Part shown: positions 1 to 64,000 of the stretch, one piece after another
Layout of the letters: each line of letters opens with the position of its first letter
Position numbering within the stretch: the first letter of the stretch is position 1
Assembly: GCF_007097155.1 (NCBI RefSeq)
Contig: NZ_VJWA01000001.1
Location: 682,001-746,000, forward strand
Source of the DNA: Glacieibacterium frigidum
GTDB taxonomy: Bacteria; Pseudomonadota; Alphaproteobacteria; Sphingomonadales; Sphingomonadaceae
Direction: 5' to 3'
DNA length: 64,000 nucleotides
Notes under the pieces: generated by a model
The model's database searches: none
What the model saw: only the letters and a program-made list of their open reading frames with translations
What the model was told of the DNA's origin: nothing
Translations under genes and position numbers: made by a program

Positions 1-183
1 GCGCGCTTCGAGGGCGGCCAGAGCTTCACCCTGCGCGCCGAGGACCGCACCAGCGGCTGGGTCGGCAAGCTTCGCGCGGTCGGCGGCAACCAGGGCTTCA
101 AGATCGCCGGCGAGTTCGGCGCCGAGGAGCAGCAGGGCAAGGCCGCGGTCGCCGCCCGCGCCAGCGTGACCTTCGCGCTGTGA
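1..183 (+). CDS. Autotransporter beta-barrel, C-terminal fragment
   Basis: Only the last 60 codons are in the window; the frame is open from base 1 to the TGA at 181-183. The stretch has alternating polar and hydrophobic residues typical of the last strands of an outer-membrane barrel, including RTSGWVGKLRAVGG and a closing strand ending VTFAL. In autotransporter-domain proteins the final strand carries the recognition signal for the BAM machinery. The passenger domain lies upstream of the window, so its function cannot be judged. A small reading frame overlaps the stop by GTGA. Confidence 0.7.
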   Translation, partial: ARFEGGQSFTLRAEDRTSGWVGKLRAVGGNQGFKIAGEFGAEEQQGKAAVAARASVTFAL

Positions 184-410
184 CGGGCAGCCGGCGCAAG
201 CATCTGGCCGCGGCGGCAGGCCTCGCGCTGCCGCTCTGGCTGCTGCCGGCCGGCACCTCGGGCGGCACCGTCGGCGCCCCACCGCACGTCGATGCGGCGC
301 TTTTCGGAGACGATGCGGGGGCGGCCCGCCGCCTCCGCGTCGTAGATCGGGCGGTACTGCCGCAGCTGCGGACAGCGCGGTCAGAGCCCAAGTCGTTCAA
401 TCCGGCATGA
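180..410 (+). CDS. Doubtful small exported protein
   Basis: A 76-codon frame starts with GTG overlapping the preceding stop (GTGA), the usual spacing of coupled genes here. The N-terminus looks like a signal peptide: RRKH followed by a hydrophobic Ala/Leu stretch to about residue 25. The remainder has no recognised domain. The opposite strand of the same DNA also reads plausibly for about 60 codons but lacks a start codon, so this could be decayed coding sequence rather than a gene. Low confidence. Confidence 0.3.
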   Translation: MTGSRRKHLAAAAGLALPLWLLPAGTSGGTVGAPPHVDAALFGDDAGAARRLRVVDRAVLPQLRTARSEPKSFNPA

Positions 411-424
411 CCGTCCGGCCGGCG

Positions 425-448
425 GCCCGGCGACCATTGCCGCCGGGC
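425..448. terminator. Stem-loop between convergent genes
   Basis: GCCCGGCG at 425-432 pairs perfectly with CGCCGGGC at 441-448 around an 8-base loop. It sits between the plus-strand genes ending at 183/410 and the cytochrome gene ending at 465 on the minus strand. Neither side has a good T-tract, so termination activity is only a guess. Confidence 0.35.
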
Positions 449-464
449 TCCGACCTCTTCACGG

Positions 465-1679
465 TCACCGTTCGTCCTCGGGCAGGCGGTTCGGCACGGT
501 GTTAGGATCGACGGGCGCCAGGCCGGCGAAGTGCCGGGCATAGGCGGCGATCTGCGGGTCGGGCATGTTATGCGCGATCCGCGCCATGTTGCCGGGCACT
601 GCGGCATCGCCGCGCGCGCCGTCGCGGAATAGCCGCAGCTGGTTGGCCAGATAGCGCGCGTCCTGGCCACGCAGCTGCGGATAGACGAGCGCATTGCCCG
701 CCACGAGACCATGGCATCCGTTGCAGCTGCTGGCATCGACAGCGGGTGCGGGACTAGTCGGCGCGGCCCGCGCGACGGCGGGCGTGAGGCCAGCGTAATA
801 GCGGGCGACGCCGTCGATCTGCGCCGGCGACAATTGGGCGGCCACAGATTGCATGATGGCGCTGCGCCGCGTCCCGTCCGCGAACTGCGTCAGCGCCCGG
901 CGCAGCTGCGCCGCCGTCTGCCCGGTCAGGTTGGGGAACCCGCCCTCCGGCCGGCCGGTGCCCGCGACGCCGTGGCAGCGCGCGCAGGTCGACAGCGGAT
1001 TGCCGTCGCGGGCGAAATCGGCAGGGCCCCAGACGGGCGTCGTGAAGCTGCTGGTCTGCGGCGGGGCGCTGGAGTTGCGGCTTGCGTAGGGGCGCAGCGG
1101 GGAGGGCGGCCCGAATGCGATCGCCGGCAGCGCCGCGGCCTCGGCATCGCCGACGGTTAGCTGGCGAAAGCTCGCCTGCGTCTGGCGCGGTAATGTCCGG
1201 ACAAAGGCGACCATCGACCAGATTTCGTCGTCGCGGCCCTGCGCGGGCCAGCCCGGCATCGCGGTGAACTTGACGCCGTGCTTGATGACCCAGAACAGGT
1301 GCCGGTCGCTCATGCCCCGTACCTGCGCCGGCAGCCACGGCGGCCGCGGCGACATGGCGAGCGCCGACGGGCTCTGGCCGAAGCCCGGCGCGCCGTGGCA
1401 GTTGGCGCAGACATTGGCGAAATGCCCCGCGCCGATCGCGATCCGCGACGGGTCGTTCAGGTCGCCGGGCACCTTGACTCCGGCCGACTGGACCTTGGTC
1501 GAGCGCTCGAAGACGGCATGGACGACCGTGCTGAACAGCGGCGGATCGGGCGTCGTCGCGGACAGGTCGAGCCAGCCGCTCGCCGCCACCGCCGCCGCCC
1601 CCGCGGCGACCACAACCCCGGCGACGGCAACGGGCAGGACCCATCCGAACCGGCCTCGTCCGCGTGGTTCCTGCACCAT
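465..1679 (-). CDS. Tri-haem cytochrome c
   Basis: A 404-residue exported c-type cytochrome. Residues 12-34 form a single hydrophobic segment, either an uncleaved anchor or a signal peptide. Three CxxCH haem-attachment sites are visible: CANCH (91-95), CARCH (232-236) and CNGCH (319-323), giving three class-I cytochrome domains in series. The protein should act in the periplasm as an electron carrier or the electron-accepting subunit of a membrane-linked dehydrogenase. No dehydrogenase is adjacent. The nearest candidate partner is the aldehyde oxidoreductase at 8647-12442, but it is not in the same transcription unit. Just upstream lies a decayed outer-membrane protein end. Confidence 0.9.
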   Translation of the reverse strand: MVQEPRGRGRFGWVLPVAVAGVVVAAGAAAVAASGWLDLSATTPDPPLFSTVVHAVFERSTKVQSAGVKVPGDLNDPSRIAIGAGHFANVCANCHGAPGFGQSPSALAMSPRPPWLPAQVRGMSDRHLFWVIKHGVKFTAMPGWPAQGRDDEIWSMVAFVRTLPRQTQASFRQLTVGDAEAAALPAIAFGPPSPLRPYASRNSSAPPQTSSFTTPVWGPADFARDGNPLSTCARCHGVAGTGRPEGGFPNLTGQTAAQLRRALTQFADGTRRSAIMQSVAAQLSPAQIDGVARYYAGLTPAVARAAPTSPAPAVDASSCNGCHGLVAGNALVYPQLRGQDARYLANQLRLFRDGARGDAAVPGNMARIAHNMPDPQIAAYARHFAGLAPVDPNTVPNRLPEDER

Positions 1680-1710
1680 CGTCTGCTCTCCCCTGCGGCG
1701 GCTTCTCGCG

Positions 1711-1839
1711 TCAGAACCGGTAGCCTACCCCGGCGAGCTGGTTCTGGCGGAAGCCGCCCGATGTCCGGCCGAGGCGATCGTCACGACCGTAATGAGACTA
1801 GCGATACTCGCCCGAAACATAAATGTTTCCAGCAATCGC
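1711..1839 (-). pseudogene. Remnant of an outer-membrane beta-barrel gene (3' end)
   Basis: Read on the minus strand from 1839, one frame gives AIAGNIYVSGEYR, an in-frame TAG at 1798-1800, then SHYGRDDRLG and a final strand QNQLAGVGYRF followed by TGA at 1711-1713. The pattern, with a terminal aromatic-rich strand ending in Phe, is that of a Gram-negative outer-membrane barrel C-terminus. A TAA at 1840-1842 closes the frame upstream and no start or body of the gene is present. I infer a truncated, decayed gene. Its stop lies about 30 bases upstream of the cytochrome start, so it may once have been that gene's operon partner. Confidence 0.55.
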
Positions 1840-1880
1840 TTACTGCTGGCCGCTGCCGACGCGGACGCCGCTGCGAGTGG

Positions 1881-2321
1881 TCACCAGCCGTAGGGACCGA
1901 AGCCCCAATGAGAGCCCCACGGCCCCCAACCGCCCCAATTCCAGCGGGCATCGGCATAGGTCTGCGCGGCGAGCGTCTGCTGATCGGCGAGGCGCCGGTC
2001 CTGCATGTCGCGCAAGTACTGGGCATAGGCATCCTGCGTGCCGACGTAGAGGCAGGCGCACACCTTGGGGTCCGCGTAGACGTAGGTGACGGCGTCGCCG
2101 TTCGCGCGCTGGACGAAGGTGTTTGCGGGCAGGCGCGTCAGCATGTCGACGCGCTCGGGCGTGTTCGCCGGCTTCGCCAGGAACCCGGCGGCGGTCAGGT
2201 TGTCCTCGATCTTCTCGATGTGCCGCTTGGTCTTGGCCGCGACCGGCGATGCGATCAACATCGCGAGCGCGGCAGCGGTCAGCAGGGGCATGGATTTCGG
2301 CGCGCGTTCGACTGCAGACAT
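1881..2321 (-). CDS. Exported protein of unknown function, Trp/Gly-rich tail
   Basis: A 146-residue protein. I start it at ATG 2321 because GGAG lies 7 bases upstream; a longer frame to 2564 has no such site. Residues 11-27 form a signal peptide ending SPVAA. The mature part has a charged helix, then a region with two Cys in the segment VYADPKVCACLYVGTQ, and ends in a Trp/Gly-rich tail (WNWGGWGPWG). It resembles a conserved hypothetical family of alphaproteobacterial periplasmic proteins remembered for a TYVYADP-CxCLYVGT signature. Function unknown. It is transcribed divergently from the regulator at 2729. Confidence 0.8.
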   Translation of the reverse strand: MSAVERAPKSMPLLTAAALAMLIASPVAAKTKRHIEKIEDNLTAAGFLAKPANTPERVDMLTRLPANTFVQRANGDAVTYVYADPKVCACLYVGTQDAYAQYLRDMQDRRLADQQTLAAQTYADARWNWGGWGPWGSHWGFGPYGW

Positions 2322-2728
2322 TTTCGATCTCCGGCTAATCCGTTCGGTCGAGCCATCGGCTGTCGACACAGGTTGAGGACGCAGGAGGGCCGGAGACCCG
2401 CATCGGCAATTCGCGTTTCGACCAGCAGGGCGCGCAGCGGTCTGGCGGGGCGCCGCCGCCAGGCACCGCTGCCGCACCGGTCCGAAAATCGCGTCCGGAA
2501 ATGCGGTTTCCGCACCCAACCCACGGAAAAGGCAGAGGCGAAACAAGCGCGCGGCGGGCGCCATCGTCAGGAACCATCGGACAAAATCATGGTTTTGTTT
2601 AGGTTCGGTTAAGCAGTCTTACTTGGCCCGGTCGATTTTTCCGTCCTGAGCGACCTGCATTTCGATGAGGCTCTCATCGTGATTGGGTGGGGGCTGGTGC
2701 TCAAATGGGGGGCTGCGAGGAGGCGTCG
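2322..2728. promoter_or_regulatory. Divergent intergenic region with an 18-base near-palindrome
   Basis: A 407-base gap between divergently transcribed genes, so it should carry promoters for both. No clear coding frame was found. At 2581-2598 the sequence ACAAAATCATGGTTTTGT is an inverted repeat: outer arms ACAAAA/TTTTGT match perfectly, the centre is CATG, and only one pair mismatches. It lies about 130 bases before the regulator start and could be an operator, possibly for that regulator. No confident -35/-10 boxes were assigned. Confidence 0.45.
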
Positions 2729-3832
2729 ATGTTTCGCGACCGGCATGTCGACTTCGGGGGCTCGAGGCCCGATGAACCATCGATCGGGGTCGCTATCGCG
2801 GCAGATGCGGACCTTGAGATCTTGTTGCATCGCGTCCTGCGGCTGCTTGCAGCGACCGATGTCTCCGCCTTCGTGCACCAGGGCGGCAAGGCGCCGCGCC
2901 TGCTCGGCAGGGTCGGAGCGTCAGACGATGAGGGCGGATGTTTCGGCGCGTCTCCCCAACCCGTCGGCCAGGGCCGTCCGGCCGATCGCAACGGCGTGTC
3001 GGTCGCCCGGCAGAGTGCCGATGGCGGTCCCGCCAATATCGTGATCACGATCGACGTCGACGCCACGACCGTGCTGACCGTCGTCGCGCAGCGCGAAGGC
3101 GATACCACGCTCGAGCTCGGCCTGAACGAGGAGCGTGCGGCGCGGCGTGCCGGCGACTGGATCGGCGATTACCTGCGGCTGTGGTGGCGGCTGCGTCGCG
3201 ACCAGGAGCGCAGCGAGGGCCTGCGCGACGGGCTCGACCTGTTCGGGATCGGCGTGCTGATGATCGATGCGGGCGGCGGGCTGTTCGAGGTCAATCGCGC
3301 GGCGCAGGTCATGCTCGACGATCGTGACGGGCTGACCGCGCATGACGGGCGGCTTGGAGCCGCGAACCTCAACGACGCGGCACGGCTGCAGACCGCGATC
3401 ATGCACGCCCGGACCGACCATGGCAGCCGCGACCGCTCGGGACGCCAGGATGCGCCGCTGATCAGCATCCGGCGCCGGGGGCGACGGCCGCTGTCGGTCG
3501 CGGTGATGCGCGGCGTCGCCAGCCTCGCCGGCCCCAACGCGGTGGTCATCCATGCCGTCGATCCCGAGCACGACCTGGAAAGCGCGATGGCCCCGACCTG
3601 CGCGATGTTCGGGCTGACCGGTGCCGAGACGCGCCTGACCAACCTGCTCGTCACCGGTGCCAGCCTCGCCGAGGCCGCGGCCCGGCTGCGCATCCAGGCG
3701 CCGACGGCGCGCACCTATCTGAAGCAGGCGTTCGCAAAAACCGGCACCAACCGGCAATCTTCTCTGGTTCAGCTGCTGCTGACCAGCATCGTCCGCGCAG
3801 GGCCAGGCGTGGCGCTAACCGCACTGCGCTGA
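2729..3832 (+). CDS. LuxR-type HTH regulator with PAS-like middle domain
   Basis: A 367-residue DNA-binding regulator. Start ATG 2729 is chosen because GAGGAGG ends 5-6 bases upstream. The C-terminus (about residues 290-360) carries a LuxR-type helix-turn-helix: LTGAETRLTNLLVTGASLAE, then the recognition helix region PTARTYLKQAFAKTG. The middle (about 175-260) resembles a PAS-like sensory segment (FGIGVLMIDAGGGLFEVNRA). There is no receiver domain, so it is not a classical response regulator. It lies 159 bases upstream of, and in the same direction as, the Fap-like operon, which it may control; this is inferred from position only. Confidence 0.85.
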   Translation: MFRDRHVDFGGSRPDEPSIGVAIAADADLEILLHRVLRLLAATDVSAFVHQGGKAPRLLGRVGASDDEGGCFGASPQPVGQGRPADRNGVSVARQSADGGPANIVITIDVDATTVLTVVAQREGDTTLELGLNEERAARRAGDWIGDYLRLWWRLRRDQERSEGLRDGLDLFGIGVLMIDAGGGLFEVNRAAQVMLDDRDGLTAHDGRLGAANLNDAARLQTAIMHARTDHGSRDRSGRQDAPLISIRRRGRRPLSVAVMRGVASLAGPNAVVIHAVDPEHDLESAMAPTCAMFGLTGAETRLTNLLVTGASLAEAAARLRIQAPTARTYLKQAFAKTGTNRQSSLVQLLLTSIVRAGPGVALTALR

Positions 3833-3991
3833 TCCAGGTAAAGCGTTTCGGCCCCTCATCCAGATGGGCGGGTTGCATCGGTACGGGCGATGCCGCCGCT
3901 GCGGCCCCTCGACTACTACGCTGACGGCCCTCCGAACCGGATGGGCGCCGGTCGTCCGTCCGGATGTTCGTAGCGTAAAGGATTAGTCTCG

Positions 3992-5599
3992 ATGAAGAAT
4001 CTGTTCATGATCACCGTGTCGGCGGGCGCGATGGCGTTCGCGAGCATGGCGACCGCCCAGTCGGCCACGCCCAACACCAGCAGCTCGTACAACGACCAGT
4101 CGGTCGCCGATTCGTACAACGACAATTCGACCGCCAGCACCGACAACACGCGCAACACGTCGACCAACACCGACAACACGCAGACCACGACGAACACCGA
4201 TGGCTCGACGCGCACCAGCAGCAGCGACAGCAGCAGCGGCGTCGTCTCGGGCACCGTGGGCGCGAACAACGGCGGCTCGGCCAGCGACTACCGCGATTCG
4301 TCGAACAACAGCGACAACTCGGTCCGCAACACGTCGACGAGCACCGACAACACGCGGAATACGTCGACCAACACCGACAACACCCGCAACACGTCGACCA
4401 CGACGACGAACACCGACAACAGCGACAGCTCGCAGCGCTACAGCGACAGCAGCGGCGTCGGGAGCGGCACGGTCGGTGCCAACAACGGCGGCAGCGCCAG
4501 CGACAGCAGCGACAATTCGGTGCGCAACACGACGACCAGCACCGACAACACGCGCAACACGTCGACGATGACGACGAACACCGACAATAGCGACAATTCG
4601 TACAGCGACAGCAGCGGCGTCGGCAGCGGCACCGTCGGCGCCAACAACGGCGGCAGCGCCAGCGACAGCCGCGACATGTCGGATCGCAGCGACAATTCGG
4701 TGCGCAACACCACGACGACCACCACCGACGCCAGCGCCGCGAACGCCGGCACGGTCGGCGCCAACAACGGCGGCACCGCGACCGACAACAGCGACCGCTC
4801 GACCAACGAGCAGACGTACAACTCGAACGATCAGCGCACGACCAACACCGACAACACGCGCAACACGACGCGCAACACCGACAACAGCGACAACTCGATG
4901 CGCACGACGACGACGAACACCGACAACAGCGACAATTCGCAGCGCACGCGGACCACGACCACGACCAACACCGATGCCAGCAGCGCCACCGGTGCCCAGG
5001 TTGCGGCGAACAACGGCGGCAGCGCCAGCGACAGCCGCGACATGTCGGACAGCTCGACCAACGGCTCGTACAACGACAGCTCGAACAACTCGGTCAACGA
5101 CTCGGGTAACGACAGCTCGCAGCGCACGGCCAACACCAGCTCGGGCAGCGGCTCCAGCGTCGGTGGCGGGTCGGCGACCTATAGCGACAGCTCGACCTAC
5201 ACCTACGGCTACGCCACGACCACGGCACCGGGCACGGCCGCGACGAACAACCAGTTCGGCGGCGGGTCGGTCGTCTCGTCCTCGACGCTCGCGGGCTACG
5301 TGACTGGCAACAGCGTCAGCTACGACATCCCGGGCAGCGGCGGCAGCGGCACCAGCAACGGCGGCACCGCCACCGATCCGACCGGCGGCTCGACGACGAG
5401 CGGCCAGCCGGGCGGCACGGCCACGGGCGCCGCGGCGTCGGGTTCGGTGAACAACAGCCTGAACGTCTCGGGCTCGGCGTTCCAGAACTTCGCAGGGTTG
5501 CAGGGCCTCAACCAGAACACCGGCGTCGGCGCGTTGCAGAACGCCTCGGTCAACGTCGCGGTGTCGGCGGGCACGATCAACGTCGGCGGTCCGCGCTGA
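3992..5599 (+). CDS. Secreted repetitive Asn/Ser/Thr/Asp-rich protein, candidate amyloid subunit
   Basis: A 535-residue protein with a signal peptide at residues 1-22 (FASMATA|Q). The mature chain has no Cys, His, Lys or Trp and no Leu, Ile or Phe between residues 23 and 420; it is almost entirely Asn, Ser, Thr, Asp, Gly and Arg. Short TDNTRNT-like motifs alternate with five copies of a GTVGANNGGSASD-like unit at 87, 159, 213, 253 and 335. After residue 420 the chain becomes less charged and ends in a 32-residue module (493-524) shared with the next gene. As first gene before a C39 peptidase and a FapF-like barrel, it takes the place of FapB/FapC, the fibre subunits of Pseudomonas. It lacks their C-terminal CxxC and their repeat sequence, so subunit status is inference. 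AAGGA precedes the ATG by 9 bases. Confidence 0.8.
   Translation: MKNLFMITVSAGAMAFASMATAQSATPNTSSSYNDQSVADSYNDNSTASTDNTRNTSTNTDNTQTTTNTDGSTRTSSSDSSSGVVSGTVGANNGGSASDYRDSSNNSDNSVRNTSTSTDNTRNTSTNTDNTRNTSTTTTNTDNSDSSQRYSDSSGVGSGTVGANNGGSASDSSDNSVRNTTTSTDNTRNTSTMTTNTDNSDNSYSDSSGVGSGTVGANNGGSASDSRDMSDRSDNSVRNTTTTTTDASAANAGTVGANNGGTATDNSDRSTNEQTYNSNDQRTTNTDNTRNTTRNTDNSDNSMRTTTTNTDNSDNSQRTRTTTTTNTDASSATGAQVAANNGGSASDSRDMSDSSTNGSYNDSSNNSVNDSGNDSSQRTANTSSGSGSSVGGGSATYSDSSTYTYGYATTTAPGTAATNNQFGGGSVVSSSTLAGYVTGNSVSYDIPGSGGSGTSNGGTATDPTGGSTTSGQPGGTATGAAASGSVNNSLNVSGSAFQNFAGLQGLNQNTGVGALQNASVNVAVSAGTINVGGPR
4250..5032 (+). repeat. Five coding repeats, GTVGANNGG type
   Basis: Imperfect in-frame repeats at 4250-4288, 4466-4504, 4628-4666, 4748-4786 and 4994-5032 each encode 13 residues of the form GTVGANNGGSASD (the fifth is AQVAANNGGSASD). 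Linkers of 27-69 residues rich in TDN and RNT motifs separate them. Spacing is irregular and the units diverge at the DNA level, which points to an old repeat array maintained at protein level rather than a recent slippage product. Confidence 0.85.
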
Positions 5600-5620
5600 C
5601 CTGACCGGTCCCTTCGAGTC

Positions 5621-5655
5621 CGGGGCGGGCGTTCGCGCCCGCCCCGGCTCTTCTC
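5621..5655 (+). terminator. Perfect GC hairpin with TTCG loop between operon genes 1 and 2
   Basis: CGGGGCGGGCG (5621-5631) pairs perfectly with CGCCCGCCCCG (5636-5646) around a TTCG tetraloop, followed by GCTCTTCTC. The stem is very stable but the T-tract is weak. It lies 22 bases after the repetitive protein's stop and 27 bases before the next start. I infer partial termination or 3'-end protection, giving more transcript of the first gene than of the secretion genes. Confidence 0.55.
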
Positions 5656-5672
5656 ATGCCGAAAGACACCAC

Positions 5673-5993
5673 ATGGTTCGCGATCTTCTCATCTTCGCGG
5701 TCGGCTTAAGTGCCGCAACCGCAGCGTCCGCCGGCCCGTTCGACGCTGCGCCAGTCGCCGACACCGCGCTCGCCACCATCGCCGGCAAGGCCGATCCAGT
5801 GCAGGCCGTCCTCGCCAGCAACAGTTCGACGGTCGCCAACAACCGCATCGTCGGCATCTCGACGACCGGCGTCATCAGCATCGACGGCAACGCCTTCCAG
5901 AACCTCAACGGCCTCGCGGTGATCAATGCCAACACCGGCAACAACGTCGCGATCAACGCCTCGCTGAACGTCAATGTCGCGATCCGCCCGTAA
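5673..5993 (+). CDS. Small secreted protein sharing the C-terminal module of the repetitive protein
   Basis: A 106-residue protein with a signal peptide (about residues 1-20, ATAASA). Residues 30-39 (DTALATIAGK) match a DxxLAxxxG[G/K] motif also found at the same place in the protein at 6678. Residues 71-102 align without gaps to residues 493-524 of the preceding protein, with 17 of 32 identical (key residues GxAFQN, NxNTG, NAS, NV). It is the best candidate for a minor subunit or nucleator, in the role of FapA or FapB, but no direct homology to those is claimed. The next gene starts inside its last codons, so the two are translationally coupled. Confidence 0.75.
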   Translation: MVRDLLIFAVGLSAATAASAGPFDAAPVADTALATIAGKADPVQAVLASNSSTVANNRIVGISTTGVISIDGNAFQNLNGLAVINANTGNNVAINASLNVNVAIRP

Positions 5994-6681
5994 CGTCGCG
6001 GTGGTCGCGCTGCTGCTCGGCGGGTGCAGCGCGGCGACGCCGTCGGGCACCAATCGGCTGGCGATCGGCAATTTCGAGGCCGGGCTTCCGGTCGCGTCGA
6101 TGTACGAGCGCCGCTTCGCCACCGTCATCCGCCAGAATTACGATTTCAGCTGCGGGTCCGCCGCGCTCGCGACGCTGCTGCGCTTTCATTACGCGCGCCC
6201 CGTCGACGAGCAGGCGACCTTCGTCGGCATGTGGGCGGGCGGCGACCGCGCCGCGATCCGCAAGCTGGGCTTCTCGCTCCTCGACATGAAGCGCTACCTG
6301 GCGGCGAACGGCCTCAGCGCCGACGGCTACCAGGTCAGCCTCGCGCAGATCGCGAAGGCGCGCATCCCCGGCATCGCGCTGATCGAGACCGGCGGCTACA
6401 AGCATTTCGTCGTCGTGAAGGGCATCAAGCAGGGCCTGGGCGACGAGACCGTGCTGCTCGGCGACCCCTCGACGGGCCTGCGCCGCATGCCGGTGCACGA
6501 ATTCATCAAGGCGTGGAACGGCGTGTTCTTCGTCGTCGGCACGTCGGGGCCCGAGGTCCAGGCGACCTTCGCCCGCGCGTCGGAGCTGGCGCTCGCGCCG
6601 GGCGCGCGCACGACACTTCAGATGGAGCCGATCAGTCAGGCCGCGCTGGCGCTGACGCGGCCGGGACCGGGTGACCTATGA
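5974..6681 (+). CDS. C39-type cysteine peptidase lipoprotein, FapD-like
   Basis: A 235-residue protein with a lipoprotein signal (VVALLLGGC, Cys18) and one papain-like C39 domain at about residues 44-190. All expected catalytic residues are present: oxyanion Gln54, Cys60 in DFSCGSAALATLL, His144 in GGYKHFVVVKG and Asp164 in LLGDPSTG. C39 peptidases usually cut after double-glycine leaders. In the Pseudomonas Fap system the C39-like FapD is needed for export of the fibre subunits. This gene overlaps its upstream neighbour by 20 bases and the next by ATGA, so the products are expected together. Proteolytic activity is predicted from the intact triad; the target is inferred. Confidence 0.85.
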   Translation: MSRSARNVAVVALLLGGCSAATPSGTNRLAIGNFEAGLPVASMYERRFATVIRQNYDFSCGSAALATLLRFHYARPVDEQATFVGMWAGGDRAAIRKLGFSLLDMKRYLAANGLSADGYQVSLAQIAKARIPGIALIETGGYKHFVVVKGIKQGLGDETVLLGDPSTGLRRMPVHEFIKAWNGVFFVVGTSGPEVQATFARASELALAPGARTTLQMEPISQAALALTRPGPGDL

Positions 6682-7334
6682 TCGCTGCCGCACTCGTCGC
6701 CGCGACGCTGTTCAGCGCCGTGCCGCTGCCCGATCCTGTCCTCGCCGCGCAGCGCGGGGGCATCCTGCTGCCCGACGGATCTAGCGTCGCGATCGGCATC
6801 GCGCTCGAGACTCGCATCGACGGCGTCCTCGCGCTGCGCACCATGTTCTCGACCGAGACGTCGGGCGTGCAGGTCTTCGCCGGCAACGGTCAGGCCGCGT
6901 CCGACGACGGCACGACCCCCGCGACGACCGGCTGGATGATGCCCGAGGTCAGGATCACCCGCACCGGCGTCGGCACGACCATTGCTGCCGCGCCTGCGGC
7001 CGGCGTTTCGCAGATCCGCTTCGGCACCGTGACCGCGGCTCCGTCGGGTCCGGCGCTCGACCTCGACGGCGGGCGCAGCGTCGCGACCCAGTTCGGCACG
7101 GTGCAGGCGCTGCAGACCGCGAACGGCACGATCGTGCAGCTGACCGGTCCCGACCTGACGGTGCAGCAGAGCATCGGACAGGCGATCGGCACCGTCGTCG
7201 CGAATACCGCCGATAACCGGATTATCGATACAGTAACCTCAGTTAACATTGACTTGCGCGGCATGGTTATACCGTCGGGCATGACCTCTGCGCTCGAAGC
7301 AGTGGCGATTTCGGTCGCGACGCGCGGGCGCTGA
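6678..7334 (+). CDS. Secreted protein in the FapE position
   Basis: A 218-residue protein starting at the ATG of an ATGA overlap with the peptidase gene. A short signal-like N-terminus (1-16) is followed by DPVLAAQRGG (19-28), a double-glycine motif matching residues 30-39 of the small protein at 5673. The body is rich in Gly, Thr, Val and Ala, without Cys. Near residue 175 ANTADN starts a stretch weakly like the NTGNN part of the shared C-terminal module. Size and position match FapE, between the C39 peptidase and the barrel, but I cannot confirm sequence homology. Likely an extracellular or periplasmic accessory. Confidence 0.7.
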   Translation: MIAAALVAATLFSAVPLPDPVLAAQRGGILLPDGSSVAIGIALETRIDGVLALRTMFSTETSGVQVFAGNGQAASDDGTTPATTGWMMPEVRITRTGVGTTIAAAPAAGVSQIRFGTVTAAPSGPALDLDGGRSVATQFGTVQALQTANGTIVQLTGPDLTVQQSIGQAIGTVVANTADNRIIDTVTSVNIDLRGMVIPSGMTSALEAVAISVATRGR

Positions 7335-7350
7335 CAAGCAAGGAACGATT

Positions 7351-8637
7351 ATGCGCCGTACCGGGACCTGGGCCTGTCTGCTGCCCGTTGCGCTGGCTGC
7401 CGCACCGCTGCATGCCGAACCCGTCTTCGACAGCCTGAAGGCCGAGATCGCGGCACAGCGGCAGGAGCTCGAAACCCAGCGCCTGCGCCTGCAGAAGCTC
7501 GAGGACCGGTTGCTCGGGCTCAGCCGCGGCACCGCCGCCGCCGACCAGATTGCCGCGCCGTCGCCGCTCGCCCCCGATCCCGCCGCACCGCCGTCGTCGC
7601 CGGTCCCGGGCACCCAGGTCGTCGGCGTCGCGCCGCCCGAGCGCGACCGCGCACCCGAGGTCGCGGTGATGTCCGAACAGGGCGGCATCGTCACCCGCGC
7701 CGGCCAGTTCACCGTCGAGCCCAGCTTCGAATATGCCCGCGCCGACCGCAACCGCGTGATCTTCCGCGGCATCGAGGTGCCGCAGTCGGTGCTCGTCGGC
7801 GTGTTCGATATCAACGAGAGCCGCCAGGACATCCTGACTGCAGCGCTCGGCCTGCGCTACGGCGTCAGTTCGCGGATCGAGCTCAACGGCCGCGTGCCCT
7901 TCGTCTACCGCAACGACGTGTCGGTGCTGACCGCCGCGGCGCCCAACCAGAACAGCAGCGTCGACCGGTCGGACGTGCCGGCACGCGGCCGCAACATCGG
8001 CGATGTCGAGTTCGGCGCGCGGTACCAGCTGACCAGCGGCCGGCGCGGCTTCCCCTATCTGATCGCCGGCATCCAGGCGGTCGCGCCGACGGGGAGCAAC
8101 CCATTTACCGTGCGCCGCGACACCGGCACCGGCGTCGCGCTGCGCTCGGCGACGGGCGCGGGTTTCTGGGGCGTCACCCCGACGCTGACCGCGCTGCTGC
8201 CGACTGACCCGGCGGTGCTGTTCGGCTCGCTCGGCTATACGCGCAACTTCGGGCGCAGCTTCGAAGGGGTGCAGCTCAGCCAGGACGTGCTGATCGACTA
8301 CGTCAAACCCGGCGACGCGATCCAGGGCAGCGCCGGCATCGGTATCTCGCTCAACCCGCGCGTCGCGCTCAGCCTCGGCTATGCGCACAGCTGGTCGTTC
8401 GGGACGCGCACCGTCGGCCGCGCCATCCAGCGCGGCGGGCTGACCGGCCCGACGACCAGCGCGCCGTTCGACAGCCGGCTGCGCGATCTGCAGGTTGCGC
8501 GATTGCTGTTCGGCGTCAGCTACCGCACATCGCCGTCGACGACGGTCAACTGGAACGTCGAGCTGGGTGCAACTGCGGATGCCCCCGACGTCCGCACGAC
8601 GCTGCGCATCCCGTTCAGCTTCGGCGGCCGGAACTAG
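7351..8637 (+). CDS. Outer-membrane beta-barrel with N-terminal coiled coil, FapF-like
   Basis: A 428-residue protein: signal peptide (1-22), coiled coil (about 26-57, heptad pattern in AQRQELETQRLRLQKLEDRL), Pro-rich linker (about 70-102), then a barrel from about 115 with the entry segment GGIVTRAGQFTVEPSFEYAR and repeated amphipathic strands to the end. FapF of Pseudomonas is a trimeric outer-membrane pore of about 430 residues with exactly this order: periplasmic coiled coil, linker, barrel. The length and the 'V-EPSFxY' entry strand agree with it from memory. Inferred role: export channel for the secreted proteins encoded upstream. The gene closes the operon and ends 9 bases from the convergent paoC-like gene. 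Confidence 0.8.
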   Translation: MRRTGTWACLLPVALAAAPLHAEPVFDSLKAEIAAQRQELETQRLRLQKLEDRLLGLSRGTAAADQIAAPSPLAPDPAAPPSSPVPGTQVVGVAPPERDRAPEVAVMSEQGGIVTRAGQFTVEPSFEYARADRNRVIFRGIEVPQSVLVGVFDINESRQDILTAALGLRYGVSSRIELNGRVPFVYRNDVSVLTAAAPNQNSSVDRSDVPARGRNIGDVEFGARYQLTSGRRGFPYLIAGIQAVAPTGSNPFTVRRDTGTGVALRSATGAGFWGVTPTLTALLPTDPAVLFGSLGYTRNFGRSFEGVQLSQDVLIDYVKPGDAIQGSAGIGISLNPRVALSLGYAHSWSFGTRTVGRAIQRGGLTGPTTSAPFDSRLRDLQVARLLFGVSYRTSPSTTVNWNVELGATADAPDVRTTLRIPFSFGGRN

Positions 8638-8646
8638 CCGCCTGAG

Positions 8647-10869
8647 TCACGCGACGGCGGGCAGCTTCTCGAAGAACTTGTCGAGGGTGATCGGATAGTC
8701 GCGGACGCGGACGCCGGTGGCGTTGTAGATCGCGTTCGCCACCGCCGCCGCGACGCCGCAGATCCCGAGCTCGCCGACGCCCTTGGCTTTCATCGGCGAC
8801 GACAGTGGGTCGACCTCGTCGAGGAAGATGACCTCCTGCGCCGGGATATCGGCATGGACGGGCACCTCGTAGGTCGCGAGGTCGTGGTTGACGAAGAAGC
8901 CGAAACGCTTGTCGACAGCGAGCTCCTCCATCAACGCCGCGCCGGCGCCCATCACCATGCCGCCGATGACCTGGCTGCGCGCCGACTTGGGGTTGAGGAT
9001 GCGGCCCGCCGAGCAGACCGCGAGCATGCGCCGAATCCGCGTCTCGCCGGTGTAGCTGTGCACGCCGACCTCGACGAAATGCCCGGCGAAGGTCGACTGC
9101 TGCGCCTTCTCCTCGTTCTTCTCGCCGTATTCGATGCCGTCCTCGGCGACCAGCGGCGCATCATGCGCCGCATCGCGCAGCGACACGCTGCGGTTGCCCG
9201 CGCGCACCTTGCCGCCGGCGAAATCGACCTCGCCCGAGTTGAACCCCAGCTTCTGCGCGACCTGCTCGCGCAGCTTCACGCACGCAGCGTAGACACCAGC
9301 GGTCGAATTATTGCCGCCCCATTGGCCGCCCGATCCCGCCGACACCGGGAAGTCGGAATCGCCGAGCTTCACGACGACGTCCTTCAGGTCGACGCCCGTC
9401 ATCTCGGCCGCGGTCTGGGCGATGATCGTGTAGCTACCGGTGCCGATGTCGGTCATGTCGGTCTCGACCGTCACGACGCCCTTGCTGTCGAGGCGGACGC
9501 GCGCCGCCGACTTCATCTGCATGTTGTTGCGGAAGCCCGCGGCGACGCCCATGCCGACCAGCCACTGGCCGTCGCGGACCTGGCCCGGCTTCGCACTGCG
9601 CTTGCTCCAGCCGAAGCGATCGGCACCTTGGCGCAGGCACTCGACGAGCTGGCGCTGCGAGAAAGGCCGCTCGGGCTTCTCGGGGTCGACCTGCGTGTCG
9701 TTGACGATTCGCACCTCGACCGGGTCCATGCCCAGCTTCTCGGCAAGCTCGTCCATAGCGATCTCGAGCGCCATCAGGCCCGGCGCCTCGCCGGGCGCGC
9801 GCATCGCATTGCCCTCGGGCAGGTCCATCACCGCACGCCGCAGCGAGGTCAGTCGGTTGGCACCGGCATAGAGCAGCTTGGTCTGGGCGGTCGCGGTCTC
9901 GGGGTCGCCCTTGGGCAGGTTGCCCGACACGCTGTCGTGCCCGATTGCGGTCAGCCGGCCGTCGCGCGTCGCGCCGAGGCGGATGCGCTGGATCGTCGCC
10001 GGGCGGTGGGTCGTGTTGTTGGCGACCAGCGGGCGTTGCAGCGTCAGCTTGACCGGCTGCCCGGCAGCCTTTGCGCCGAGCGCCGCGAGCACGACATCGG
10101 CGCGGATGAACAGCTTCGCGCCGAAACCGCCGCCGATGTAGGGCGAGATCACCCGCAACCTGTCCTCGGGCACGGTCAGCGTCTTGGCCAGGTCCTTCTT
10201 CGCCCAGGCGATCATCTGGTTCGACGTCCAGACGGTCAGCTTGTCGCCGTCCCAGCGCGCCAGCGTGGCGTGCGGCTCCATCATCGCGTGGCTCTGGTCG
10301 GGCGTCGTGTAGCGCGCGTCGAGCTTGACCGGCGCCTTGGCATAGGCGGCCTCGAAGGCGCCCTTGCGCGTGATCGGGTTCTCGTTCTCCTTCTCCGGGC
10401 TCTCGGCCTTGTCGGGCGGTGCGGTCGGGGCGAGGGTCGCGAGGTCATGCTTGCCCTTTACGCGGGCATAGTCGACGCGGATGAGATTGGCGGCGGCGCG
10501 AGCCTCTTCGAAGGTCTTGGCGACGACGAGCGCGACGGCCTGGTGATAATGCTCGACGACCGCGCCGCCGAACAGGTGCGCGGTATTGTGCTCGGATAGC
10601 GGCAAGGGCTGCATGTCGAGGGTCGAGACGACCGCAATGACGCCGGGGGCGGCACGCGCCTGCGTCGTGTCCATCGAATTGATCCGGCCCTTGGCGATCG
10701 CCGAGCCGAGGAGGTAGCCGTAGGCGGCGTCGGGCGCGATGTCGTGGCGCTCATAGGCGTAGGGCGCGGTGCCGCTGGTCTTGTACTTGCCGTCGATGCG
10801 ATCGGTCGGCTGGCCGACGATATTCAGCCGGTCGATCGGGTTGGGGCCGGCGGCGGTCTCGAACTTCAT
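8647..10869 (-). CDS. paoC: Aldehyde oxidoreductase, molybdenum-binding subunit
   Basis: A 740-residue catalytic subunit of a xanthine dehydrogenase-family enzyme, matching PaoC (YagR) in length and N-terminus ([20 protein letters not shown]). It holds the molybdopterin cofactor and oxidises aromatic and other aldehydes to acids. Recognisable segments include the molybdopterin-contacting GGGFGAKLF (about 250) and the C-terminal active-site region [10 protein letters not shown], whose Glu is the general base. The start overlaps the FAD subunit stop by ATGA, so the three subunits are co-translated. Folded export with the Tat-tagged small subunit is expected. No PaoD-type cofactor-insertion chaperone is encoded next to it. 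Confidence 0.9.
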
Positions 10870-11819
10870 GCTGTCCTCGCTTCGGCAAGGACCGCGCCGA
10901 GCGTGCGCTCGACGAGCGGAACCTTGAATTCATTGTCGCGGGTCGGCGTCGCACCCGCGAGCAGGAGCGCGGCAGTGGCCTTGGCACCCTGGGGCAGGGC
11001 GGCCTCGGCATTCTCCCGGCGCCACGGCTTGTGGGCGATGCCGCCGATCGCGACGCGACCGGTGCCGCCCGGCTGGATGACCGCGGCGACCGAGACCAGG
11101 GCGTAGGCGTAAGACGCGCGGTCGCGGACCTTGTGGTAGATGTGGCGGCCGCCGATCGGGGGCGGCAGCGTTACCGCAGTAATCAGCTCGCCGCGCTCAA
11201 GCGTCGTGTCGATGTGCGGCGTGTCGCCGGGCAGCTTGTGGAAGTCGGCAATTGGAATGGTCCGCGTCGTGCCGTCGGGGCGCACCGTCTCGACGGTCGC
11301 GTCGAGGACGCGCATCGCCACCGCCATGTCGCCGGGATAGGTCGCGATGCACGTGTCGCTCACGCCGATCACCGCGAGCTGGCGGCTGTACCCGCCGATC
11401 GCGCCGCAGCCCGACCCCGGGCGACGCTTGTTGCACGGCTGGTTGGGGTCGTAGAAATAGGGGCAGCGCGTGCGCTGGAGCAGATTGCCCGCGGTCGTCG
11501 CCTTGTTGCGCAACTGGCCCGATGCACCCGCGACGATCGCGCGGCTGAGCACACCGTAGTCGCGACGCACGCGGGCGTCTGACGCGAGCTTCGTGTTCGT
11601 TGCCAGCGCGCCGATGCGGAGGTCGCCGTCACGCGTCGCCTCGATCGCGTCGAGCTTGAGGTCGTTGACGTCGACGAGGTGCGCCGGCGCCTCGATCTCC
11701 AGCTTCATCAGGTCGAGCAGGTTGGTGCCGCCAGCGATGAACTTGGCGTTCGGCTGGCGCGCTACCGCCGCAGCGGCCTCGGCCGGCGTGCGGGCACGCT
11801 CATAGGTGAATGGCTTCAT
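10866..11819 (-). CDS. paoB: Aldehyde oxidoreductase, FAD-binding subunit
   Basis: A 317-residue FAD subunit of the three-part aldehyde oxidoreductase. It opens with [20 protein letters not shown] and has the FAD-binding motif [12 protein letters not shown] (about 27-40). A Cys cluster at about residues 120-140 ([20 protein letters not shown] followed by a further Cys) corresponds to the extra [4Fe-4S] site known in E. coli PaoB and absent from ordinary xanthine dehydrogenases. It passes electrons from the iron-sulphur subunit to the acceptor. Four-base overlaps join it to both neighbours. Confidence 0.9.
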
Positions 11820-12442
11820 GCCCGGACCCCCGCGACGTCGTTGATCGCGTCGACGATGTTCGCGTAGGCGCCGCAGCGGCAGATATTGCCGCTCATCCGC
11901 TCGCGCAGCTCGTCGTTGCTCAGGCTCGGCCTAGTCGTCAGGTCGTCGGTGACGTGGCTCGGGATACCCGCCTTGATCTCGGCAAGCACCGCGACCGCCG
12001 AGCAGATCTGGCCCGGGGTGCAATAGCCGCACTGATAGCCGTCGTGCTTGACGAACGCCGCCTGCATCGGGTGCAGGTCGCCGGGCGTGCCGAGCCCTTC
12101 GATCGTCGTGATCTTGTCGCCCTCGTGCATGACCGCGAGGCTGAGGCACGTATTGATGCGGACGCCATCGACGAGCACGGTGCAGGCGCCGCACTGGCCA
12201 TGATCGCAACCCTTCTTGGAGCCGGTCAGTTGCAGGTGCTCGCGCAGCGCGTCGAGCAGGGTGGTGCGGGTGTCGAGCTCCAGCGCGCGACGCTTGCCGT
12301 TGACCTCGAATGCGACCTTCATCAGCTTCGGTGCTTCCACTTTGCCAGGCGCGGCGGTCGCGACCGCCGGCAGGGCCGCCGACGCCGCACCCGCGGCGAG
12401 CACGCCACGCCGCGACAGTCCGAATGCTTCGGGGCTGTCCAT
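11816..12442 (-). CDS. paoA: Aldehyde oxidoreductase, 2Fe-2S subunit with Tat signal
   Basis: A 208-residue iron-sulphur subunit. A twin-arginine export signal ([17 protein letters not shown], about residues 10-30) sends the folded complex to the periplasm. Two [2Fe-2S] clusters are indicated by [15 protein letters not shown] plus a following Cys (plant-type cluster) and by CGYCTPGQ with CRCG further on (second cluster). Two ATG codons stand in tandem (12445 and 12442); GAGG is 5 bases before the second, which I prefer. First gene of the paoABC unit. Confidence 0.9.
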
Positions 12443-12502
12443 CATTACCTCAAGTTCCGGGATTCAGGACAGTCAACGCGCGCAAAGCCGCATTGGCTGC
12501 AC

Positions 12503-12538
12503 AAAAAAAGGGGGGCGTCGCGATGTGCGACACCCCCC
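12503..12538 (-). terminator. Intrinsic terminator of the DUF4394 autotransporter gene
   Basis: On the minus strand a 12-base stem (one C-A mismatch) ending in CCCCCC is followed by seven T residues (A-tract at 12503-12509 on the plus strand). It lies 17 bases past the stop of the minus-strand gene ending at 12555 and separates it from paoA. Confidence 0.8.
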
Positions 12539-12554
12539 GCATGCGTGGGACCGA

Positions 12555-14495
12555 TCAGAACACCAGGCGAAGGCCGCCGGTGATGCCGTTGATGTTGCGG
12601 TCCTTGGCGAACTCGCCGGTGTAATCGACGACGAGCGACAAGGGGCTGGTCGCGCCGCTGACCGTGAAGCCCGCGCCCGCGGTGTAGTAGCTGCGGCGCA
12701 GCGGCGTCGGCGTGAAGGCCAGCGCGCCGTTGTTGCCGGTGCCCGCAAAGCCGAAGCTGAAGGCCGCCTCGCGGTCGTCCTTGAACTCGTAGCGATAGGC
12801 ACCGCGGACTTCGGGACGCACCGTCGCGTTGCCGACGGTGAACTCGCCGCCGACCTTGGCGCCGAAGTTGCCGAGGACCGACTCATAGGTCGTGCGGCCC
12901 AGCGTCAGCGCGCCGATGCCCGTGCCGTCGCTGAACCCGTCGATCTTGACGCGGGCGTAGCGGGCACCGGCGAACGGCTCGAGGACGAAGCCGCCGGCCT
13001 TGATGTTGATGCCGACCGTACCGCCGCCGAAGTAGGTGCGGCTCTCGGTCGTCGAGGCGAAGTCGAGTGCGGTGGTGCCGCCGCCGAACTGCACCGTGCG
13101 GCGCAGGTCGTAATCGGCCTCGCCGTACGAACCGAACAGGTCGATGAAGCCCGGCCCCAGGCGCGCCGTCGCGTACCCGCCGACGAACCAGTTCTCGATC
13201 TTCGAATTACGCGTGCTGCCGAGGCGGACGCGGGCATCGTCGTAGCCGCCGGTGATGCCGACCAGCAGGTTCTCGCGCAGGCGCAGATCGACGCCGCCAA
13301 TGACGCCGGCTGCGCCATACTCGACGCGGCTGCGGTCGGTGGCGGCGTCGTAGCGCCCCTCACGCCCGCTCGCGACGAGGAAGCTGCCGATCTTGGCATC
13401 GCCGCCGACGCGGTTGCCGGTGCCGCCGTCGCGGAAGTCGCGCAGGTAGCGCTGCAGCGTGTCCTGCTGGAACTCGACGGTGCGCAGCGTCACTTCGGGC
13501 AGCAGCGAATAGGCGGCGGGCGTCAGCTGCGACAGTGCATCGGCGCGGGCACCGGGGGCGAGGCCGTCGATCGACGCGAACAGCGCGCCGAGCCCGGCGC
13601 CGGGGACGCCAACGAAATTGTCAAGCGCGCCGCCGACCGCGGTCTGGTTGGCGGTCGTGCCGAAGCTGGCGACGCTCGGCAGCGCGATGGCGAGGCCGGT
13701 GTAGGTCTGGCCCGCGGTGCCGACGGTGCCGATCAGCGTCGCGGCGCCCGTCGCCAGGTTCAGGCTGTACAGCGAGGTCGTGCCCGTCGCCGGCGAGGTG
13801 AAGCTGGCGAGCACGGTGCCGTCGCGGCCGATGTCGAAGCCGGCGGCATCGGTGCTCGTCACGCCGGTCGCGCCGACGGTGAACAGCTGGCCCGAATTGG
13901 GCGACACGGGCGCCGAATTGACGCTGCCCTGCGTCGCCAGAACGCCGCGGCCGGTGTCGATGACGTACAGCGTCGTCGGCGTCGCGCCCGGCAGGTTGTT
14001 GGTATAGGCGGCGGCCGTGACCCGCGGTGCGGTGCCGAAGCCCGCATCACCCGCGGCATAGGCGAGCGGCGCGTCGGTCGCGGCGAGCGCGCCGTTGTCG
14101 GGGTTCAGGCGCAGGTCCTGGCCCGCGCTGGTGACGACGCGAATGCGGTCGACCGACGGGTTGAAGTCGACGCCCGCGGCGGTGCCGGTGATCACCACCG
14201 GCGCACCGAGCGCAGTGGCGCCACCGGTCAGCGGGTTGATCGCATAGACGCGGCCGGTGCTGCCGAGGCCGTAAAGGACGCGCGGCGAGGCGGGGCGATA
14301 GTCGAAGCCGAGCAGCGTTTCGCCCGCCTGCAGGCCGGTCAGCGCGGTGGTCGAGCTGACGGTGCCGGGGGTCGCGCTGTCGACGCGGATCAGGCGGTTG
14401 GCGTTATCAAGGAAATTGACCGGCACGGCGTGCGCCGCGCCACCCGACACGAGCGCCAGCGCAAGGCTGGCGGAGAGCTTCGATCGGATAAACAT
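12555..14495 (-). CDS. DUF4394 protein with autotransporter barrel
   Basis: A 646-residue surface protein. Residues 1-23 are a signal peptide. Residues about 30-260 form a DUF4394 domain, a beta-propeller-like region with repeats such as LLGFDYRPASPRVLYGLGST and RVYAINPLTGGATALG. After a helical linker (about 320-360, ending LLPEVTLRTVEFQQDTLQRY) the last 280 residues form an autotransporter barrel finishing in GGLRLVF. The passenger is unusual in being a DUF4394 propeller rather than the long beta-helix typical of type V secretion. AAGGA precedes the ATG. Its ligand or function is unknown. Confidence 0.85.
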   Translation of the reverse strand: MFIRSKLSASLALALVSGGAAHAVPVNFLDNANRLIRVDSATPGTVSSTTALTGLQAGETLLGFDYRPASPRVLYGLGSTGRVYAINPLTGGATALGAPVVITGTAAGVDFNPSVDRIRVVTSAGQDLRLNPDNGALAATDAPLAYAAGDAGFGTAPRVTAAAYTNNLPGATPTTLYVIDTGRGVLATQGSVNSAPVSPNSGQLFTVGATGVTSTDAAGFDIGRDGTVLASFTSPATGTTSLYSLNLATGAATLIGTVGTAGQTYTGLAIALPSVASFGTTANQTAVGGALDNFVGVPGAGLGALFASIDGLAPGARADALSQLTPAAYSLLPEVTLRTVEFQQDTLQRYLRDFRDGGTGNRVGGDAKIGSFLVASGREGRYDAATDRSRVEYGAAGVIGGVDLRLRENLLVGITGGYDDARVRLGSTRNSKIENWFVGGYATARLGPGFIDLFGSYGEADYDLRRTVQFGGGTTALDFASTTESRTYFGGGTVGINIKAGGFVLEPFAGARYARVKIDGFSDGTGIGALTLGRTTYESVLGNFGAKVGGEFTVGNATVRPEVRGAYRYEFKDDREAAFSFGFAGTGNNGALAFTPTPLRRSYYTAGAGFTVSGATSPLSLVVDYTGEFAKDRNINGITGGLRLVF

Positions 14496-14621
14496 CTATC
14501 ATTTCCTTCGGCAAGTGAGCCGCAGGAACGTGGGCCATGGACAATGGACGCATGATCTTTCCCATTAATCGGTGTCGTGGCGGACGGGACACATTGGTCC
14601 GATGGCAGTTCGCTGCCGAAA

Positions 14622-15230
14622 CTACCAGCGCCAGCGCCAGGCAAATCCGCCGATCAGGACAGGCAGCGTCGCGTACACCATCGGCGCATAGACCGCTGCG
14701 CGCCCGCCCTGCGCGGCAAGGATGGTCGAGACGATCGCGGTGCCACACAGGATCAGCCAGATGATCATGTCGCCCAGCACGGGGGCCCGCTGCGCCGGGG
14801 TCAGGTCGGGACGCCGCAGCACGTCGGCGAACAGCGCCGCCATCGTCGCCGACATGGCGAGGAAGGCGACCCCGTAGATGGTGAACAGCTCCTGCAGCGA
14901 ATGTTCGTCGGGACGGCCGAGGATATAGGCCGAGAAGCTGTCGGCCATCGCCGCGAGCGGGAAGACGAAGACCAGTACGACGAAAACCAGCACGAAGGTC
15001 AGCAGGACCGACAGACCGTCGCCCGGCCCGCGGTGCCGCCGCCAGCGGACATGCGCGTGCCAGAACATGCCGATGATCGCGAAGCCGATCGCGAACGCCG
15101 GCACGTCGGCCAGGCGGCTCCACAGGTCGGTCCCGCCGTTGCCGCCGCCGCCTGCGACCAGCAGCGACACCGCGAACGCGAAGGCTGCGTCGGTGAAGCC
15201 GTCGAGGCGCTCGGCGGAGCGGTCGGTCAT
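14622..15230 (-). CDS. TMEM175-family channel-like membrane protein
   Basis: A 202-residue integral membrane protein with about six hydrophobic segments. The N-terminal RLDGFTDAAFAFAVSLLV is the family signature (Arg, then Phe-Ser/Thr-Asp at the start of helix 1), which lines the pore in bacterial TMEM175 potassium channels. Start ATG 15230 overlaps the glnD stop by ATGA, so translation is coupled to glnD, which is unexpected for a channel. Potassium conductance is known only for some members, so the function is provisional. Confidence 0.8.
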   Translation of the reverse strand: MTDRSAERLDGFTDAAFAFAVSLLVAGGGGNGGTDLWSRLADVPAFAIGFAIIGMFWHAHVRWRRHRGPGDGLSVLLTFVLVFVVLVFVFPLAAMADSFSAYILGRPDEHSLQELFTIYGVAFLAMSATMAALFADVLRRPDLTPAQRAPVLGDMIIWLILCGTAIVSTILAAQGGRAAVYAPMVYATLPVLIGGFAWRWRW

Positions 15231-17992
15231 TCGGCGGCGATCGCCTCGATGCCTGCCACGGGCGTCGCGGCGATTTCGGTCAGGCGTTTTTCCAGCGCGC
15301 GCAGGCGGGCGGCGTTGTCGACCTTCTGGCCGGTCAGGTCGGTCAGGTAGAACGTATCGGTGGCACGCTCGCCGTAGGTCGCGATGTGGGCGCTGTGGAT
15401 GGTCAGGCGCGCGGCGAACAGCGCGTGGGTCAGGCTGTAGAGCAGGGCAGGGCGGTCGAGCGCCGCGACCTCGATGACGGTGTAGCGGTTCGACGCCTTG
15501 TTGTCGGTCAGCACCGCGGGCTCGACGCGGAACACCTCGGCACGGCGGCGTGCCAGCGGCCGGGCCGCGAGGCGATCGGCGAGGCGGATCTTGCCGGTCA
15601 GCACGTCCTCGATGCTCCGCTTCAGGCGCGACAGCTGCGCCGCTTCCGCGAACGGCCTGCCGAGCGGATCGCAGACGACGAAATTGTCGAGCGCCTGGCC
15701 GTCGCGCGTCGTGTGGATGCGCGCGTCGAGGATGTTCGCGCCGCCGAGCGAAATGGCGCCCGCGATCCGGTAGAACAGGCCGGGGTGGTCGGCGGCGTAG
15801 ACGGTGACCACGGTCGTGCCGCTGCCCGGGTCGGCGGTCATGCCGATCGACAGCGGCGCGCCCTCGAAATCGGCGCGCTCGACCAGCACGGCGTTGCCGA
15901 CCAGCACCTCGTGCGGCTCGGCGATCCAATAGGCCTCGGTCATGCGGCGTGCGTAGGTGGCGAATTCGGCCGCAGGCCATTCGAGATCCGCGGCAAGCGC
16001 TGCCTGCTTGGCGGCGACGCGCTCGCTGCGGCCCTTCTGCTTGTGGCCGAGGCGCAGGACTTCCTCGGCGGCGTCGTAAAGCTCGCGCAGCAGCTGGCCC
16101 TTCCAGCCGTTCCACACGCCCGGCCCGACCGCGCGGATGTCGACGACGGTCAGGATCAGCAGCAGGCGCAGGCGTTCGGGGCTCGCGACGACCTCGGCGA
16201 AGTCGAGGATGGTCTTGAAGTCCGACAGGTCGCGCTTGAAGGCGGTCGATGACATCAGCAGGTGGAAGCGCACGAGCCACGCCACCGTTTCGGTCTCGGC
16301 CGCGGTCAGCCCGAGCCGCGGGCACAGCCGCTCGGCGATCTCGGCGCCCAGTTCGCTATGGTCGCCGCCACGCCCCTTGGCGATGTCGTGGAGCAGCACG
16401 GCCACATACAGCACGCGGCGCGACACCAGCTGCTTGACGATCGCCGACGACAGCGGATGGTCGGCCTTGAGCTCGCCCGCTTCGATCCGCGCGACCAGCC
16501 CGATGGCGCGGATGGTGTGCTCGTCGACGGTGTAGTGGTGGTACATGTCGTACTGCATCTGCGCGACGACGCGCCCGAAGTCGGGCACGAAGCGGCCGAA
16601 GACACCCGCCTCGCTCATCCAGCGCAGCGTCCGCTCGGGCGTCTTGTGCGAGGTCAGCAGGTCGAGGAACAGCGCATTGGCACGCGTATCGCGGCGCACG
16701 CTCTCGCCGATCAGGTGGGCGTCGCGCCCCGCCTGGCGCATGGCGAGGGGGTGGACCTCGAGCCCCTCGGCATCGGCCAGCGTGAACATCTCGAGCAGGC
16801 GGGTGGGGTCCTTGGCGAAGAAATCGTCCGCCGGCACGCCGATCTTGCCGTTCCGCACCGTGAAGCCCGCCAGCCGCCGCGGCCGCCGCGTGAAGCTGGG
16901 CAGCCATGACTTGCTCGCGAAACTCTCCTCGACATGCGCGAGGAACAGGCCCGTCACGTCGCCGACGTGGCGCGCCATCAGGAAATAATGCCGCATGAAG
17001 CGCTCGACCGCCGCCAGCCCCGCACGCTCGGTATAGCGCAGCCGCAGGCTCAACTCGCGCTGGACGTCGAAGGTCAGCCGCTCCTCGGCGCGACCGGCGA
17101 TGTCGTGGAGGTTGCAGCGCACCGCCCACAGGAAATTCTCGGCGCGGCGGAACTGGCGCAGCTCGGGGGCGGTCAGCAGCCCCTTGTCGACAAGGCCCTC
17201 GACGGTCTCGACCTGGTACGCGAACTTGCCGATCCAGAAGAGGGTGTGGAGATCGCGCAGGCCGCCCTTGCCCTCCTTCAGGTTGGGTTCGACGACATAG
17301 CGGCTGTCGCCCATCTTCAGGTGGCGCGCGTCGCGCTCGGCCAGCTTGTCGGCGATGAACTGGCGCGCGTTGCCCGCGACGATCTCCTTGCGGAAGCGCG
17401 CCGACGCCTGGTCGTAGAGCGGACGGTCGCCCCAGATGAAGCGCGCCTCCAGCAGCGCGGTGCGGATCGTCAGGTCGGACTTCGCCATGCGGATCATGTC
17501 GTCGAGGCTGCGCGTCGAATGGCCGACCTTCAGCTTCAGGTCCCACAGCAGGTGGAGGATCGTCTCGATCACCTGCTCGCCCCACGGCGTCTGCTTCCAC
17601 GGCGTCAGGAACAGGATGTCGATGTCCGAATAGGGCGCCATCTCGCCGCGGCCATAGCCGCCGACGGCGACGAGGCTCAGCCGCTCCGACGCGGTCGGGT
17701 TGCCGAGCGGGTACAGCTCGGTGGTGACGAAATCGAAGGTCAGGCGCAGCAGCTGGTCGGTCAGGAAGGACTGGCCCGCCGCCGCCTCCAGCCCGCGCGA
17801 CGGCGCCGCGAGCAGCCGGCGGCGCAGCTCGAGGCGGCCGGCGGTGAGCGCCGCACCGATGACGCGCGCGCACGCGTCGCGGCGCGCCTTGACGCCGTCG
17901 AGCCCCGCCACCGCCTCGCGCAGTGTATCGGTGACGACGACGCGGTCGATGATCGCGCGGCGGTTTGCGACGGTTTCGAAACGAGAAGCCAT
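15227..17992 (-). CDS. glnD: PII uridylyltransferase / uridylyl-removing enzyme
   Basis: A 921-residue nitrogen sensor that uridylylates PII signal proteins when nitrogen is short and removes the group when glutamine is abundant. The nucleotidyltransferase motif GGYGRGEMAPYSDIDILF lies at 111-128. The HD domain for the removing activity is marked by LLHDIAKGRGGDHSELG (about 530). Two ACT domains, which bind glutamine, occupy roughly the last 200 residues (TVYAADHPGLFYRIAGAISL and a second ending near the C-terminus). Domain order and length are normal. It follows mutS by 32 bases and overlaps the TMEM175-type gene. Confidence 0.95.
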   Translation of the reverse strand: MASRFETVANRRAIIDRVVVTDTLREAVAGLDGVKARRDACARVIGAALTAGRLELRRRLLAAPSRGLEAAAGQSFLTDQLLRLTFDFVTTELYPLGNPTASERLSLVAVGGYGRGEMAPYSDIDILFLTPWKQTPWGEQVIETILHLLWDLKLKVGHSTRSLDDMIRMAKSDLTIRTALLEARFIWGDRPLYDQASARFRKEIVAGNARQFIADKLAERDARHLKMGDSRYVVEPNLKEGKGGLRDLHTLFWIGKFAYQVETVEGLVDKGLLTAPELRQFRRAENFLWAVRCNLHDIAGRAEERLTFDVQRELSLRLRYTERAGLAAVERFMRHYFLMARHVGDVTGLFLAHVEESFASKSWLPSFTRRPRRLAGFTVRNGKIGVPADDFFAKDPTRLLEMFTLADAEGLEVHPLAMRQAGRDAHLIGESVRRDTRANALFLDLLTSHKTPERTLRWMSEAGVFGRFVPDFGRVVAQMQYDMYHHYTVDEHTIRAIGLVARIEAGELKADHPLSSAIVKQLVSRRVLYVAVLLHDIAKGRGGDHSELGAEIAERLCPRLGLTAAETETVAWLVRFHLLMSSTAFKRDLSDFKTILDFAEVVASPERLRLLLILTVVDIRAVGPGVWNGWKGQLLRELYDAAEEVLRLGHKQKGRSERVAAKQAALAADLEWPAAEFATYARRMTEAYWIAEPHEVLVGNAVLVERADFEGAPLSIGMTADPGSGTTVVTVYAADHPGLFYRIAGAISLGGANILDARIHTTRDGQALDNFVVCDPLGRPFAEAAQLSRLKRSIEDVLTGKIRLADRLAARPLARRRAEVFRVEPAVLTDNKASNRYTVIEVAALDRPALLYSLTHALFAARLTIHSAHIATYGERATDTFYLTDLTGQKVDNAARLRALEKRLTEIAATPVAGIEAIAAE

Positions 17993-18024
17993 GGCAGCCA
18001 GATAAGGGGTTCGATCGCCGCGCG

Positions 18025-20631
18025 CTACACTATCGCGCCCGCGACGCGCTTGAGCTCGTAGATCAGGTCGAGCGCGGCGCGGGGGGTCAGCGTGTCGGCG
18101 TCGATGTCCGCCAGGGTGTCGCGCAGCGCGTCACGCGGCGGCGGGGCGGGGGCTGCGGCAAACAGCGGCAGGTCGGTGAGTGCGGCGGCGAGCCCGCCGG
18201 TCTTGTCGCGCTGGCTTTCGAGGCGGCCCAGCACCTCCCTGGCGCGCGCGATGACGGGGGCGGGCAGCCCGGCGAGGCGCGCGACCGCAAGGCCGTAGCT
18301 GCGGTCGGCGGCACCGGGGGCGACCTCGTGCAGGAAGACCAGTTCGCCCTGCCATTCGCGGACGCGGACGGTCGCGAGCATCATGCACTTCAGCCGCTCC
18401 GACAGGCGCGTCAGCTCGTGGTAGTGGGTCGCGAACAGGCAGCGGCACGCCAGCCCGTCGTGCACCGCCTCCAGCACCCCCCAGGCGATCGCCAGCCCGT
18501 CGTAGGTCGAGGTGCCGCGCCCGACCTCGTCGAGGATGACGAGGCTCGACTTGGTCGCCTGAGTCAGGATCGCGGCGGTCTCGACCATCTCGACCATGAA
18601 GGTGCTGCGGCCCGCGGCGAGATCGTCGGACGCGCCGACGCGGCTGAACAGCCGGTCGACGATGCCGATATGCGCCGACGCCGCTGGCACGAACGACCCC
18701 GCCTGGGCGAGGACGGCCAGCAGTGCATTCTGGCGCAGGAAGGTCGACTTGCCCGCCATGTTGGGGCCAGTCAGCAGCCACAGGCGCTGATGCTCCGACA
18801 GGTCGCAGTCGTTGGCGACGAACGCCTCGCGCTTGGCGCGCTGCGCCGCCTCGACGACGGGGTGCCGCCCCGCCGAGACCGCGAACGCACAGCTGTCGTC
18901 GACCGTCGCCCGCACCCAACCGTCGCGCGCCGCCAGTTCCGCCAGCGCGCTCGCGACGTCGAGGCGGGCGAGCGCGCGCGCGGTCGCGGCGATGATGTCG
19001 GCGCGCGCCAGCAACCCCTCGCGCAGCTCCTCGAAATGCGCGGCTTCGGCAGCGAGGGCATGGTCGCCGGCTTGCGCGATCTTCAGCCCCAGCTCGTGCA
19101 GTTCGGGCGAGCCGAAGCGCACCGCGCCCGCCATCGTCTGGCGGTGGGTGAAGCCCGAATCGGCGCGCAGCAGCGGGTCCGCCGCACGCGCCGCGACCTC
19201 GATATGATAGCCGAGCACGTTGTTGTGGCGGATCTTGAGGCTCGCGACCCCGGTATCGGTGCGCAGCCGCGTCTCGAGGCTCGCGACGAGCCGCCGCCCG
19301 TCGGTCGCTGCCGCACGAAGCTCGTCGAGCGACGCGTCGTAGCCGGGGGCGATGAAGCCGCCCTTGGCCGCGTCGACCGGGGGCTCGGGGACCAGTGCGG
19401 CGCGCAGGCGATCGATGTCGTGGCCGTGCGCGCCGATGCCGTCGAGCGTCGCGCCGAGCAGCGCGGGCAGGCCCAGCGCGTCCTGCGCCGTCAGCATCTC
19501 CTTTAGCGCCAGCGCGACGGCGAGCGCGTCGCGCACGTTCGCCAGGTCGCGCGGACCGCCGCGCCCGAGCGCCAGGCGCGCGGTGGCGCGCTCCAGATCG
19601 GGGGCGGCCTTCAGCGCGTCGCGGGTGCGGGCGCGCACGACGCTGGCGCCCGCGAACCACGCCACCATGTCGAGACGCGCGTTGACCGCGCCCGCGTCGG
19701 TCAGCGGCCCCGCGAGGTCGTCGGCGAGCAGCCGCCCGCCGCTCCCCGTGACGGTCAGGTCGATACAGTCGAGCAGGCTGCCCGCGCGGCCGGCCGGGGT
19801 GCGCGTCAGTTCGAGGCTGGCGCGCGTCGCCGCGTCGATCGCCATGCAGCCGTCGGCGAGCACCCGCTGCGGCGGGTCGAGCCGCGGCATCGCACCCGCG
19901 CCCGCGCGGTCGAGATAGGCGAGCAATGCACCCGCCGCCCCGCACTCGGCGCGGCTGAACTGTCCGAAAGCGTCGAGGGTGGCGACGCCGTAGTGATCCT
20001 GCAGGCGACGGCGACCCGCCTCGCTGTCGAAGTCCCGCGCGGACCGGGACACCGCCGGGTGACCGTCCCAGCCCTCGGGCGCGATGACCTCCGCCGCGCC
20101 GATCCGCGCCAGTTCGGCGGCGAGCGCCGGTGCCGGGCAGGCGAGGGTGCGGAATGCGCCGGTCGACACGTCGCACCACGCCAGCCCGATGCCGCCGGGT
20201 GTCGGCGCGACAGCGGCCAGCCAGTTCGACGCCCGCGCATCGAGGAGTGCGCCCTCGGTCAGCGTGCCCGGCGTGACGATCCGCACCACCGCGCGCGCCA
20301 CCACCGCCTTGCTGCCGCGCGCCTTGGCGGCCTTGGGGTCCTCGATCTGTTCGGCGATCGCGACGCGGTGCCCGGCGCGGATCAGGCGCTGCAGATAGAC
20401 CTCGTGGCTGTGCACCGGCACGCCGCACATCGGGATGTCGGCGCCGTCGTGGACGCCGCGCCTGGTCAGCGCGATGTCGAGCGTCGCGGCGGCGGCGGCG
20501 GCGTCGTCGAAGAACAGCTCGTAGAAGTCCCCCATCCGGTAGAACAGCAGGCAGTCGGGCACCCCGGCCTTCAGGCCCAGGTACTGCGCCATCATGGGGG
20601 AGGGCGGCGGGGCAGGTCCGGGCATCGCCAC
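18025..20631 (-). CDS. mutS: DNA mismatch repair protein MutS
   Basis: An 868-residue mismatch-recognition ATPase. The N-terminal mismatch-binding domain contains [15 protein letters not shown], with the Phe and Glu that contact the mispaired base. Walker [14 protein letters not shown] is at about residue 619, followed by the Walker B region [20 protein letters not shown] and the HYHELTRL segment. It works with MutL, which is not in this window. Start is GTG 20631; an in-frame ATG at 20625 is equally possible and no clear ribosome site separates them. It is the first gene of a mutS-glnD-TMEM175 unit. Confidence 0.95.
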
Positions 20632-20678
20632 CGTCTAGCGGCGCGATGCCCGGTCTGTCATCTATGCTCGCGCCGGTG

Positions 20679-21344
20679 TCAGGCGGTCAGGACGGCGCGG
20701 CGGCGCATCGCGGCGCCGACCATGCCGAAACCGGCGATCATCAGCGCCCAGGTCGCGGGTTCGGGGACGACCGGACCGTCGGCGACGACGCCGAGGTGCA
20801 GGTTGTCGAGCGACGGCCAAACACCGATTTCGTCACCGATCAGGAAGGAGAGCGAAACGAGGGTCGAGTCGGTGATGAAGCCGCGGAAGGTGCTGGTCGT
20901 CGGGTTCAAAGCGATCTCGGTAACCGTGCCGCTCGAGTCGGTGGCGAGGATCGTGATCGACGTCGCCGCTGTCGTGAAGCCGTTGATGTCCGAGCCGAAG
21001 AAGAAGCCGCCCGCCGCCTGGATGCCCGGTGCGAAGCCGTCGAGAACGACGGTATCGAAGCGGTTGTTGGTCGACAGGAAAATGTCGGTGCCGTCGTCGG
21101 AGCCGGGGAAGAAGTTGGTGCTCTCCGAGCCGACGGTCGCGGTGTAGCCATAAGTCCCCGCGCTACGGCTGAGCGGTCCGGGAGTGGACGAGACGGCGAG
21201 GTCGTTGAAGTCGTCAACGCCGAAGTTATCGACCGCAGCGAGAAAAGCCGCGGCGTCGGTGTAGACGGTGATGGCGGCCTGTGCCGCGCTGCCAAAGGCA
21301 AGCGACATTGCAAGTGCGAGCGGTGCAAACTTCGAGATGATCAT
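20679..21344 (-). CDS. PEPxxWA-CTERM secreted protein
   Basis: A 221-residue secreted protein. GGAG lies 6 bases before ATG 21344 (a tandem ATG is at 21347). A signal peptide ends SAAQA at about residue 23. The mature part is an Asp/Ser/Thr-rich beta-sandwich-like domain (starting FGVDDFNDLAVSSTPGPLSR) seen in other short PEP-CTERM proteins. The C-terminus is a sorting signal: VPEPATWALMIAGFGMVG then Arg-rich AAMRRR. Such tails are recognised by an exosortase, not encoded here. Function unknown. A weak 8-base stem (20639-20646 with 20668-20675) lies between it and mutS. Confidence 0.85.
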   Translation of the reverse strand: MIISKFAPLALAMSLAFGSAAQAAITVYTDAAAFLAAVDNFGVDDFNDLAVSSTPGPLSRSAGTYGYTATVGSESTNFFPGSDDGTDIFLSTNNRFDTVVLDGFAPGIQAAGGFFFGSDINGFTTAATSITILATDSSGTVTEIALNPTTSTFRGFITDSTLVSLSFLIGDEIGVWPSLDNLHLGVVADGPVVPEPATWALMIAGFGMVGAAMRRRAVLTA

Positions 21345-21616
21345 CATACTCTCCTAAACAACTACGGGTTATGCCTGACCAGCCGGGATGCCGTGCAAGG
21401 ACCGGGCCAAAATCGTGCAACCCGGATTGTTTATTGATTTGAAACGGTTGTGCAGGAGCGAACCGTGGCGCTCGAACCGAAGTGTAAGGAATCATTACAC
21501 ATAGGTGTAGATTTCAGCCGGCGACGGCGCGGGTGATGGAGGTTACGCCGCCCTCGCCCTTTCGCGATCCCTTGCGAACCCCTAAACCCGGCGCTGGTGC
21601 GGTTGGGAGGGTCACG

Positions 21617-23881
21617 ATGGCGGAAGACACGGGTTCGGGACAGGTCTCCGACCGCGAGGCACTGCTGTTCCACTCGATGGGCAAGCCGGGCAAGCTGGAG
21701 ATCGTCGCCACCAAGCCGATGGCGACACAGCGCGACCTGAGCCTCGCCTATTCCCCCGGTGTCGCGGTGCCCGTGCTGGCGATCGCCGCCGATCCGGAGA
21801 CCGCGTACGACTATACCGCCAAGGGCAATCTCGTCGCGGTGATCTCCAACGGCACCGCGATCCTGGGGCTCGGCAACCTCGGCGCGCTCGCGTCGAAGCC
21901 GGTGATGGAAGGCAAGGCAGTGCTGTTCAAGCGCTTCGCCGACATCGATTCGATCGACATCGAACTGGCGAGCGAGGACACCGAGAAGCTGATCGCGGCG
22001 ATCGAGATCATGGAGCCGAGCTTCGGCGGCATCAACCTCGAGGACATCAAGGCGCCCGAGTGCTTCATCATCGAGACGACGCTGAAGGAGCGGATGAACA
22101 TCCCGGTCTTTCACGACGACCAGCACGGCACCGCGATCATCGCCGCCGCCGGCCTGATCAACGCGCTCCACCTGACCGGGCGGACGGTCGCGGACATCAA
22201 GATGGTGGTCAATGGCGCCGGCGCCGCGGCGATCGCCTGCACCGAGCTGATGAAGGCACTGGGCGTCCGCCACGTCCTGATGTGCGATACCAAGGGGGTG
22301 ATCTTCCAGGGCCGCACGACGGGCATGAACCAGTGGAAGTCGGCGCACGCCGCGGTCACCGACGACCGCACGCTGACCGAGGCGATGCGCGGCGCGGATG
22401 TCTTCCTGGGGCTCAGCCAGAAGGGTGCGGTGAATGCCGAGATGATCGCCTCGATGGCGCCGCGGCCGATCATCTTCGCGATGGCGAACCCCGATCCCGA
22501 GATCCTGCCCGAGGAGGTCGCAGCGGTCCGCCAGGACGCGATCGTCGCGACGGGGCGGAGCGATTATCCGAACCAGGTCAACAACGTGCTGTGCTTCCCG
22601 TACCTGTTCCGCGGTGCGCTCGACGTGCGCGCGACGACGATCAACGAGGAGATGAAGCTGGCCGCCGCGAACGCGCTTGCCGCACTGGCGCGCGAGCAGG
22701 TGCCCGACGAGGTCGCCGCCGCCTACGGCGGCCGGGCGCGCTCGTTCGGGCCCGAGTACATCATCCCCGCACCCTTCGACCCGCGCCTGATCGAGCGCAT
22801 CCCCGCCGCCGTGGCGCGTGCCGCGATGGATTCGGGCGTCGCGCGCAAGCCGTTCTTCGACGAGGCCGCGTACCGCCACCAGCTGCGCAGCCGCCTCAAC
22901 CCGACCAACGCGCTGCTCGCGGGGTCTTTCGAGATCGCCAAGGCGCGGCCCAAGCGCGTCGTGTTCGCCGAAGGCGAGCAGGAGGTCGTGCTGCGCGCGG
23001 CGATGACCTTCCAGAACCTCGGCTACGGCACCCCGGTGCTGGTCGGTCGCGAGCAGCCGGTGCGCGAGGGGCTGGAGGCATTGGGCGTCCGGGACATCGA
23101 CGCGTTCGAGATCCACAATTCGGCAGTCAGCCCGCTCGTCGAGCGGATGGTCGAGTTCCTCTACAAGCGGCTGCAGCGGCGCGGCCATGTGCTTCGCGAC
23201 GTTCAGCGGCTGGTCAATCACGAGCGTAATATCTTCGGCGCGCTGCTCGTCGAGCTGGGCGAGGCGGACGCGATGATCACCGGGATCACGCGCAACTTCG
23301 CCAACACCTTCCGCCAGATCCGCCAGGTGCTCGACCCGGTCGCGGGCCACACGCCGTTCGGCATCCACATGCACGTCGGGCGCAGCGACACGATCTTCAT
23401 CGCCGACACCACGGTCACCGAACGCCCGACCGCCGAACAGCTCGCCGACATCGCCGAGGGGACGGTCGCGGTGGCGCGCAAGCTGGGGCAGGACCCGCGC
23501 GTCGCGTTCCTCAGCTATTCGAACTTCGGCAACCCGCCGGGATCGTATCTCGCGGCGCTGCGCGATGCGGTGCGGCTGCTCGACGAGCGCCGCGTCTCGT
23601 TCGAATACGAGGGCGAGATGTCGCCCGACGTTGCGCTCAACCGGCGCATGAAAGCGAACTATCCGTTCAGCCGCCTGTCGGGGCCGGCCAACGTGCTGAT
23701 CATGCCCGGGCTGCAGTCGGCGAACATCTCGGCGAAGCTGCTGCGCGAACTCGGCGGCGGGAAGATGATCGGGCCGCTGCTCGTCAACATGTCGAAGGCG
23801 GTGCAGATCGCGCCGCAGACAGCGAGCGCGGGCGACCTGGTGACGATGGCGGTCCTCGCCACGTCGGGCGTGGTGCGTTGA
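21617..23881 (+). CDS. maeB: NADP-dependent malic enzyme with phosphotransacetylase-like domain
   Basis: A 754-residue enzyme converting malate to pyruvate and CO2 with production of NADPH. Start ATG 21617 follows GGGAGGG by 5 bases; the frame extends upstream but without support. Residues 1 to about 420 form the malic enzyme (SLAYSPGVAVPVLAI, the metal-site segment FHDDQHGTAII, and an NAD(P) fold VNGAGAAAIACTELM). Residues about 425-754 resemble phosphotransacetylase and act as a regulatory, acetyl-CoA-sensing domain in MaeB-type enzymes. The hydrolase at 23878 overlaps its stop. Confidence 0.93.
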   Translation: MAEDTGSGQVSDREALLFHSMGKPGKLEIVATKPMATQRDLSLAYSPGVAVPVLAIAADPETAYDYTAKGNLVAVISNGTAILGLGNLGALASKPVMEGKAVLFKRFADIDSIDIELASEDTEKLIAAIEIMEPSFGGINLEDIKAPECFIIETTLKERMNIPVFHDDQHGTAIIAAAGLINALHLTGRTVADIKMVVNGAGAAAIACTELMKALGVRHVLMCDTKGVIFQGRTTGMNQWKSAHAAVTDDRTLTEAMRGADVFLGLSQKGAVNAEMIASMAPRPIIFAMANPDPEILPEEVAAVRQDAIVATGRSDYPNQVNNVLCFPYLFRGALDVRATTINEEMKLAAANALAALAREQVPDEVAAAYGGRARSFGPEYIIPAPFDPRLIERIPAAVARAAMDSGVARKPFFDEAAYRHQLRSRLNPTNALLAGSFEIAKARPKRVVFAEGEQEVVLRAAMTFQNLGYGTPVLVGREQPVREGLEALGVRDIDAFEIHNSAVSPLVERMVEFLYKRLQRRGHVLRDVQRLVNHERNIFGALLVELGEADAMITGITRNFANTFRQIRQVLDPVAGHTPFGIHMHVGRSDTIFIADTTVTERPTAEQLADIAEGTVAVARKLGQDPRVAFLSYSNFGNPPGSYLAALRDAVRLLDERRVSFEYEGEMSPDVALNRRMKANYPFSRLSGPANVLIMPGLQSANISAKLLRELGGGKMIGPLLVNMSKAVQIAPQTASAGDLVTMAVLATSGVVR

Positions 23882-24675
23882 CCTCGCTGTACTTCATTCA
23901 CGGCATGTGGAGCACGCCTGCGGTCTGGGACGGGCTGCGGGCACGCTTCGAGGCGGCGGGCCATGCGACGCATGCGCCGTCGTTGCCGTACCACACCAAC
24001 CGCCGTGCCGACGGCCCGCCGCCGGGCCTCGCGGCGCTGGGGCTGCGGGATTACATCGAATATCTGGTCGACGACGTGTCGCGCCTGCCCGAGCCGCCGG
24101 TGATCGTCGGGCACTCGCTGGGCGGGTTTCTCGCGCAGGCGGTGGCGGCGCGGGTGCAGCCTGCGGGCGTCGTGCTGCTGTCGCCCGCCGCGACCGCGAA
24201 GACCAGCGCGGCGGGAATCGCGCCGGTCCGCACGCTGTGGCCGATCCTGTCGAAATGGGGCTGGTGGAAGCAGCCCACGATACTCGACGCCGAAGCCGCG
24301 CGCTGGGGCATCTTCAACGAGGTGCCGACCGACATCGCGACCGCCGAGATCGACGCGCTGGTCTGGGATTCGGGGCGCGTGCTGGCGGACCTCAGCGCGC
24401 CCTGGGCGGTGCGAAACGGGGCGGCGAACGTCGATTATGCGCGGCTGACGGCGCCTGCATTGATCGTCACGGGTACCGCCGACCGGATCACGCCGTTGGG
24501 CATCGCGCGGGCGACGGCGCGGGTGTGGCAAGGGCCGGTGGACTACCACGAGCTGCCGGGGGTGGGGCACTGGCTGTTCCACGAACCCGTCGTGGAGCGC
24601 GTGGGCGCGTTGATCGGGGACTGGTTGCCCAGCAAGTTCGTCATCCCCGCGAAGGTGGGGACCCACGGTCACTGA
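23878..24675 (+). CDS. Alpha/beta hydrolase whose C-terminus runs into a REP repeat
   Basis: A 265-residue alpha/beta hydrolase starting at TTG in a TTGA overlap with maeB. The nucleophile elbow is VGHSLGG (Ser80), the acid is probably the Asp of GTADRITP (about 202) and the base the His of GVGHWLFHEP (about 224). The oxyanion HGMW segment is at residues 8-11. Substrate unknown. The last 13 residues (KFVIPAKVGTHGH) are encoded by the left arm of the REP repeat at 24639, which also supplies the stop codon, so the native C-terminus probably ended just before it. Confidence 0.85.
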   Translation: MTSLYFIHGMWSTPAVWDGLRARFEAAGHATHAPSLPYHTNRRADGPPPGLAALGLRDYIEYLVDDVSRLPEPPVIVGHSLGGFLAQAVAARVQPAGVVLLSPAATAKTSAAGIAPVRTLWPILSKWGWWKQPTILDAEAARWGIFNEVPTDIATAEIDALVWDSGRVLADLSAPWAVRNGAANVDYARLTAPALIVTGTADRITPLGIARATARVWQGPVDYHELPGVGHWLFHEPVVERVGALIGDWLPSKFVIPAKVGTHGH

Positions 24676-24750
24676 GTTCAGAGCAGATAGCGCGGCCCTC
24701 TGCGACGACAATTTGTGACCTTGGGTCCCCGCCTTCGCGGGGATGACGAC
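24639..24750. repeat. REP-type inverted repeat pair, locus 1
   Basis: Left arm 24639-24672 (core GTCATCCCCGCGAAGGTGGG) and right arm 24715-24750, its reverse complement, with a few differences in the left arm. Each arm also folds alone (CCCCGC, GAAG, GCGGGG type stem). The pair lies between two tail-to-tail genes and its left arm is translated as the end of the hydrolase. The same element occurs at 34636 and 39800. Confidence 0.9.
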
Positions 24751-24769
24751 TTCAAACTACCGGCGAGAC

Positions 24770-25009
24770 TCAGCCCTCGACCGCCGCCTCCGGCCGGTCG
24801 TCGCCGCGCGCCGTCTCCTCGTGCCACTTGCCGTCGGCGTCCTGCCAGCTGATCGGCACGTCCTCGCCGCCCAGCTGCTGCTCCTGCGCGGCGACATCGG
24901 CGGCGGCGCGCGCTTCGTCGTGGGTGCGGTAGGTCTCGGCGAAGACGTCGCCCAGCTTGTAGGTCCAGCCGCCGTCGTGCTCGACGATCTCGTAGGTGAT
25001 CTTGGTCAT
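24770..25009 (-). CDS. DUF2188 protein
   Basis: A 79-residue soluble protein preceded by GGGAGCGGT, 8 bases before the ATG. It matches DUF2188 in size and pattern: YEIVEHDGGWTYKLGDVFAE, then a helix with HDEARAAADVAA, then a second short strand pair (ISWQDADGKWHEE). Members of this family have no established role. It stands alone, downstream of nothing obvious, and faces the hydrolase across the REP locus. Confidence 0.8.
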   Translation of the reverse strand: MTKITYEIVEHDGGWTYKLGDVFAETYRTHDEARAAADVAAQEQQLGGEDVPISWQDADGKWHEETARGDDRPEAAVEG

Positions 25010-25067
25010 GATACCGCTCCCGTTCTGAACTGCCTCAACCGGTCGGGCGGCCGCGTGGTTCCGCGGC

Positions 25068-25331
25068 TCAGCGCCGGTCGCGCCGGTCGTCGCGCTCGTC
25101 CTCCAGCCGCTCCTTCTCGCGCTTGGCGGCCTTGCGCGCGGCCTTGCGGTCGCGCTCCTCGCCCTTGCGGATTTCGCGGCCGCGGTTGCGGTCGGCCTCG
25201 TCCTGGCTGGTGGTCAGCCAGTCGGCGGTCTGCCCGACCGCCTGGAAGGGCGCCTTGGCCACCGCGACGGCGGTCGACACGCAGCCCGGCAGGGCGAGCA
25301 GCAGCGCTAGACTGTAAAGCTCTCGCCGCAT
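25068..25331 (-). CDS. Small lipoprotein with highly charged tail
   Basis: An 87-residue lipoprotein. The N-terminus has a clear lipobox (ALLLALPGC, Cys17), predicting lipid attachment. After a short linker (AVGQTADWLTTSQDEADRNR) the last 40 residues are almost all Arg, Lys, Glu and Asp and probably form one long charged helix. No family recognised. Its start lies 25 bases inside the end of sufA, so it belongs to the suf transcript as its last gene. A cell-envelope role is all that can be inferred. Confidence 0.7.
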   Translation of the reverse strand: MRRELYSLALLLALPGCVSTAVAVAKAPFQAVGQTADWLTTSQDEADRNRGREIRKGEERDRKAARKAAKREKERLEDERDDRRDRR

Positions 25332-25672
25332 CCGCAGGCCCCCTTGGCGTTGGGGTTTTCGAACACGAAACCGGCGGTGAAATCGTCTTCGCGCCAGTCC
25401 ATCGTGCTGCCGATCAGGTACATCAGCGACCCGCCGTCGACGTACAGCGTGCCCGCGGGCGTCGCGACCGCCTCGTCGCCCTTCTTGGGCTCGGCGACGT
25501 ACGACAGGTCGTATGCGAGGCCCGAACAGCCGCGCTTCGGCGTCGTCAGGCGGACGCCCGCGGTGCCCAAGGGAGCCTTGGCCATCAGTTCGGCGATGCG
25601 CGCCACGCCGCCCTCGGTGACGATGATCGCCGGCGGGCGCTGGCGCACGGGGCGTTCGCGGACGTCGCTCAC
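25307..25672 (-). CDS. sufA: Iron-sulphur cluster carrier, A-type
   Basis: A 121-residue A-type scaffold or carrier of the HesB/IscA/SufA family, which passes assembled clusters to target enzymes. The three ligand Cys are visible: one in KRGCSGLAYDL and two in the C-terminal GACGCGESF. Start is GTG 25672 in a GTGA overlap with the preceding gene; a longer upstream frame is not supported. It is the penultimate gene of the suf operon. Confidence 0.9.
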   Translation of the reverse strand: MSDVRERPVRQRPPAIIVTEGGVARIAELMAKAPLGTAGVRLTTPKRGCSGLAYDLSYVAEPKKGDEAVATPAGTLYVDGGSLMYLIGSTMDWREDDFTAGFVFENPNAKGACGCGESFTV

Positions 25673-26106
25673 AGCATGCCCAGTTCGAGCTTGGCCTCGT
25701 CGCTCATCTTGCCGGGGTCCCACGCCGGATCCCAGACGAGGTTGACCTCGCAGGTCGCGATGCCCGGCACGCTCATGACGCGCATCTCGACTTCGCCCGG
25801 CATGGTCTCGGCGACCGGGCAGTGCGGGGTGGTCAGCGTCATTTGGACGGTGGCGTGCCCCTCGTCGATCTCGACGCCGTAGATCAGGCCGAGATCGTAG
25901 ATGTTGACCGGGATTTCGGGGTCGAAGATCGAGCGCAGCGCGTCGAGGACGGCCTCGTACAGCTCGCCGCCGGGGGCCTCGCCGCTAGGGGCGGGCTTTT
26001 CGCGCAGGAAGCCCTCGAGGTAATCGGGCTGGCGTTCGCTGCCCACGGGCGGGGCCTTCGCCACGACGGGCGCTTCGCTGACTTCCTCGGTGGTGAATCC
26101 GCTCAT
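25669..26106 (-). CDS. sufT: SUF-associated MIP18/DUF59 protein
   Basis: A 145-residue protein. A variable, Pro/Glu-rich N-terminal 45 residues precede a DUF59 (MIP18/PaaD-like) domain with DPEIPVNIYDLGLIYGVEI (62-80) and the conserved Cys in TLTTPHCPVAETMPGEV (about 91-107). In alphaproteobacterial suf operons this gene assists maturation of iron-sulphur proteins. ATGA overlap with sufS upstream and GTGA with sufA downstream. The symbol follows common usage for suf-linked DUF59 genes. Confidence 0.88.
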   Translation of the reverse strand: MSGFTTEEVSEAPVVAKAPPVGSERQPDYLEGFLREKPAPSGEAPGGELYEAVLDALRSIFDPEIPVNIYDLGLIYGVEIDEGHATVQMTLTTPHCPVAETMPGEVEMRVMSVPGIATCEVNLVWDPAWDPGKMSDEAKLELGML

Positions 26107-27308
26107 CCGAAAATCCTCGTCACACGCTTTACGCCGTCGATCAGCCGTTCGACATCGCTCGCGTCGTTGTAGACCGCGAAACTCGCACGCGCCGTCGCGG
26201 GTACGCCGAGCAGGCCCATCAACGGCTGGCAGCAATGATGCCCGGCGCGGATCGCGACGCCGCTCTCGTCCAATATGGTGCCGATGTCGTGCGGATGCAC
26301 CCCGTCGAGCGCGAAGCTGACGATGCCCGCCGACTCCTCGGGACCGAACAGCCGCACCGAGTTGATGCGGCGCAGCCCCTCGCGCGCAAGGGCCGCCAGT
26401 TGCCGCTCGTGCGCGTCGATCGCGCCCAGCCCGATGCCCTCGACATAGTCGATCGCCGCCGCCAGCCCGATCGCGCCGACGATGTGCGGCGTCCCCGCCT
26501 CGAAGCGCTGCGGCGCGGGGGCGTAGGTCGAGCCTGCGAAGGTCACGGTCTCGATCATCGCGCCGCCGCCCTGCCATGGCGGCATGGTGTTCAGGATCTC
26601 GGCGCGCGCCCACAGCACGCCGATGCCGGTCGGGCCGTAGAGCTTGTGGCCCGAGAAGACGTAGAAATCGCACCCCAGCGCCGCGACATCGACCGACAGG
26701 CGCGGTGCCGCCTGGCAGCCGTCGACGAGCAGCAGCGCACCCACCGCATGCGCCGCATCGGCGACCTTCGCGATGTCGGCGATGCTGCCGAGCACGTTCG
26801 AGACGTGCGCGATGGCGACCAGCTTCGTCCGCGGGGTCAGCATGGCGATCAGCGCCGCCTCGTCGATGCGGTGGTCGGCGGTCAGCGGTGCGACGTCGAC
26901 CTCGATGCCAGTCCGGTCGCGCAGCAGCTGCCACGGCACGATGTTCGAATGATGCTCGAGCGCCGAGATCAGAATGCGGTCGCCGGGCTTGAGGCTCGAC
27001 CCCCACGTCTGCGCGACGAGATTGATGCCCTCGGTCGCGCCGCGCACGAACACGACCTCGTCGGGGCGCGCGCCGATGAAGCGCGCGACAGTCGCCCGCG
27101 CCGCCTCGAACCGCTCGGTCATCGTCGCCGAGCGCGCGTAGACGCCGCGGTGGACGGTCGCGTAGTCGGGGCCATAGCCCTTGGCGATCGCGTCGATGAC
27201 CGCCTGCGGCTTCTGCGCCGTCGCGGCCGAATCGAGGTAGGCCCAGTTGTCGGCGAGGCCGGGAAAGTTGGCGCGGTGGCTATGCGCCGGGTTCAGCGGC
27301 GCGGTCAT
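26103..27308 (-). CDS. sufS: Cysteine desulfurase SufS
   Basis: A 401-residue class V aminotransferase-fold enzyme that takes sulphur from cysteine for cluster assembly, using pyridoxal phosphate. The cofactor-binding Lys is in FSGHKLYGPTGIGVL (about 225) and the persulphide Cys in IRAGHHCCQPLM (about 360). Start ATG 27308 overlaps the sufD stop (ATGA). Neither SufE nor SufU, its usual sulphur-transfer partners, is encoded in this operon, so a partner is presumably elsewhere. Confidence 0.93.
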   Translation of the reverse strand: MTAPLNPAHSHRANFPGLADNWAYLDSAATAQKPQAVIDAIAKGYGPDYATVHRGVYARSATMTERFEAARATVARFIGARPDEVVFVRGATEGINLVAQTWGSSLKPGDRILISALEHHSNIVPWQLLRDRTGIEVDVAPLTADHRIDEAALIAMLTPRTKLVAIAHVSNVLGSIADIAKVADAAHAVGALLLVDGCQAAPRLSVDVAALGCDFYVFSGHKLYGPTGIGVLWARAEILNTMPPWQGGGAMIETVTFAGSTYAPAPQRFEAGTPHIVGAIGLAAAIDYVEGIGLGAIDAHERQLAALAREGLRRINSVRLFGPEESAGIVSFALDGVHPHDIGTILDESGVAIRAGHHCCQPLMGLLGVPATARASFAVYNDASDVERLIDGVKRVTRIFG

Positions 27309-28386
27309 CGTGCCGCTTCCAGCCACGCCACCGCGTCCGCCGTCACCGCGTCGCGCACGACCTCGTCGCCGATCCGGTCGAGCGCATCGCCGAGGAACGC
27401 GCGCGTCAGCAGCGCCTTCGCCCCCGCCGGATCGACACCGCGCGACTGCAGGTAGAACAGCGCGTCGCGGTTCAACTCGCCGACCGTCGCGCCATGGGCG
27501 CATTTGACGTCGTCGGCCCAGATTTCGAGTTCGGGCTTCGCGTTGGCGGTCGCGGTGCGCGCCAGCAGCAGCGCCTTCAGCGACTGCACCGCGTCGGTCT
27601 TCTGCGCGTCGCGCGCCACCGACACGCGGCCCGCGACGCTCGCGGTCGCCAGGTCGTCGGCGACCGAGCGCCACACCTGATGGCTCGTGCCGCCGGGCGC
27701 CGCATGATCGACGAGGGTGAAGGCGTCGAGCGTCTGTGTCCCGCGTGCCAGCAGCACGCCGTCGGCCTCGGCAAACGCGCCGGTGCCCTGCAGCCGCACC
27801 CGCGCCTCGATGCGCGCCGAGTCGGCCCCCGCGACGAGCGCCGCGCTGGTGTAGCTCGCCGCGCCTGCCACGGTCGCGAGCGTGAAATCGGTATGTGCGC
27901 CGCCGTCCTTGAGCACGCGCGTCGTGCGCATCAGGCGCGCGCCCTCGGCGAGCGCGACGGTGCAGGTGACGTTGCTCCAGCCCGCGCCGACGTGCGTCTC
28001 GATGATCTCGGCGTGCGCGCCGGCCGCGAGTTCGATGCGGCTCGCCAGGTGCGACGCCCCCCCGCTCGCGACATGGACGATCTGCACCGGGCCGATCGCC
28101 GCGGCGTTTGCCGAGCGCGTCAGCCACAGGCCGCTCGTCGCCTTGGCGGCGGCGATGTCGCCGAGCGGATGGCGCGGCGCGCTGCGCACCGCCGTCACCG
28201 CCAGCCCGCGCCGGTCGCTCAGGCTCTCGACGAAGCGCCCGTCGACGAACACCAGCCGCGGACCATCGAGGTCGAGCCAGTAGTGCGCGAGGTCGGGCGC
28301 GGCGTCGTTCGCCGGCTGCGCGGCGAGCGCGTCGAGCCCCGACAGGTCGCTCCAGCGCCAGTCCTCGGTCTTGCGGGTCGGGAGGC

Positions 28387-28390
<4 letters not shown>
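27305..28390 (-). CDS. sufD: Fe-S cluster assembly protein SufD
   Basis: A 361-residue component of the SufBCD scaffold. The conserved C-terminal core PELEIWADDVKCAHGATVGE is present with its Cys and His, which contribute to the cluster site at the SufB-SufD interface. The N-terminus carries the KTEDWRWSDL segment common to SufB/SufD family proteins. It overlaps sufC upstream and sufS downstream by four bases each. Confidence 0.93.
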
Positions 28391-29127
<737 letters not shown>

Positions 29128-29499
29128 CTAACTGGCCTTCAGCTTGGCGCGAACGATCGCGGTATTGGCGCGCTCGCGCAGTTCGGAATCGGCGAGGCGC
29201 ACCGAACGCTCGGCAACGAGCCGCGCGGTCATCGGATCGACCCCGCCCGACGTGCCCGCGAGCTTGACCGCCTCGACGAGGGCAGTTCGCTGGTTGATGC
29301 ACGCCTTGAGCGCGCGGTCGGTCAGCGCCGCGGGCTGGTCGGCACTGAGGTCGACAGCTGCAGCCGCCTTGTCGACGCACGCGGCGTACGCAGCCCCGGC
29401 CGCATCGGCAGCAACCTGCTCCGGCTTCGCGGCGGCTGTCTCGTTGGTCCCACACGCTGCGAGCGCGAGGAAAGGCAGAAGGAGGAGCGCGCGGATCAA
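29128..29499 (-). CDS. Lipoprotein encoded between sufB and sufC
   Basis: A 123-residue lipoprotein. Start is TTG 29499 in a TTGA overlap with the sufB stop, with GGAG 7 bases upstream; the first residues [17 protein letters not shown] form a textbook lipobox. Two further Cys lie about 32 and 58 residues after it (AYAACVDK and LKACINQR). The mature part is Ala-rich and helical. No family recognised. Its coupling to sufB and abutment to sufC leave little doubt it is made with the SUF machinery, although that machinery is cytoplasmic, which makes an envelope-anchored partner surprising. Confidence 0.75.
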
Positions 29500-30977
29500 C
29501 CGACGCTCCCCTCGAGCGAGATCCCGAGCAGCTTCTGCGCCTCGACCGCGAATTCCATCGGCAGCTGCTTTAGCACCTCGCGGCAGAAGCCGTTGACGAT
29601 CAACGCGACCGACTCCTCGGCGTCGAGGCCGCGCGACTGGGCGTAGAACATCTGGTCGTCGCTGATCTTGGAGGTCGTCGCCTCGTGCTCGATCTGCGCG
29701 CTCGGGTTGCGCACCTCGATGTACGGCACGGTGTGCGCGCCGCACTCGGAGCCGAGCAGCAGCGAGTCGCACTGGGTGAAGTTGCGCACCCCCTCAGCCA
29801 TCGGCGCGACGCGGACCAGCCCGCGATAGGTGTTCGACGAACGGCCTGCCGAGATGCCCTTGCTGACGATCGTGCTGCGCGAGCCCTTGCCGAGGTGGAT
29901 CATCTTAGTGCCGGTATCGGCCTGCTGGCGGTTGTTGGTCACCGCGACCGAGTAGAATTCGCCGACCGAGTTCTCGCCCGACAGCACGCACGACGGATAT
30001 TTCCAGGTAATCGCGCTGCCGGTCTCGACCTGCGTCCAGCTGACCTTGCTGCGCTTGCCGAGGCAGTTCGCTCGCTTGGTCACGAAGTTGTAGATGCCGC
30101 CAACCCCGTTCGCATCGCCCGGGTACCAGTTCTGCACGGTCGAATATTTGATCTCGGCATCGTCGAGCGCGACCAATTCCACGACCGCCGCATGCAGCTG
30201 ATTCTCGTCGCGCATCGGGGCGGTGCAGCCCTCGAGATACGAAACGTGGCTGCCCTTGTCAGCGACGATCAGCGTGCGCTCGAACTGCCCGGTGTTCTGC
30301 GCATTAATGCGGAAATAGGTCGACAGCTCCATCGGGCAGCGGACGCCCTCCGGAATGTAGACGAAGGTGCCGTCGCTGAAGACCGCCGCATTGAGGCAGG
30401 CGAAATAGTTGTCGCGCTGCGGCACGACCGAGCCCAGCCACTTGCGGACGAGGTCGGGGTATTCCTTCACCGCCTCGCTGATCGAGCGGAAGATGACGCC
30501 CGCACGCTCGAGCTCGGCGCGGAAGGTCGTCGCGACCGAGACGCTGTCGAACACCGCGTCGACCGCGATGCGGCGCGAGCCCTCGACGCCCGCGAGCATC
30601 TTCTGCTCCTCGATCGGGATGCCGAGCTTCTCGTAGGTGCGGCGGATCTCGGGATCGAGCTCGTCGAGGCTCGCCAGCGTCGGCTTCGCCTTGGGCGCGG
30701 CGTAGAAATACATGTCCTGATAATCGATCGGCGCGATCTCGAGCTTCGCCCAGTCGGGCGTCGGCATCGTCAGCCACAGGCGATACGCCTTCAGCCGCCA
30801 GTCGAGCAGCCACTGCGGCTCGCCCTTCTTGGCGCTGATATAGCGCACCGTGTCCTCCGACAGGCCCTTGGGCGCCATGTCGGACTCTATGTCTGAGACG
30901 AAGCCCCACTTGTACGTCGCGAGGTCGTCGACCGCGGCATGCGCGGCGGCGTCGCGGATCAATACGTCGTCGGTCAT
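29496..30977 (-). CDS. sufB: Fe-S cluster assembly scaffold SufB
   Basis: A 493-residue scaffold subunit on which new iron-sulphur clusters are built. Family landmarks are present: [40 protein letters not shown], and the C-terminal [20 protein letters not shown], which includes Cys and His residues used in cluster assembly. Start ATG 30977 overlaps the regulator stop (ATGA). It is the first structural gene of the operon. Confidence 0.95.
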
Positions 30978-31399
30978 GCCGTCACCTCTACGCGCGCCGG
31001 CTGAAGCAGGTCGGCGAGGCTGACCGCGACCAGCGCATCGCGCACCGCGCTGTTGATCGGCCCCCAGTGCGGGCGCACCGCGCAGCTGCCGTGCAGCGCA
31101 CAGGCCGAGACTTCGCCGTGCTGGCAGTTGGTCAGCGCGATCGGCCCGTCGACCGCCTCGACGATCGACGCGACGCTGATCACCGATGCCGGCCGCGCGA
31201 GGTGGAAGCCACCCGCGACGCCGCGCGTCGAGACCAGCAGCCCCGCGCGGGCGAGCGTGCCCATCAGCTTGGCAACTGTCGGTGCGGAGATGCCGGTGTG
31301 CGCCGCGACCGCCGCTGCGGACAGCCGCGGATCGTCGCACTTGGCGGCGGCGGTCATCACGACCACCGCATAGTCTGCAAGATTACTGAGCCGGATCAC
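30974..31399 (-). CDS. Rrf2-family SUF regulator
   Basis: A 141-residue Rrf2/IscR-type regulator at the head of the suf operon. GTG 31399 is chosen because GGGGA lies 6 bases upstream; a TTG start at 31411 is possible. An N-terminal winged helix ([19 protein letters not shown], then the recognition segment [20 protein letters not shown]) is followed by three Cys at about 92, 100 and 106 ([16 protein letters not shown]), spaced as in cluster-sensing Rrf2 proteins. It probably represses or adjusts the operon according to cluster status. ATGA overlap with sufB. Confidence 0.92.
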
Positions 31400-31462
31400 G
31401 CACGTCCCCAAAAGCGGAGCGAATTGGTCCGGCTTATGTGGGGGAGGGTGCGGTCAAGTCAA

Positions 31463-31500
31463 GCCGGGGGCACGCGCCGGGTCGCACGCGTGCCCCCGGC
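31463..31500 (-). terminator. Fourteen-base perfect stem-loop after the small PEP-CTERM gene
   Basis: GCCGGGGGCACGCG (31463-31476) pairs perfectly with CGCGTGCCCCCGGC (31487-31500) around a 10-base loop. On the minus strand it follows the stop of the gene at 31503 by 2 bases and precedes the suf regulator. There is no strong T-tract, but the stem is long enough to act as a terminator or 3' protector. Confidence 0.6.
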
Positions 31501-31502
31501 GG

Positions 31503-31730
31503 TCAGGCCGCGACGACCTGCCCCCGGCGTCTCCGCCGCGCCGCCGCGCCGACACCTGCAAATCCGGCCAGCAGCATTGCCCAGGTGCCGGGTTCGGGCA
31601 CCGTGGCGCCGGTTGCCGCGAGGGTCGTTCCGCCCCGCGCCGGTGCCGCGATCAGCGCAGCAGCCAGGCCGATGGCAAAGATCGTTACAGCCACCGCGCC
31701 GCGCGCCGTAGGATGCTTCGACCAGGACAC
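31503..31730 (-). CDS. Minimal PEPxxWA-CTERM protein, 75 residues
   Basis: Start is GTG 31730 with GGAGGG 8 bases upstream. The protein has a signal peptide (about residues 12-33, FAIGLAAALIAAPARG), only about ten residues of mature sequence, then a complete sorting signal VPEPGTWAMLLAGFAGVG and an Arg-rich tail. If both signals are used, almost nothing remains as mature product. It is divergent from the histidine kinase gene at 31835, 104 bases away. Possibilities are a short surface peptide, a processing decoy, or a decayed gene; function unknown. Confidence 0.7.
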   Translation of the reverse strand: MSWSKHPTARGAVAVTIFAIGLAAALIAAPARGGTTLAATGATVPEPGTWAMLLAGFAGVGAAARRRRRGQVVAA

Positions 31731-31834
31731 GGGTGAAACCCTCCACTCTTCGCAAACAAGTAATTGTTAGCTATGGGCGTAACGGTTCGCATCGGCCGCA
31801 TGGCCGAACCGGATGGGGGAGGTGGCGCGACCGG

Positions 31835-33175
31835 ATGGACACGGGGGCTCAGGCGCGGGCGGCGGTGATCGCCGCCGAATTGCGCGGCGCACGCGGCCCG
31901 ACCCTGATCGGCGTCGTCATCATGACCGCCGTGCTGATCTTCGTGACCCTCGCGATCCGCCCGCTCGCCGCGACGCCGTGGCCGATCGATGCCTGGGTCG
32001 CGGCAATGGCGATGGTGCTCGTCGGGGTGCTGACACTGATGGTGGCCGGCACGCTGACCGACCGCCCCGGCCGTCCGGTCGAGCCCTGGGTCCGCGGGGC
32101 GCGCGCGCTTCAGTCGACGATGTCGGCACTGATCGTCGTCAGCGTGTGGATCCTGCTGCCGCCGGCGGGCCCCGACCTGCGCGCGCTGATGTTGATGATG
32201 TACGTCTGGTACATCGCCACCGTCATCGCGGCGTCGAGCGAGGCGTCGCCGATGCCGGCGCGCGACATCGTCGTGCTGACCCTCTCGATGGTCGGCTGGG
32301 TCGTGTGGGACCGCCCGCCGTACTGGGAGGCGTGGGCGGTGTTCCTGACGATGGCGGGGGGCACGATGCTGGCCTTCCGCCGCATGATCCGCCGCGCAGT
32401 CGTCGCGGCGCTGGAGGCGCGCATCGCGAGCGAGACTGCCGAGGCCGCGACCCGCGCCGCGCTCGCCACCGCCGAGGCCGCACGCGATGCCAAGACACGC
32501 TTCATCGCGTCCGCCAGTCACGACCTGCAACAGCCGCTCCAGGCGGCCGCGCTGTTCTTCGAGAATGCCGTGGCAACCGGCGATGCGGCAGCGCGGGCGC
32601 GCGCGGTGACGGGGGCGCGCGCGGCCTTCGCCTCGACGCAGGGGCTGATCCGCCAGATGCTCGATCACCTGCGGCTCGAGGCAGGCGCGGTGCGGGCGCG
32701 CCCCGAACCCGTCGCGCTGGGACCGCTGATCGCCGAGGTCGCGGCCGAGCATGAGCCTGCGGCACGTGCCGCAGGCATGCGCCTGATCGCGCTGCCGTGC
32801 CGGCTGGTGGCGACGGCCGACCCGGCACTGCTGCGCCGCGCGGTTGGCAATCTTATCGCGAACGCGGTGCGCCATGCAGCCGGCGAGCGCGTGCTCATCG
32901 GTGCGCGCGCTTGTGGCGGCACGGTGACTTTGTGGGTGATCGACGACGGGCGCGGGGTGAGTGCCGCCGACGCCGGGCGGCTGTTCGAGGATTATGCGCA
33001 AGGGTCCGACAATGCGACGCGCGGCGGCTTCGGGCTGGGGCTGGCGTCGGTGCGGCGTTCGGCACGGCTGATGGGCGGCGACGCGGACCTCGACCCGCGC
33101 TGGACGGGCGGCGCGGCGTTCCGCCTGATGCTCCCGCGCGCGGACACGGTGGAGGCCCTGTGCGAAGCTGCCTGA
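31835..33175 (+). CDS. Membrane sensor histidine kinase
   Basis: A 446-residue kinase starting at ATG 31835, with GGAGG about 11 bases upstream. Six or so hydrophobic helices fill residues 18-180 with no large periplasmic loop, suggesting sensing within the membrane. A helical linker leads to the H-box FIASASHDLQQPLQA (His229). The ATPase domain has the N-box LRRAVGNLIANAVRH, G1 VIDDGRGV and G2 GGFGLGLASVRRSARLMGG. The DLQQPL form of the H-box is typical of hybrid-type and LuxR-partner kinases. It overlaps the response regulator gene by 16 bases, so they are a cognate pair. Confidence 0.9.
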   Translation: MDTGAQARAAVIAAELRGARGPTLIGVVIMTAVLIFVTLAIRPLAATPWPIDAWVAAMAMVLVGVLTLMVAGTLTDRPGRPVEPWVRGARALQSTMSALIVVSVWILLPPAGPDLRALMLMMYVWYIATVIAASSEASPMPARDIVVLTLSMVGWVVWDRPPYWEAWAVFLTMAGGTMLAFRRMIRRAVVAALEARIASETAEAATRAALATAEAARDAKTRFIASASHDLQQPLQAAALFFENAVATGDAAARARAVTGARAAFASTQGLIRQMLDHLRLEAGAVRARPEPVALGPLIAEVAAEHEPAARAAGMRLIALPCRLVATADPALLRRAVGNLIANAVRHAAGERVLIGARACGGTVTLWVIDDGRGVSAADAGRLFEDYAQGSDNATRGGFGLGLASVRRSARLMGGDADLDPRWTGGAAFRLMLPRADTVEALCEAA

Positions 33176-33783
33176 TCGCCGACGATCATGCGCTGGTGCG
33201 CGACGCGCTGGCCGCGACGGTCGCGGCGCGCTGGCCCGATGCCGAGATCCTGCAAGCGAGCGACTTCCCGACCGCCTGGTCTGCGGCGGCGCGTGCGCCA
33301 GACCTGTGCCTCGCCGATCTCGACATGCCGGGGGCCGCACCGGTCGAGGGCGTCGAGGCGTTGCGCGCGGCGGCGCCGGCCATGAAGATCCTCGTCGTCA
33401 CCGGGTCGTTCGACGATGCCATGATGCTCGACCTGCTGGCGCGCGGCGTCCACGGCTTCGCGCCCAAGTCGCTGTCCGCCGACGTCATCGGCGCGGCGAT
33501 CGCGCTGGTGCTGGCGGGCGGGCGCTATCTGCCGCAGCGGCTGGCGGAGATGCAGATGCCCGAGCGGCACTTCGCCCCCGCGCCGCCGCCGCGCCTGCTG
33601 ACCGAGCGCCAACTGGAGGTTGCGCGGCTGATGGCGCGCGGCCAGACCAACAAGGACATCGCGCGCAGCCTGGGCATCGCGCCCGCCACCATCAAGACGC
33701 ACGTCGCGCAGGTCATCGCACTGACCGGCGCCGCCAACCGCACCGAGGCGGCGATGCGCGCGACCGCGCTGGGGTTGCTGTAG
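33160..33783 (+). CDS. LuxR-family response regulator
   Basis: A 207-residue two-domain regulator. Start is GTG 33160, with GGAGG 4 bases upstream, inside the end of the kinase gene. The receiver domain (1-120) has the acidic pair in LIADDH (Asp8, Asp9), phospho-acceptor Asp53 (LCLADLDMPG), and the switch Thr and Lys in VVTGSFDD and FAPKSLSAD. The C-terminal LuxR-type helix-turn-helix (about 145-200) contains LTERQLEVARLMARGQTNKD and the recognition helix TIKTHVAQVIALTG. Targets unknown. Confidence 0.9.
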   Translation: MRSCLIADDHALVRDALAATVAARWPDAEILQASDFPTAWSAAARAPDLCLADLDMPGAAPVEGVEALRAAAPAMKILVVTGSFDDAMMLDLLARGVHGFAPKSLSADVIGAAIALVLAGGRYLPQRLAEMQMPERHFAPAPPPRLLTERQLEVARLMARGQTNKDIARSLGIAPATIKTHVAQVIALTGAANRTEAAMRATALGLL

Positions 33784-33909
33784 ACGCGCGAAGACGGCTC
33801 TGTTATGGCCCCCGCTCTTCCGCCGACGGGACTCGCCCGCCGGCCCCAACCTTATGACAAGCGCGTGCCATGCTGAGGTGCGTTGCGTGAATGGAGCGAC
33901 AAGGCCCTT

Positions 33910-34116
33910 ATGCAGATCGTAGTCCGCGACAATAATGTCGATCAAGCGCTTCGTGCGCTCAAGAAGAAGCTACAGCGTGAGGGCGTGTACCGCGAAATGA
34001 AGCTGCGCCGGCATTACGAGAAGCCGAGCGAGAAGCGTGCCCGTGAAAAGGCCGCCGCGGTTCGCCGCGCGCGCAAGCTCGAGCGCAAGCGCGCCGAGCG
34101 CGACGGCGCCAAGTAA
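33910..34116 (+). CDS. rpsU: 30S ribosomal protein S21
   Basis: A 68-residue basic ribosomal protein. It begins [20 protein letters not shown] and ends in an Arg/Lys-rich helix ([20 protein letters not shown]), as in all alphaproteobacterial S21 proteins. An AAGG lies 5 bases before ATG 33910; a nine-codon upstream extension has no support. It is required for efficient initiation by the small subunit. The FKBP gene follows after 5 bases. Confidence 0.95.
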
Positions 34117-34121
34117 GCATA

Positions 34122-34625
34122 ATGGCGGATAGCGCAGCGCGGTCGGGCTCGGCCCGCTGGATCGTCGTGGCCATCGTGGTCGCGGCGCTGGTCGGCGGCC
34201 TCGTGTGGCTGGGTACCCAGTCGGCCGTCGACGCCGTCCGCCCTGCCGATGCGGCCTATCTGAAGGCCAACAAGGGGAAGCCAGGCGTGATCACCACCGC
34301 GAGTGGCCTGCAGTATCAGGTCCTGACCGAAGGCAAGGGCGCCAAGCCGACCAAGAGCGATACCGTCGCGGTCCATTACGAGGGCAAGCTGATCGACGGC
34401 ACGGTCTTTGATTCGAGCTATCAGCGCGGCCAGCCCGCGGTGTTCCCGCTCGACGCGGTCATCCCCGGCTGGACCGAAGGCGTGCAGCTGATGACCACGG
34501 GGTCGAAGTACCGTTTCGTCATCCCGCCCGAGCTCGGCTACGGCAAGCGCGGCGCACCGGGCGCGATCCCGCCGAATTCGGTGCTGCTGTTCGATGTCGA
34601 ATTGCTGGCGGTTCGGGGCGCTTAA
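34122..34625 (+). CDS. Membrane-anchored FKBP-type prolyl isomerase
   Basis: A 167-residue peptidyl-prolyl cis-trans isomerase. A single N-terminal hydrophobic segment (residues 13-31) anchors it or serves as a signal, placing the FKBP domain (about 60-166) in the periplasm. Active-site features include VAVHYEGKLIDGTVFDSSY, the Phe of AVFPLDAVIPGWTEGVQLM and the loop PPELGYGKRGAPGAIPPNS. It should help fold exported proteins. It follows rpsU by 5 bases, an arrangement likely to share its promoter. Confidence 0.92.
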   Translation: MADSAARSGSARWIVVAIVVAALVGGLVWLGTQSAVDAVRPADAAYLKANKGKPGVITTASGLQYQVLTEGKGAKPTKSDTVAVHYEGKLIDGTVFDSSYQRGQPAVFPLDAVIPGWTEGVQLMTTGSKYRFVIPPELGYGKRGAPGAIPPNSVLLFDVELLAVRGA

Positions 34626-34635
34626 CTACCCCTTC

Positions 34636-34748
34636 GTCGTCATCCCCGCGAAGGCGGGGACCCAAGGTCACTAACTTGGCGGCAAGAACCGCTCGCCTCA
34701 TGGCGCGGCTTGGGTGCCCTTGGGTCCCCGCCTTCGCGGGGATGACGA
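34636..34748. repeat. REP-type inverted repeat pair, locus 2
   Basis: Left arm 34636-34671 (GTCGTCATCCCCGCGAAGGC core, continuing to GGTCAC) and right arm 34718-34748 in inverted orientation. It begins 11 bases after the FKBP stop in the gap before the convergent lepB. Both arms carry the consensus bases, unlike the left arm at locus 1. Confidence 0.92.
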
Positions 34749-35121
34749 GGGGAATGGCGGGGACCTGCTCACGCCAAACCCCCGGCCGGCGATCCTATCG
34801 CCTCCGCTCCCAAGCTCAGCCCGTCGTCTCCGGCTTGACCCCCCATCCGGCGCTGACTGGACGAGGAACCGGCAGACGATGCAGGTGCGGTCGCGAGTGC
34901 CCGGGCGAGGGCGGCAGTGACGTGAAACTGGGTACAGGGGGATCGAAGATGTCGCTGCCGGCGTCCGGCCTCGTCATGCCCGGGCAATCGCTCGCGTGTC
35001 CGTCACCCCGCTAGCGCGTCGGGGATCGGGCCGGCCGCGGGGTTGCTATGCCCGCCACCTGGACAGCGGGCTTGCCAGGGCCCGCCGCATGCGAGCGTAT
35101 TAACCGATCTGGTTCAGAAAG
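34749..35121. other. Non-coding gap upstream of the lepB end
   Basis: The remainder of a 496-base gap between convergent genes. Frames that cross it include translated repeat sequence and have no ribosome site or recognisable domain, so I call no gene. No RNA gene fold or clear terminator was recognised here. Confidence 0.5.
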
Positions 35122-35955
35122 TCAAGGCCCGACCTTGGCGTGCAGGCTGGTGAAGGCGCGGCCCGAGCGGAAGGCGCCCAGCCAGGTCGCGGGGTTCAGC
35201 GTCCACGATCCGTCGACCGAATAGGTCAGGAACTCGGCACGGCCGACGACATTCTCGATCGGCAGCAGCCCCAGGCCGCCGCCCTCGACGGGGACGCGAC
35301 TGTCCTGCGAATTGTCGCGGTTGTCACCCATCAGGAAGACATGCCCCTCGGGCACCACGATCGGCGCGGTATTGTCGTTGTCCCAGTTGCCGAGGTCGAA
35401 GACGTCGTAGCTGCGGCCGTTGGGCAGCGTCTCGCGGAAGCGCGGATAGCGGCAGACGGGCACCCCTTGCGCGTTGGTCGTCTGGAAGGCCGCGTCGACG
35501 ACGCCGTTGCAGGTTGAATTGGGGGTGATCTTGATCTCGGCCGGGGCCATCGGGACCTTGGGCACCGCGGTGCCGTTCAGAAACAGCACGCCGTTCTTCA
35601 TCTGCACAGTATCGCCGGGCAGGCCGACGACGCGCTTGATCCAGTCGTCGTGCTGGATCGGCGACTTGACGACGACGATGTCGCCGCGCTCCGGGTACGA
35701 GCCGAAGACGCGGCCCGGGATCTCGGGCAGGATCGGCAGGCTGGGCGACAGATAACTGTAGCCATAGGGGAATTTGGAGACGATCAGCTGGTCGCCGACC
35801 AGCATCGTCGGCAGCATCGACGCGCTGGGGATATAGAAGGGCTTGGCGATGAAGCTGTGCACAGCGAGCACCGCGAGCGCGAGCAGGAACAGCTGCCACG
35901 CCTCGTGCGCCCAGTTGGTCTTCTTCTTCGGTGCAGCCACTACAGCCTCGGTCAT
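35122..35955 (-). CDS. lepB: Signal peptidase I
   Basis: A 277-residue inner-membrane peptidase that removes signal peptides from exported proteins. One membrane helix (about 19-36) is followed by the catalytic Ser46 in PSASMLPTM and Lys107 in [13 protein letters not shown]. Box E is present as [15 protein letters not shown] (about 225). It is the last gene of a minus-strand unit and overlaps acpS by ATGA. Many secreted products in this window would be its substrates. Confidence 0.95.
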
Positions 35956-36356
35956 GTCGGGGTCGCCGTAATCAGGACGATCGCCTGCGCGAAAGGGTGA
36001 TCGTCGGTGAGCGTCAGGTGTATTACCGCGCTATAACCCGCAGGCGTCAGCAGCGCCAGCCGCTCCGCAGCCCCGCCGCTGAGCTGCAGCGTCGGCGCGC
36101 CCGACGGCAGGTTGACGACCCCCATGTCGCGCATGAACACGCCGTCGCGAAAGCCCGTGCCCAGCGCCTTGGAGCACGCCTCCTTGGCGGCGAAGCGCTT
36201 GGCATAGGTGCCGGCGCGGGTCAGCGGGCGCCGCTCGGCCTTGGCCTGTTCGTGGGGTGTGAAGACGCGGGCGATGAAGCGGTCGCCGAAGCGGTCGAGC
36301 GATTTCTGGATCCGCTCGATGTTGCAGATGTCGTTGCCGAGACCGAGGACAATCAC
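35952..36356 (-). CDS. acpS: Holo-(acyl-carrier-protein) synthase
   Basis: A 134-residue phosphopantetheinyl transferase that activates acyl carrier protein using coenzyme A. The magnesium-binding residues are Asp9 ([12 protein letters not shown]) and Glu59 ([13 protein letters not shown]). Length and fold are standard for the group I trimeric enzymes. It overlaps pdxJ and lepB by four bases each; a pdxJ-acpS-lepB order is common in alphaproteobacteria. Confidence 0.94.
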
Positions 36357-37060
36357 GACCCCTCGTCCATCGCCGCCCGCATCGCCCGCACCGCCGCGTC
36401 GAGGCCGATGAACACCGCCTCACCGACGATGAAATGGCCGATGTTCAGCTCCGCGAGGCCCGGGATTGCCGCGACCGGCCCGACATTGGCCGTCGTCAGC
36501 CCGTGGCCGGCATGGACTTCGAGCCCCAGCCCCAGCGCATGCGCGGCGGCCGCCTGCAGCCGCTCCAACTCGCCGTCGCCGCCGTGCGCGTAGGGGCCGG
36601 TGTGCAGCTCGACGACCGGCGCCCCAAGCCGCGCCGCAGCTTCGAGCTGGCGGATGTCGGGGGCGATGAACAGGCTGACGCGAATGCCCGCATCGCGGAG
36701 GCGCGCGACGAAGGGCGCGAGGCTGTTGTGCTGTCCCGCGGCGTCGAGCCCGCCCTCGGTGGTGCGCTCCTCGCGGCGTTCGGGTACGATGCAGACCGCG
36801 GGCGGACGGTGGGTCAGCGCGATGCCGAGCATCTCGGGCGTGGCCGCCATTTCGAGGTTGAGGGGCAGCCCGGTGGCGTCGATCAGGCGGGCGATGTCGT
36901 CGTCGGTGATGTGCCGCCGGTCCTCGCGCAGGTGCGCGGTGATGCCGTCGGCGCCGGCCGCCGCCGCCATCTGCGCGGCGCGCACGGGATCGGGATGCTC
37001 GCCGCCCCGCGCGTTGCGGATCGTCGCGACGTGGTCGATGTTGACCCCTAGGCGGAGCAC
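36353..37060 (-). CDS. pdxJ: Pyridoxine 5'-phosphate synthase
   Basis: A 235-residue TIM-barrel enzyme that makes the vitamin B6 ring. Start is GTG 37060 (sequence [19 protein letters not shown]); it lies 13 bases inside the end of the preceding gene. Active-site segments include HLREDRRHI, the Glu of [11 protein letters not shown] and [11 protein letters not shown]. It supplies the pyridoxal phosphate used by enzymes such as SufS. Confidence 0.94.
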
Positions 37061-38118
37061 AGGGCCGCGCTCAGCAGTTCGTAGGTGACGCCCTTGCCCT
37101 GCCACGGCTCGCCGAAATCGGTCGGGCGGTCGGTGAAGGCGACGACGATGCGGCCCAAAGCGGGCGCGATGACGTTGCAAATCTCGACGCCGCCGATCTG
37201 GCCGCGGCGCTCGACCAGCGCGACGGGCGTGGCGCAGCCCTTCAGCGGCACGGTGTACGACCATTGGCCGAGTGCGACGAACCCCAGCTTGGGCTCGCCC
37301 TTCCACATCTCGGCACGTGCCGCCGCACCGATCAGGCGGCCGCCGAGCAGCGCCTGGTCGAAGCGCACCAGATCGGCGGGCGGCCCCGCGACCGCGCCCG
37401 CCGCGCCGAAGCGCCCGACATCGACATAATCGTCGGCGACCCCGTCGGCGAAATAGCCGCGCCGCCCGGCCGGGTCACCGGCGGCGAGCAGGCGCGCGCC
37501 CGTCATGCCCGCGGGCCGGAAGATGCGTTCGTCGAGCAGCTTCGCCAGCGGCCGGCCGGTTACCGCCTCCAGCACCGCGCCGACGATCTCGGTATCGCAG
37601 TCGTTGTATTCGAAGCGCGCGCCCGGTTCCGCCTTGGCGGGGCCGAGGCAGATCGGGCTGATCCCCTGCCACGCCGGCGCCGTGCGCAGGAACTGGACGA
37701 GCATGTCCTTGCGTTCGTTGACCGGCCCGTCCTCGACATTGGGCAGGCCGCTGGTGTGCATCAGCAGCTGGCGCAGCGTGACCTTGCCGGCGTTGGCGAT
37801 CTTCAGCTTGGACGCATAGCGTGCGATCGGCGTGTCGAGGTCGAGCTTGCCCGCCTCGACCTGCTGCATCACCGCGGTCGCGACGATCTGCTTGCTGACC
37901 GATGCCCAGCGCCACATCGCTGGCAGCATCATCTTCACCTGCGGGCCGACCTCGGCGCCGTGCTGCGCGGTCAGGTCTCCGACCCGCAGGTGGCCGCGCA
38001 GGCCGGTCTTCAACGCCGCAGCGTTCGCGGCCTCCCACATCTTCGCCAGCGCTGGCGGCGGTGCGGCGGCGGCGCACGGGACGGCGACCGCAAGCAGGAC
38101 GGCGAACAGGATCTTCAT
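37048..38118 (-). CDS. Exported beta-lactamase-fold serine hydrolase
   Basis: A 356-residue protein with a signal peptide (residues 1-18, [11 protein letters not shown]). It has the class C beta-lactamase/penicillin-binding fold signatures: SVSK as the SxxK motif ([14 protein letters not shown], about 72-85) and a Tyr in [19 protein letters not shown] for the YxN motif. These hydrolases include esterases and D-amino-acid peptidases, so activity on antibiotics should not be assumed. It is inserted between pyrE and pdxJ, sharing an ATGA overlap with pyrE. Confidence 0.88.
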
Positions 38119-38693
38119 GCAGCACGACTCCCCGGCTTCACCGCCGGCAGCGCCGCAAGCTCGGGCGGCAGCGCGTCGGCACTGTAGGTGGGCACGTCGA
38201 GTGCGATGAGGCTGGTCAGAGGCACGCCGATGTCGGCCTTGCCGTTCGAGCGGTCGACGAGGCAAGCGCCCGCAACGACGCACCCGCCCGCGGCTTCGAT
38301 GGCGACGATCGCCTCGCGCGAGCTGAGCCCCGTGGTGACGACATCCTCGACCATCAGGACGCGCGCGCCCTCGGTCAGAGTGAAGCCGCGGCGCAGTTCG
38401 AACACCCCCTGCGGCCGCTCGACGAACAGCGACTGAACGCCCAGCTGGCGCGCCACCTCGTAGCCGACGACGACGCCGCCCATCGCGGGGGCGACCACCG
38501 CATCGACCGCCAGCCCCTCGCGCGGCAGCTTGGCGATCAACGCCGCGACCAGGCGCGCGGCACGCGCCGGGTCGGCGAGGACGCGCGCGCACTGCAGGTA
38601 TTTCGCGCTGCGCAGGCCCGACGACAGGATGAAATGCCCCTCCAGCAGGGCGCCTGCGGCGTGGAATTCGGACAGGATTTCGGCGTCGGTCAT
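38115..38693 (-). CDS. pyrE: Orotate phosphoribosyltransferase
   Basis: A 192-residue enzyme of pyrimidine synthesis that joins orotate to PRPP. The PRPP-binding loop [14 protein letters not shown] is at about 112-125 and the N-terminal [11 protein letters not shown] segment binds orotate. Length is typical of the alphaproteobacterial type. It heads the minus-strand unit pyrE, hydrolase, pdxJ, acpS, lepB and is divergent from the CsgG-like gene. Confidence 0.94.
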
Positions 38694-38799
38694 GGCGCGG
38701 GTCTAGCAGCCCGCCAAGCTGCGTGAAACCACGCCCGTAGAATCTGGCCAACACCGTTACGAATCGGTATGGCTGCCGGCGTAACTAGGGGAGTAGAGC

Positions 38800-39777
38800 G
38801 TGGTGAAGCGAGTTTCGATCGGGCGCCTGTGCGGTGCCGCCGTGGCGGTTTCATTGGTGGCGACGCCGCTGCCCGCCGCCGCCCAGCTGAATTCCAAAGC
38901 AGGCAAGACCGCCGAAAAGACGCGCGCCGCGGCGCAGGCGACGCTGCCCAATTGCGCGCGGCCGCTCGGCACGCTGGCGCTGGCCGAGCCCGAGACCAAG
39001 TGGTGGGGCGGCGTCGGGCTGGGCTCGCCCGAGGCGCTGATCCGCGTCTATGTCCAGAAGTCGAAGTGCTTCCGCCTCGTCAACCGCTCGAACCGCGGCA
39101 TGGAGTCGATGCAGCGCGAGCGTGATCTGGCGGGCAGCGGCGAGCTGCGCCGCGGCGGCGTCGTCGGCAAGGGCCAGATGGTCGAGGCCGACTTCACGAT
39201 GATCCCCGACATCGTCACGGGCAACAACAACAAGGGCGGCCTCAACGTCGGCGGCCTGGTCGGCGGCATCATGGGCGGTACGCTCGGCGGCATCGTCGGC
39301 GGGATCAGCATCAAGAAGAAGTCGGCGAACGTCATCCTGAACGTCGTCAACAACAAGACCAGCGAGGAGTTCGTCGCGGAAGGCCAGTCGAAGAAGTCCG
39401 ACCTCGGCTTCGGTGGCGGCGGCGGTTTCTTTGGCGGCGGCGCGCTGGGTGGTGCTGCGGTCGGCGGCTACGACAATACCGAACTGGGCCAGGTCGTCGC
39501 GCTGGCGTATCTCGACGCCTATGCCCGGCTGGTCAGCGACCTCGGCGGCATGGAGGCGGCGATCAACTCCGCGCCCGCGGCCGAAAAGGCGCTGACGCTC
39601 GGCCGTCCGGGCCGCATGTTCGCAACGCCGTCGCTCAAGGGTCGCGTCGTCAAGGCGCTCGACGCCGGCGCGATCCTCTACCCGACCGGCCAGCGCGCCC
39701 CGGGCTTCCGCGAGGTCGAGGACGAGATCGGCACCAAGGGCTGGGTGTCCGAGGCGTCGCTGCAGGTCGCGCGTTGA
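38800..39777 (+). CDS. CsgG-like exported protein with C-terminal SH3-type domain
   Basis: A 325-residue exported protein starting at GTG 38800, with GGGGAG about 7 bases upstream. Signal peptide about 1-28 (PLPAAA|Q). The core resembles the CsgG/HfaB family: ALIRVYVQKSKCFRLVNRS, RERDLAGSGELRRGG, a GGIVGGISIKKKSANVILNV strand and ALAYLDAYARLVSDL near the end. A Gly-rich insertion (about 205-222) and an SH3-like tail (about 270-325, ending GWVSEASLQVAR) are added. CsgG is the curli export pore and a lipoprotein; here there is no lipobox, so this may be periplasmic rather than a pore. No csgA, csgB, csgE or csgF is near. Confidence 0.7.
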   Translation: MVKRVSIGRLCGAAVAVSLVATPLPAAAQLNSKAGKTAEKTRAAAQATLPNCARPLGTLALAEPETKWWGGVGLGSPEALIRVYVQKSKCFRLVNRSNRGMESMQRERDLAGSGELRRGGVVGKGQMVEADFTMIPDIVTGNNNKGGLNVGGLVGGIMGGTLGGIVGGISIKKKSANVILNVVNNKTSEEFVAEGQSKKSDLGFGGGGGFFGGGALGGAAVGGYDNTELGQVVALAYLDAYARLVSDLGGMEAAINSAPAAEKALTLGRPGRMFATPSLKGRVVKALDAGAILYPTGQRAPGFREVEDEIGTKGWVSEASLQVAR

Positions 39778-39799
39778 TCGTCGGCGTCGGAGCGCGATA

Positions 39800-39910
39800 G
39801 TCGTCATCCCCGCGAAGGCGGGGACCCAAGGTCACGAGGTTCGGCGCGAAGGGGTATTTCCCCGGGCGAGATTTGTGACCTTGGGTCCCCGCCTTCGCGG
39901 GGATGACGAC
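39800..39910. repeat. REP-type inverted repeat pair, locus 3
   Basis: Left arm 39800-39835 and right arm 39875-39910, each ending or starting with GTGACC and carrying the TCATCCCCGCGAAGGCGGGG core. The right arm with its ATTTGTGACC lead-in is the same as at locus 1. It fills the gap between the CsgG-like gene and the convergent (p)ppGpp gene. Confidence 0.92.
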
Positions 39911-39918
39911 CTAAAAAC

Positions 39919-42018
39919 TCAAGCCTTTACCCGCTCCACGCTCACCACCGCCGGCGCACCCCGCAGCGCCGCGGTGATCGCGGTCAGCTGGGCCAGCCCC
40001 TCGACCTCGATGTCGATGATGTTGGTGTGGAATTCCCGGTCGCGGTGCTTCAGCGCGAGGCCGACGATGTTGCCGCGCGCCTGGGCGATGATGCTGGCGA
40101 CCGCCGCCAGGCTGCCGGGCTGGTTGTACACCACCGTCGCGACGCGCGCGACCGCGCCGCCCGAGTTCGCGTCCCACGCCAGTTCCAGCCAGTCCTGCGG
40201 TTCGTCGGCGAGCGTCGCGCAGTCGATGCCGTGCACCTCCACCCCCATGCCGGGGCGCGACAGGCCGGCGATGCGGTCGCCCGGCACCGGGTGGCAGCAT
40301 TCGCCCAGCGTGAAGGCCGCACCCGGCGCCAGCCCCTTGATGGTGATCGCGCCGGCGCCCGGCTTGACCTTGCGCGGCCGCTTGGCGCCCTCGGTCGAGC
40401 CGGGGCTCAGCGCCTCGCGCAGCGCGAGGTCGCCGACCGTCTGGCGGGCGAGCGCGACGTACAGCGCGTTGCGGTCCGCCAGCTTCAGGCCGCTCAAGGC
40501 GGCGTTGACCGTCGCGTCGTCGGACGGCAGGCCGTGCCTGGCGACCGCGGCGTCGAACAGCTGCCGCCCCATCGCCAGCTGCGCGTCGCGGGTGCGGGTG
40601 CGCGCCGAGCGGCGGACCGCGGCGCGCGCCTTGGCGGTGACGACGTACGACTCCCACGCCGGATCGGGGGCGCGGATCGACGAGCGCAAAATCTCGACCT
40701 GGTCGCCGTTGACCAGCTTGGTGCGCAGCGACACGACCCGCCCGTTGACGCGCGCCCCGACGCAGGTGTCGCCGATCTCCGAGTGCAGCAGATAGGCGAA
40801 ATCGACCGGCGTCGCGCCCTTGGGCAGCTGCTGCAGCTCGCCCTTCGGCGTGAAGACGAAGACCTGGTCGTGGAACATCGCGAGGCGCGTGTGCTCGAGC
40901 AGCTCCTCGGGCGTCGCGGCATGGTCGAGGATTTCGAGCAGGTCGTTGAGCCACGGATAGGACTCGCGCGCTGCCGCACCCTCGTTGCCCGACTTGTACG
41001 CCCAGTGCGCCGCCAGCCCCAGCTCCGCCTCGCGGTGCATCGCGGCGTCGCGGATCTGCACCTCGATGCCGATGCCGCTGTGCATCACCGTGGTGTGCAG
41101 CGAGCGATAGCCGTTCGCCTTGGGGGCCGAGATGAAGTCCTTGAAGCGCCCGACGAACGCCGGCCAGCGCTGGTGGATGATGCCGAGCGCGCGGTAGCAG
41201 TCGGCGGGACTGGCGACGATGACGCGGAACGCCATGACGTCGGTCAGCGCCTCGAAGCTCTTGTGGTCGGCGTGCATCTTGCGCCAGATCGACAGCGGCT
41301 GCTTCTCCCGCCCCCAGACGTCGGCCTCGACGCCGTTCTGGGCGAGCAGCAGCTTGAGCCCGCTGGTGATGCGCGACACCACGTCGCCGCCGCCCACGCG
41401 CAGCCGTTCGAGGCGCGCGGTAACGCTGGCATGGCCCTCGGGCTCCAGCTCGCGGAAGGCGAGTTCGTTCAGCTCGTCCATGAACTCGTACATGCCGATG
41501 CGGCCCGCCAGCGGCGCGTAGATGTCCATCGTCTCGCGCGCGATGCGGCGGCGCTTGTCGGGGTTCTTCAGGTGCTTGAGCGTCCGCATGTTGTGCAGCC
41601 GGTCCGCCAGCTTCACCAGCAGCACGCGGATGTCGTCGGACATCGCGAGCAGGAACTTGCGCAGGTTTTCGGCAGCCCTCTCGCTCTCGGTCTGCGCCTC
41701 GATCTTCGACAGCTTGGTGACCCCGTCGACCAGCCGCCCGACCGCGGGGCCGAACAGCTTGTCGATCTGCTCCTGCGTCGCGACCGTATCCTCGATCGTG
41801 TCGTGCAGGATGCCGGTGGCGATTGTCTCGTCGTCGAGCTTCAGGTCGGTCAGGATGCCCGCGACCTCGATCGGATGGCTGAAATAGGGGTCGCCGCTAG
41901 CGCGCAGCTGGCTGCCGTGCGCCTTCATCGAAAACACGTAGGCGCGGTTCAGCAGGTCCTCATCGGCCTGGGGGTCGTAGGCGCGGACACGCTCGACGAG
42001 TTCGTACTGACGCAGCAT
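39919..42018 (-). CDS. Bifunctional (p)ppGpp synthetase/hydrolase
   Basis: A 699-residue RelA/SpoT homologue that makes and degrades the stringent-response alarmone. The hydrolase HD domain (about 45-155) has HPIEVAGILTDLKLDDETI and LHDTIEDT; the synthetase domain (about 235-345) has MAFRVIVASPADCYRALGII and ANGYRSLHTTVM; a TGS domain (VFVFTPKGELQQLPKGATPV) and a C-terminal ACT domain follow. Both catalytic signatures are intact, so one enzyme probably serves both roles, as is usual in alphaproteobacteria (Rsh). Confidence 0.95.
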   Translation of the reverse strand: MLRQYELVERVRAYDPQADEDLLNRAYVFSMKAHGSQLRASGDPYFSHPIEVAGILTDLKLDDETIATGILHDTIEDTVATQEQIDKLFGPAVGRLVDGVTKLSKIEAQTESERAAENLRKFLLAMSDDIRVLLVKLADRLHNMRTLKHLKNPDKRRRIARETMDIYAPLAGRIGMYEFMDELNELAFRELEPEGHASVTARLERLRVGGGDVVSRITSGLKLLLAQNGVEADVWGREKQPLSIWRKMHADHKSFEALTDVMAFRVIVASPADCYRALGIIHQRWPAFVGRFKDFISAPKANGYRSLHTTVMHSGIGIEVQIRDAAMHREAELGLAAHWAYKSGNEGAAARESYPWLNDLLEILDHAATPEELLEHTRLAMFHDQVFVFTPKGELQQLPKGATPVDFAYLLHSEIGDTCVGARVNGRVVSLRTKLVNGDQVEILRSSIRAPDPAWESYVVTAKARAAVRRSARTRTRDAQLAMGRQLFDAAVARHGLPSDDATVNAALSGLKLADRNALYVALARQTVGDLALREALSPGSTEGAKRPRKVKPGAGAITIKGLAPGAAFTLGECCHPVPGDRIAGLSRPGMGVEVHGIDCATLADEPQDWLELAWDANSGGAVARVATVVYNQPGSLAAVASIIAQARGNIVGLALKHRDREFHTNIIDIEVEGLAQLTAITAALRGAPAVVSVERVKA

Positions 42019-42057
42019 TCAGCGAGTGTGGGGCGCGCGTCGCATGCGCGCAACCGT

Positions 42058-43260
42058 TCACCGCACGCCGGGCTCGTTCAGATGCTCGGACTTCCACTGC
42101 ATCGCCATCCGGATGCGGGTCGCGCCCGAGGGATGGTCGTAGAAGATCGCCTCCTCAATCGGGCCGGGCTCGAGCTTGCGATACGCCCCCAGCCGCAGCG
42201 CCGAGCGCGCGAAGCCGTCGGGGGCGCGTGCGGCGTTGAGGCCGAAGATGTCGGCCTGATGCTCGTTGAAGCGGATCAGCGAGTTGGTCACCGGGGTCAG
42301 CAGCAGGAAGAACACGCTGAACACGATCGACCAGACCGCGAAGGCGCCGGGGTCGCCGATGTCCTTGATGCCCCATGCCGGGTTGCGGCGGATGAGCGCC
42401 GGGACCGCGACGCTGACCACCAGGAACGCCAGCGTGATCAGCACGACGAAGGACAGGATCAGCACGACGACATGGCCGAGGACGTAATGGCCGAGTTCGT
42501 GACCCATCACCGACAGCGTGCCGGCATCGTCCTTGGTCGCGAGCAGATTGTCGTTGAGCGCGACGCGTGTCGTCGGCCCCAGCCCGGCGACGTTGGCGGA
42601 GATGCGCTTGGTCTGCTTCGATGCATCTACCACCAGAACATCGTGCGCGGGTACGCCGTTGGCGCGCGCCATCGACAGGATCTGCGCCTGCAGCGGCGAC
42701 GCCGGCATCGGCTTGTAGGTGTTGAACAAAGGCTCGATGAACACCGGCCCGGCGGCGATGAAGAACGACATGACGACCGCGGTCCCCGCCGCGCCGTACG
42801 CCCACCAGCGCTTCGGCGACCGGCGCACCCCGATGAACAGCGCGGCGATGGCGAGCGCCGTTATCGGCAGGCTGATCGCCGCGCCCTTGAGCATTTCGAC
42901 CAGCCACTCGCCCAGCGTCTGGTTCGACATGCCGTACTGATGCTCGCGGAAATACCCGGTGTACGCCTGCCACGGCAGCTCGATCACCGCGGTCAGCAGG
43001 CTGAAGACGAGGAGGAACAGCGCGGTGGCGAGGAACATCCGCCCGCCCGTCTGGCGCTGCGCCCAGGCCGACAGCCGGGCCGCCCAGCCCATGCGCAGGA
43101 ACAGATACGCGACGCCGATGCTGATCAGCGCGCCCCACAGGGTCAGCCAGTAGCCGCCCTCGAAATAGGCGTCGGAGCGGATGCGCGCGGCCCCCGACAC
43201 AGTCGCCAGATAGGCGCGCGTCGCGGCCTCTACATCGAATGCGGCTTGCGCGATGGCCAT
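42058..43260 (-). CDS. M48 (Ste24-type) membrane metalloprotease
   Basis: A 400-residue membrane protease. Start ATG 43260 follows GGGGGA; a 30-codon upstream extension is unlikely. The zinc site is MGHELGHYVLGH at about residue 252, with a further Glu in FNEHQADIFGLNAAR. Several membrane helices flank it, including an N-terminal Ste24-type half (FREHQYGMSNQTLGEWL). Family members cleave CAAX proteins in eukaryotes; bacterial ones act in membrane protein quality control, which is the likely role here. Divergent from pepN. Confidence 0.9.
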   Translation of the reverse strand: MAIAQAAFDVEAATRAYLATVSGAARIRSDAYFEGGYWLTLWGALISIGVAYLFLRMGWAARLSAWAQRQTGGRMFLATALFLLVFSLLTAVIELPWQAYTGYFREHQYGMSNQTLGEWLVEMLKGAAISLPITALAIAALFIGVRRSPKRWWAYGAAGTAVVMSFFIAAGPVFIEPLFNTYKPMPASPLQAQILSMARANGVPAHDVLVVDASKQTKRISANVAGLGPTTRVALNDNLLATKDDAGTLSVMGHELGHYVLGHVVVLILSFVVLITLAFLVVSVAVPALIRRNPAWGIKDIGDPGAFAVWSIVFSVFFLLLTPVTNSLIRFNEHQADIFGLNAARAPDGFARSALRLGAYRKLEPGPIEEAIFYDHPSGATRIRMAMQWKSEHLNEPGVR

Positions 43261-43370
43261 GATCGTCCCCCGACAGTGTCTGGTCTGTGTAACACACCTG
43301 CTGTGGTGCGCAAGCGGGTGACGCGGCGTTGAGGGCACGCTACATCGCACTGCACAAACGAAAGTTCACG

Positions 43371-45935
43371 ATGCTCGACGCGCAGTTCACGCCGCAGGTG
43401 CCGCATACCGTGCGGCTGTCCGACTATCGCCCGCCCGACTGGCTGGTGCCGACGGTGGCGCTCGACTTCGATCTCGCGCCGGGCTGCACGCGCGTTCGCG
43501 CGACCCTCACCGTCACCCGCAACGGCGCGCACGACCGGCCGCTGGTGCTCGACGGGCAGGAACTGCGCCTGTTGTCGCTGACCGTCGACGGCGTGGCCGA
43601 CGCGACCCAGCCGGTGGGCGAGCATCTGACGCTCCGCCTGGCGGGCGACACCGCGGTCATCGAGACGCTGGTCGAGATCGTGCCATCGGCCAACACCCGC
43701 CTGATGGGGCTGTACGCCTCGGGCGGCAATCTGTGCACGCAGTGCGAAGCGGAGGGCTTCCGCCGCATCACCTTCTTCCCGGATCGCCCCGACGTGCTGT
43801 CGACCTACAGCGTCCGCATGAAAGCCGATGCACGCGCCTATCCGGTGCTGCTGGCGAACGGCAACATGGTGGCGCGCGGCGACGATGACGGCGGCGACAC
43901 GCATTGGGCGGAGTGGACCGATCCGTGGCCCAAGCCGTGCTATCTGTTCGCGCTCGTCGCGGGCGACCTGCAGCCGCTGCGCGACCGCTTCACGACGATG
44001 TCGGGGCGCGAGGTGCAACTGGCGATCTGGACCGCGGCGGCCGACGTGCCGCGCTGCGCGCACGCAATGGCGGCGCTCAAGACCTCGATGGCGTGGGACG
44101 AGGTGCACTACGGCCGCGAGTACGACCTCGATGTCTTCAACATCGTCGCGGTCGCCGACTTCAATTTCGGCGCGATGGAGAACAAGGGTCTCAACGTCTT
44201 CAATTCGAAATACATCCTCGCCGACCCGGAGACCGCGACCGATGCCGACTTCGACGCCGTCGCGGCGGTGGTGGCGCACGAGTATTTCCACAACTGGACG
44301 GGCAATCGCATCACCTGCCGCGACTGGTTCCAGCTGTCGCTGAAGGAAGGCCTGACGGTCTTCCGCGACCAGCAGTTCTCGGGCGACCAGGGCAGCCGCG
44401 CGGTGCGCCGCATCGACGACGTGCGGTCCCTGCGCGCCGTGCAGTTCCAGGAGGATGCCGGCCCGACCGCGCACCCGATCCGCCCCGATCATTATATCGA
44501 GATCGGCAATTTCTACACCGCGACGGTCTACAACAAGGGCGCCGAGGTCATCCGGATGCTCTACACGCTGCTGGGCGAGGCGGGCTTCCGCGCCGGCACC
44601 GACCTGTACTTCGAGCGCCACGACGGCCAGGCGGTGACCTGCGAGGATTTCGTCCGCGCGATGGAGGATGCGTCGGGGCGCGACCTCACCCAGTTCCGCC
44701 GCTGGTACGAGCAGGCGGGCACGCCCCGCGTCGGCGTCACGCTGGCGCACGAAGGTTCGACCGCGACGATCACTTTGACCCAGACGACGCCGCCGACGCC
44801 GGGCCAGCCGATCAAGCTGCCTGTCCATCTGCCGCTGCGCCTCGCGCTGTTCGACCGCGCGAGCGGCGCGCGGATCGGCGACGAGCGGCTGGTCGAGCTG
44901 ACCGAAGCGACGACGACGGTCGTGATCCCGGACGTGCCCACGCGCCCGGTGCTGTCGCTCAACCGCGATTTCTCGGCCCCCGTCATCGTCGAGCACGCCT
45001 GCCCGGCGGCCGACCGGGTGTTCCTGTCGGCGCATGACGACGATCCGTTCGCGCGCTACGAGGCGCTGCAGCAGCTGGCGCTCGACACGCTGTCGGCCGA
45101 GGGGCCGTGCGACGATCTGGTGGCGGCGCTCGGCGCGACGCTGGGCGGTGACGACCCGGCGTTCATTGCCGAGGCCGTGCTGCTGCCGACCGAGGCGTTC
45201 ATCGGCGATCAGGCCGCCGTCGTCGCGGTCGACGCGATCCATGCGCGGCGCGAGGCCGTGCGGCATGCAGCGGCGACCGCGCACCGCGATGCCTGGTGGG
45301 CGGCTTATCGCGGCAATGCCGACGCCGCCTATGCCCAGACACCCGAGGCGAAGGGCCGGCGCCGCCTCAAGAACGTCGCGCTCGGCTATCTGATGGCGAC
45401 CGGCGAGCGCGAGGCGGAGGTTGCAGCGTACGCGCAGTTCGAGAACGCGAACAACATGACCGACCGCATCGCGGCGCTGAGCGTGCTGGCGAACAGCGAC
45501 GCGCCCGAGCGGACGGCGGCGTTGGCGGCGTTCTATGACCGCTTCAAGGGCGACGCGTCGGTGATCGACAAATGGTTCTCGGTGCAGGCGATGTCGAGCC
45601 GCGCCGATACGCTTGCGGCGACGATCGCGCTGACCCGCCACCCCGATTTTTCGCACAACCCCAACCGGCTACGCTCGCTGGTCGGCGCGTTCGGGGTCAA
45701 CCAGCTGCGCCTGCACGCCGCCGACGGCGCGGGCTATGCCTTCCTCGCCGACCAGGTGCTGAGCGTCGATCCGGTCAACCCGTCGACCGCGGCGCGGCTG
45801 ATGACCCCGCTCGGCCGCTGGCGGCGGTTCGACGAGGGGCGGGCGGCGTTGATGCGGGCGCAGCTGCAGCGGCTGCTGAAAACGCCGCGACTGTCGAAGG
45901 ACGTGTTCGAGATGGCGTCGAAGTCGCTAGCTTGA
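43371..45935 (+). CDS. pepN: Aminopeptidase N
   Basis: An 854-residue M1 zinc aminopeptidase of the PepN type. ATG 43371 is the likely start; an upstream TTG at 43329 adds 14 weakly supported residues. The exopeptidase motif is FGAMENKGLN (about 267) and the zinc motif HEYFHNWTGNRITCRDWFQL (His303), with the second Glu in SLKEGLTVFRDQQF. A DUF3458 domain and helical C-terminal region complete it. It removes N-terminal residues from peptides in protein turnover. Its last 9 bases overlap the tail of the convergent PEP-CTERM gene. Confidence 0.95.
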   Translation: MLDAQFTPQVPHTVRLSDYRPPDWLVPTVALDFDLAPGCTRVRATLTVTRNGAHDRPLVLDGQELRLLSLTVDGVADATQPVGEHLTLRLAGDTAVIETLVEIVPSANTRLMGLYASGGNLCTQCEAEGFRRITFFPDRPDVLSTYSVRMKADARAYPVLLANGNMVARGDDDGGDTHWAEWTDPWPKPCYLFALVAGDLQPLRDRFTTMSGREVQLAIWTAAADVPRCAHAMAALKTSMAWDEVHYGREYDLDVFNIVAVADFNFGAMENKGLNVFNSKYILADPETATDADFDAVAAVVAHEYFHNWTGNRITCRDWFQLSLKEGLTVFRDQQFSGDQGSRAVRRIDDVRSLRAVQFQEDAGPTAHPIRPDHYIEIGNFYTATVYNKGAEVIRMLYTLLGEAGFRAGTDLYFERHDGQAVTCEDFVRAMEDASGRDLTQFRRWYEQAGTPRVGVTLAHEGSTATITLTQTTPPTPGQPIKLPVHLPLRLALFDRASGARIGDERLVELTEATTTVVIPDVPTRPVLSLNRDFSAPVIVEHACPAADRVFLSAHDDDPFARYEALQQLALDTLSAEGPCDDLVAALGATLGGDDPAFIAEAVLLPTEAFIGDQAAVVAVDAIHARREAVRHAAATAHRDAWWAAYRGNADAAYAQTPEAKGRRRLKNVALGYLMATGEREAEVAAYAQFENANNMTDRIAALSVLANSDAPERTAALAAFYDRFKGDASVIDKWFSVQAMSSRADTLAATIALTRHPDFSHNPNRLRSLVGAFGVNQLRLHAADGAGYAFLADQVLSVDPVNPSTAARLMTPLGRWRRFDEGRAALMRAQLQRLLKTPRLSKDVFEMASKSLA

Positions 45936-48182
45936 CACGATTTCGCGGCGGCAGCGCCGCGTCGCGAGGCCGATCATCGCGAAGCCGGCGAGGAGCTGCG
46001 CCCAGACCTGCGGCTCGGGCACGGTGCCGACGCCACCGGTGATCGTCGCGTTGACGTCGATGGTCATGTGCGACAGCGCGAGATCGTCGAGGCCGAGGAA
46101 GCGGCTGAAACTCTCGAGCAGCAGCGTGCGCGAGTAATTGCCTGCCGTCAGGCCCGCGGTGGCGAAGCTGAGTTGCGCGCCGGTATAGGTCATGTCGCCG
46201 TCGATGCCCGCGAACGACGCGCCAGTCAGGCTGAACGGCCCGCCCGCACCGGTGAAGCTGCCGCCGAGATTTTCGGAGAAGGTCGAAAGCGCGATGTCGT
46301 TGAGCACGCCGAAATCGGTGGTGATCGTCTGCGTGCCTGCTGCGAAGCTGCCGAGATCGAGTGTGTAGCTGTTCGCCCCCGTCGCGGTCAGCGTGCCGAA
46401 CCCCGCCGCCTTGAACAGCGAGGCGAGCGAAACCTGGGTGACCTTGCCGGTCAGCGTCAGCGTCGCGTCGGCGACGTTGTCGAAGTTGTTGGCGATCGTC
46501 AGCGACTGGCCCGCGAAGTCGCCGCTGACGCTGCCATAGGCGAGGGTGGCGTCGGCGGTGCCGCCGTTCGCAGCGACGACGAAGTCCGCCCCCGTCACGC
46601 TGACACTCGCGGCGTTCGTATTCTGCACCGCGCCGCGCAGCGTCGTCTCCGTGCCGAGGTTGGTGATCGTCAGCGTCCGCGTCGCCGCGCCGACGCGCTG
46701 CACGCCGAGGTCGAGCGTCGATCCCGAAAGGCCGGTCGCCGACAGCGTCTGCGTCGCGCTGGTCGCCTCGATCGTGCCGGTGCCGGTGACGTTGGCGCGC
46801 GCGGCGAAGCTGTTGCCGCTGCCGAAGCCTGCGTTCTGATAGTCGGCGGTGACCGCGACGACGTTGGCCCCCAGCGACAGCGCGCCGTTGATGACGAGCA
46901 GGCGTGGCGTGTAGGTCCCCGTGCCGAACGCCAGTACCGCGCCCGCGTCGCTCTGCCCGGTGCCGCCGGTGAGGCCGGCGAGGGTCAGCGTGCCCTCACT
47001 GGCGCGGACGATGCCGCTGAAGCCACTGATGCTGTTGGTCACCGATGTCCCGATGAATCCGTGGCCGAAGATCGTGCCCGAATTCGCCAAGGTGCCAGGG
47101 GTGGTGAAGCTGCTGTCGACCTGCGCGGCGGTGCCGCCGAGCAGCACGATTCCCCGGTTGGCGAAGTTATCCCCTAAGCTGAATTCCCGTCCATCGACAA
47201 TTTCGAGGCGGCCGCTGGCGTTGATCACCGACAGCGTTTCTTCGAGCGCGTTACTCGCCCCTCCAACATCGTAGCCCGTCAATATTTGCGATGCTTCGCC
47301 CGACAGGCGGACCACCGTGTCGGTCGCGGTGCCCGTCGTGCCGATGGACTGGATAAAGGCGGATCCTGAATCTGTGCGCAGCGTCAGCGTTCCCGCGCGC
47401 GACGCATAGACACCCTTCGACAGGTTAGCACCGCTCAGGTTGGTGAGCGCGGAGTTGGTTCCCATCGTCAAATTCTGACCGTCGGCGAACATCGTCGCGT
47501 CTTTCGAGTTCTCGTAGAGGCCGCCAGCGAGCGACATCTGACTAGTTCCCGCAATCAACGAGCCCGTATTGTACAGCCCGGCGTTGCGGTTGGTGCCGAC
47601 CCCGGCACCCGACAGTCCCGACGCCGTGCCCAAGGGGTCGATATTGATCTCCCTGGGCCCCGTCGACCGGATCGTACCTTGGTTGTTGAGGATGCCCGCA
47701 TTAGCCAGGATGCGCGCCGAACCGAGCACCGTCTGACCCGCGCCCAGCGTTATCGAACTGGCGCTGCCATTGAACAGAACTGTATTTGCCGCATTTGCCA
47801 AGACGATCGTGCCCGTCCCGCTGACGATCACCGTCGCCCCAGTTGTTGCGCGGAGACTGCCCGTGACATCGATCAAGCCGTTGTTGACGAGCGCGCTGAC
47901 GGTAAAAACACCTCCGGTCTGCCGTAATGCAGCGCCCGACGCAATCTGTACCGAGCCTGTAGACGTGGTGCTTGAAACATCCGCTCGCCCCGTGCTGATG
48001 ATCGCCGTGTCAGTGGTCCCGGGAACACGGCCGCAGTCCCAGTTTGCGGCGGTGGCGAAATTGCCGCCGACGCTACCATTCCAATTGCAGTCCGCCGCCC
48101 GCGCCGCCCCCGGCAGCGCGGCGACGCCGAGCAGGATGGCGGCGCGGACACCGCGCACGCGGTCGATCGTCAGTTTGGTCAT
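45927..48182 (-). CDS. Large beta-helix-like PEPxxWA-CTERM protein
   Basis: A 751-residue secreted protein starting at ATG 48182. Signal peptide about 1-30 (PGAARA). The body is a long series of short beta repeats rich in Gly, Thr and Ser (for example LVNNGLIDVTGSLRATTG, GNFATAANWDCGRVPGTTDT), as in beta-helical surface proteins. Near residue 510-540 there is a choice-of-anchor-type segment (LDLGVQRVGAATRTLTITNL). The tail is VPEPQVWAQLLAGFAMIG with RRCRR. No catalytic domain is visible; a structural or adhesive surface role is inferred. Confidence 0.85.
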   Translation of the reverse strand: MTKLTIDRVRGVRAAILLGVAALPGAARAADCNWNGSVGGNFATAANWDCGRVPGTTDTAIISTGRADVSSTTSTGSVQIASGAALRQTGGVFTVSALVNNGLIDVTGSLRATTGATVIVSGTGTIVLANAANTVLFNGSASSITLGAGQTVLGSARILANAGILNNQGTIRSTGPREINIDPLGTASGLSGAGVGTNRNAGLYNTGSLIAGTSQMSLAGGLYENSKDATMFADGQNLTMGTNSALTNLSGANLSKGVYASRAGTLTLRTDSGSAFIQSIGTTGTATDTVVRLSGEASQILTGYDVGGASNALEETLSVINASGRLEIVDGREFSLGDNFANRGIVLLGGTAAQVDSSFTTPGTLANSGTIFGHGFIGTSVTNSISGFSGIVRASEGTLTLAGLTGGTGQSDAGAVLAFGTGTYTPRLLVINGALSLGANVVAVTADYQNAGFGSGNSFAARANVTGTGTIEATSATQTLSATGLSGSTLDLGVQRVGAATRTLTITNLGTETTLRGAVQNTNAASVSVTGADFVVAANGGTADATLAYGSVSGDFAGQSLTIANNFDNVADATLTLTGKVTQVSLASLFKAAGFGTLTATGANSYTLDLGSFAAGTQTITTDFGVLNDIALSTFSENLGGSFTGAGGPFSLTGASFAGIDGDMTYTGAQLSFATAGLTAGNYSRTLLLESFSRFLGLDDLALSHMTIDVNATITGGVGTVPEPQVWAQLLAGFAMIGLATRRCRREIVSS

Positions 48183-48320
48183 GTGGCCCCCGGCATCGCA
48201 ACGTACCGCGAGCACAACGCCCGCCCGCGCAGGGGTCGCAGAGGCAAAAGCCCTTGTTAAGCAGTCAGCTACCCAAAATGGGTCAGTTGCGCGGCTTTCT
48301 CGGTCGCGGGTGCCCCGGGG

Positions 48321-48866
48321 TCAGTTCTTCTCGCGCGTCAGGCGGTCGACCCAGGCGATGCCGACCGCCGACACGATGAAGATCGTGTGGATGATCGTCT
48401 GCCACATCACGCCGGTCTCGGTGACGCGCGCGCCCGCGGTGCCGATGTTCGACGCCTCGATGAAGGTGCGAAGCAGGTGGATCGACGAGATGCCGATGAT
48501 CGCCATCGCCAGCTTGACCTTGAGGACGCCGGCATTGACGTGGCTCAGCCACTCGGGCTGGTCGGGGTGGTTCTCCAGCCCCAGGCGCGACACGAAGGTC
48601 TCGTAGCCGCCGACGATGACCATGACGAGCAGGTTGGAGATCATCACCACGTCGATCAGGCCGAGGACGATCAGCATGATCTCCTGCTCGCCGACGCTGT
48701 TCGCGGTCGCGACGAGGTGCAGCAGCTCCTTCAGGAACAGCCAGACATAGACCGCCTGCGCGACGATCAGCCCGATATACAGCGGCACCTGCAGCCAGCG
48801 CGATCCGAAGATCAACAGCGGCAGCGGCGCAAGCCGCTTCGCGGGTCCGGTGGGGGCAGGGGTCAT
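48321..48866 (-). CDS. UPF0114 (YqhA-type) membrane protein
   Basis: A 181-residue inner-membrane protein with about four helices. It matches the UPF0114/TIGR00645 family by size and by [34 protein letters not shown] and [20 protein letters not shown]. Start ATG 48866 is chosen over an upstream frame that lacks a signal. The family has no firmly established function. It lies downstream of the Mla lipoprotein gene, 22 bases apart, and may share its transcript. Confidence 0.88.
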
Positions 48867-48888
48867 TTCGGCGATATAGTGCGGCGGC

Positions 48889-49479
48889 TCAGCGCGGCAA
48901 CCACGCCGCGACCTCGCCCGCCACCGCATTCGCAGCGCTGTTCAATGCGACCGCGACATCGCCCGGCGCCTGGCTCGACACCGGCACGCGCCGGTCGAAG
49001 CGGCGGACCAGCAGCGTCTTGCCGCCGTCGCCCGACAGCAGCGCATCGTAGCGCAGCACTACCGCGGGGGCGGCGGCATCGCGCACGTCGAGGCTGAACT
49101 CGACGAGTTGTCCTGACAAAGTGCGCGCCGCGCCGACGTTCGACTGGCGCGCGTCGATCACCGGCACGCCGCCCGCCGCAATCGTATCGGCCAGCACGCG
49201 CGCGAACAGCTTGTTGGGCTGCTCGGCCCAGGTCGCGCCGGTCAGGTAGGCCAGCTCGGTATCGCGGGTGATGACCGGCAGGCGCAGCGTCTGCAGCGGC
49301 CCCGGTACCGTCGGCGTGACGACGCTGACCGACCGCGACAGATCCGCCGCCGGTGCCCCGACGGTTGCGGTGGCACGCAGCGTCAGCAGCGCGACCGGCG
49401 CCTTGTCGTTGCCGCCGATCTGCACGAGCGGGCCGCAGGCGCTCAGCGCGAGGGCGGCGAGGGGGATCAGCAACCGCAT
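48889..49479 (-). CDS. Auxiliary lipoprotein of the Mla-type transporter
   Basis: A 196-residue lipoprotein (lipobox LAALALSAC, Cys about 15) with the ABC-transport auxiliary domain seen in PqiC-like proteins: [40 protein letters not shown] and a closing [18 protein letters not shown] helix. It starts 1 base after the MlaD-like gene ends. It probably sits in the outer membrane and works with the MCE protein in lipid transfer between membranes. ATG 49479 preferred to an upstream start 6 codons earlier. Confidence 0.88.
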
Positions 49480-49480
49480 C

Positions 49481-50437
49481 TTACTTGGCCTTCGCATTGG
49501 GGTCGTATTCGGGCAGGCGGCGGCCGCCGAGCAGCGCGCTCGCCGGGTCCTCGTCGAGCTTCGCCGACACCGCGCCCAGCGACGTCGTCACGGCGCGCAG
49601 GTCGCTGATCAGCTGGCCGATTTCGGGCACCGTGCGCTGCGACAGCGCGTCGACGCCGGGCTTGGCGGCCCCGACCAGTTCGTCGACTTTGGTCAGCGAA
49701 CTGTTGGCGCGCACCACGGTCTTGTCGAGATCAGCGACGAGCGTCCGCACCTCGCCGTTGAGCAGGCGGTCGGTCGAGCCCGCGACCTTGCCCAGCTGCT
49801 CGACCGCCAGCGTCGCCGCGCGCAGCGTCTGGCGCGTCTCGGCGATGGTCGCCGCGATCTCCGGCCCGCGGTCGGCGAGCGCGTTCGACAGGCGATTGGT
49901 GTTCGCGAGGATGCCGCCGATCGATTCGCGGTTTTCGGGGTTCAGCAGCTTGTTCAGGCTGGCGGTTAGCTGCGAGACGTTGTTAAGCAGCTCAGGCGCA
50001 CTGGCGAGCAGCTGGCCCAAACCGCCGCGCTTGGCGGGAATGATCGGCCGGCCCCAGCCGCCGACTGCGGTAATCGGCGGCTGGCCGCCCATCGCGCCGG
50101 TCAGCGCGATCTGGCTGACGCCGGTGAAGCCGACGCCCTCAACCGTCGCAGTGGTGCCCTGCAGGATCGGGGTATCCTTGTCGATCGCGATGCGGACACG
50201 GACGAGCTGCGGCGCCTTGGGGACCAGCGCGATCTTCTGCACCGATCCGACGGGCACGCCGTTGAAGGCGACCGCGCTGCCGACCGCAAGGCCGGTGATG
50301 CCGTTCGAGAACAGGATGTCGTATTCGGGCTTGTCCTCGCCCGAGAAGCGCGCGAGCCACAGCACGGCGGCAAACAGCAGCACGGTGAAGGCGAGCACCA
50401 CCGAGCCGACGAGGACGTAAGAGCTGCGCGTTTCCAC
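49481..50437 (-). CDS. mlaD: MCE-domain lipid transport protein
   Basis: A 318-residue periplasmic substrate-binding component of the Mla lipid transporter. One N-terminal anchor (SYVLVGSVVLAFTVLLFAAV) precedes the MCE domain (about 35-115, with GLAVGSAVAFNGVPVGSVQK) and a long helical tail. I start it at GTG 50437, giving the METRS opening common in relatives; GTG 50455 is possible and would overlap mlaF. It binds phospholipids carried between inner and outer membranes. Tail length is greater than in E. coli MlaD and typical of alphaproteobacteria. Confidence 0.9.
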   Translation of the reverse strand: METRSSYVLVGSVVLAFTVLLFAAVLWLARFSGEDKPEYDILFSNGITGLAVGSAVAFNGVPVGSVQKIALVPKAPQLVRVRIAIDKDTPILQGTTATVEGVGFTGVSQIALTGAMGGQPPITAVGGWGRPIIPAKRGGLGQLLASAPELLNNVSQLTASLNKLLNPENRESIGGILANTNRLSNALADRGPEIAATIAETRQTLRAATLAVEQLGKVAGSTDRLLNGEVRTLVADLDKTVVRANSSLTKVDELVGAAKPGVDALSQRTVPEIGQLISDLRAVTTSLGAVSAKLDEDPASALLGGRRLPEYDPNAKAK

Positions 50438-50438
50438 T

Positions 50439-51266
50439 TCAGGCGGCCTTTTCACTTGGCATCGCGGCGCGGCCGCGGGGCCCGCGGAAATATTCCTGGA
50501 CCCATGGATGGTCGAACGCCATTAATTCCGCAATCGTTCCGACCTTCAGGACCTGCCCGTCGGCGAGCACCGCGACCCGGTCGCAGATCGCGTGCAGCGT
50601 ATCGAGGTCGTGGGTGATCAGGAATACCGTCAGCCCCAGCGTGTCGCGCAGCGTGCGGATCAGCTCGTCGAACGCCGCCGCGCCGATCGGGTCGAGCCCC
50701 GCGGTCGGCTCGTCGAGGAACAGCAGCCGCGGATCGAGCGCCAGCGCGCGCGCCAGGCCTGCCCGCTTGCGCATGCCGCCTGACAGCTCGTTCGGGAAGC
50801 GCGGCCCGGCATAGGCGGGCAGGCCGACCATGGCGATCTTGTAGCCCGCGATCTCGTCCATCAGCTTGGGCTCGAGCTTGAAGAACTCGCGCATCGGCAC
50901 TTCGATATTCTCGGCGACGGTCAGCGAGCTGAACAGCGCGCCGTTCTGAAACAGCACGCCCCAGCGGCGGCGCAGGTCCTTGGCCTCGGCGGCGTCGAGC
51001 GACGCGACATTCTCGCCGAACACCTCGATCTCGCCCGCCTGCGGGGTCTGCAGCCCGATGATCGAGCGCATCAGCACCGACTTGCCGGTGCCCGAACCGC
51101 CGACGACGCCCAGGATCTCGCCGCGCCGCACTTCGAGGTTGAGGTCGCGGTGCACGACCTGGTCGCCGAAGCCGTTGTCGAGGCCGGTGACGCGGATGAC
51201 GATCTCCGCATTGTCCGCCGCCCGGCTGCGCGCGGCGTTGGTCGAGGGGTTGCGCGGCGCGGCCAT
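50439..51266 (-). CDS. mlaF: Mla ABC transporter ATPase
   Basis: A 275-residue ATPase driving the lipid transporter. Walker A GGSGTGKSVLMRSIIG is at about residue 56, the signature ELSGGMRKRAGLARALALDP at about 162, Walker B LLFLDEPTAGLDPIG at about 184, and the switch His in FLITHDLDTL. The GMRKR form is characteristic of the MlaF subfamily. It overlaps the permease stop by one base (TGATG). Confidence 0.94.
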   Translation of the reverse strand: MAAPRNPSTNAARSRAADNAEIVIRVTGLDNGFGDQVVHRDLNLEVRRGEILGVVGGSGTGKSVLMRSIIGLQTPQAGEIEVFGENVASLDAAEAKDLRRRWGVLFQNGALFSSLTVAENIEVPMREFFKLEPKLMDEIAGYKIAMVGLPAYAGPRFPNELSGGMRKRAGLARALALDPRLLFLDEPTAGLDPIGAAAFDELIRTLRDTLGLTVFLITHDLDTLHAICDRVAVLADGQVLKVGTIAELMAFDHPWVQEYFRGPRGRAAMPSEKAA

Positions 51267-52381
51267 CAGATGAACCCCAGCGCGGTGAAAAACACCGCGA
51301 AGAACGCGTCGAGGACGATTACCAGGAAGATCGACTGGACCACCGCCGCGGTGGTGCGCTGACCGACCGATTCGGCGTTGCCGCTGACCTGCATGCCCTG
51401 GAAGCAGCCCGTCACCGCGATGATCGCGCCGAACACCGGCGCCTTGAACAGCCCGATCCAGAAGTCGGCGATCGGCACGACCTCCTGCAGGCGCTGGACG
51501 AAGGTCACCACCGGCATGTCGAGCGACAGCCAGCAGAACAGCCCGCCGCCGATGATCGCCATCAGCGAGCCGTAGAAGCCGAGCAGGACCATCATCAGCG
51601 AGGTCGCGATGACGCGCGGCAGCACCAGCACCTCGAAGGCGCTAAGGCCGATCGTCCGCATCGCGTCGATCTCCTCGTTCAGCTTCATGCTGCCGATCTG
51701 CGCCGCGAAGGCCGAGCCCGAGCGGCCCGCGACCATGATCGCGGTCAGCAGGATGCCCAGCTCGCGCACCGTCGAGCGGCCGATCAGGTTGACGACGAAC
51801 ACCTCGGCACCGAACTGCCGCAGCTGCACCGCGCCCTGCTGCGCCAGCACGATGCCGACCAGGAAGCTCAGGAGCCCGACGATGCCGAGCGCGTGGACGC
51901 CGACGACGTCCATCTGGTGGACGATCGAGTTCCAGCGGAACGAGCGGCGCGAAAACAGCGTCTGCGCCAGCGTCACCAGCGTCTTGCCGAGGAAGGCGAG
52001 GAAGTTGCCCAGCGTGTCGACCGCGCCGACGACGCCGCGGCCGATCTCTTCCAGGCGGCGGGTCATGCGCGGGCCGGGGTCGGGGCGAATCTTGACGTCG
52101 GGATCGGCGGCGCCGACCTGCTCGATCAGCCGTGTCGCATCTTCGGACGCGCCGGTCAGCGTCGTGCCGGGATGATCGCGCGTCAGCCGGTGGACGAGCC
52201 ACGCGCCGATCGTGTCGATCCGCTCGATCTGCGACAGATCGACGGTCAGCCCGCTGCCGCCGGCAGGCAGCGCTCGCAGCTGCGGCTCGACCGGCCCGAT
52301 GTGCGCGACGGTCCAGCGTCCGGTCAGCACGATACGCCGGCTGTCGCCGGTGGCTTCGTCGAGAAACGCCGCATCGTTCAT
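51266..52381 (-). CDS. mlaE: MlaE permease with N-terminal STAS domain
   Basis: A 371-residue inner-membrane permease of the Mla transporter fused to a STAS domain. Residues about 15-95 are STAS-like (LTVDLSQIERIDTIGAWLVH), corresponding to the separate MlaB protein of E. coli. Residues about 120-371 are the MlaE permease (FLVGIVLAQQGAVQLRQFGA, IMVAGRSGSAFAAQIGSMKL, NEEIDAMRTIGLSAFEVLVL). Start ATG 52381 is preferred; ATG 52408 would add nine residues. First gene of the mlaE-mlaF-mlaD-lipoprotein unit. Confidence 0.93.
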   Translation of the reverse strand: MNDAAFLDEATGDSRRIVLTGRWTVAHIGPVEPQLRALPAGGSGLTVDLSQIERIDTIGAWLVHRLTRDHPGTTLTGASEDATRLIEQVGAADPDVKIRPDPGPRMTRRLEEIGRGVVGAVDTLGNFLAFLGKTLVTLAQTLFSRRSFRWNSIVHQMDVVGVHALGIVGLLSFLVGIVLAQQGAVQLRQFGAEVFVVNLIGRSTVRELGILLTAIMVAGRSGSAFAAQIGSMKLNEEIDAMRTIGLSAFEVLVLPRVIATSLMMVLLGFYGSLMAIIGGGLFCWLSLDMPVVTFVQRLQEVVPIADFWIGLFKAPVFGAIIAVTGCFQGMQVSGNAESVGQRTTAAVVQSIFLVIVLDAFFAVFFTALGFI

Positions 52382-52481
52382 CGTATCTGTGGTGGCGGAT
52401 GCAGGCATGGTTCGACAAGCCCCAATCGTTGGGGTCGCGTAAAGTTGCGCTTGGGCGTTCACGCCGTCATGAGCGGCAGCC

Positions 52482-53252
52482 ATGTGGACCGCGATCATCC
52501 TGGCCGGCGAGCGCCCCGGCGGCGACCCGTTCGCAGCCTCGCTCGGCGTCGCGGCGAAGGCCCTCATCCCAGTCGGCGGCGTGCCGATGCTGGCGCGGGT
52601 CGCCAGCACCCTGCTCGACTGTCCGGACATCTCGCGCATTCTCGTGCTGGCGCAGGACATCGACCGGCTGCGCGCCCATCCGGGCACGGCGTGGCTGGCG
52701 GACGAGGCGCGGGTCGAGTTCGGCGTGTCGGCGGCGGGGATCGCAGGCTCGGTGCGCGCGGTGGCGGGGGTCGCGGCGCCCTGGCCGGTGCTGGTCACGA
52801 CCGCCGACCATGCGCTGCTGACCCCGCCGATGGTCGCGGCCTTCCTGGGCAGCGCGGGCAGCGCCGACGTGGCGTTCGCGGTCGTCGAGCGGCGCGTGCT
52901 GCTCGCCGCCTATCCGAACAATGTCCGGACCTGGCTGCGCTTTCGCGGCGGGGCATGGTCGGGGGCCAATCTGTTCGCGCTGTCCGGGCCGCGGGCCTTC
53001 GCCGCGCTCGACCTGTGGGCGGGGGTGGAGCGCGAACGCAAGTCGGGATGGCGGCTGATCCTGAAGCTCGGCCCCGGGCTGCTGCTCGGCGCGGTGCTGC
53101 GCGTGCTGACCATCGAGGCCGCGGCGGCGCAGCTGGGGCGGCGGCTGGGCCTGACCGCGAAGGCGGTGGCGCTGCCGTTCGCGGAAGCCGCGATCGATGT
53201 CGACAAGGCGTCGGACCTGGCGTTGGCCGAAGCGATCGTCGCGGCGCGATGA
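52482..53252 (+). CDS. Nucleotidyltransferase family protein
   Basis: A 256-residue NTP-transferase-fold protein. It opens MWTAIILAGERPGGDPFA, a GxG(x)-rich nucleotide loop like MobA/IspD-type enzymes, followed by the Lys of VAAKALIPVGGVPMLARVAS and an acidic TTADHALLTPPMV that should bind metal. These enzymes transfer a nucleotide to a phosphorylated sugar, polyol or cofactor. The substrate is unknown. It is co-translated with the HAD-type phosphatase gene (ATGA overlap) and divergent from mlaE, which hints at a role in lipid headgroup or envelope chemistry. Confidence 0.8.
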   Translation: MWTAIILAGERPGGDPFAASLGVAAKALIPVGGVPMLARVASTLLDCPDISRILVLAQDIDRLRAHPGTAWLADEARVEFGVSAAGIAGSVRAVAGVAAPWPVLVTTADHALLTPPMVAAFLGSAGSADVAFAVVERRVLLAAYPNNVRTWLRFRGGAWSGANLFALSGPRAFAALDLWAGVERERKSGWRLILKLGPGLLLGAVLRVLTIEAAAAQLGRRLGLTAKAVALPFAEAAIDVDKASDLALAEAIVAAR

Positions 53253-53911
53253 CCCCGCTCAGCATCTTCGACATGGACCGCACCATCACGCGCAGCGGCA
53301 CCTGGTCGCCGTGGCTGTTGTTCTGGGCGGCGCGCGAGGCGCCGTGGCGGCTGGCGCTGCTGCCCGTCGCGGCGGTGTTCGGCGCGGCCTATCTGGCGAA
53401 GCGCGTGTCGCGCGCCCGGCTGAAGGAGCTGAACCAGCGCCTGCTGATGGGCGACGCGGTACCGCGCGCCCGCGTCGAGGCGGCGGCGCGGGCGTTCACC
53501 GCGCGGCTGCTGGACCGCGGGGTGTTTCCGGACGCGCTCCTGCGGCTCGAGGCCGAGCGCGCGGCAGGGCGCCGCGTCGTGTTGGCGACCGCAAGCTGCG
53601 AATTCTACGTCCGCGCCATCGCCGACGCGCTGGGTGTCGCCGATGTCGTCGCGACGCGGTCGGTGTGGGACGGCGACGTGCTGCGGGCGCGGTTGGCGGG
53701 GCCGAACTGCTACGGCCAGGCCAAGCGCGACATGGTCGAGGCGTGGCTGGCCGCGGAAGGCCTGACCGGCGCGCCGATCCGCTTCTTCTCCGACCATGTC
53801 AGCGACGTGCCGATGTTCGAGCTTGCCGACGAGCAAGTGGTGACCACGCCGACCCCGAAACTGCGCGCCGTCGCCCAGGCGCGCGGCTGGCCGATCATCG
53901 ACTGGGTCTGA
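53249..53911 (+). CDS. HAD-IB family phosphatase-like protein
   Basis: A 220-residue HAD-superfamily protein. Motif I is FDMDRTITRSGTW (nucleophile Asp8), motif II the Ser/Thr of VLATASCEFYVRAIADALG, and motif III/IV the acidic pair in FFSDHVSDVPMFELAD. This is the subclass IB pattern shared with SerB-type phosphoserine phosphatases. A hydrophobic stretch at about 36-50 is the cap or a membrane-associated helix. Its start overlaps the nucleotidyltransferase gene, so the two probably act in one pathway; the substrate is unknown. Confidence 0.85.
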   Translation: MTPLSIFDMDRTITRSGTWSPWLLFWAAREAPWRLALLPVAAVFGAAYLAKRVSRARLKELNQRLLMGDAVPRARVEAAARAFTARLLDRGVFPDALLRLEAERAAGRRVVLATASCEFYVRAIADALGVADVVATRSVWDGDVLRARLAGPNCYGQAKRDMVEAWLAAEGLTGAPIRFFSDHVSDVPMFELADEQVVTTPTPKLRAVAQARGWPIIDWV

Positions 53912-53916
53912 ATACG

Positions 53917-53942
53917 AAAACGGGGGGCACATGGCCCCCCGT
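53917..53942 (-). terminator. Terminator shared by convergent genes
   Basis: ACGGGGGGC (53920-53928) pairs with GCCCCCCGT (53934-53942) around a 5-base loop. Read on the minus strand the stem is followed by TTTT, fitting termination of the metalloprotease gene that ends at 53970. It may also stop the HAD gene from the other side. Confidence 0.75.
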
Positions 53943-53969
53943 CACGCTGCCATGAAGGCAGTCGAGGCT

Positions 53970-55196
53970 TTAGGCGGTCGCGACGCCCGAGCGACGGCGG
54001 CGCGCTGCTGCGCCGACGAGGCCGAAGCCGCCGATCATCAGCGCCCAAGTGCCGGGCTCCGGCACCGCGATCGCTGCGGTCGTGTTCAGGATCTTCGTCG
54101 AGAACGACTTGGTCGGCGCTGCCAGCACGTCGAACGCGATGTTCCAGCCCATCGCGTCGTAGGCGGCGAGGTCGAGCGCGTCGATCACGCTCTGCTGGCC
54201 GAAGGCGACGGTCGGGTCGAGGATGCCGAGCTGCGGCTGGCCGGGGGTGTTGTCCTTCCAGTGCGACGCCTGACGACCGTCGCCATAGGTGCGGCCGGTC
54301 GACATGTAGGCCGGGCCGTTGGCACCCTGGAAGATGGTCAGGCCGCCGTCGATCGAGAAGTAGGGCGCATCGCCGTTGGCGATCGTGCCGCCGACCGCGA
54401 GGTCGAGAACGCCGACGCCGATCGCCGTGCTCGCGGCGCTGTAGCGGAACGAATCCCACACCGTGAAGATCGCGAAGTCGTCGAGGTTGCCCGTGAAGCC
54501 CGTGTTGGTGTCATAGACATCGACGCCCGAGCGGAAACCGAGCGCGTGGCCGATCTCGTGGATCGCGACGCCGATGAAGTCGATTGCGTTCGACGAGATG
54601 CCGTCTTCCGGGTTGAAGTCGAAGTTGAACTGGGTGCTGAACTGCACCGTGCCGTCGGCCTGGATGCCTGCGTTGGCGCCCGTGTAAGTCGGGGTGAAGC
54701 CCAGCGCCTTCAGCAGCGAGGTGTTCGCCGAGAACACGGCGTTGTTGCCGCTCTGGTCGTTGTCGAGCACGCGGGTCAGCGGCAGGGCAACGCCGGTGCC
54801 GTCCTGGCGCGGACCGGAAATCAGCGCGTCGAAGGTCGCGAAACCCGGATCGCCGGCGACCGGCGTCAGGGTCGGCAGGACGGCGCGCTGGTCGAGGCGC
54901 GAGTTGCCGGTCGCCTTGATCTGGGCGAGCGTCTGCTCGGCACTGACGACCTGCGTCGTGCTGCCGGTCGAGCCGAGGACGTTCGGCGCGAGCTGCGAGA
55001 AGCCGACGTTCAGCTTGACGTTGACGTCGTTGGTGATGAGGTTTTCCCAGAAGTTCGCGGCGGCGCGGAAGCCGTCATACGCCTGGGTACCCGGGGTGAC
55101 GTTGTTGAGATTGCGCAGTTCGATGGTCAGCGCATTGGCCGGAACGGCGGCGGCGCTCGCCAGCAGGGCGGCCCCGATCAACTTGGTGAAGCGCAT
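53970..55196 (-). CDS. Secreted zinc metalloprotease, PEPxxWA-CTERM, copy 1
   Basis: A 408-residue secreted protein of the NF038122-type putative metalloproteases. Signal peptide about 1-22 (AVPANA). The opening LTIELRN and AANFWENLITNDVNVKLNVG are shared almost residue for residue in pattern with the paralogue at 56952. The zinc motif is IDFIGVAIHEIGHALGFRSG (first His near 213). The tail is VPEPGTWALMIGGFGLVG with Arg-rich AAARRRR. It should be exported, cell-surface anchored or released through an exosortase, and cleave proteins, though substrates are unknown. Related to the 56952 gene by duplication. Confidence 0.88.
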   Translation of the reverse strand: MRFTKLIGAALLASAAAVPANALTIELRNLNNVTPGTQAYDGFRAAANFWENLITNDVNVKLNVGFSQLAPNVLGSTGSTTQVVSAEQTLAQIKATGNSRLDQRAVLPTLTPVAGDPGFATFDALISGPRQDGTGVALPLTRVLDNDQSGNNAVFSANTSLLKALGFTPTYTGANAGIQADGTVQFSTQFNFDFNPEDGISSNAIDFIGVAIHEIGHALGFRSGVDVYDTNTGFTGNLDDFAIFTVWDSFRYSAASTAIGVGVLDLAVGGTIANGDAPYFSIDGGLTIFQGANGPAYMSTGRTYGDGRQASHWKDNTPGQPQLGILDPTVAFGQQSVIDALDLAAYDAMGWNIAFDVLAAPTKSFSTKILNTTAAIAVPEPGTWALMIGGFGLVGAAARRRRSGVATA

Positions 55197-55696
55197 GAAT
55201 TTTTCCCTCTCTCACGGTGTGTGATCCCGCAGGGCAAGCGGCCGTCGTGGTGCCGCCGCATTTGCGGTCTGAGCACCACGAGCGGCCTCGCCACCCCACT
55301 CACGCCCCCGCTCCCTCCGCGACGCCGTTGACATTGATTAAGACAGAATATTGCGAGTCCATAGTGTAATAATACCACAAAGCCCTTTAATCATAATTCG
55401 TTACGGACATGATACGGGGCGCCCGAATCGGGTACGGCGGTGTTTTCGGTTGGCGACCGGATCTTCAGAGGGTCGGAAGCCTCGTCGGCACCGTTTTCGA
55501 GCCGACCTGCCCATGAAAACTGCGGCATCTTCGCAACACCCGGCCAAAATCTGACGGCAAAATCCCTAATGTCTGTTAATTACAATGATTTCGGCCGTCG
55601 CCGGCGATGACGGCGGCTTGTCGAAATCAATCGCTGCAATTTACAATTTTTCTCGTGCGAAACATTCCTCGCGCCGGGTCCAAAAGGGGTAAGTTC
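55197..55696. promoter_or_regulatory. Divergent intergenic region of 500 bases
   Basis: The gap between divergent secreted-protease genes. It includes the inverted repeat at 55240-55287 and an AT-rich block from about 55325 to 55400, unusual in this DNA, containing TTGACA (55328-55333) that could be a -35 element. No convincing -10 partner was fixed. A second AT-rich block lies near 55560-55660. No gene was recognised; short frames here lack support. Confidence 0.5.
55240..55287. repeat. Nested inverted repeat upstream of metalloprotease copy 1
   Basis: TCGTGGTGC (ending 55253) pairs with GCACCACGA (starting 55273), extended by GGCCG/CGGCC after a one-base bulge. Inside it CCGCA and TGCGG (55256-55267) form a second small stem. 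It lies 44-91 bases before the start of the minus-strand metalloprotease and may form a structured 5' leader or a protein site. Confidence 0.55.
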
Positions 55697-56857
55697 ATGC
55701 GATTCAGTACGTTTGCTTTGCTTGGTGCAGCAGCGCTCGCGCCGCTTTCGGCGGCGCACGCCGCACCTCGGGTCGCCACGGGCAGCCTCAACGGCGTCGA
55801 CTGGCGGGCGGAGAGCCGGATCATCGGCCAGACGTCGACCGCCACGGTCGTCGGCGGCGGCAACCCGATCTATCTCGGCACGGCGGCGCAGTATCGCGGC
55901 ACCGTCGGCCTGCTGATGGATTACGGCGCGGGCGGCGCGTTCGTCTGCTCGGGCAGCCTCAGCGCGAATGGCACGTCGATCATCACTGCCGCGCATTGCG
56001 TCAGCGACGGCACGTCGGCGCGGCCCAACAGCGTCACCGCGTTCTTCTACAATCCGGCCCAGGGCGATGCGGCCGAGACGCCGATCTACAGCATCGGCTC
56101 GCCGGGCGTGACCGCGGTCGACGTCGGCTTCATCCACGTGAATCCGCTGTATACCGGCGAAGTCATCGACCAGAACGACATCGCGGTGCTCAAGCTGACG
56201 GCGCCGGCCCCTTCGTTCGCGGTCGGCTATGACCTGTACACCGGCAATGATCTGACCGGCCTCGGCTTCAACGTCGCCGGCTACGGCGGTCGTTCGGACG
56301 TCGGCGGTGCGCTCGGCCAGAACCTCGGCACCGGCCGTCTGCGCCAGGGTGACAACCGCTACGACTTCGCCTTCGGCGACGACGACTTCGGCGGCTTCTT
56401 TACCGATGTCGTCGACGGCACGAACTTCTTCGGCACCGCCGACATCGAGTTCTCGTACGTCTCGGACTTCGACAACGGGCTGGCTGCCAACGATGCCTCG
56501 TGCCGCCTCGCGACCCTCGGCCTCGGCGTCGCAGCGAGCGACAAATACTGCAACACCGGCGTCGGAGCGCTCGAGGTCAACATCGCCGGTGGCGACTCGG
56601 GTGGCCCCGGCTTCATCGACGGCAAGCTCGCGTCGGTGAACAGCTACGGCCTGTCGTTCGGCGCGACCTTCGGTGACTTCAATCCGGGCCTGAACAGCAG
56701 CTGGGGCGAGTTCAGCGGCTATGCGCCGATCTTCGCCAGCCTCGCCTTCGTCCAGGGCGCAATCCCTGAGCCCGGCACCTGGGTGATGATGATCGGCGGC
56801 TTCGGCCTGGTCGGTGCGGCGTCGCGCCGTGCTCGCAGGGCTGCGCTGACCGCCTGA
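55697..56857 (+). CDS. Trypsin-like serine protease with PEP-CTERM tail
   Basis: A 386-residue secreted S1-family protease. ATG 55697 follows AAGGGG by 7 bases. Signal peptide about 1-20 (LSAAHA). The triad is His100 (SIITAAHCVSDG), Asp161 (QNDIAVLKL) and Ser301 (VAGGDSGGPGF-type, here NIAGGDSGGPGF). Cys pairs bracket the His and Ser regions. The sorting signal is IPEPGTWVMMIGGFGLVG followed by RRARR; it has Trp-Val where most have Trp-Ala. It is flanked by two metalloprotease paralogues, both on the opposite strand. Confidence 0.9.
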   Translation: MRFSTFALLGAAALAPLSAAHAAPRVATGSLNGVDWRAESRIIGQTSTATVVGGGNPIYLGTAAQYRGTVGLLMDYGAGGAFVCSGSLSANGTSIITAAHCVSDGTSARPNSVTAFFYNPAQGDAAETPIYSIGSPGVTAVDVGFIHVNPLYTGEVIDQNDIAVLKLTAPAPSFAVGYDLYTGNDLTGLGFNVAGYGGRSDVGGALGQNLGTGRLRQGDNRYDFAFGDDDFGGFFTDVVDGTNFFGTADIEFSYVSDFDNGLAANDASCRLATLGLGVAASDKYCNTGVGALEVNIAGGDSGGPGFIDGKLASVNSYGLSFGATFGDFNPGLNSSWGEFSGYAPIFASLAFVQGAIPEPGTWVMMIGGFGLVGAASRRARRAALTA

Positions 56858-56880
56858 TCGGCATAGGCGTGAACGAAAGA

Positions 56881-56910
56881 GGGGAGGGGCCGCGGCCCCT
56901 CCCCTTTTTT
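56881..56910 (+). terminator. Strong intrinsic terminator of the serine protease gene
   Basis: GGGGAGGGGCC pairs perfectly with GGCCCCTCCCC (56881-56904, 2-base loop region GC) and is followed directly by six T residues (56905-56910). It lies 23 bases after the stop. Confidence 0.92.
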
Positions 56911-56920
56911 GCGTCCCGGT

Positions 56921-56942
56921 GATGCGCCGTTTCCGGCGCATC
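56921..56942 (-). terminator. Second stem-loop, before the end of metalloprotease copy 2
   Basis: GATGCGCCG (56921-56929) pairs perfectly with CGGCGCATC (56934-56942) around TTTC. It follows the minus-strand stop at 56952 by 9 bases. No T-tract follows on that strand, so its strength is uncertain. Confidence 0.5.
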
Positions 56943-56951
56943 ACGTCTTGG

Positions 56952-58178
56952 TCAGGCGGCGGTCGCCACGCGGCGGCGCGCCCGCAGCGAGCTGCCGACC
57001 ATCCCGAAGCCGCCGATCATCAGCGCCCAGCTCGCCGGCTCGGGGATCCCCGCCAGCACCGCGACCTGCGCGGTCGAGAAGTTGTAGCCCTGGTTCTGCG
57101 CGACGTTGAAGTTGATGTTCCAGCCGATCGCATCGAACGCCGCGAGGTCGAGGGCGGTGATCGAGTCCATCTCGCCGTCGCAGGCGTAGGGGTTCATGAT
57201 GCCGATGAAGTTCGCGCAGGTATTGTTCGACTTCCAGTGCGACGCCTGCCACCCGTCACCATTGTACGACCCCGTCGAGAAGCCGGCGAGGTTGGTCGCG
57301 CCGCCATTGATCGAGAAGTAGCTGTTGGTGCCGGTCGACCAGTCGAGCACCGGACCGGTGCCCGGGGCGATGTTGGTCGGATCGTTGCTGTAGCGGTACA
57401 GGTCGAGCACGCTGCCCCACGAGAACTGCTGCGCGGGCAGGTTGCGGCACTGGATCGGCGACGCGGCCGAACCGCAGTTCGCGGTCGCTGCCGGGCCGCC
57501 GGTGCCGAGATAGTCGTAGTCGTCGACGCCGCTGACGAAGCCGAGCGCATGGCCGAACTCGTGGATCGCGACGCCGATGAAGTCGATCGTGTTCGCCGAG
57601 ATGCCGTCGCGCGGATCGAAGTCGAAAGCGAAGTCAGAGCTGAAGGTCACCTCGGCGTCTGCGGCGTTGGGATCGTAGTCATAGCCCAGCGCCTTGCCGT
57701 TGGCGGTGGTGAAATACAGGTTGCGGTTGTTGAAGCCGTTGGCGTTGTTGGTCGGCGTGTCCCATGCCTTGGTGTTGTTGTTGATGCCGTTGCCCGTGCC
57801 CGCTCCGGCACGGTAGCCCGGGGTGATCATGCTGAGCCCAGCGCCGGTGGGCAGGTTGTTCGTGGCGACCGTGTCGATCGTGCTGGTCGCGCCCGCGTTG
57901 AGCTGGTTGCGCACGCTGACGAAGGTGCGCTCGTCGTAGCTGCTGCCGGTGCCGCCGATGATGTTCGGCCCGAGCGGACCGAAGGAGATATCGAAGTTGA
58001 CGTTGACGTCGTTGGTGATGACGCTCTCCCAATAGAGCGCCGCGGCACGGAAACCGCGCGCTGCCTGCTCGTCGATCGCCGCGCCATTGTCGCGGAGCGT
58101 GATGGTCAGCGCCGACGCCGGCGCCGCGGACGCCATGCCGACGAGCATGGCTGTGGTGCACAAAAGCCTGATATTCAT
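56952..58178 (-). CDS. Secreted zinc metalloprotease, PEPxxWA-CTERM, copy 2
   Basis: A 408-residue paralogue of the protein at 53970, the same length. Signal peptide about 1-23 (SAAPASA). Shared features are LTITLRDNG, the YWESVITNDVNVNFDISFG block and the zinc motif DFIGVAIHEFGHALGFVSG (first His near 205). It differs by an insertion after the zinc site containing Cys pairs (ATANCGSAASPIQCRNL) and NNTCANFIG...ACDG further on, which copy 1 lacks. Tail IPEPASWALMIGGFGMVG then RARRR. Probably an exported protease with different stability or substrate. Confidence 0.88.
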   Translation of the reverse strand: MNIRLLCTTAMLVGMASAAPASALTITLRDNGAAIDEQAARGFRAAALYWESVITNDVNVNFDISFGPLGPNIIGGTGSSYDERTFVSVRNQLNAGATSTIDTVATNNLPTGAGLSMITPGYRAGAGTGNGINNNTKAWDTPTNNANGFNNRNLYFTTANGKALGYDYDPNAADAEVTFSSDFAFDFDPRDGISANTIDFIGVAIHEFGHALGFVSGVDDYDYLGTGGPAATANCGSAASPIQCRNLPAQQFSWGSVLDLYRYSNDPTNIAPGTGPVLDWSTGTNSYFSINGGATNLAGFSTGSYNGDGWQASHWKSNNTCANFIGIMNPYACDGEMDSITALDLAAFDAIGWNINFNVAQNQGYNFSTAQVAVLAGIPEPASWALMIGGFGMVGSSLRARRRVATAA

Positions 58179-58325
58179 TTGATTGTTCCCCTCTGTGCGG
58201 TCCCCTCAACCGCATGCTGCACTGCAACTTATCGCAGCCGTATTGGCTAGTGCAGGAAAGACACAATGCCGGATTTATCAGGCTTTTGATGCCTGACAGT
58301 CGGGCAGATCGACGATCGGCCCAGG

Positions 58326-58709
58326 CTAGAGGCAGGGCATCCGCTTGAAGCGGCGTCCGGGCATCAAATTATAGGCGTGCGCCGTACCGTCGCCGTCGCG
58401 GACCTCCAGCGCCAGCCCCGTCGCGGTTTGCCGTGCGATGAAGCGGACCGGGCGGATCGGCGGCGGCGCATCGGCGTCCTGCGGCCCGGGGGTGTGGATC
58501 TCGCGGTGGCCGCGTGCACTGAAACCGCCACGCGCGTCGCTGCTGACGGGGCCGTCGATCGTCGCGGCGGCGCAATCCTCGACGAAGCGGCCGCCCGTCG
58601 CGGTCAGCGTCAGGGTGGCGCGGTCGCCGCTCCACTCGCCGATCAGGGGTGCAGCTGACGTCATCGAAGCCCCCGTCATCATCACGATCGCGAAGAGCGA
58701 TTTCATCAT
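58326..58709 (-). CDS. Small exported protein of unknown function
   Basis: A 127-residue protein with a signal peptide (about 1-19, GASMTSAA). Tandem ATGs at 58709 and 58706 are both possible starts. The mature chain has GEWSGDRATLTLTATGGRF, a Cys in VEDCAAATIDGPV, and ends with Cys in FKRMPCL, which may form one disulphide. It resembles small secreted beta-barrel proteins of unknown function annotated only as hypothetical. It lies among PEP-CTERM genes but has no sorting tail. Confidence 0.7.
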   Translation of the reverse strand: MMKSLFAIVMMTGASMTSAAPLIGEWSGDRATLTLTATGGRFVEDCAAATIDGPVSSDARGGFSARGHREIHTPGPQDADAPPPIRPVRFIARQTATGLALEVRDGDGTAHAYNLMPGRRFKRMPCL

Positions 58710-58775
58710 GGCTGTAGCCTGACACGAACACGGGGGCCGCGCCAGCGACCCCCGCATCCTTCTGCTGACCGGAAA

Positions 58776-60452
58776 TCAGGCAGTCGCGTAGCCCGACCGC
58801 GACCGGCGCGCCTGGGCGCCGACAAGGCCGAAGCCGATGATCAGCATCGCCCAGGTCGTCGGCTCGGGAACGCCGCCGACATTGATCGCTGCGATATACG
58901 TGCCCCAGCGCGAGCCGCCGGTGCCGCCCGGATGGCCGCCGGCCGCATTGTTGTACTCGCGCGCAAACGTGCCGCTGACCCAGAAGGTGTGGAAGCTCGT
59001 CGGGTCGGTGGTGACGGTCGCATAATCCGCCCAGCGCTGCCGTCCGGCGAACGTCTGACCGAAGAGACTGCCGTTGTGGTAATCGTCGGTGTCGCTGACG
59101 CGGAGCACGATCTCCGCCCCCGTCGAGTTGAGACCGCCGATGGCCGTCGTCATGAACGTCCGCGCCGCGAGCGTGATGCGCCCGTCGGTGGGATCGAGAC
59201 CCGAACGGTTATAGGCGACCACGACCTGACCGATCGAGTTCACCGACAGCGACCCCTGGTAATAGTCGTGGGTCGAGTCGCCGATCGTCGTCTCCGACAG
59301 CACGGCGTTGGTCAGCGAGTCGAGGATCGTCACGCGGACCTGCGTGAACTGTCCGCCGAGCGGCGTCACGGTGTGGACGCTGTAGATCTTGCCGTCGTTC
59401 TCGAAGGCGCTGCTGCTGATCTGATCGCCGAACGTGTCGATGATCCGCTGGTTTGCCGGGATTGCGACCGACGGCTGACGTCCGGCTGCGTTGTCGGTGT
59501 AGGTCGTCCCGATCGTCGTGCTGGCGGTCGCGGTGCGCACGGCGCCTGCGGTGCCGGCGTTGAGAACGTCATAGCGCGTCAGGCCATAGTCGTTGATCGA
59601 CGCGGCGATGATGTTGCCCGTCGTCGTCACTTCACGGCTGTTGACGCCCTGGATGGCGAAGCCGCGGGTGAAGTCGTTGCCGCTCGAGGCGCTGTTGAAC
59701 GGCGTCTCGAACTTGACGTTGTTCGCGACCGTCGGACCGGTCTTGTTGAACAGGTCGGAGAGCGGGATGACGTTGAGCGTCGTGCCGCGGAAGCTGTTCG
59801 CTCCGCCGTTGGTCGCGGGCGCGAAGTTGTTCGTGCCGATGTAGATGGCGTTGGTGTCCATCGCGAGCGTCGGATAGTCGGCGGTGCCGCCGAAGCCGAG
59901 ACCGGCATAGCCCTGGAACTGGGTCGCCTGCCACGGGCCGTTCGCGTCGGCGGTCTTCGAAACCGCGATCTGGATGTTGCGCGCATCGGCCGCGAAGGAC
60001 AGCGCGATCCAGCGGTTGGCCTGCGCGTTGTACAGCACGCGCGAGTCGCCGTTGGCGCCGGGCTGGCCGAGGGCGGACCAGAATGCGAGGTCGGACTGGA
60101 ACGATTGGCGCGTGCCCGTCGCCTTGTCGTACACGGCGACACCGCCGTTCACGAACTGCATGTACTGGGTGCGGCCGACGGCACCGATGGTGTCGGGCGG
60201 GATGAAGTTGCGGCCAACGGCGGCGACGTCATACTGGCTGATGCCTTCGAAGCCCGCCTGGATCATGCCCTGGTTGAAGACCGGGTCCGAGATGCCGGCA
60301 TTGTCGACGCCGAAGACTTCGCCGAGGTCGGGCGTGATCGCCCTGGGCTTCTTGAATTCATAATAGGTCTTGATCAGGTGCTCTTCGGCGCTCGCGGCCG
60401 ACGCGATGCTCATCACTGCGGCCGACGCGGCCAACACATGAAACAACTTCAT
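58776..60452 (-). CDS. PEPxxWA-CTERM protein, propeller-like
   Basis: A 558-residue secreted protein starting at ATG 60452 with AGGGGG 7 bases upstream. Signal peptide about 1-22 (ASAASA). The body has repeated blade-like segments with Trp and Asp (FIPPDTIGAVGRTQYMQFVN, YNAQANRWIALSFAADARNI, DYPTLAMDTNAIYIGTNNF, GRQRWADYATVTTDPTSFHT), typical of large secreted beta-propeller-type proteins of unknown role. No catalytic motif recognised. The tail is VPEPTTWAMLIIGFGLVG followed by RRSR. It follows acnA by 263 bases and its terminator. Confidence 0.87.
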   Translation of the reverse strand: MKLFHVLAASAAVMSIASAASAEEHLIKTYYEFKKPRAITPDLGEVFGVDNAGISDPVFNQGMIQAGFEGISQYDVAAVGRNFIPPDTIGAVGRTQYMQFVNGGVAVYDKATGTRQSFQSDLAFWSALGQPGANGDSRVLYNAQANRWIALSFAADARNIQIAVSKTADANGPWQATQFQGYAGLGFGGTADYPTLAMDTNAIYIGTNNFAPATNGGANSFRGTTLNVIPLSDLFNKTGPTVANNVKFETPFNSASSGNDFTRGFAIQGVNSREVTTTGNIIAASINDYGLTRYDVLNAGTAGAVRTATASTTIGTTYTDNAAGRQPSVAIPANQRIIDTFGDQISSSAFENDGKIYSVHTVTPLGGQFTQVRVTILDSLTNAVLSETTIGDSTHDYYQGSLSVNSIGQVVVAYNRSGLDPTDGRITLAARTFMTTAIGGLNSTGAEIVLRVSDTDDYHNGSLFGQTFAGRQRWADYATVTTDPTSFHTFWVSGTFAREYNNAAGGHPGGTGGSRWGTYIAAINVGGVPEPTTWAMLIIGFGLVGAQARRSRSGYATA

Positions 60453-60636
60453 TGAAACCCCCTGATAAAATTTTCTTCCGATCAGCCCCTCTCGCCGACG
60501 CAATAATGATCTGCCTGCTTGGCGCACTTGGCAAGCAACCATTGTTAGCCTGCACGCAAGATTCTTCCCGGACGGCCGTTAAACTGTGCCGAGTCAAAGG
60601 TTTGGCTAAATTTCCGGGCTTTTTGTCTTGCGCGTG

Positions 60637-60666
60637 CCAAAAAGAAGGGGGAGCCGAAGCTCCCCC
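60637..60666 (-). terminator. Intrinsic terminator of acnA
   Basis: GGGGGAGC (60647-60654) pairs perfectly with GCTCCCCC (60659-60666) around CGAA. Read on the minus strand it is followed by TTCTTTTTGG. It lies about 50 bases after the acnA stop. Confidence 0.85.
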
Positions 60667-60715
60667 AATTTCAACGTCTTAAAGAAAATGCCGGCACCGC
60701 CGGACAAGTGCGCGG

Positions 60716-63403
<2,688 letters not shown>

Positions 63404-63562
63404 GTGCGTGTCCCTGCGTCTTGCTGCAGGTGCGTCGTAGCAAAGGGGTGGGGTGGGGGCTAGGGCGCGCGGTGCATGGGTATTCGTATAGGGTTTCGGG
63501 CTGCACGATGTGCTGCCGACCTTTGCGCCCCGGTAGTTCTGTCTCAGACCTGCTGGAGCGTT

Positions 63563-64000
63563 TTAGCTACCGTGATACTTCCAATCCAGTCTGAACGTAT
63601 CGGGAAGCTCAAAGATACCGACAATGGTTCTTATGGTCGAAAGAGCTAAATTCGTTTCTTCAACGGTTGGGTGATATCCATGGTGAGCAACGCGGTTCCT
63701 AAGTTCTCTGACCGCATTCGCGCGCTTGATCAACGACCCACGGTCACCGTTATAGAAACTGAGTAGTGCCGGCAGCATGGCATTTACAATGAATTTCAAT
63801 GTGGTTTCCCGAGGAGCCTTGCTAAATATTCTCGCTCCACGTTGGGTGCGCGTCATTCGACGGCGGGCCGCAAGCAACGCTACTTCGAATATAGACGTTG
63901 CCTCAACAATGGCCGCCCGTGGACGCTTACCCGGAAATGCCAGCTCAGCTAGCCTTTCTAACTCTATCAAATTCTCGGTTAGCTGGAAACCGTGACGCGT
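63563..64000 (-). CDS. HEPN-like protein, 5' end outside the window
   Basis: The frame is open from the right edge to a stop at 63563, giving at least 145 residues, so the start lies beyond 64000 (a TTG at 63970 is only an internal candidate). It is mostly helical. The segment RELRNRVAHHGYHP has the RNxxxH pattern of HEPN domains, which include nucleotide-binding and RNase toxins in defence systems. No fused domain is visible. Base composition is clearly less GC-rich than the rest of the window, and codon use differs, which suggests a horizontally acquired gene. Confidence 0.6.
   Translation of the reverse strand, partial: TRHGFQLTENLIELERLAELAFPGKRPRAAIVEATSIFEVALLAARRRMTRTQRGARIFSKAPRETTLKFIVNAMLPALLSFYNGDRGSLIKRANAVRELRNRVAHHGYHPTVEETNLALSTIRTIVGIFELPDTFRLDWKYHGS

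Follow-up and report, generated by a model that had tools for sequence, protein, structure and literature searches.

A Fap-like secretion locus of Glacieibacterium frigidum and its relationship to Pseudomonas Fap

A block of plus-strand genes at positions 2729–8637 of a 64,000-nucleotide stretch of the Glacieibacterium frigidum genome (contig NZ_VJWA01000001.1; hereinafter, the window) raises the question whether this alphaproteobacterium encodes a fibre secretion system of the kind known as Fap in Pseudomonas, and whether such a system would be Fap proper or a relative. The locus consists of six genes, namely, a LuxR-type gene and five packed genes, and re-reading of the open reading frames recovered all five of the latter in the positions and order of the original prediction. 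They encode FIB, a secreted, repetitive, S/T/N/D/G-rich protein of 535 aa that is the proposed main fibre subunit (3992–5599); S106, a 106-aa protein with a signal peptide, a leader and a C-terminal Fap-type repeat that is the proposed minor subunit or nucleator, similar to FapB (5673–5993); a FapD-like C39 cysteine peptidase of 235 aa (5974–6681); S218, a FapE-like secreted protein of 218 aa (6678–7334); and a FapF-like outer-membrane barrel of 428 aa with a periplasmic coiled coil (7351–8637). Consecutive genes are joined by a 73-bp gap, a 20-bp overlap, a 4-bp overlap and a 16-bp gap, and this tight spacing fits a single operon. Scans for promoters and terminators yielded nothing above chance, and the Pfam scan detected neither curli genes nor a CsgG exporter at 2729–8637.

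The LuxR-type protein (2729–3832, plus strand) combines a PAS-like region with a C-terminal helix-turn-helix and matches the NCBIfam LuxR-family model (1.2e-5). A homologue adjoins the locus in 38 of the 42 related Sphingomonadales loci, a conserved linkage in line with the earlier suggestion of a natural controller; judging from this linkage, the gene likely controls the locus. No gene occupies the place of FapA between the regulator and the fibre gene.

Homology of the barrel, the peptidase and the FapE-like protein

The barrel matches FapF best in each of three comparisons, that is, among NCBIfam models (1.7e-42, full length), among PDB sequences (5.5e-31, with no real match to any other solved family) and among PDB folds. 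The assignment to the FapF type therefore held; a better match to another family, which the original prediction had named as speaking against itself, did not occur. The AF2 model (47 rows, monomer; mean pLDDT 82.9) comprises an N-terminal helix at residues 25–60 (36 residues), a short helix at 108–111 and a barrel spanning residues 115–425, approximately. In the Foldseek search with this model, the best 18 matches are all FapF chains (TMt 0.80–0.86, E-values down to 7.8e-22), followed by the COG4313 channel 4rl8 (TMt 0.70, 2.1e-10). The closest named relative of the barrel, from Polymorphobacter multimanifer, is 76% identical, and most relatives retain a PTG motif. The FapF-model score of 145.7 bits lies below the curated equivalog cut-off of 700 bits, but the canonical alphaproteobacterial FapF, at 372 bits, falls below it as well, so that this shortfall alone carries little weight.

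The peptidase (5974–6681) matches the NCBIfam FapD model (6.7e-45) and Pfam Peptidase_C39 (4.3e-16), with a FapD-model score of 153.1 bits, below the curated equivalog cut-off of 330 bits. As originally read, all three catalytic residues are in place: C60, H144 and D164 show no variation across a 12-row alignment. The N-terminal region includes a possible lipobox, LLGGC. Such lipobox-like motifs (window positions 5974–6060 and the corresponding regions of relatives) are present in 22 of 44 window-type C39 peptidases, 1 of 40 of the rearranged type described below and 2 of 15 canonical FapD; the window-type peptidases may be lipoproteins.

By profile alignment, S218 (6678–7334), encoded after the FapD-like gene, is a homologue of FapE: hhalign with canonical FapE yields 98% and an E-value of 1.4e-12, with the two profiles co-linear across 229 columns and a score of 68 vs a maximum of 5.9 among 100 column-shuffled nulls. 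The NCBIfam FapE model fails to match the window S218 and, in one rearranged-type relative, matches the leader region only (1.1e-4), and Foldseek with the S218 model detected no solved relative. Comparison of the S218 C-terminus with the C-terminal module of S106 gave a score of 24.5, exceeded by one of 150 nulls, with no match to the Fap repeat, and is only suggestive of a C-terminal repeat in S218 itself. Pfam scans of S218, FIB and S106 returned nothing useful.

Leaders and C-terminal modules of the secreted proteins

The FapE-like and S106 proteins carry, behind Sec signals, leaders that in sequence are of the bacteriocin double-glycine type. In S218, the leader (LPDPVLAAQRGG; 6726–6761, plus strand) has a predicted C39 cleavage site after Gly28, and in the AF2 model of this protein, it forms a helix (residues 19–26) that ends at the predicted cut. 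The leader of S106 (VADTALATIAGK; 5754–5789, plus strand) shows the V-12, L-7, I-4, G-2 spacing. The pattern in the FapE-like proteins is V/L-12, D-10, E-8, L-7, M/Q-4, R-3, G-2, G-1, and that across the FapE-like and S106 families together is L-12, D-10, E-8, L-7, M/I-4, G-2, G-1. Within the S218 family, L-7 is conserved in 72 of 74 proteins, R-3 in 63 and G-1 in 67, two of the exceptions being artefacts of the gene start; within the S106 family, L-7 is found in 70 of 84 and V, I or L at -4 in 61 of 84, with a variable position -1. The same leader is present in 15 of 15 canonical FapE, with Arg or Lys at -1 in place of the Gly found in FapE-like proteins. The threshold of the leader score was reached by 59 of 74 FapE-like, 56 of 84 S106 and 12 of 15 canonical FapE proteins, compared to 2–3% of shuffled N-terminal regions; because the score presets G-2 and favours matches at the other leader positions, the shuffles serve as the control and the G-2 column does not count as evidence.

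Two features of the window proteins count against the explanation favoured below: the S106 leader ends in Gly-Lys rather than Gly-Gly, and the signal region of S218 is devoid of positive charge and passes directly into the leader. With an in-frame stop just upstream of this region (6678–6761) as well, signal peptide and leader seem to be merged; the relative of S218 in locus L075 has a normal signal peptide.

In Pseudomonas, the catalytic Cys38 of FapD is required for FapC secretion and the N-terminus of FapE is processed, but a 2017 study left the target of FapD open, since the Fap proteins showed no canonical C39 site (PMC5557850). The leader with Arg or Lys at -1 is a predicted FapD cleavage site in canonical FapE, and its defined position in all 15 sequences makes for a directly testable proposal of the FapD target. 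A similar leader directly follows the signal peptide in the FilA-like proteins of four loci of the Fil type (L222, L223, L224 and L225). The leaders suggest a C39 processing principle common to Fil, Fap and the present lineage.

FIB (3992–5599) starts with a Sec-type signal peptide, judged by eye (MKNLFMITVSAGAMAFASMATAQ), and continues into a hydrophilic S/T/N/D/G-rich body in which a GTVGANNGGSASD-like motif occurs in five copies (residues 87, 159, 213, 253 and 334). FIB proteins consist mostly of S, T, N, D, G, Q and A, with 10–17% hydrophobic residues vs 19–29% in FapC, and their bodies vary widely while a C-terminal module stays. In the window, this module is found at the C-terminus of FIB (VSGSAFQNFAGLQGLNQNTGVGALQNASVNVAVSA; 5465–5569, plus strand) and again at that of S106 (IDGNAFQNLNGLAVINANTGNNVAINASLNVNVA; 5880–5984, plus strand), the two are homologous to each other (E-value 3.3e-8), and it occurs nowhere else in the genome.

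In profile–profile comparison, each module resembles a single Fap-type imperfect repeat, with the 32 repeat columns aligned in register. The FIB module scores 17.5 against the Fap-repeat profile (null maximum 14.9, with 0 of 300 column shuffles as high), the S106 module 19.1 with all 32 columns in register (null maximum 10.9, 300 shuffles), and the joint module 22.7 (null maximum 11.5, 300 column shuffles). When the module profile was run over about 1,650 neighbourhood proteins, further FIBs came first, followed by canonical FapB and FapC; in this reverse search, FapB reached 2.6e-5 and FapC 5e-4, with almost nothing else among the first 57 matches. In its spacing, the module resembles the consensus published for FapB repeat 3 (PMC12392863). 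Neither FIB nor S106 matches any Pfam or NCBIfam model, and matches of the Fap-repeat HMM to single S106 or FIB proteins are not significant, so that the relation rests on the family profiles. On these comparisons, FIB and S106 are related to the Fap subunits through one repeat each; the earlier description of the fibre proteins as unrelated-looking has to be withdrawn, given that each ends in one degenerate Fap-type repeat. Two subunit genes are thus present, each with one C-terminal module rather than three, and the lineage casts doubt on three repeats as a general requirement for Fap-type subunits. The much greater hydrophilicity of FIB relative to FapC, together with its single repeat instead of three, weakens the case for amyloid formation by FIB.

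Distribution and phylogeny of the lineage

The order FIB-S106-C39-S218-barrel is kept in all 43 close Sphingomonadales loci that were sufficiently complete to be read (42 of them judged from gene calls and composition, L075 from the list of its open reading frames), each of which contains a FIB homologue. With the same five genes in the same order in 43 of 43 loci, the arrangement is far beyond chance. The simple gene caller erred in a few loci, which were either checked or excluded: it made an antisense call in L075, missed the barrel in L184 and in L193, and missed the L221 peptidase. A rearranged form, in which the barrel gene is divergent or in line, is found in Sphingopyxis, Phenylobacterium, Asticcacaulis, Halomonas and other classes of Pseudomonadota. 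Upstream in 38 of the 39 rearranged loci with S106, a low-complexity secreted protein is encoded on the same strand, most of these proteins ending in the same module, so that a wide occurrence of the peptidase–barrel pair without a secreted repetitive partner, the other outcome that the original prediction had set against itself, was not observed. Within the bacterial family of the host, S106 is present in 27 of the 278 good genomes.

In line with the original remark on published surveys, a survey of 2013 confined Fap to the beta-, gamma- and deltaproteobacteria (PMC3792158). Fap is nevertheless not foreign to alphaproteobacteria: true fap operons (FapB, FapC, FapD, FapE and FapF) are present at two loci of the same family (L058 and L059) and in another alphaproteobacterium (L060). 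In the C39 tree, the lineage of the locus lies on one side of a branch with 99/97 support, and canonical Fap, including the alphaproteobacterial operons, forms its own group (100/99); the barrel tree agrees (Fap 97/93, window type 100/100). FapF-model scores are bimodal as well, Fap lying above 340 bits and the group of the locus at about 120–175 bits. By these phylogenies, the locus belongs to a separate, well-supported sister lineage of Pseudomonas Fap, not to Fap proper, "sister" being the simplest reading of trees without a known root. Of the diverged Fap system originally proposed, the D-E-F homology stands, backed by the profiles and the barrel fold; descent as an offshoot of Fap does not, since the locus falls in a separate clade and the fap operons of the same family group with Fap.

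The three alphaproteobacterial fap operons (L058 and L059, from genomes G043 and G015, and L060, from G221) have fapE and fapF separated by an extra gene that encodes about 200 aa. A contig of a Halomonas MAG (L149) carries a strong Fap-repeat protein (L149_00) together with a sister-type locus. Further pairs of a C39 peptidase and a coiled-coil barrel-like protein, with no fibre gene recognised, were found at L069, L070, L072 and L073, some of them next to a small protein with a bacteriocin-type GG leader.

Proposed mechanism and alternative readings

From the computed homology of all components, the gene order, the leader motif, the repeat module and the separate lineage, we infer, with a probability of roughly three in four, a Fap-type secretion and assembly system, sister to Pseudomonas Fap, that works like Fap. 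All five products would reach the periplasm via Sec, as their signal sequences indicate, and there the C39 peptidase would cut the double-glycine leader of the FapE-like protein and probably that of the 106-aa protein. The 535-aa, 106-aa and FapE-like proteins would pass unfolded through the FapF-like barrel, which, by analogy with FapF, would be trimeric, and which would be gated by the coiled coil and a plug helix. Outside the cell, the single C-terminal repeat of each fibre protein would stack into a cross-beta fibre, presumably amyloid, that the 106-aa protein would nucleate and the FapE-like protein anchor, and that would be coated by the long stretch of the 535-aa protein that is hydrophilic and rich in S/T/N/D; expression would be under the linked LuxR-type regulator.

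The locus shares with Pseudomonas Fap (PMC3792158, PMC5557850) the order subunits-D-E-F, a homologous peptidase, FapE, a coiled-coil barrel and the repeat module, and likely also Sec export, periplasmic C39 processing and FapF-type export. Unlike Fap, it represents a separate FapD/FapF lineage, lacks FapA, shows a single recognisable repeat in each subunit where Fap has three, and has a hydrophilic, S/T/N/D-rich main subunit, a LuxR-type regulator and a C39 peptidase that is possibly a lipoprotein. More tentatively, and at somewhat less than even odds, we suggest that this is a distinct system for fibre secretion and assembly, with a wide distribution among alpha-, gamma- and other Pseudomonadota, in which each subunit would contribute one cross-beta layer and removal of the Sec signal would be followed by periplasmic C39 cleavage of the leader. 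In classical Fap, the equivalent leader with its Arg or Lys at -1 would mark FapE as a substrate of FapD.

A true but diverged fapBCDEF operon that lost fapA, as many Fap-bearing genera did, would have the same B/C-D-E-F order and homology of every component as observed here, and fapA has often been lost in Fap (PMC3792158). However, the FapD and FapF trees set the locus apart with strong support, whereas the Fap of the same family groups with other Fap, the FapF-model scores fall into the two modes given above, and one recognisable repeat per subunit contrasts with the almost universal three (PMC12392863). Lineage and repeat number largely refute membership in Fap, and we consider this reading improbable. 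Less easily dismissed, albeit unlikely, is the possibility that what the barrel–peptidase pair exports is not an amyloid but a soluble protein that serves as adhesive or coat, making up a low-complexity surface layer, with the module acting as an export or anchoring signal only. Export signals often sit at the extreme C-terminus, exactly where the module lies in both substrates, and both the composition of FIB and the persistence of the module behind variable bodies agree with such a role; against it, the module matches the Fap cross-beta repeat in register over all 32 columns, and its nearest outside relatives are canonical FapB and FapC.

Two further readings have hardly any probability left. 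Fil is a putative pilus system named from Acinetobacter. Like the present locus, Fil loci (NF050078/NF050079) combine a C39 peptidase, a FapF-family barrel and a small FilA-like protein with a similar leader, and FilB (1.7e-28) and FilC (3.9e-14) are the second-best NCBIfam models; but the FapD and FapF models score much better, the Fil-type peptidases and barrels group separately with full support, and Fil loci lack S106, FIB and FapE-like genes and include additional large outer-membrane or lipoprotein-like genes that are absent here. Own clade and gene set refute membership in Fil. In a bacteriocin or small-molecule transport locus, the peptidase would process a peptide and a COG4313-type channel would move hydrophobic molecules. 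A C39 peptidase with double-glycine leaders is indeed typical of bacteriocin maturation, and the COG4313 channels (Pput2725, PDB 4rl8), with the next nearest barrel fold, share the PTG motif; these, however, are uptake channels without a C39 peptidase or fibre partner, show no sequence match and give a much weaker fold match than FapF (TMt 0.70, 2e-10 vs 0.83, 8e-22), while the locus contains no ABC transporter, its components have Sec-type N-termini and fibre partners are near-universal. The closer FapF fold, the lack of an ABC transporter and the fibre partners strongly disfavour this reading.

The favoured Fap-type sister system can be placed among published surveys. FapD and FapF belong to larger families (2013 survey, PMC3792158), and colocalised fapD–fapF homologues are on record in five further phyla (2018 review, PMC6173800), so that the pair extends beyond Fap proper and the lineage of the locus probably lies within that wider set. 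For those pairs, the main text of the review gives no substrates, leaders or fibre modules; the present analysis defines them for Pseudomonadota. The GTDB screens of 2025 called for a match to the FapB/C repeat model (PMC12392863, PMC12822426) and for this reason would probably miss the lineage, whose repeats are not found one by one. No description of a FapF-like sister system was found in the open papers searched.

Elsewhere in the window, a CsgG-family protein (Pfam PF03783, 1.4e-8) is encoded on the plus strand at 38857–39774 (possible start 38800), 30 kb from the locus and with no curli neighbours; it was not listed in the whole-genome family search, which returned only a weaker one on another contig. 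An autotransporter with a DUF4394 passenger is encoded on the minus strand (12555–14495). Four PEP-CTERM proteins, one of them trypsin-like and two weakly matrixin-like (20679–21347, 53970–55196, 55718–56857 and 56952–58148), point to an exosortase sorting system in this genome.
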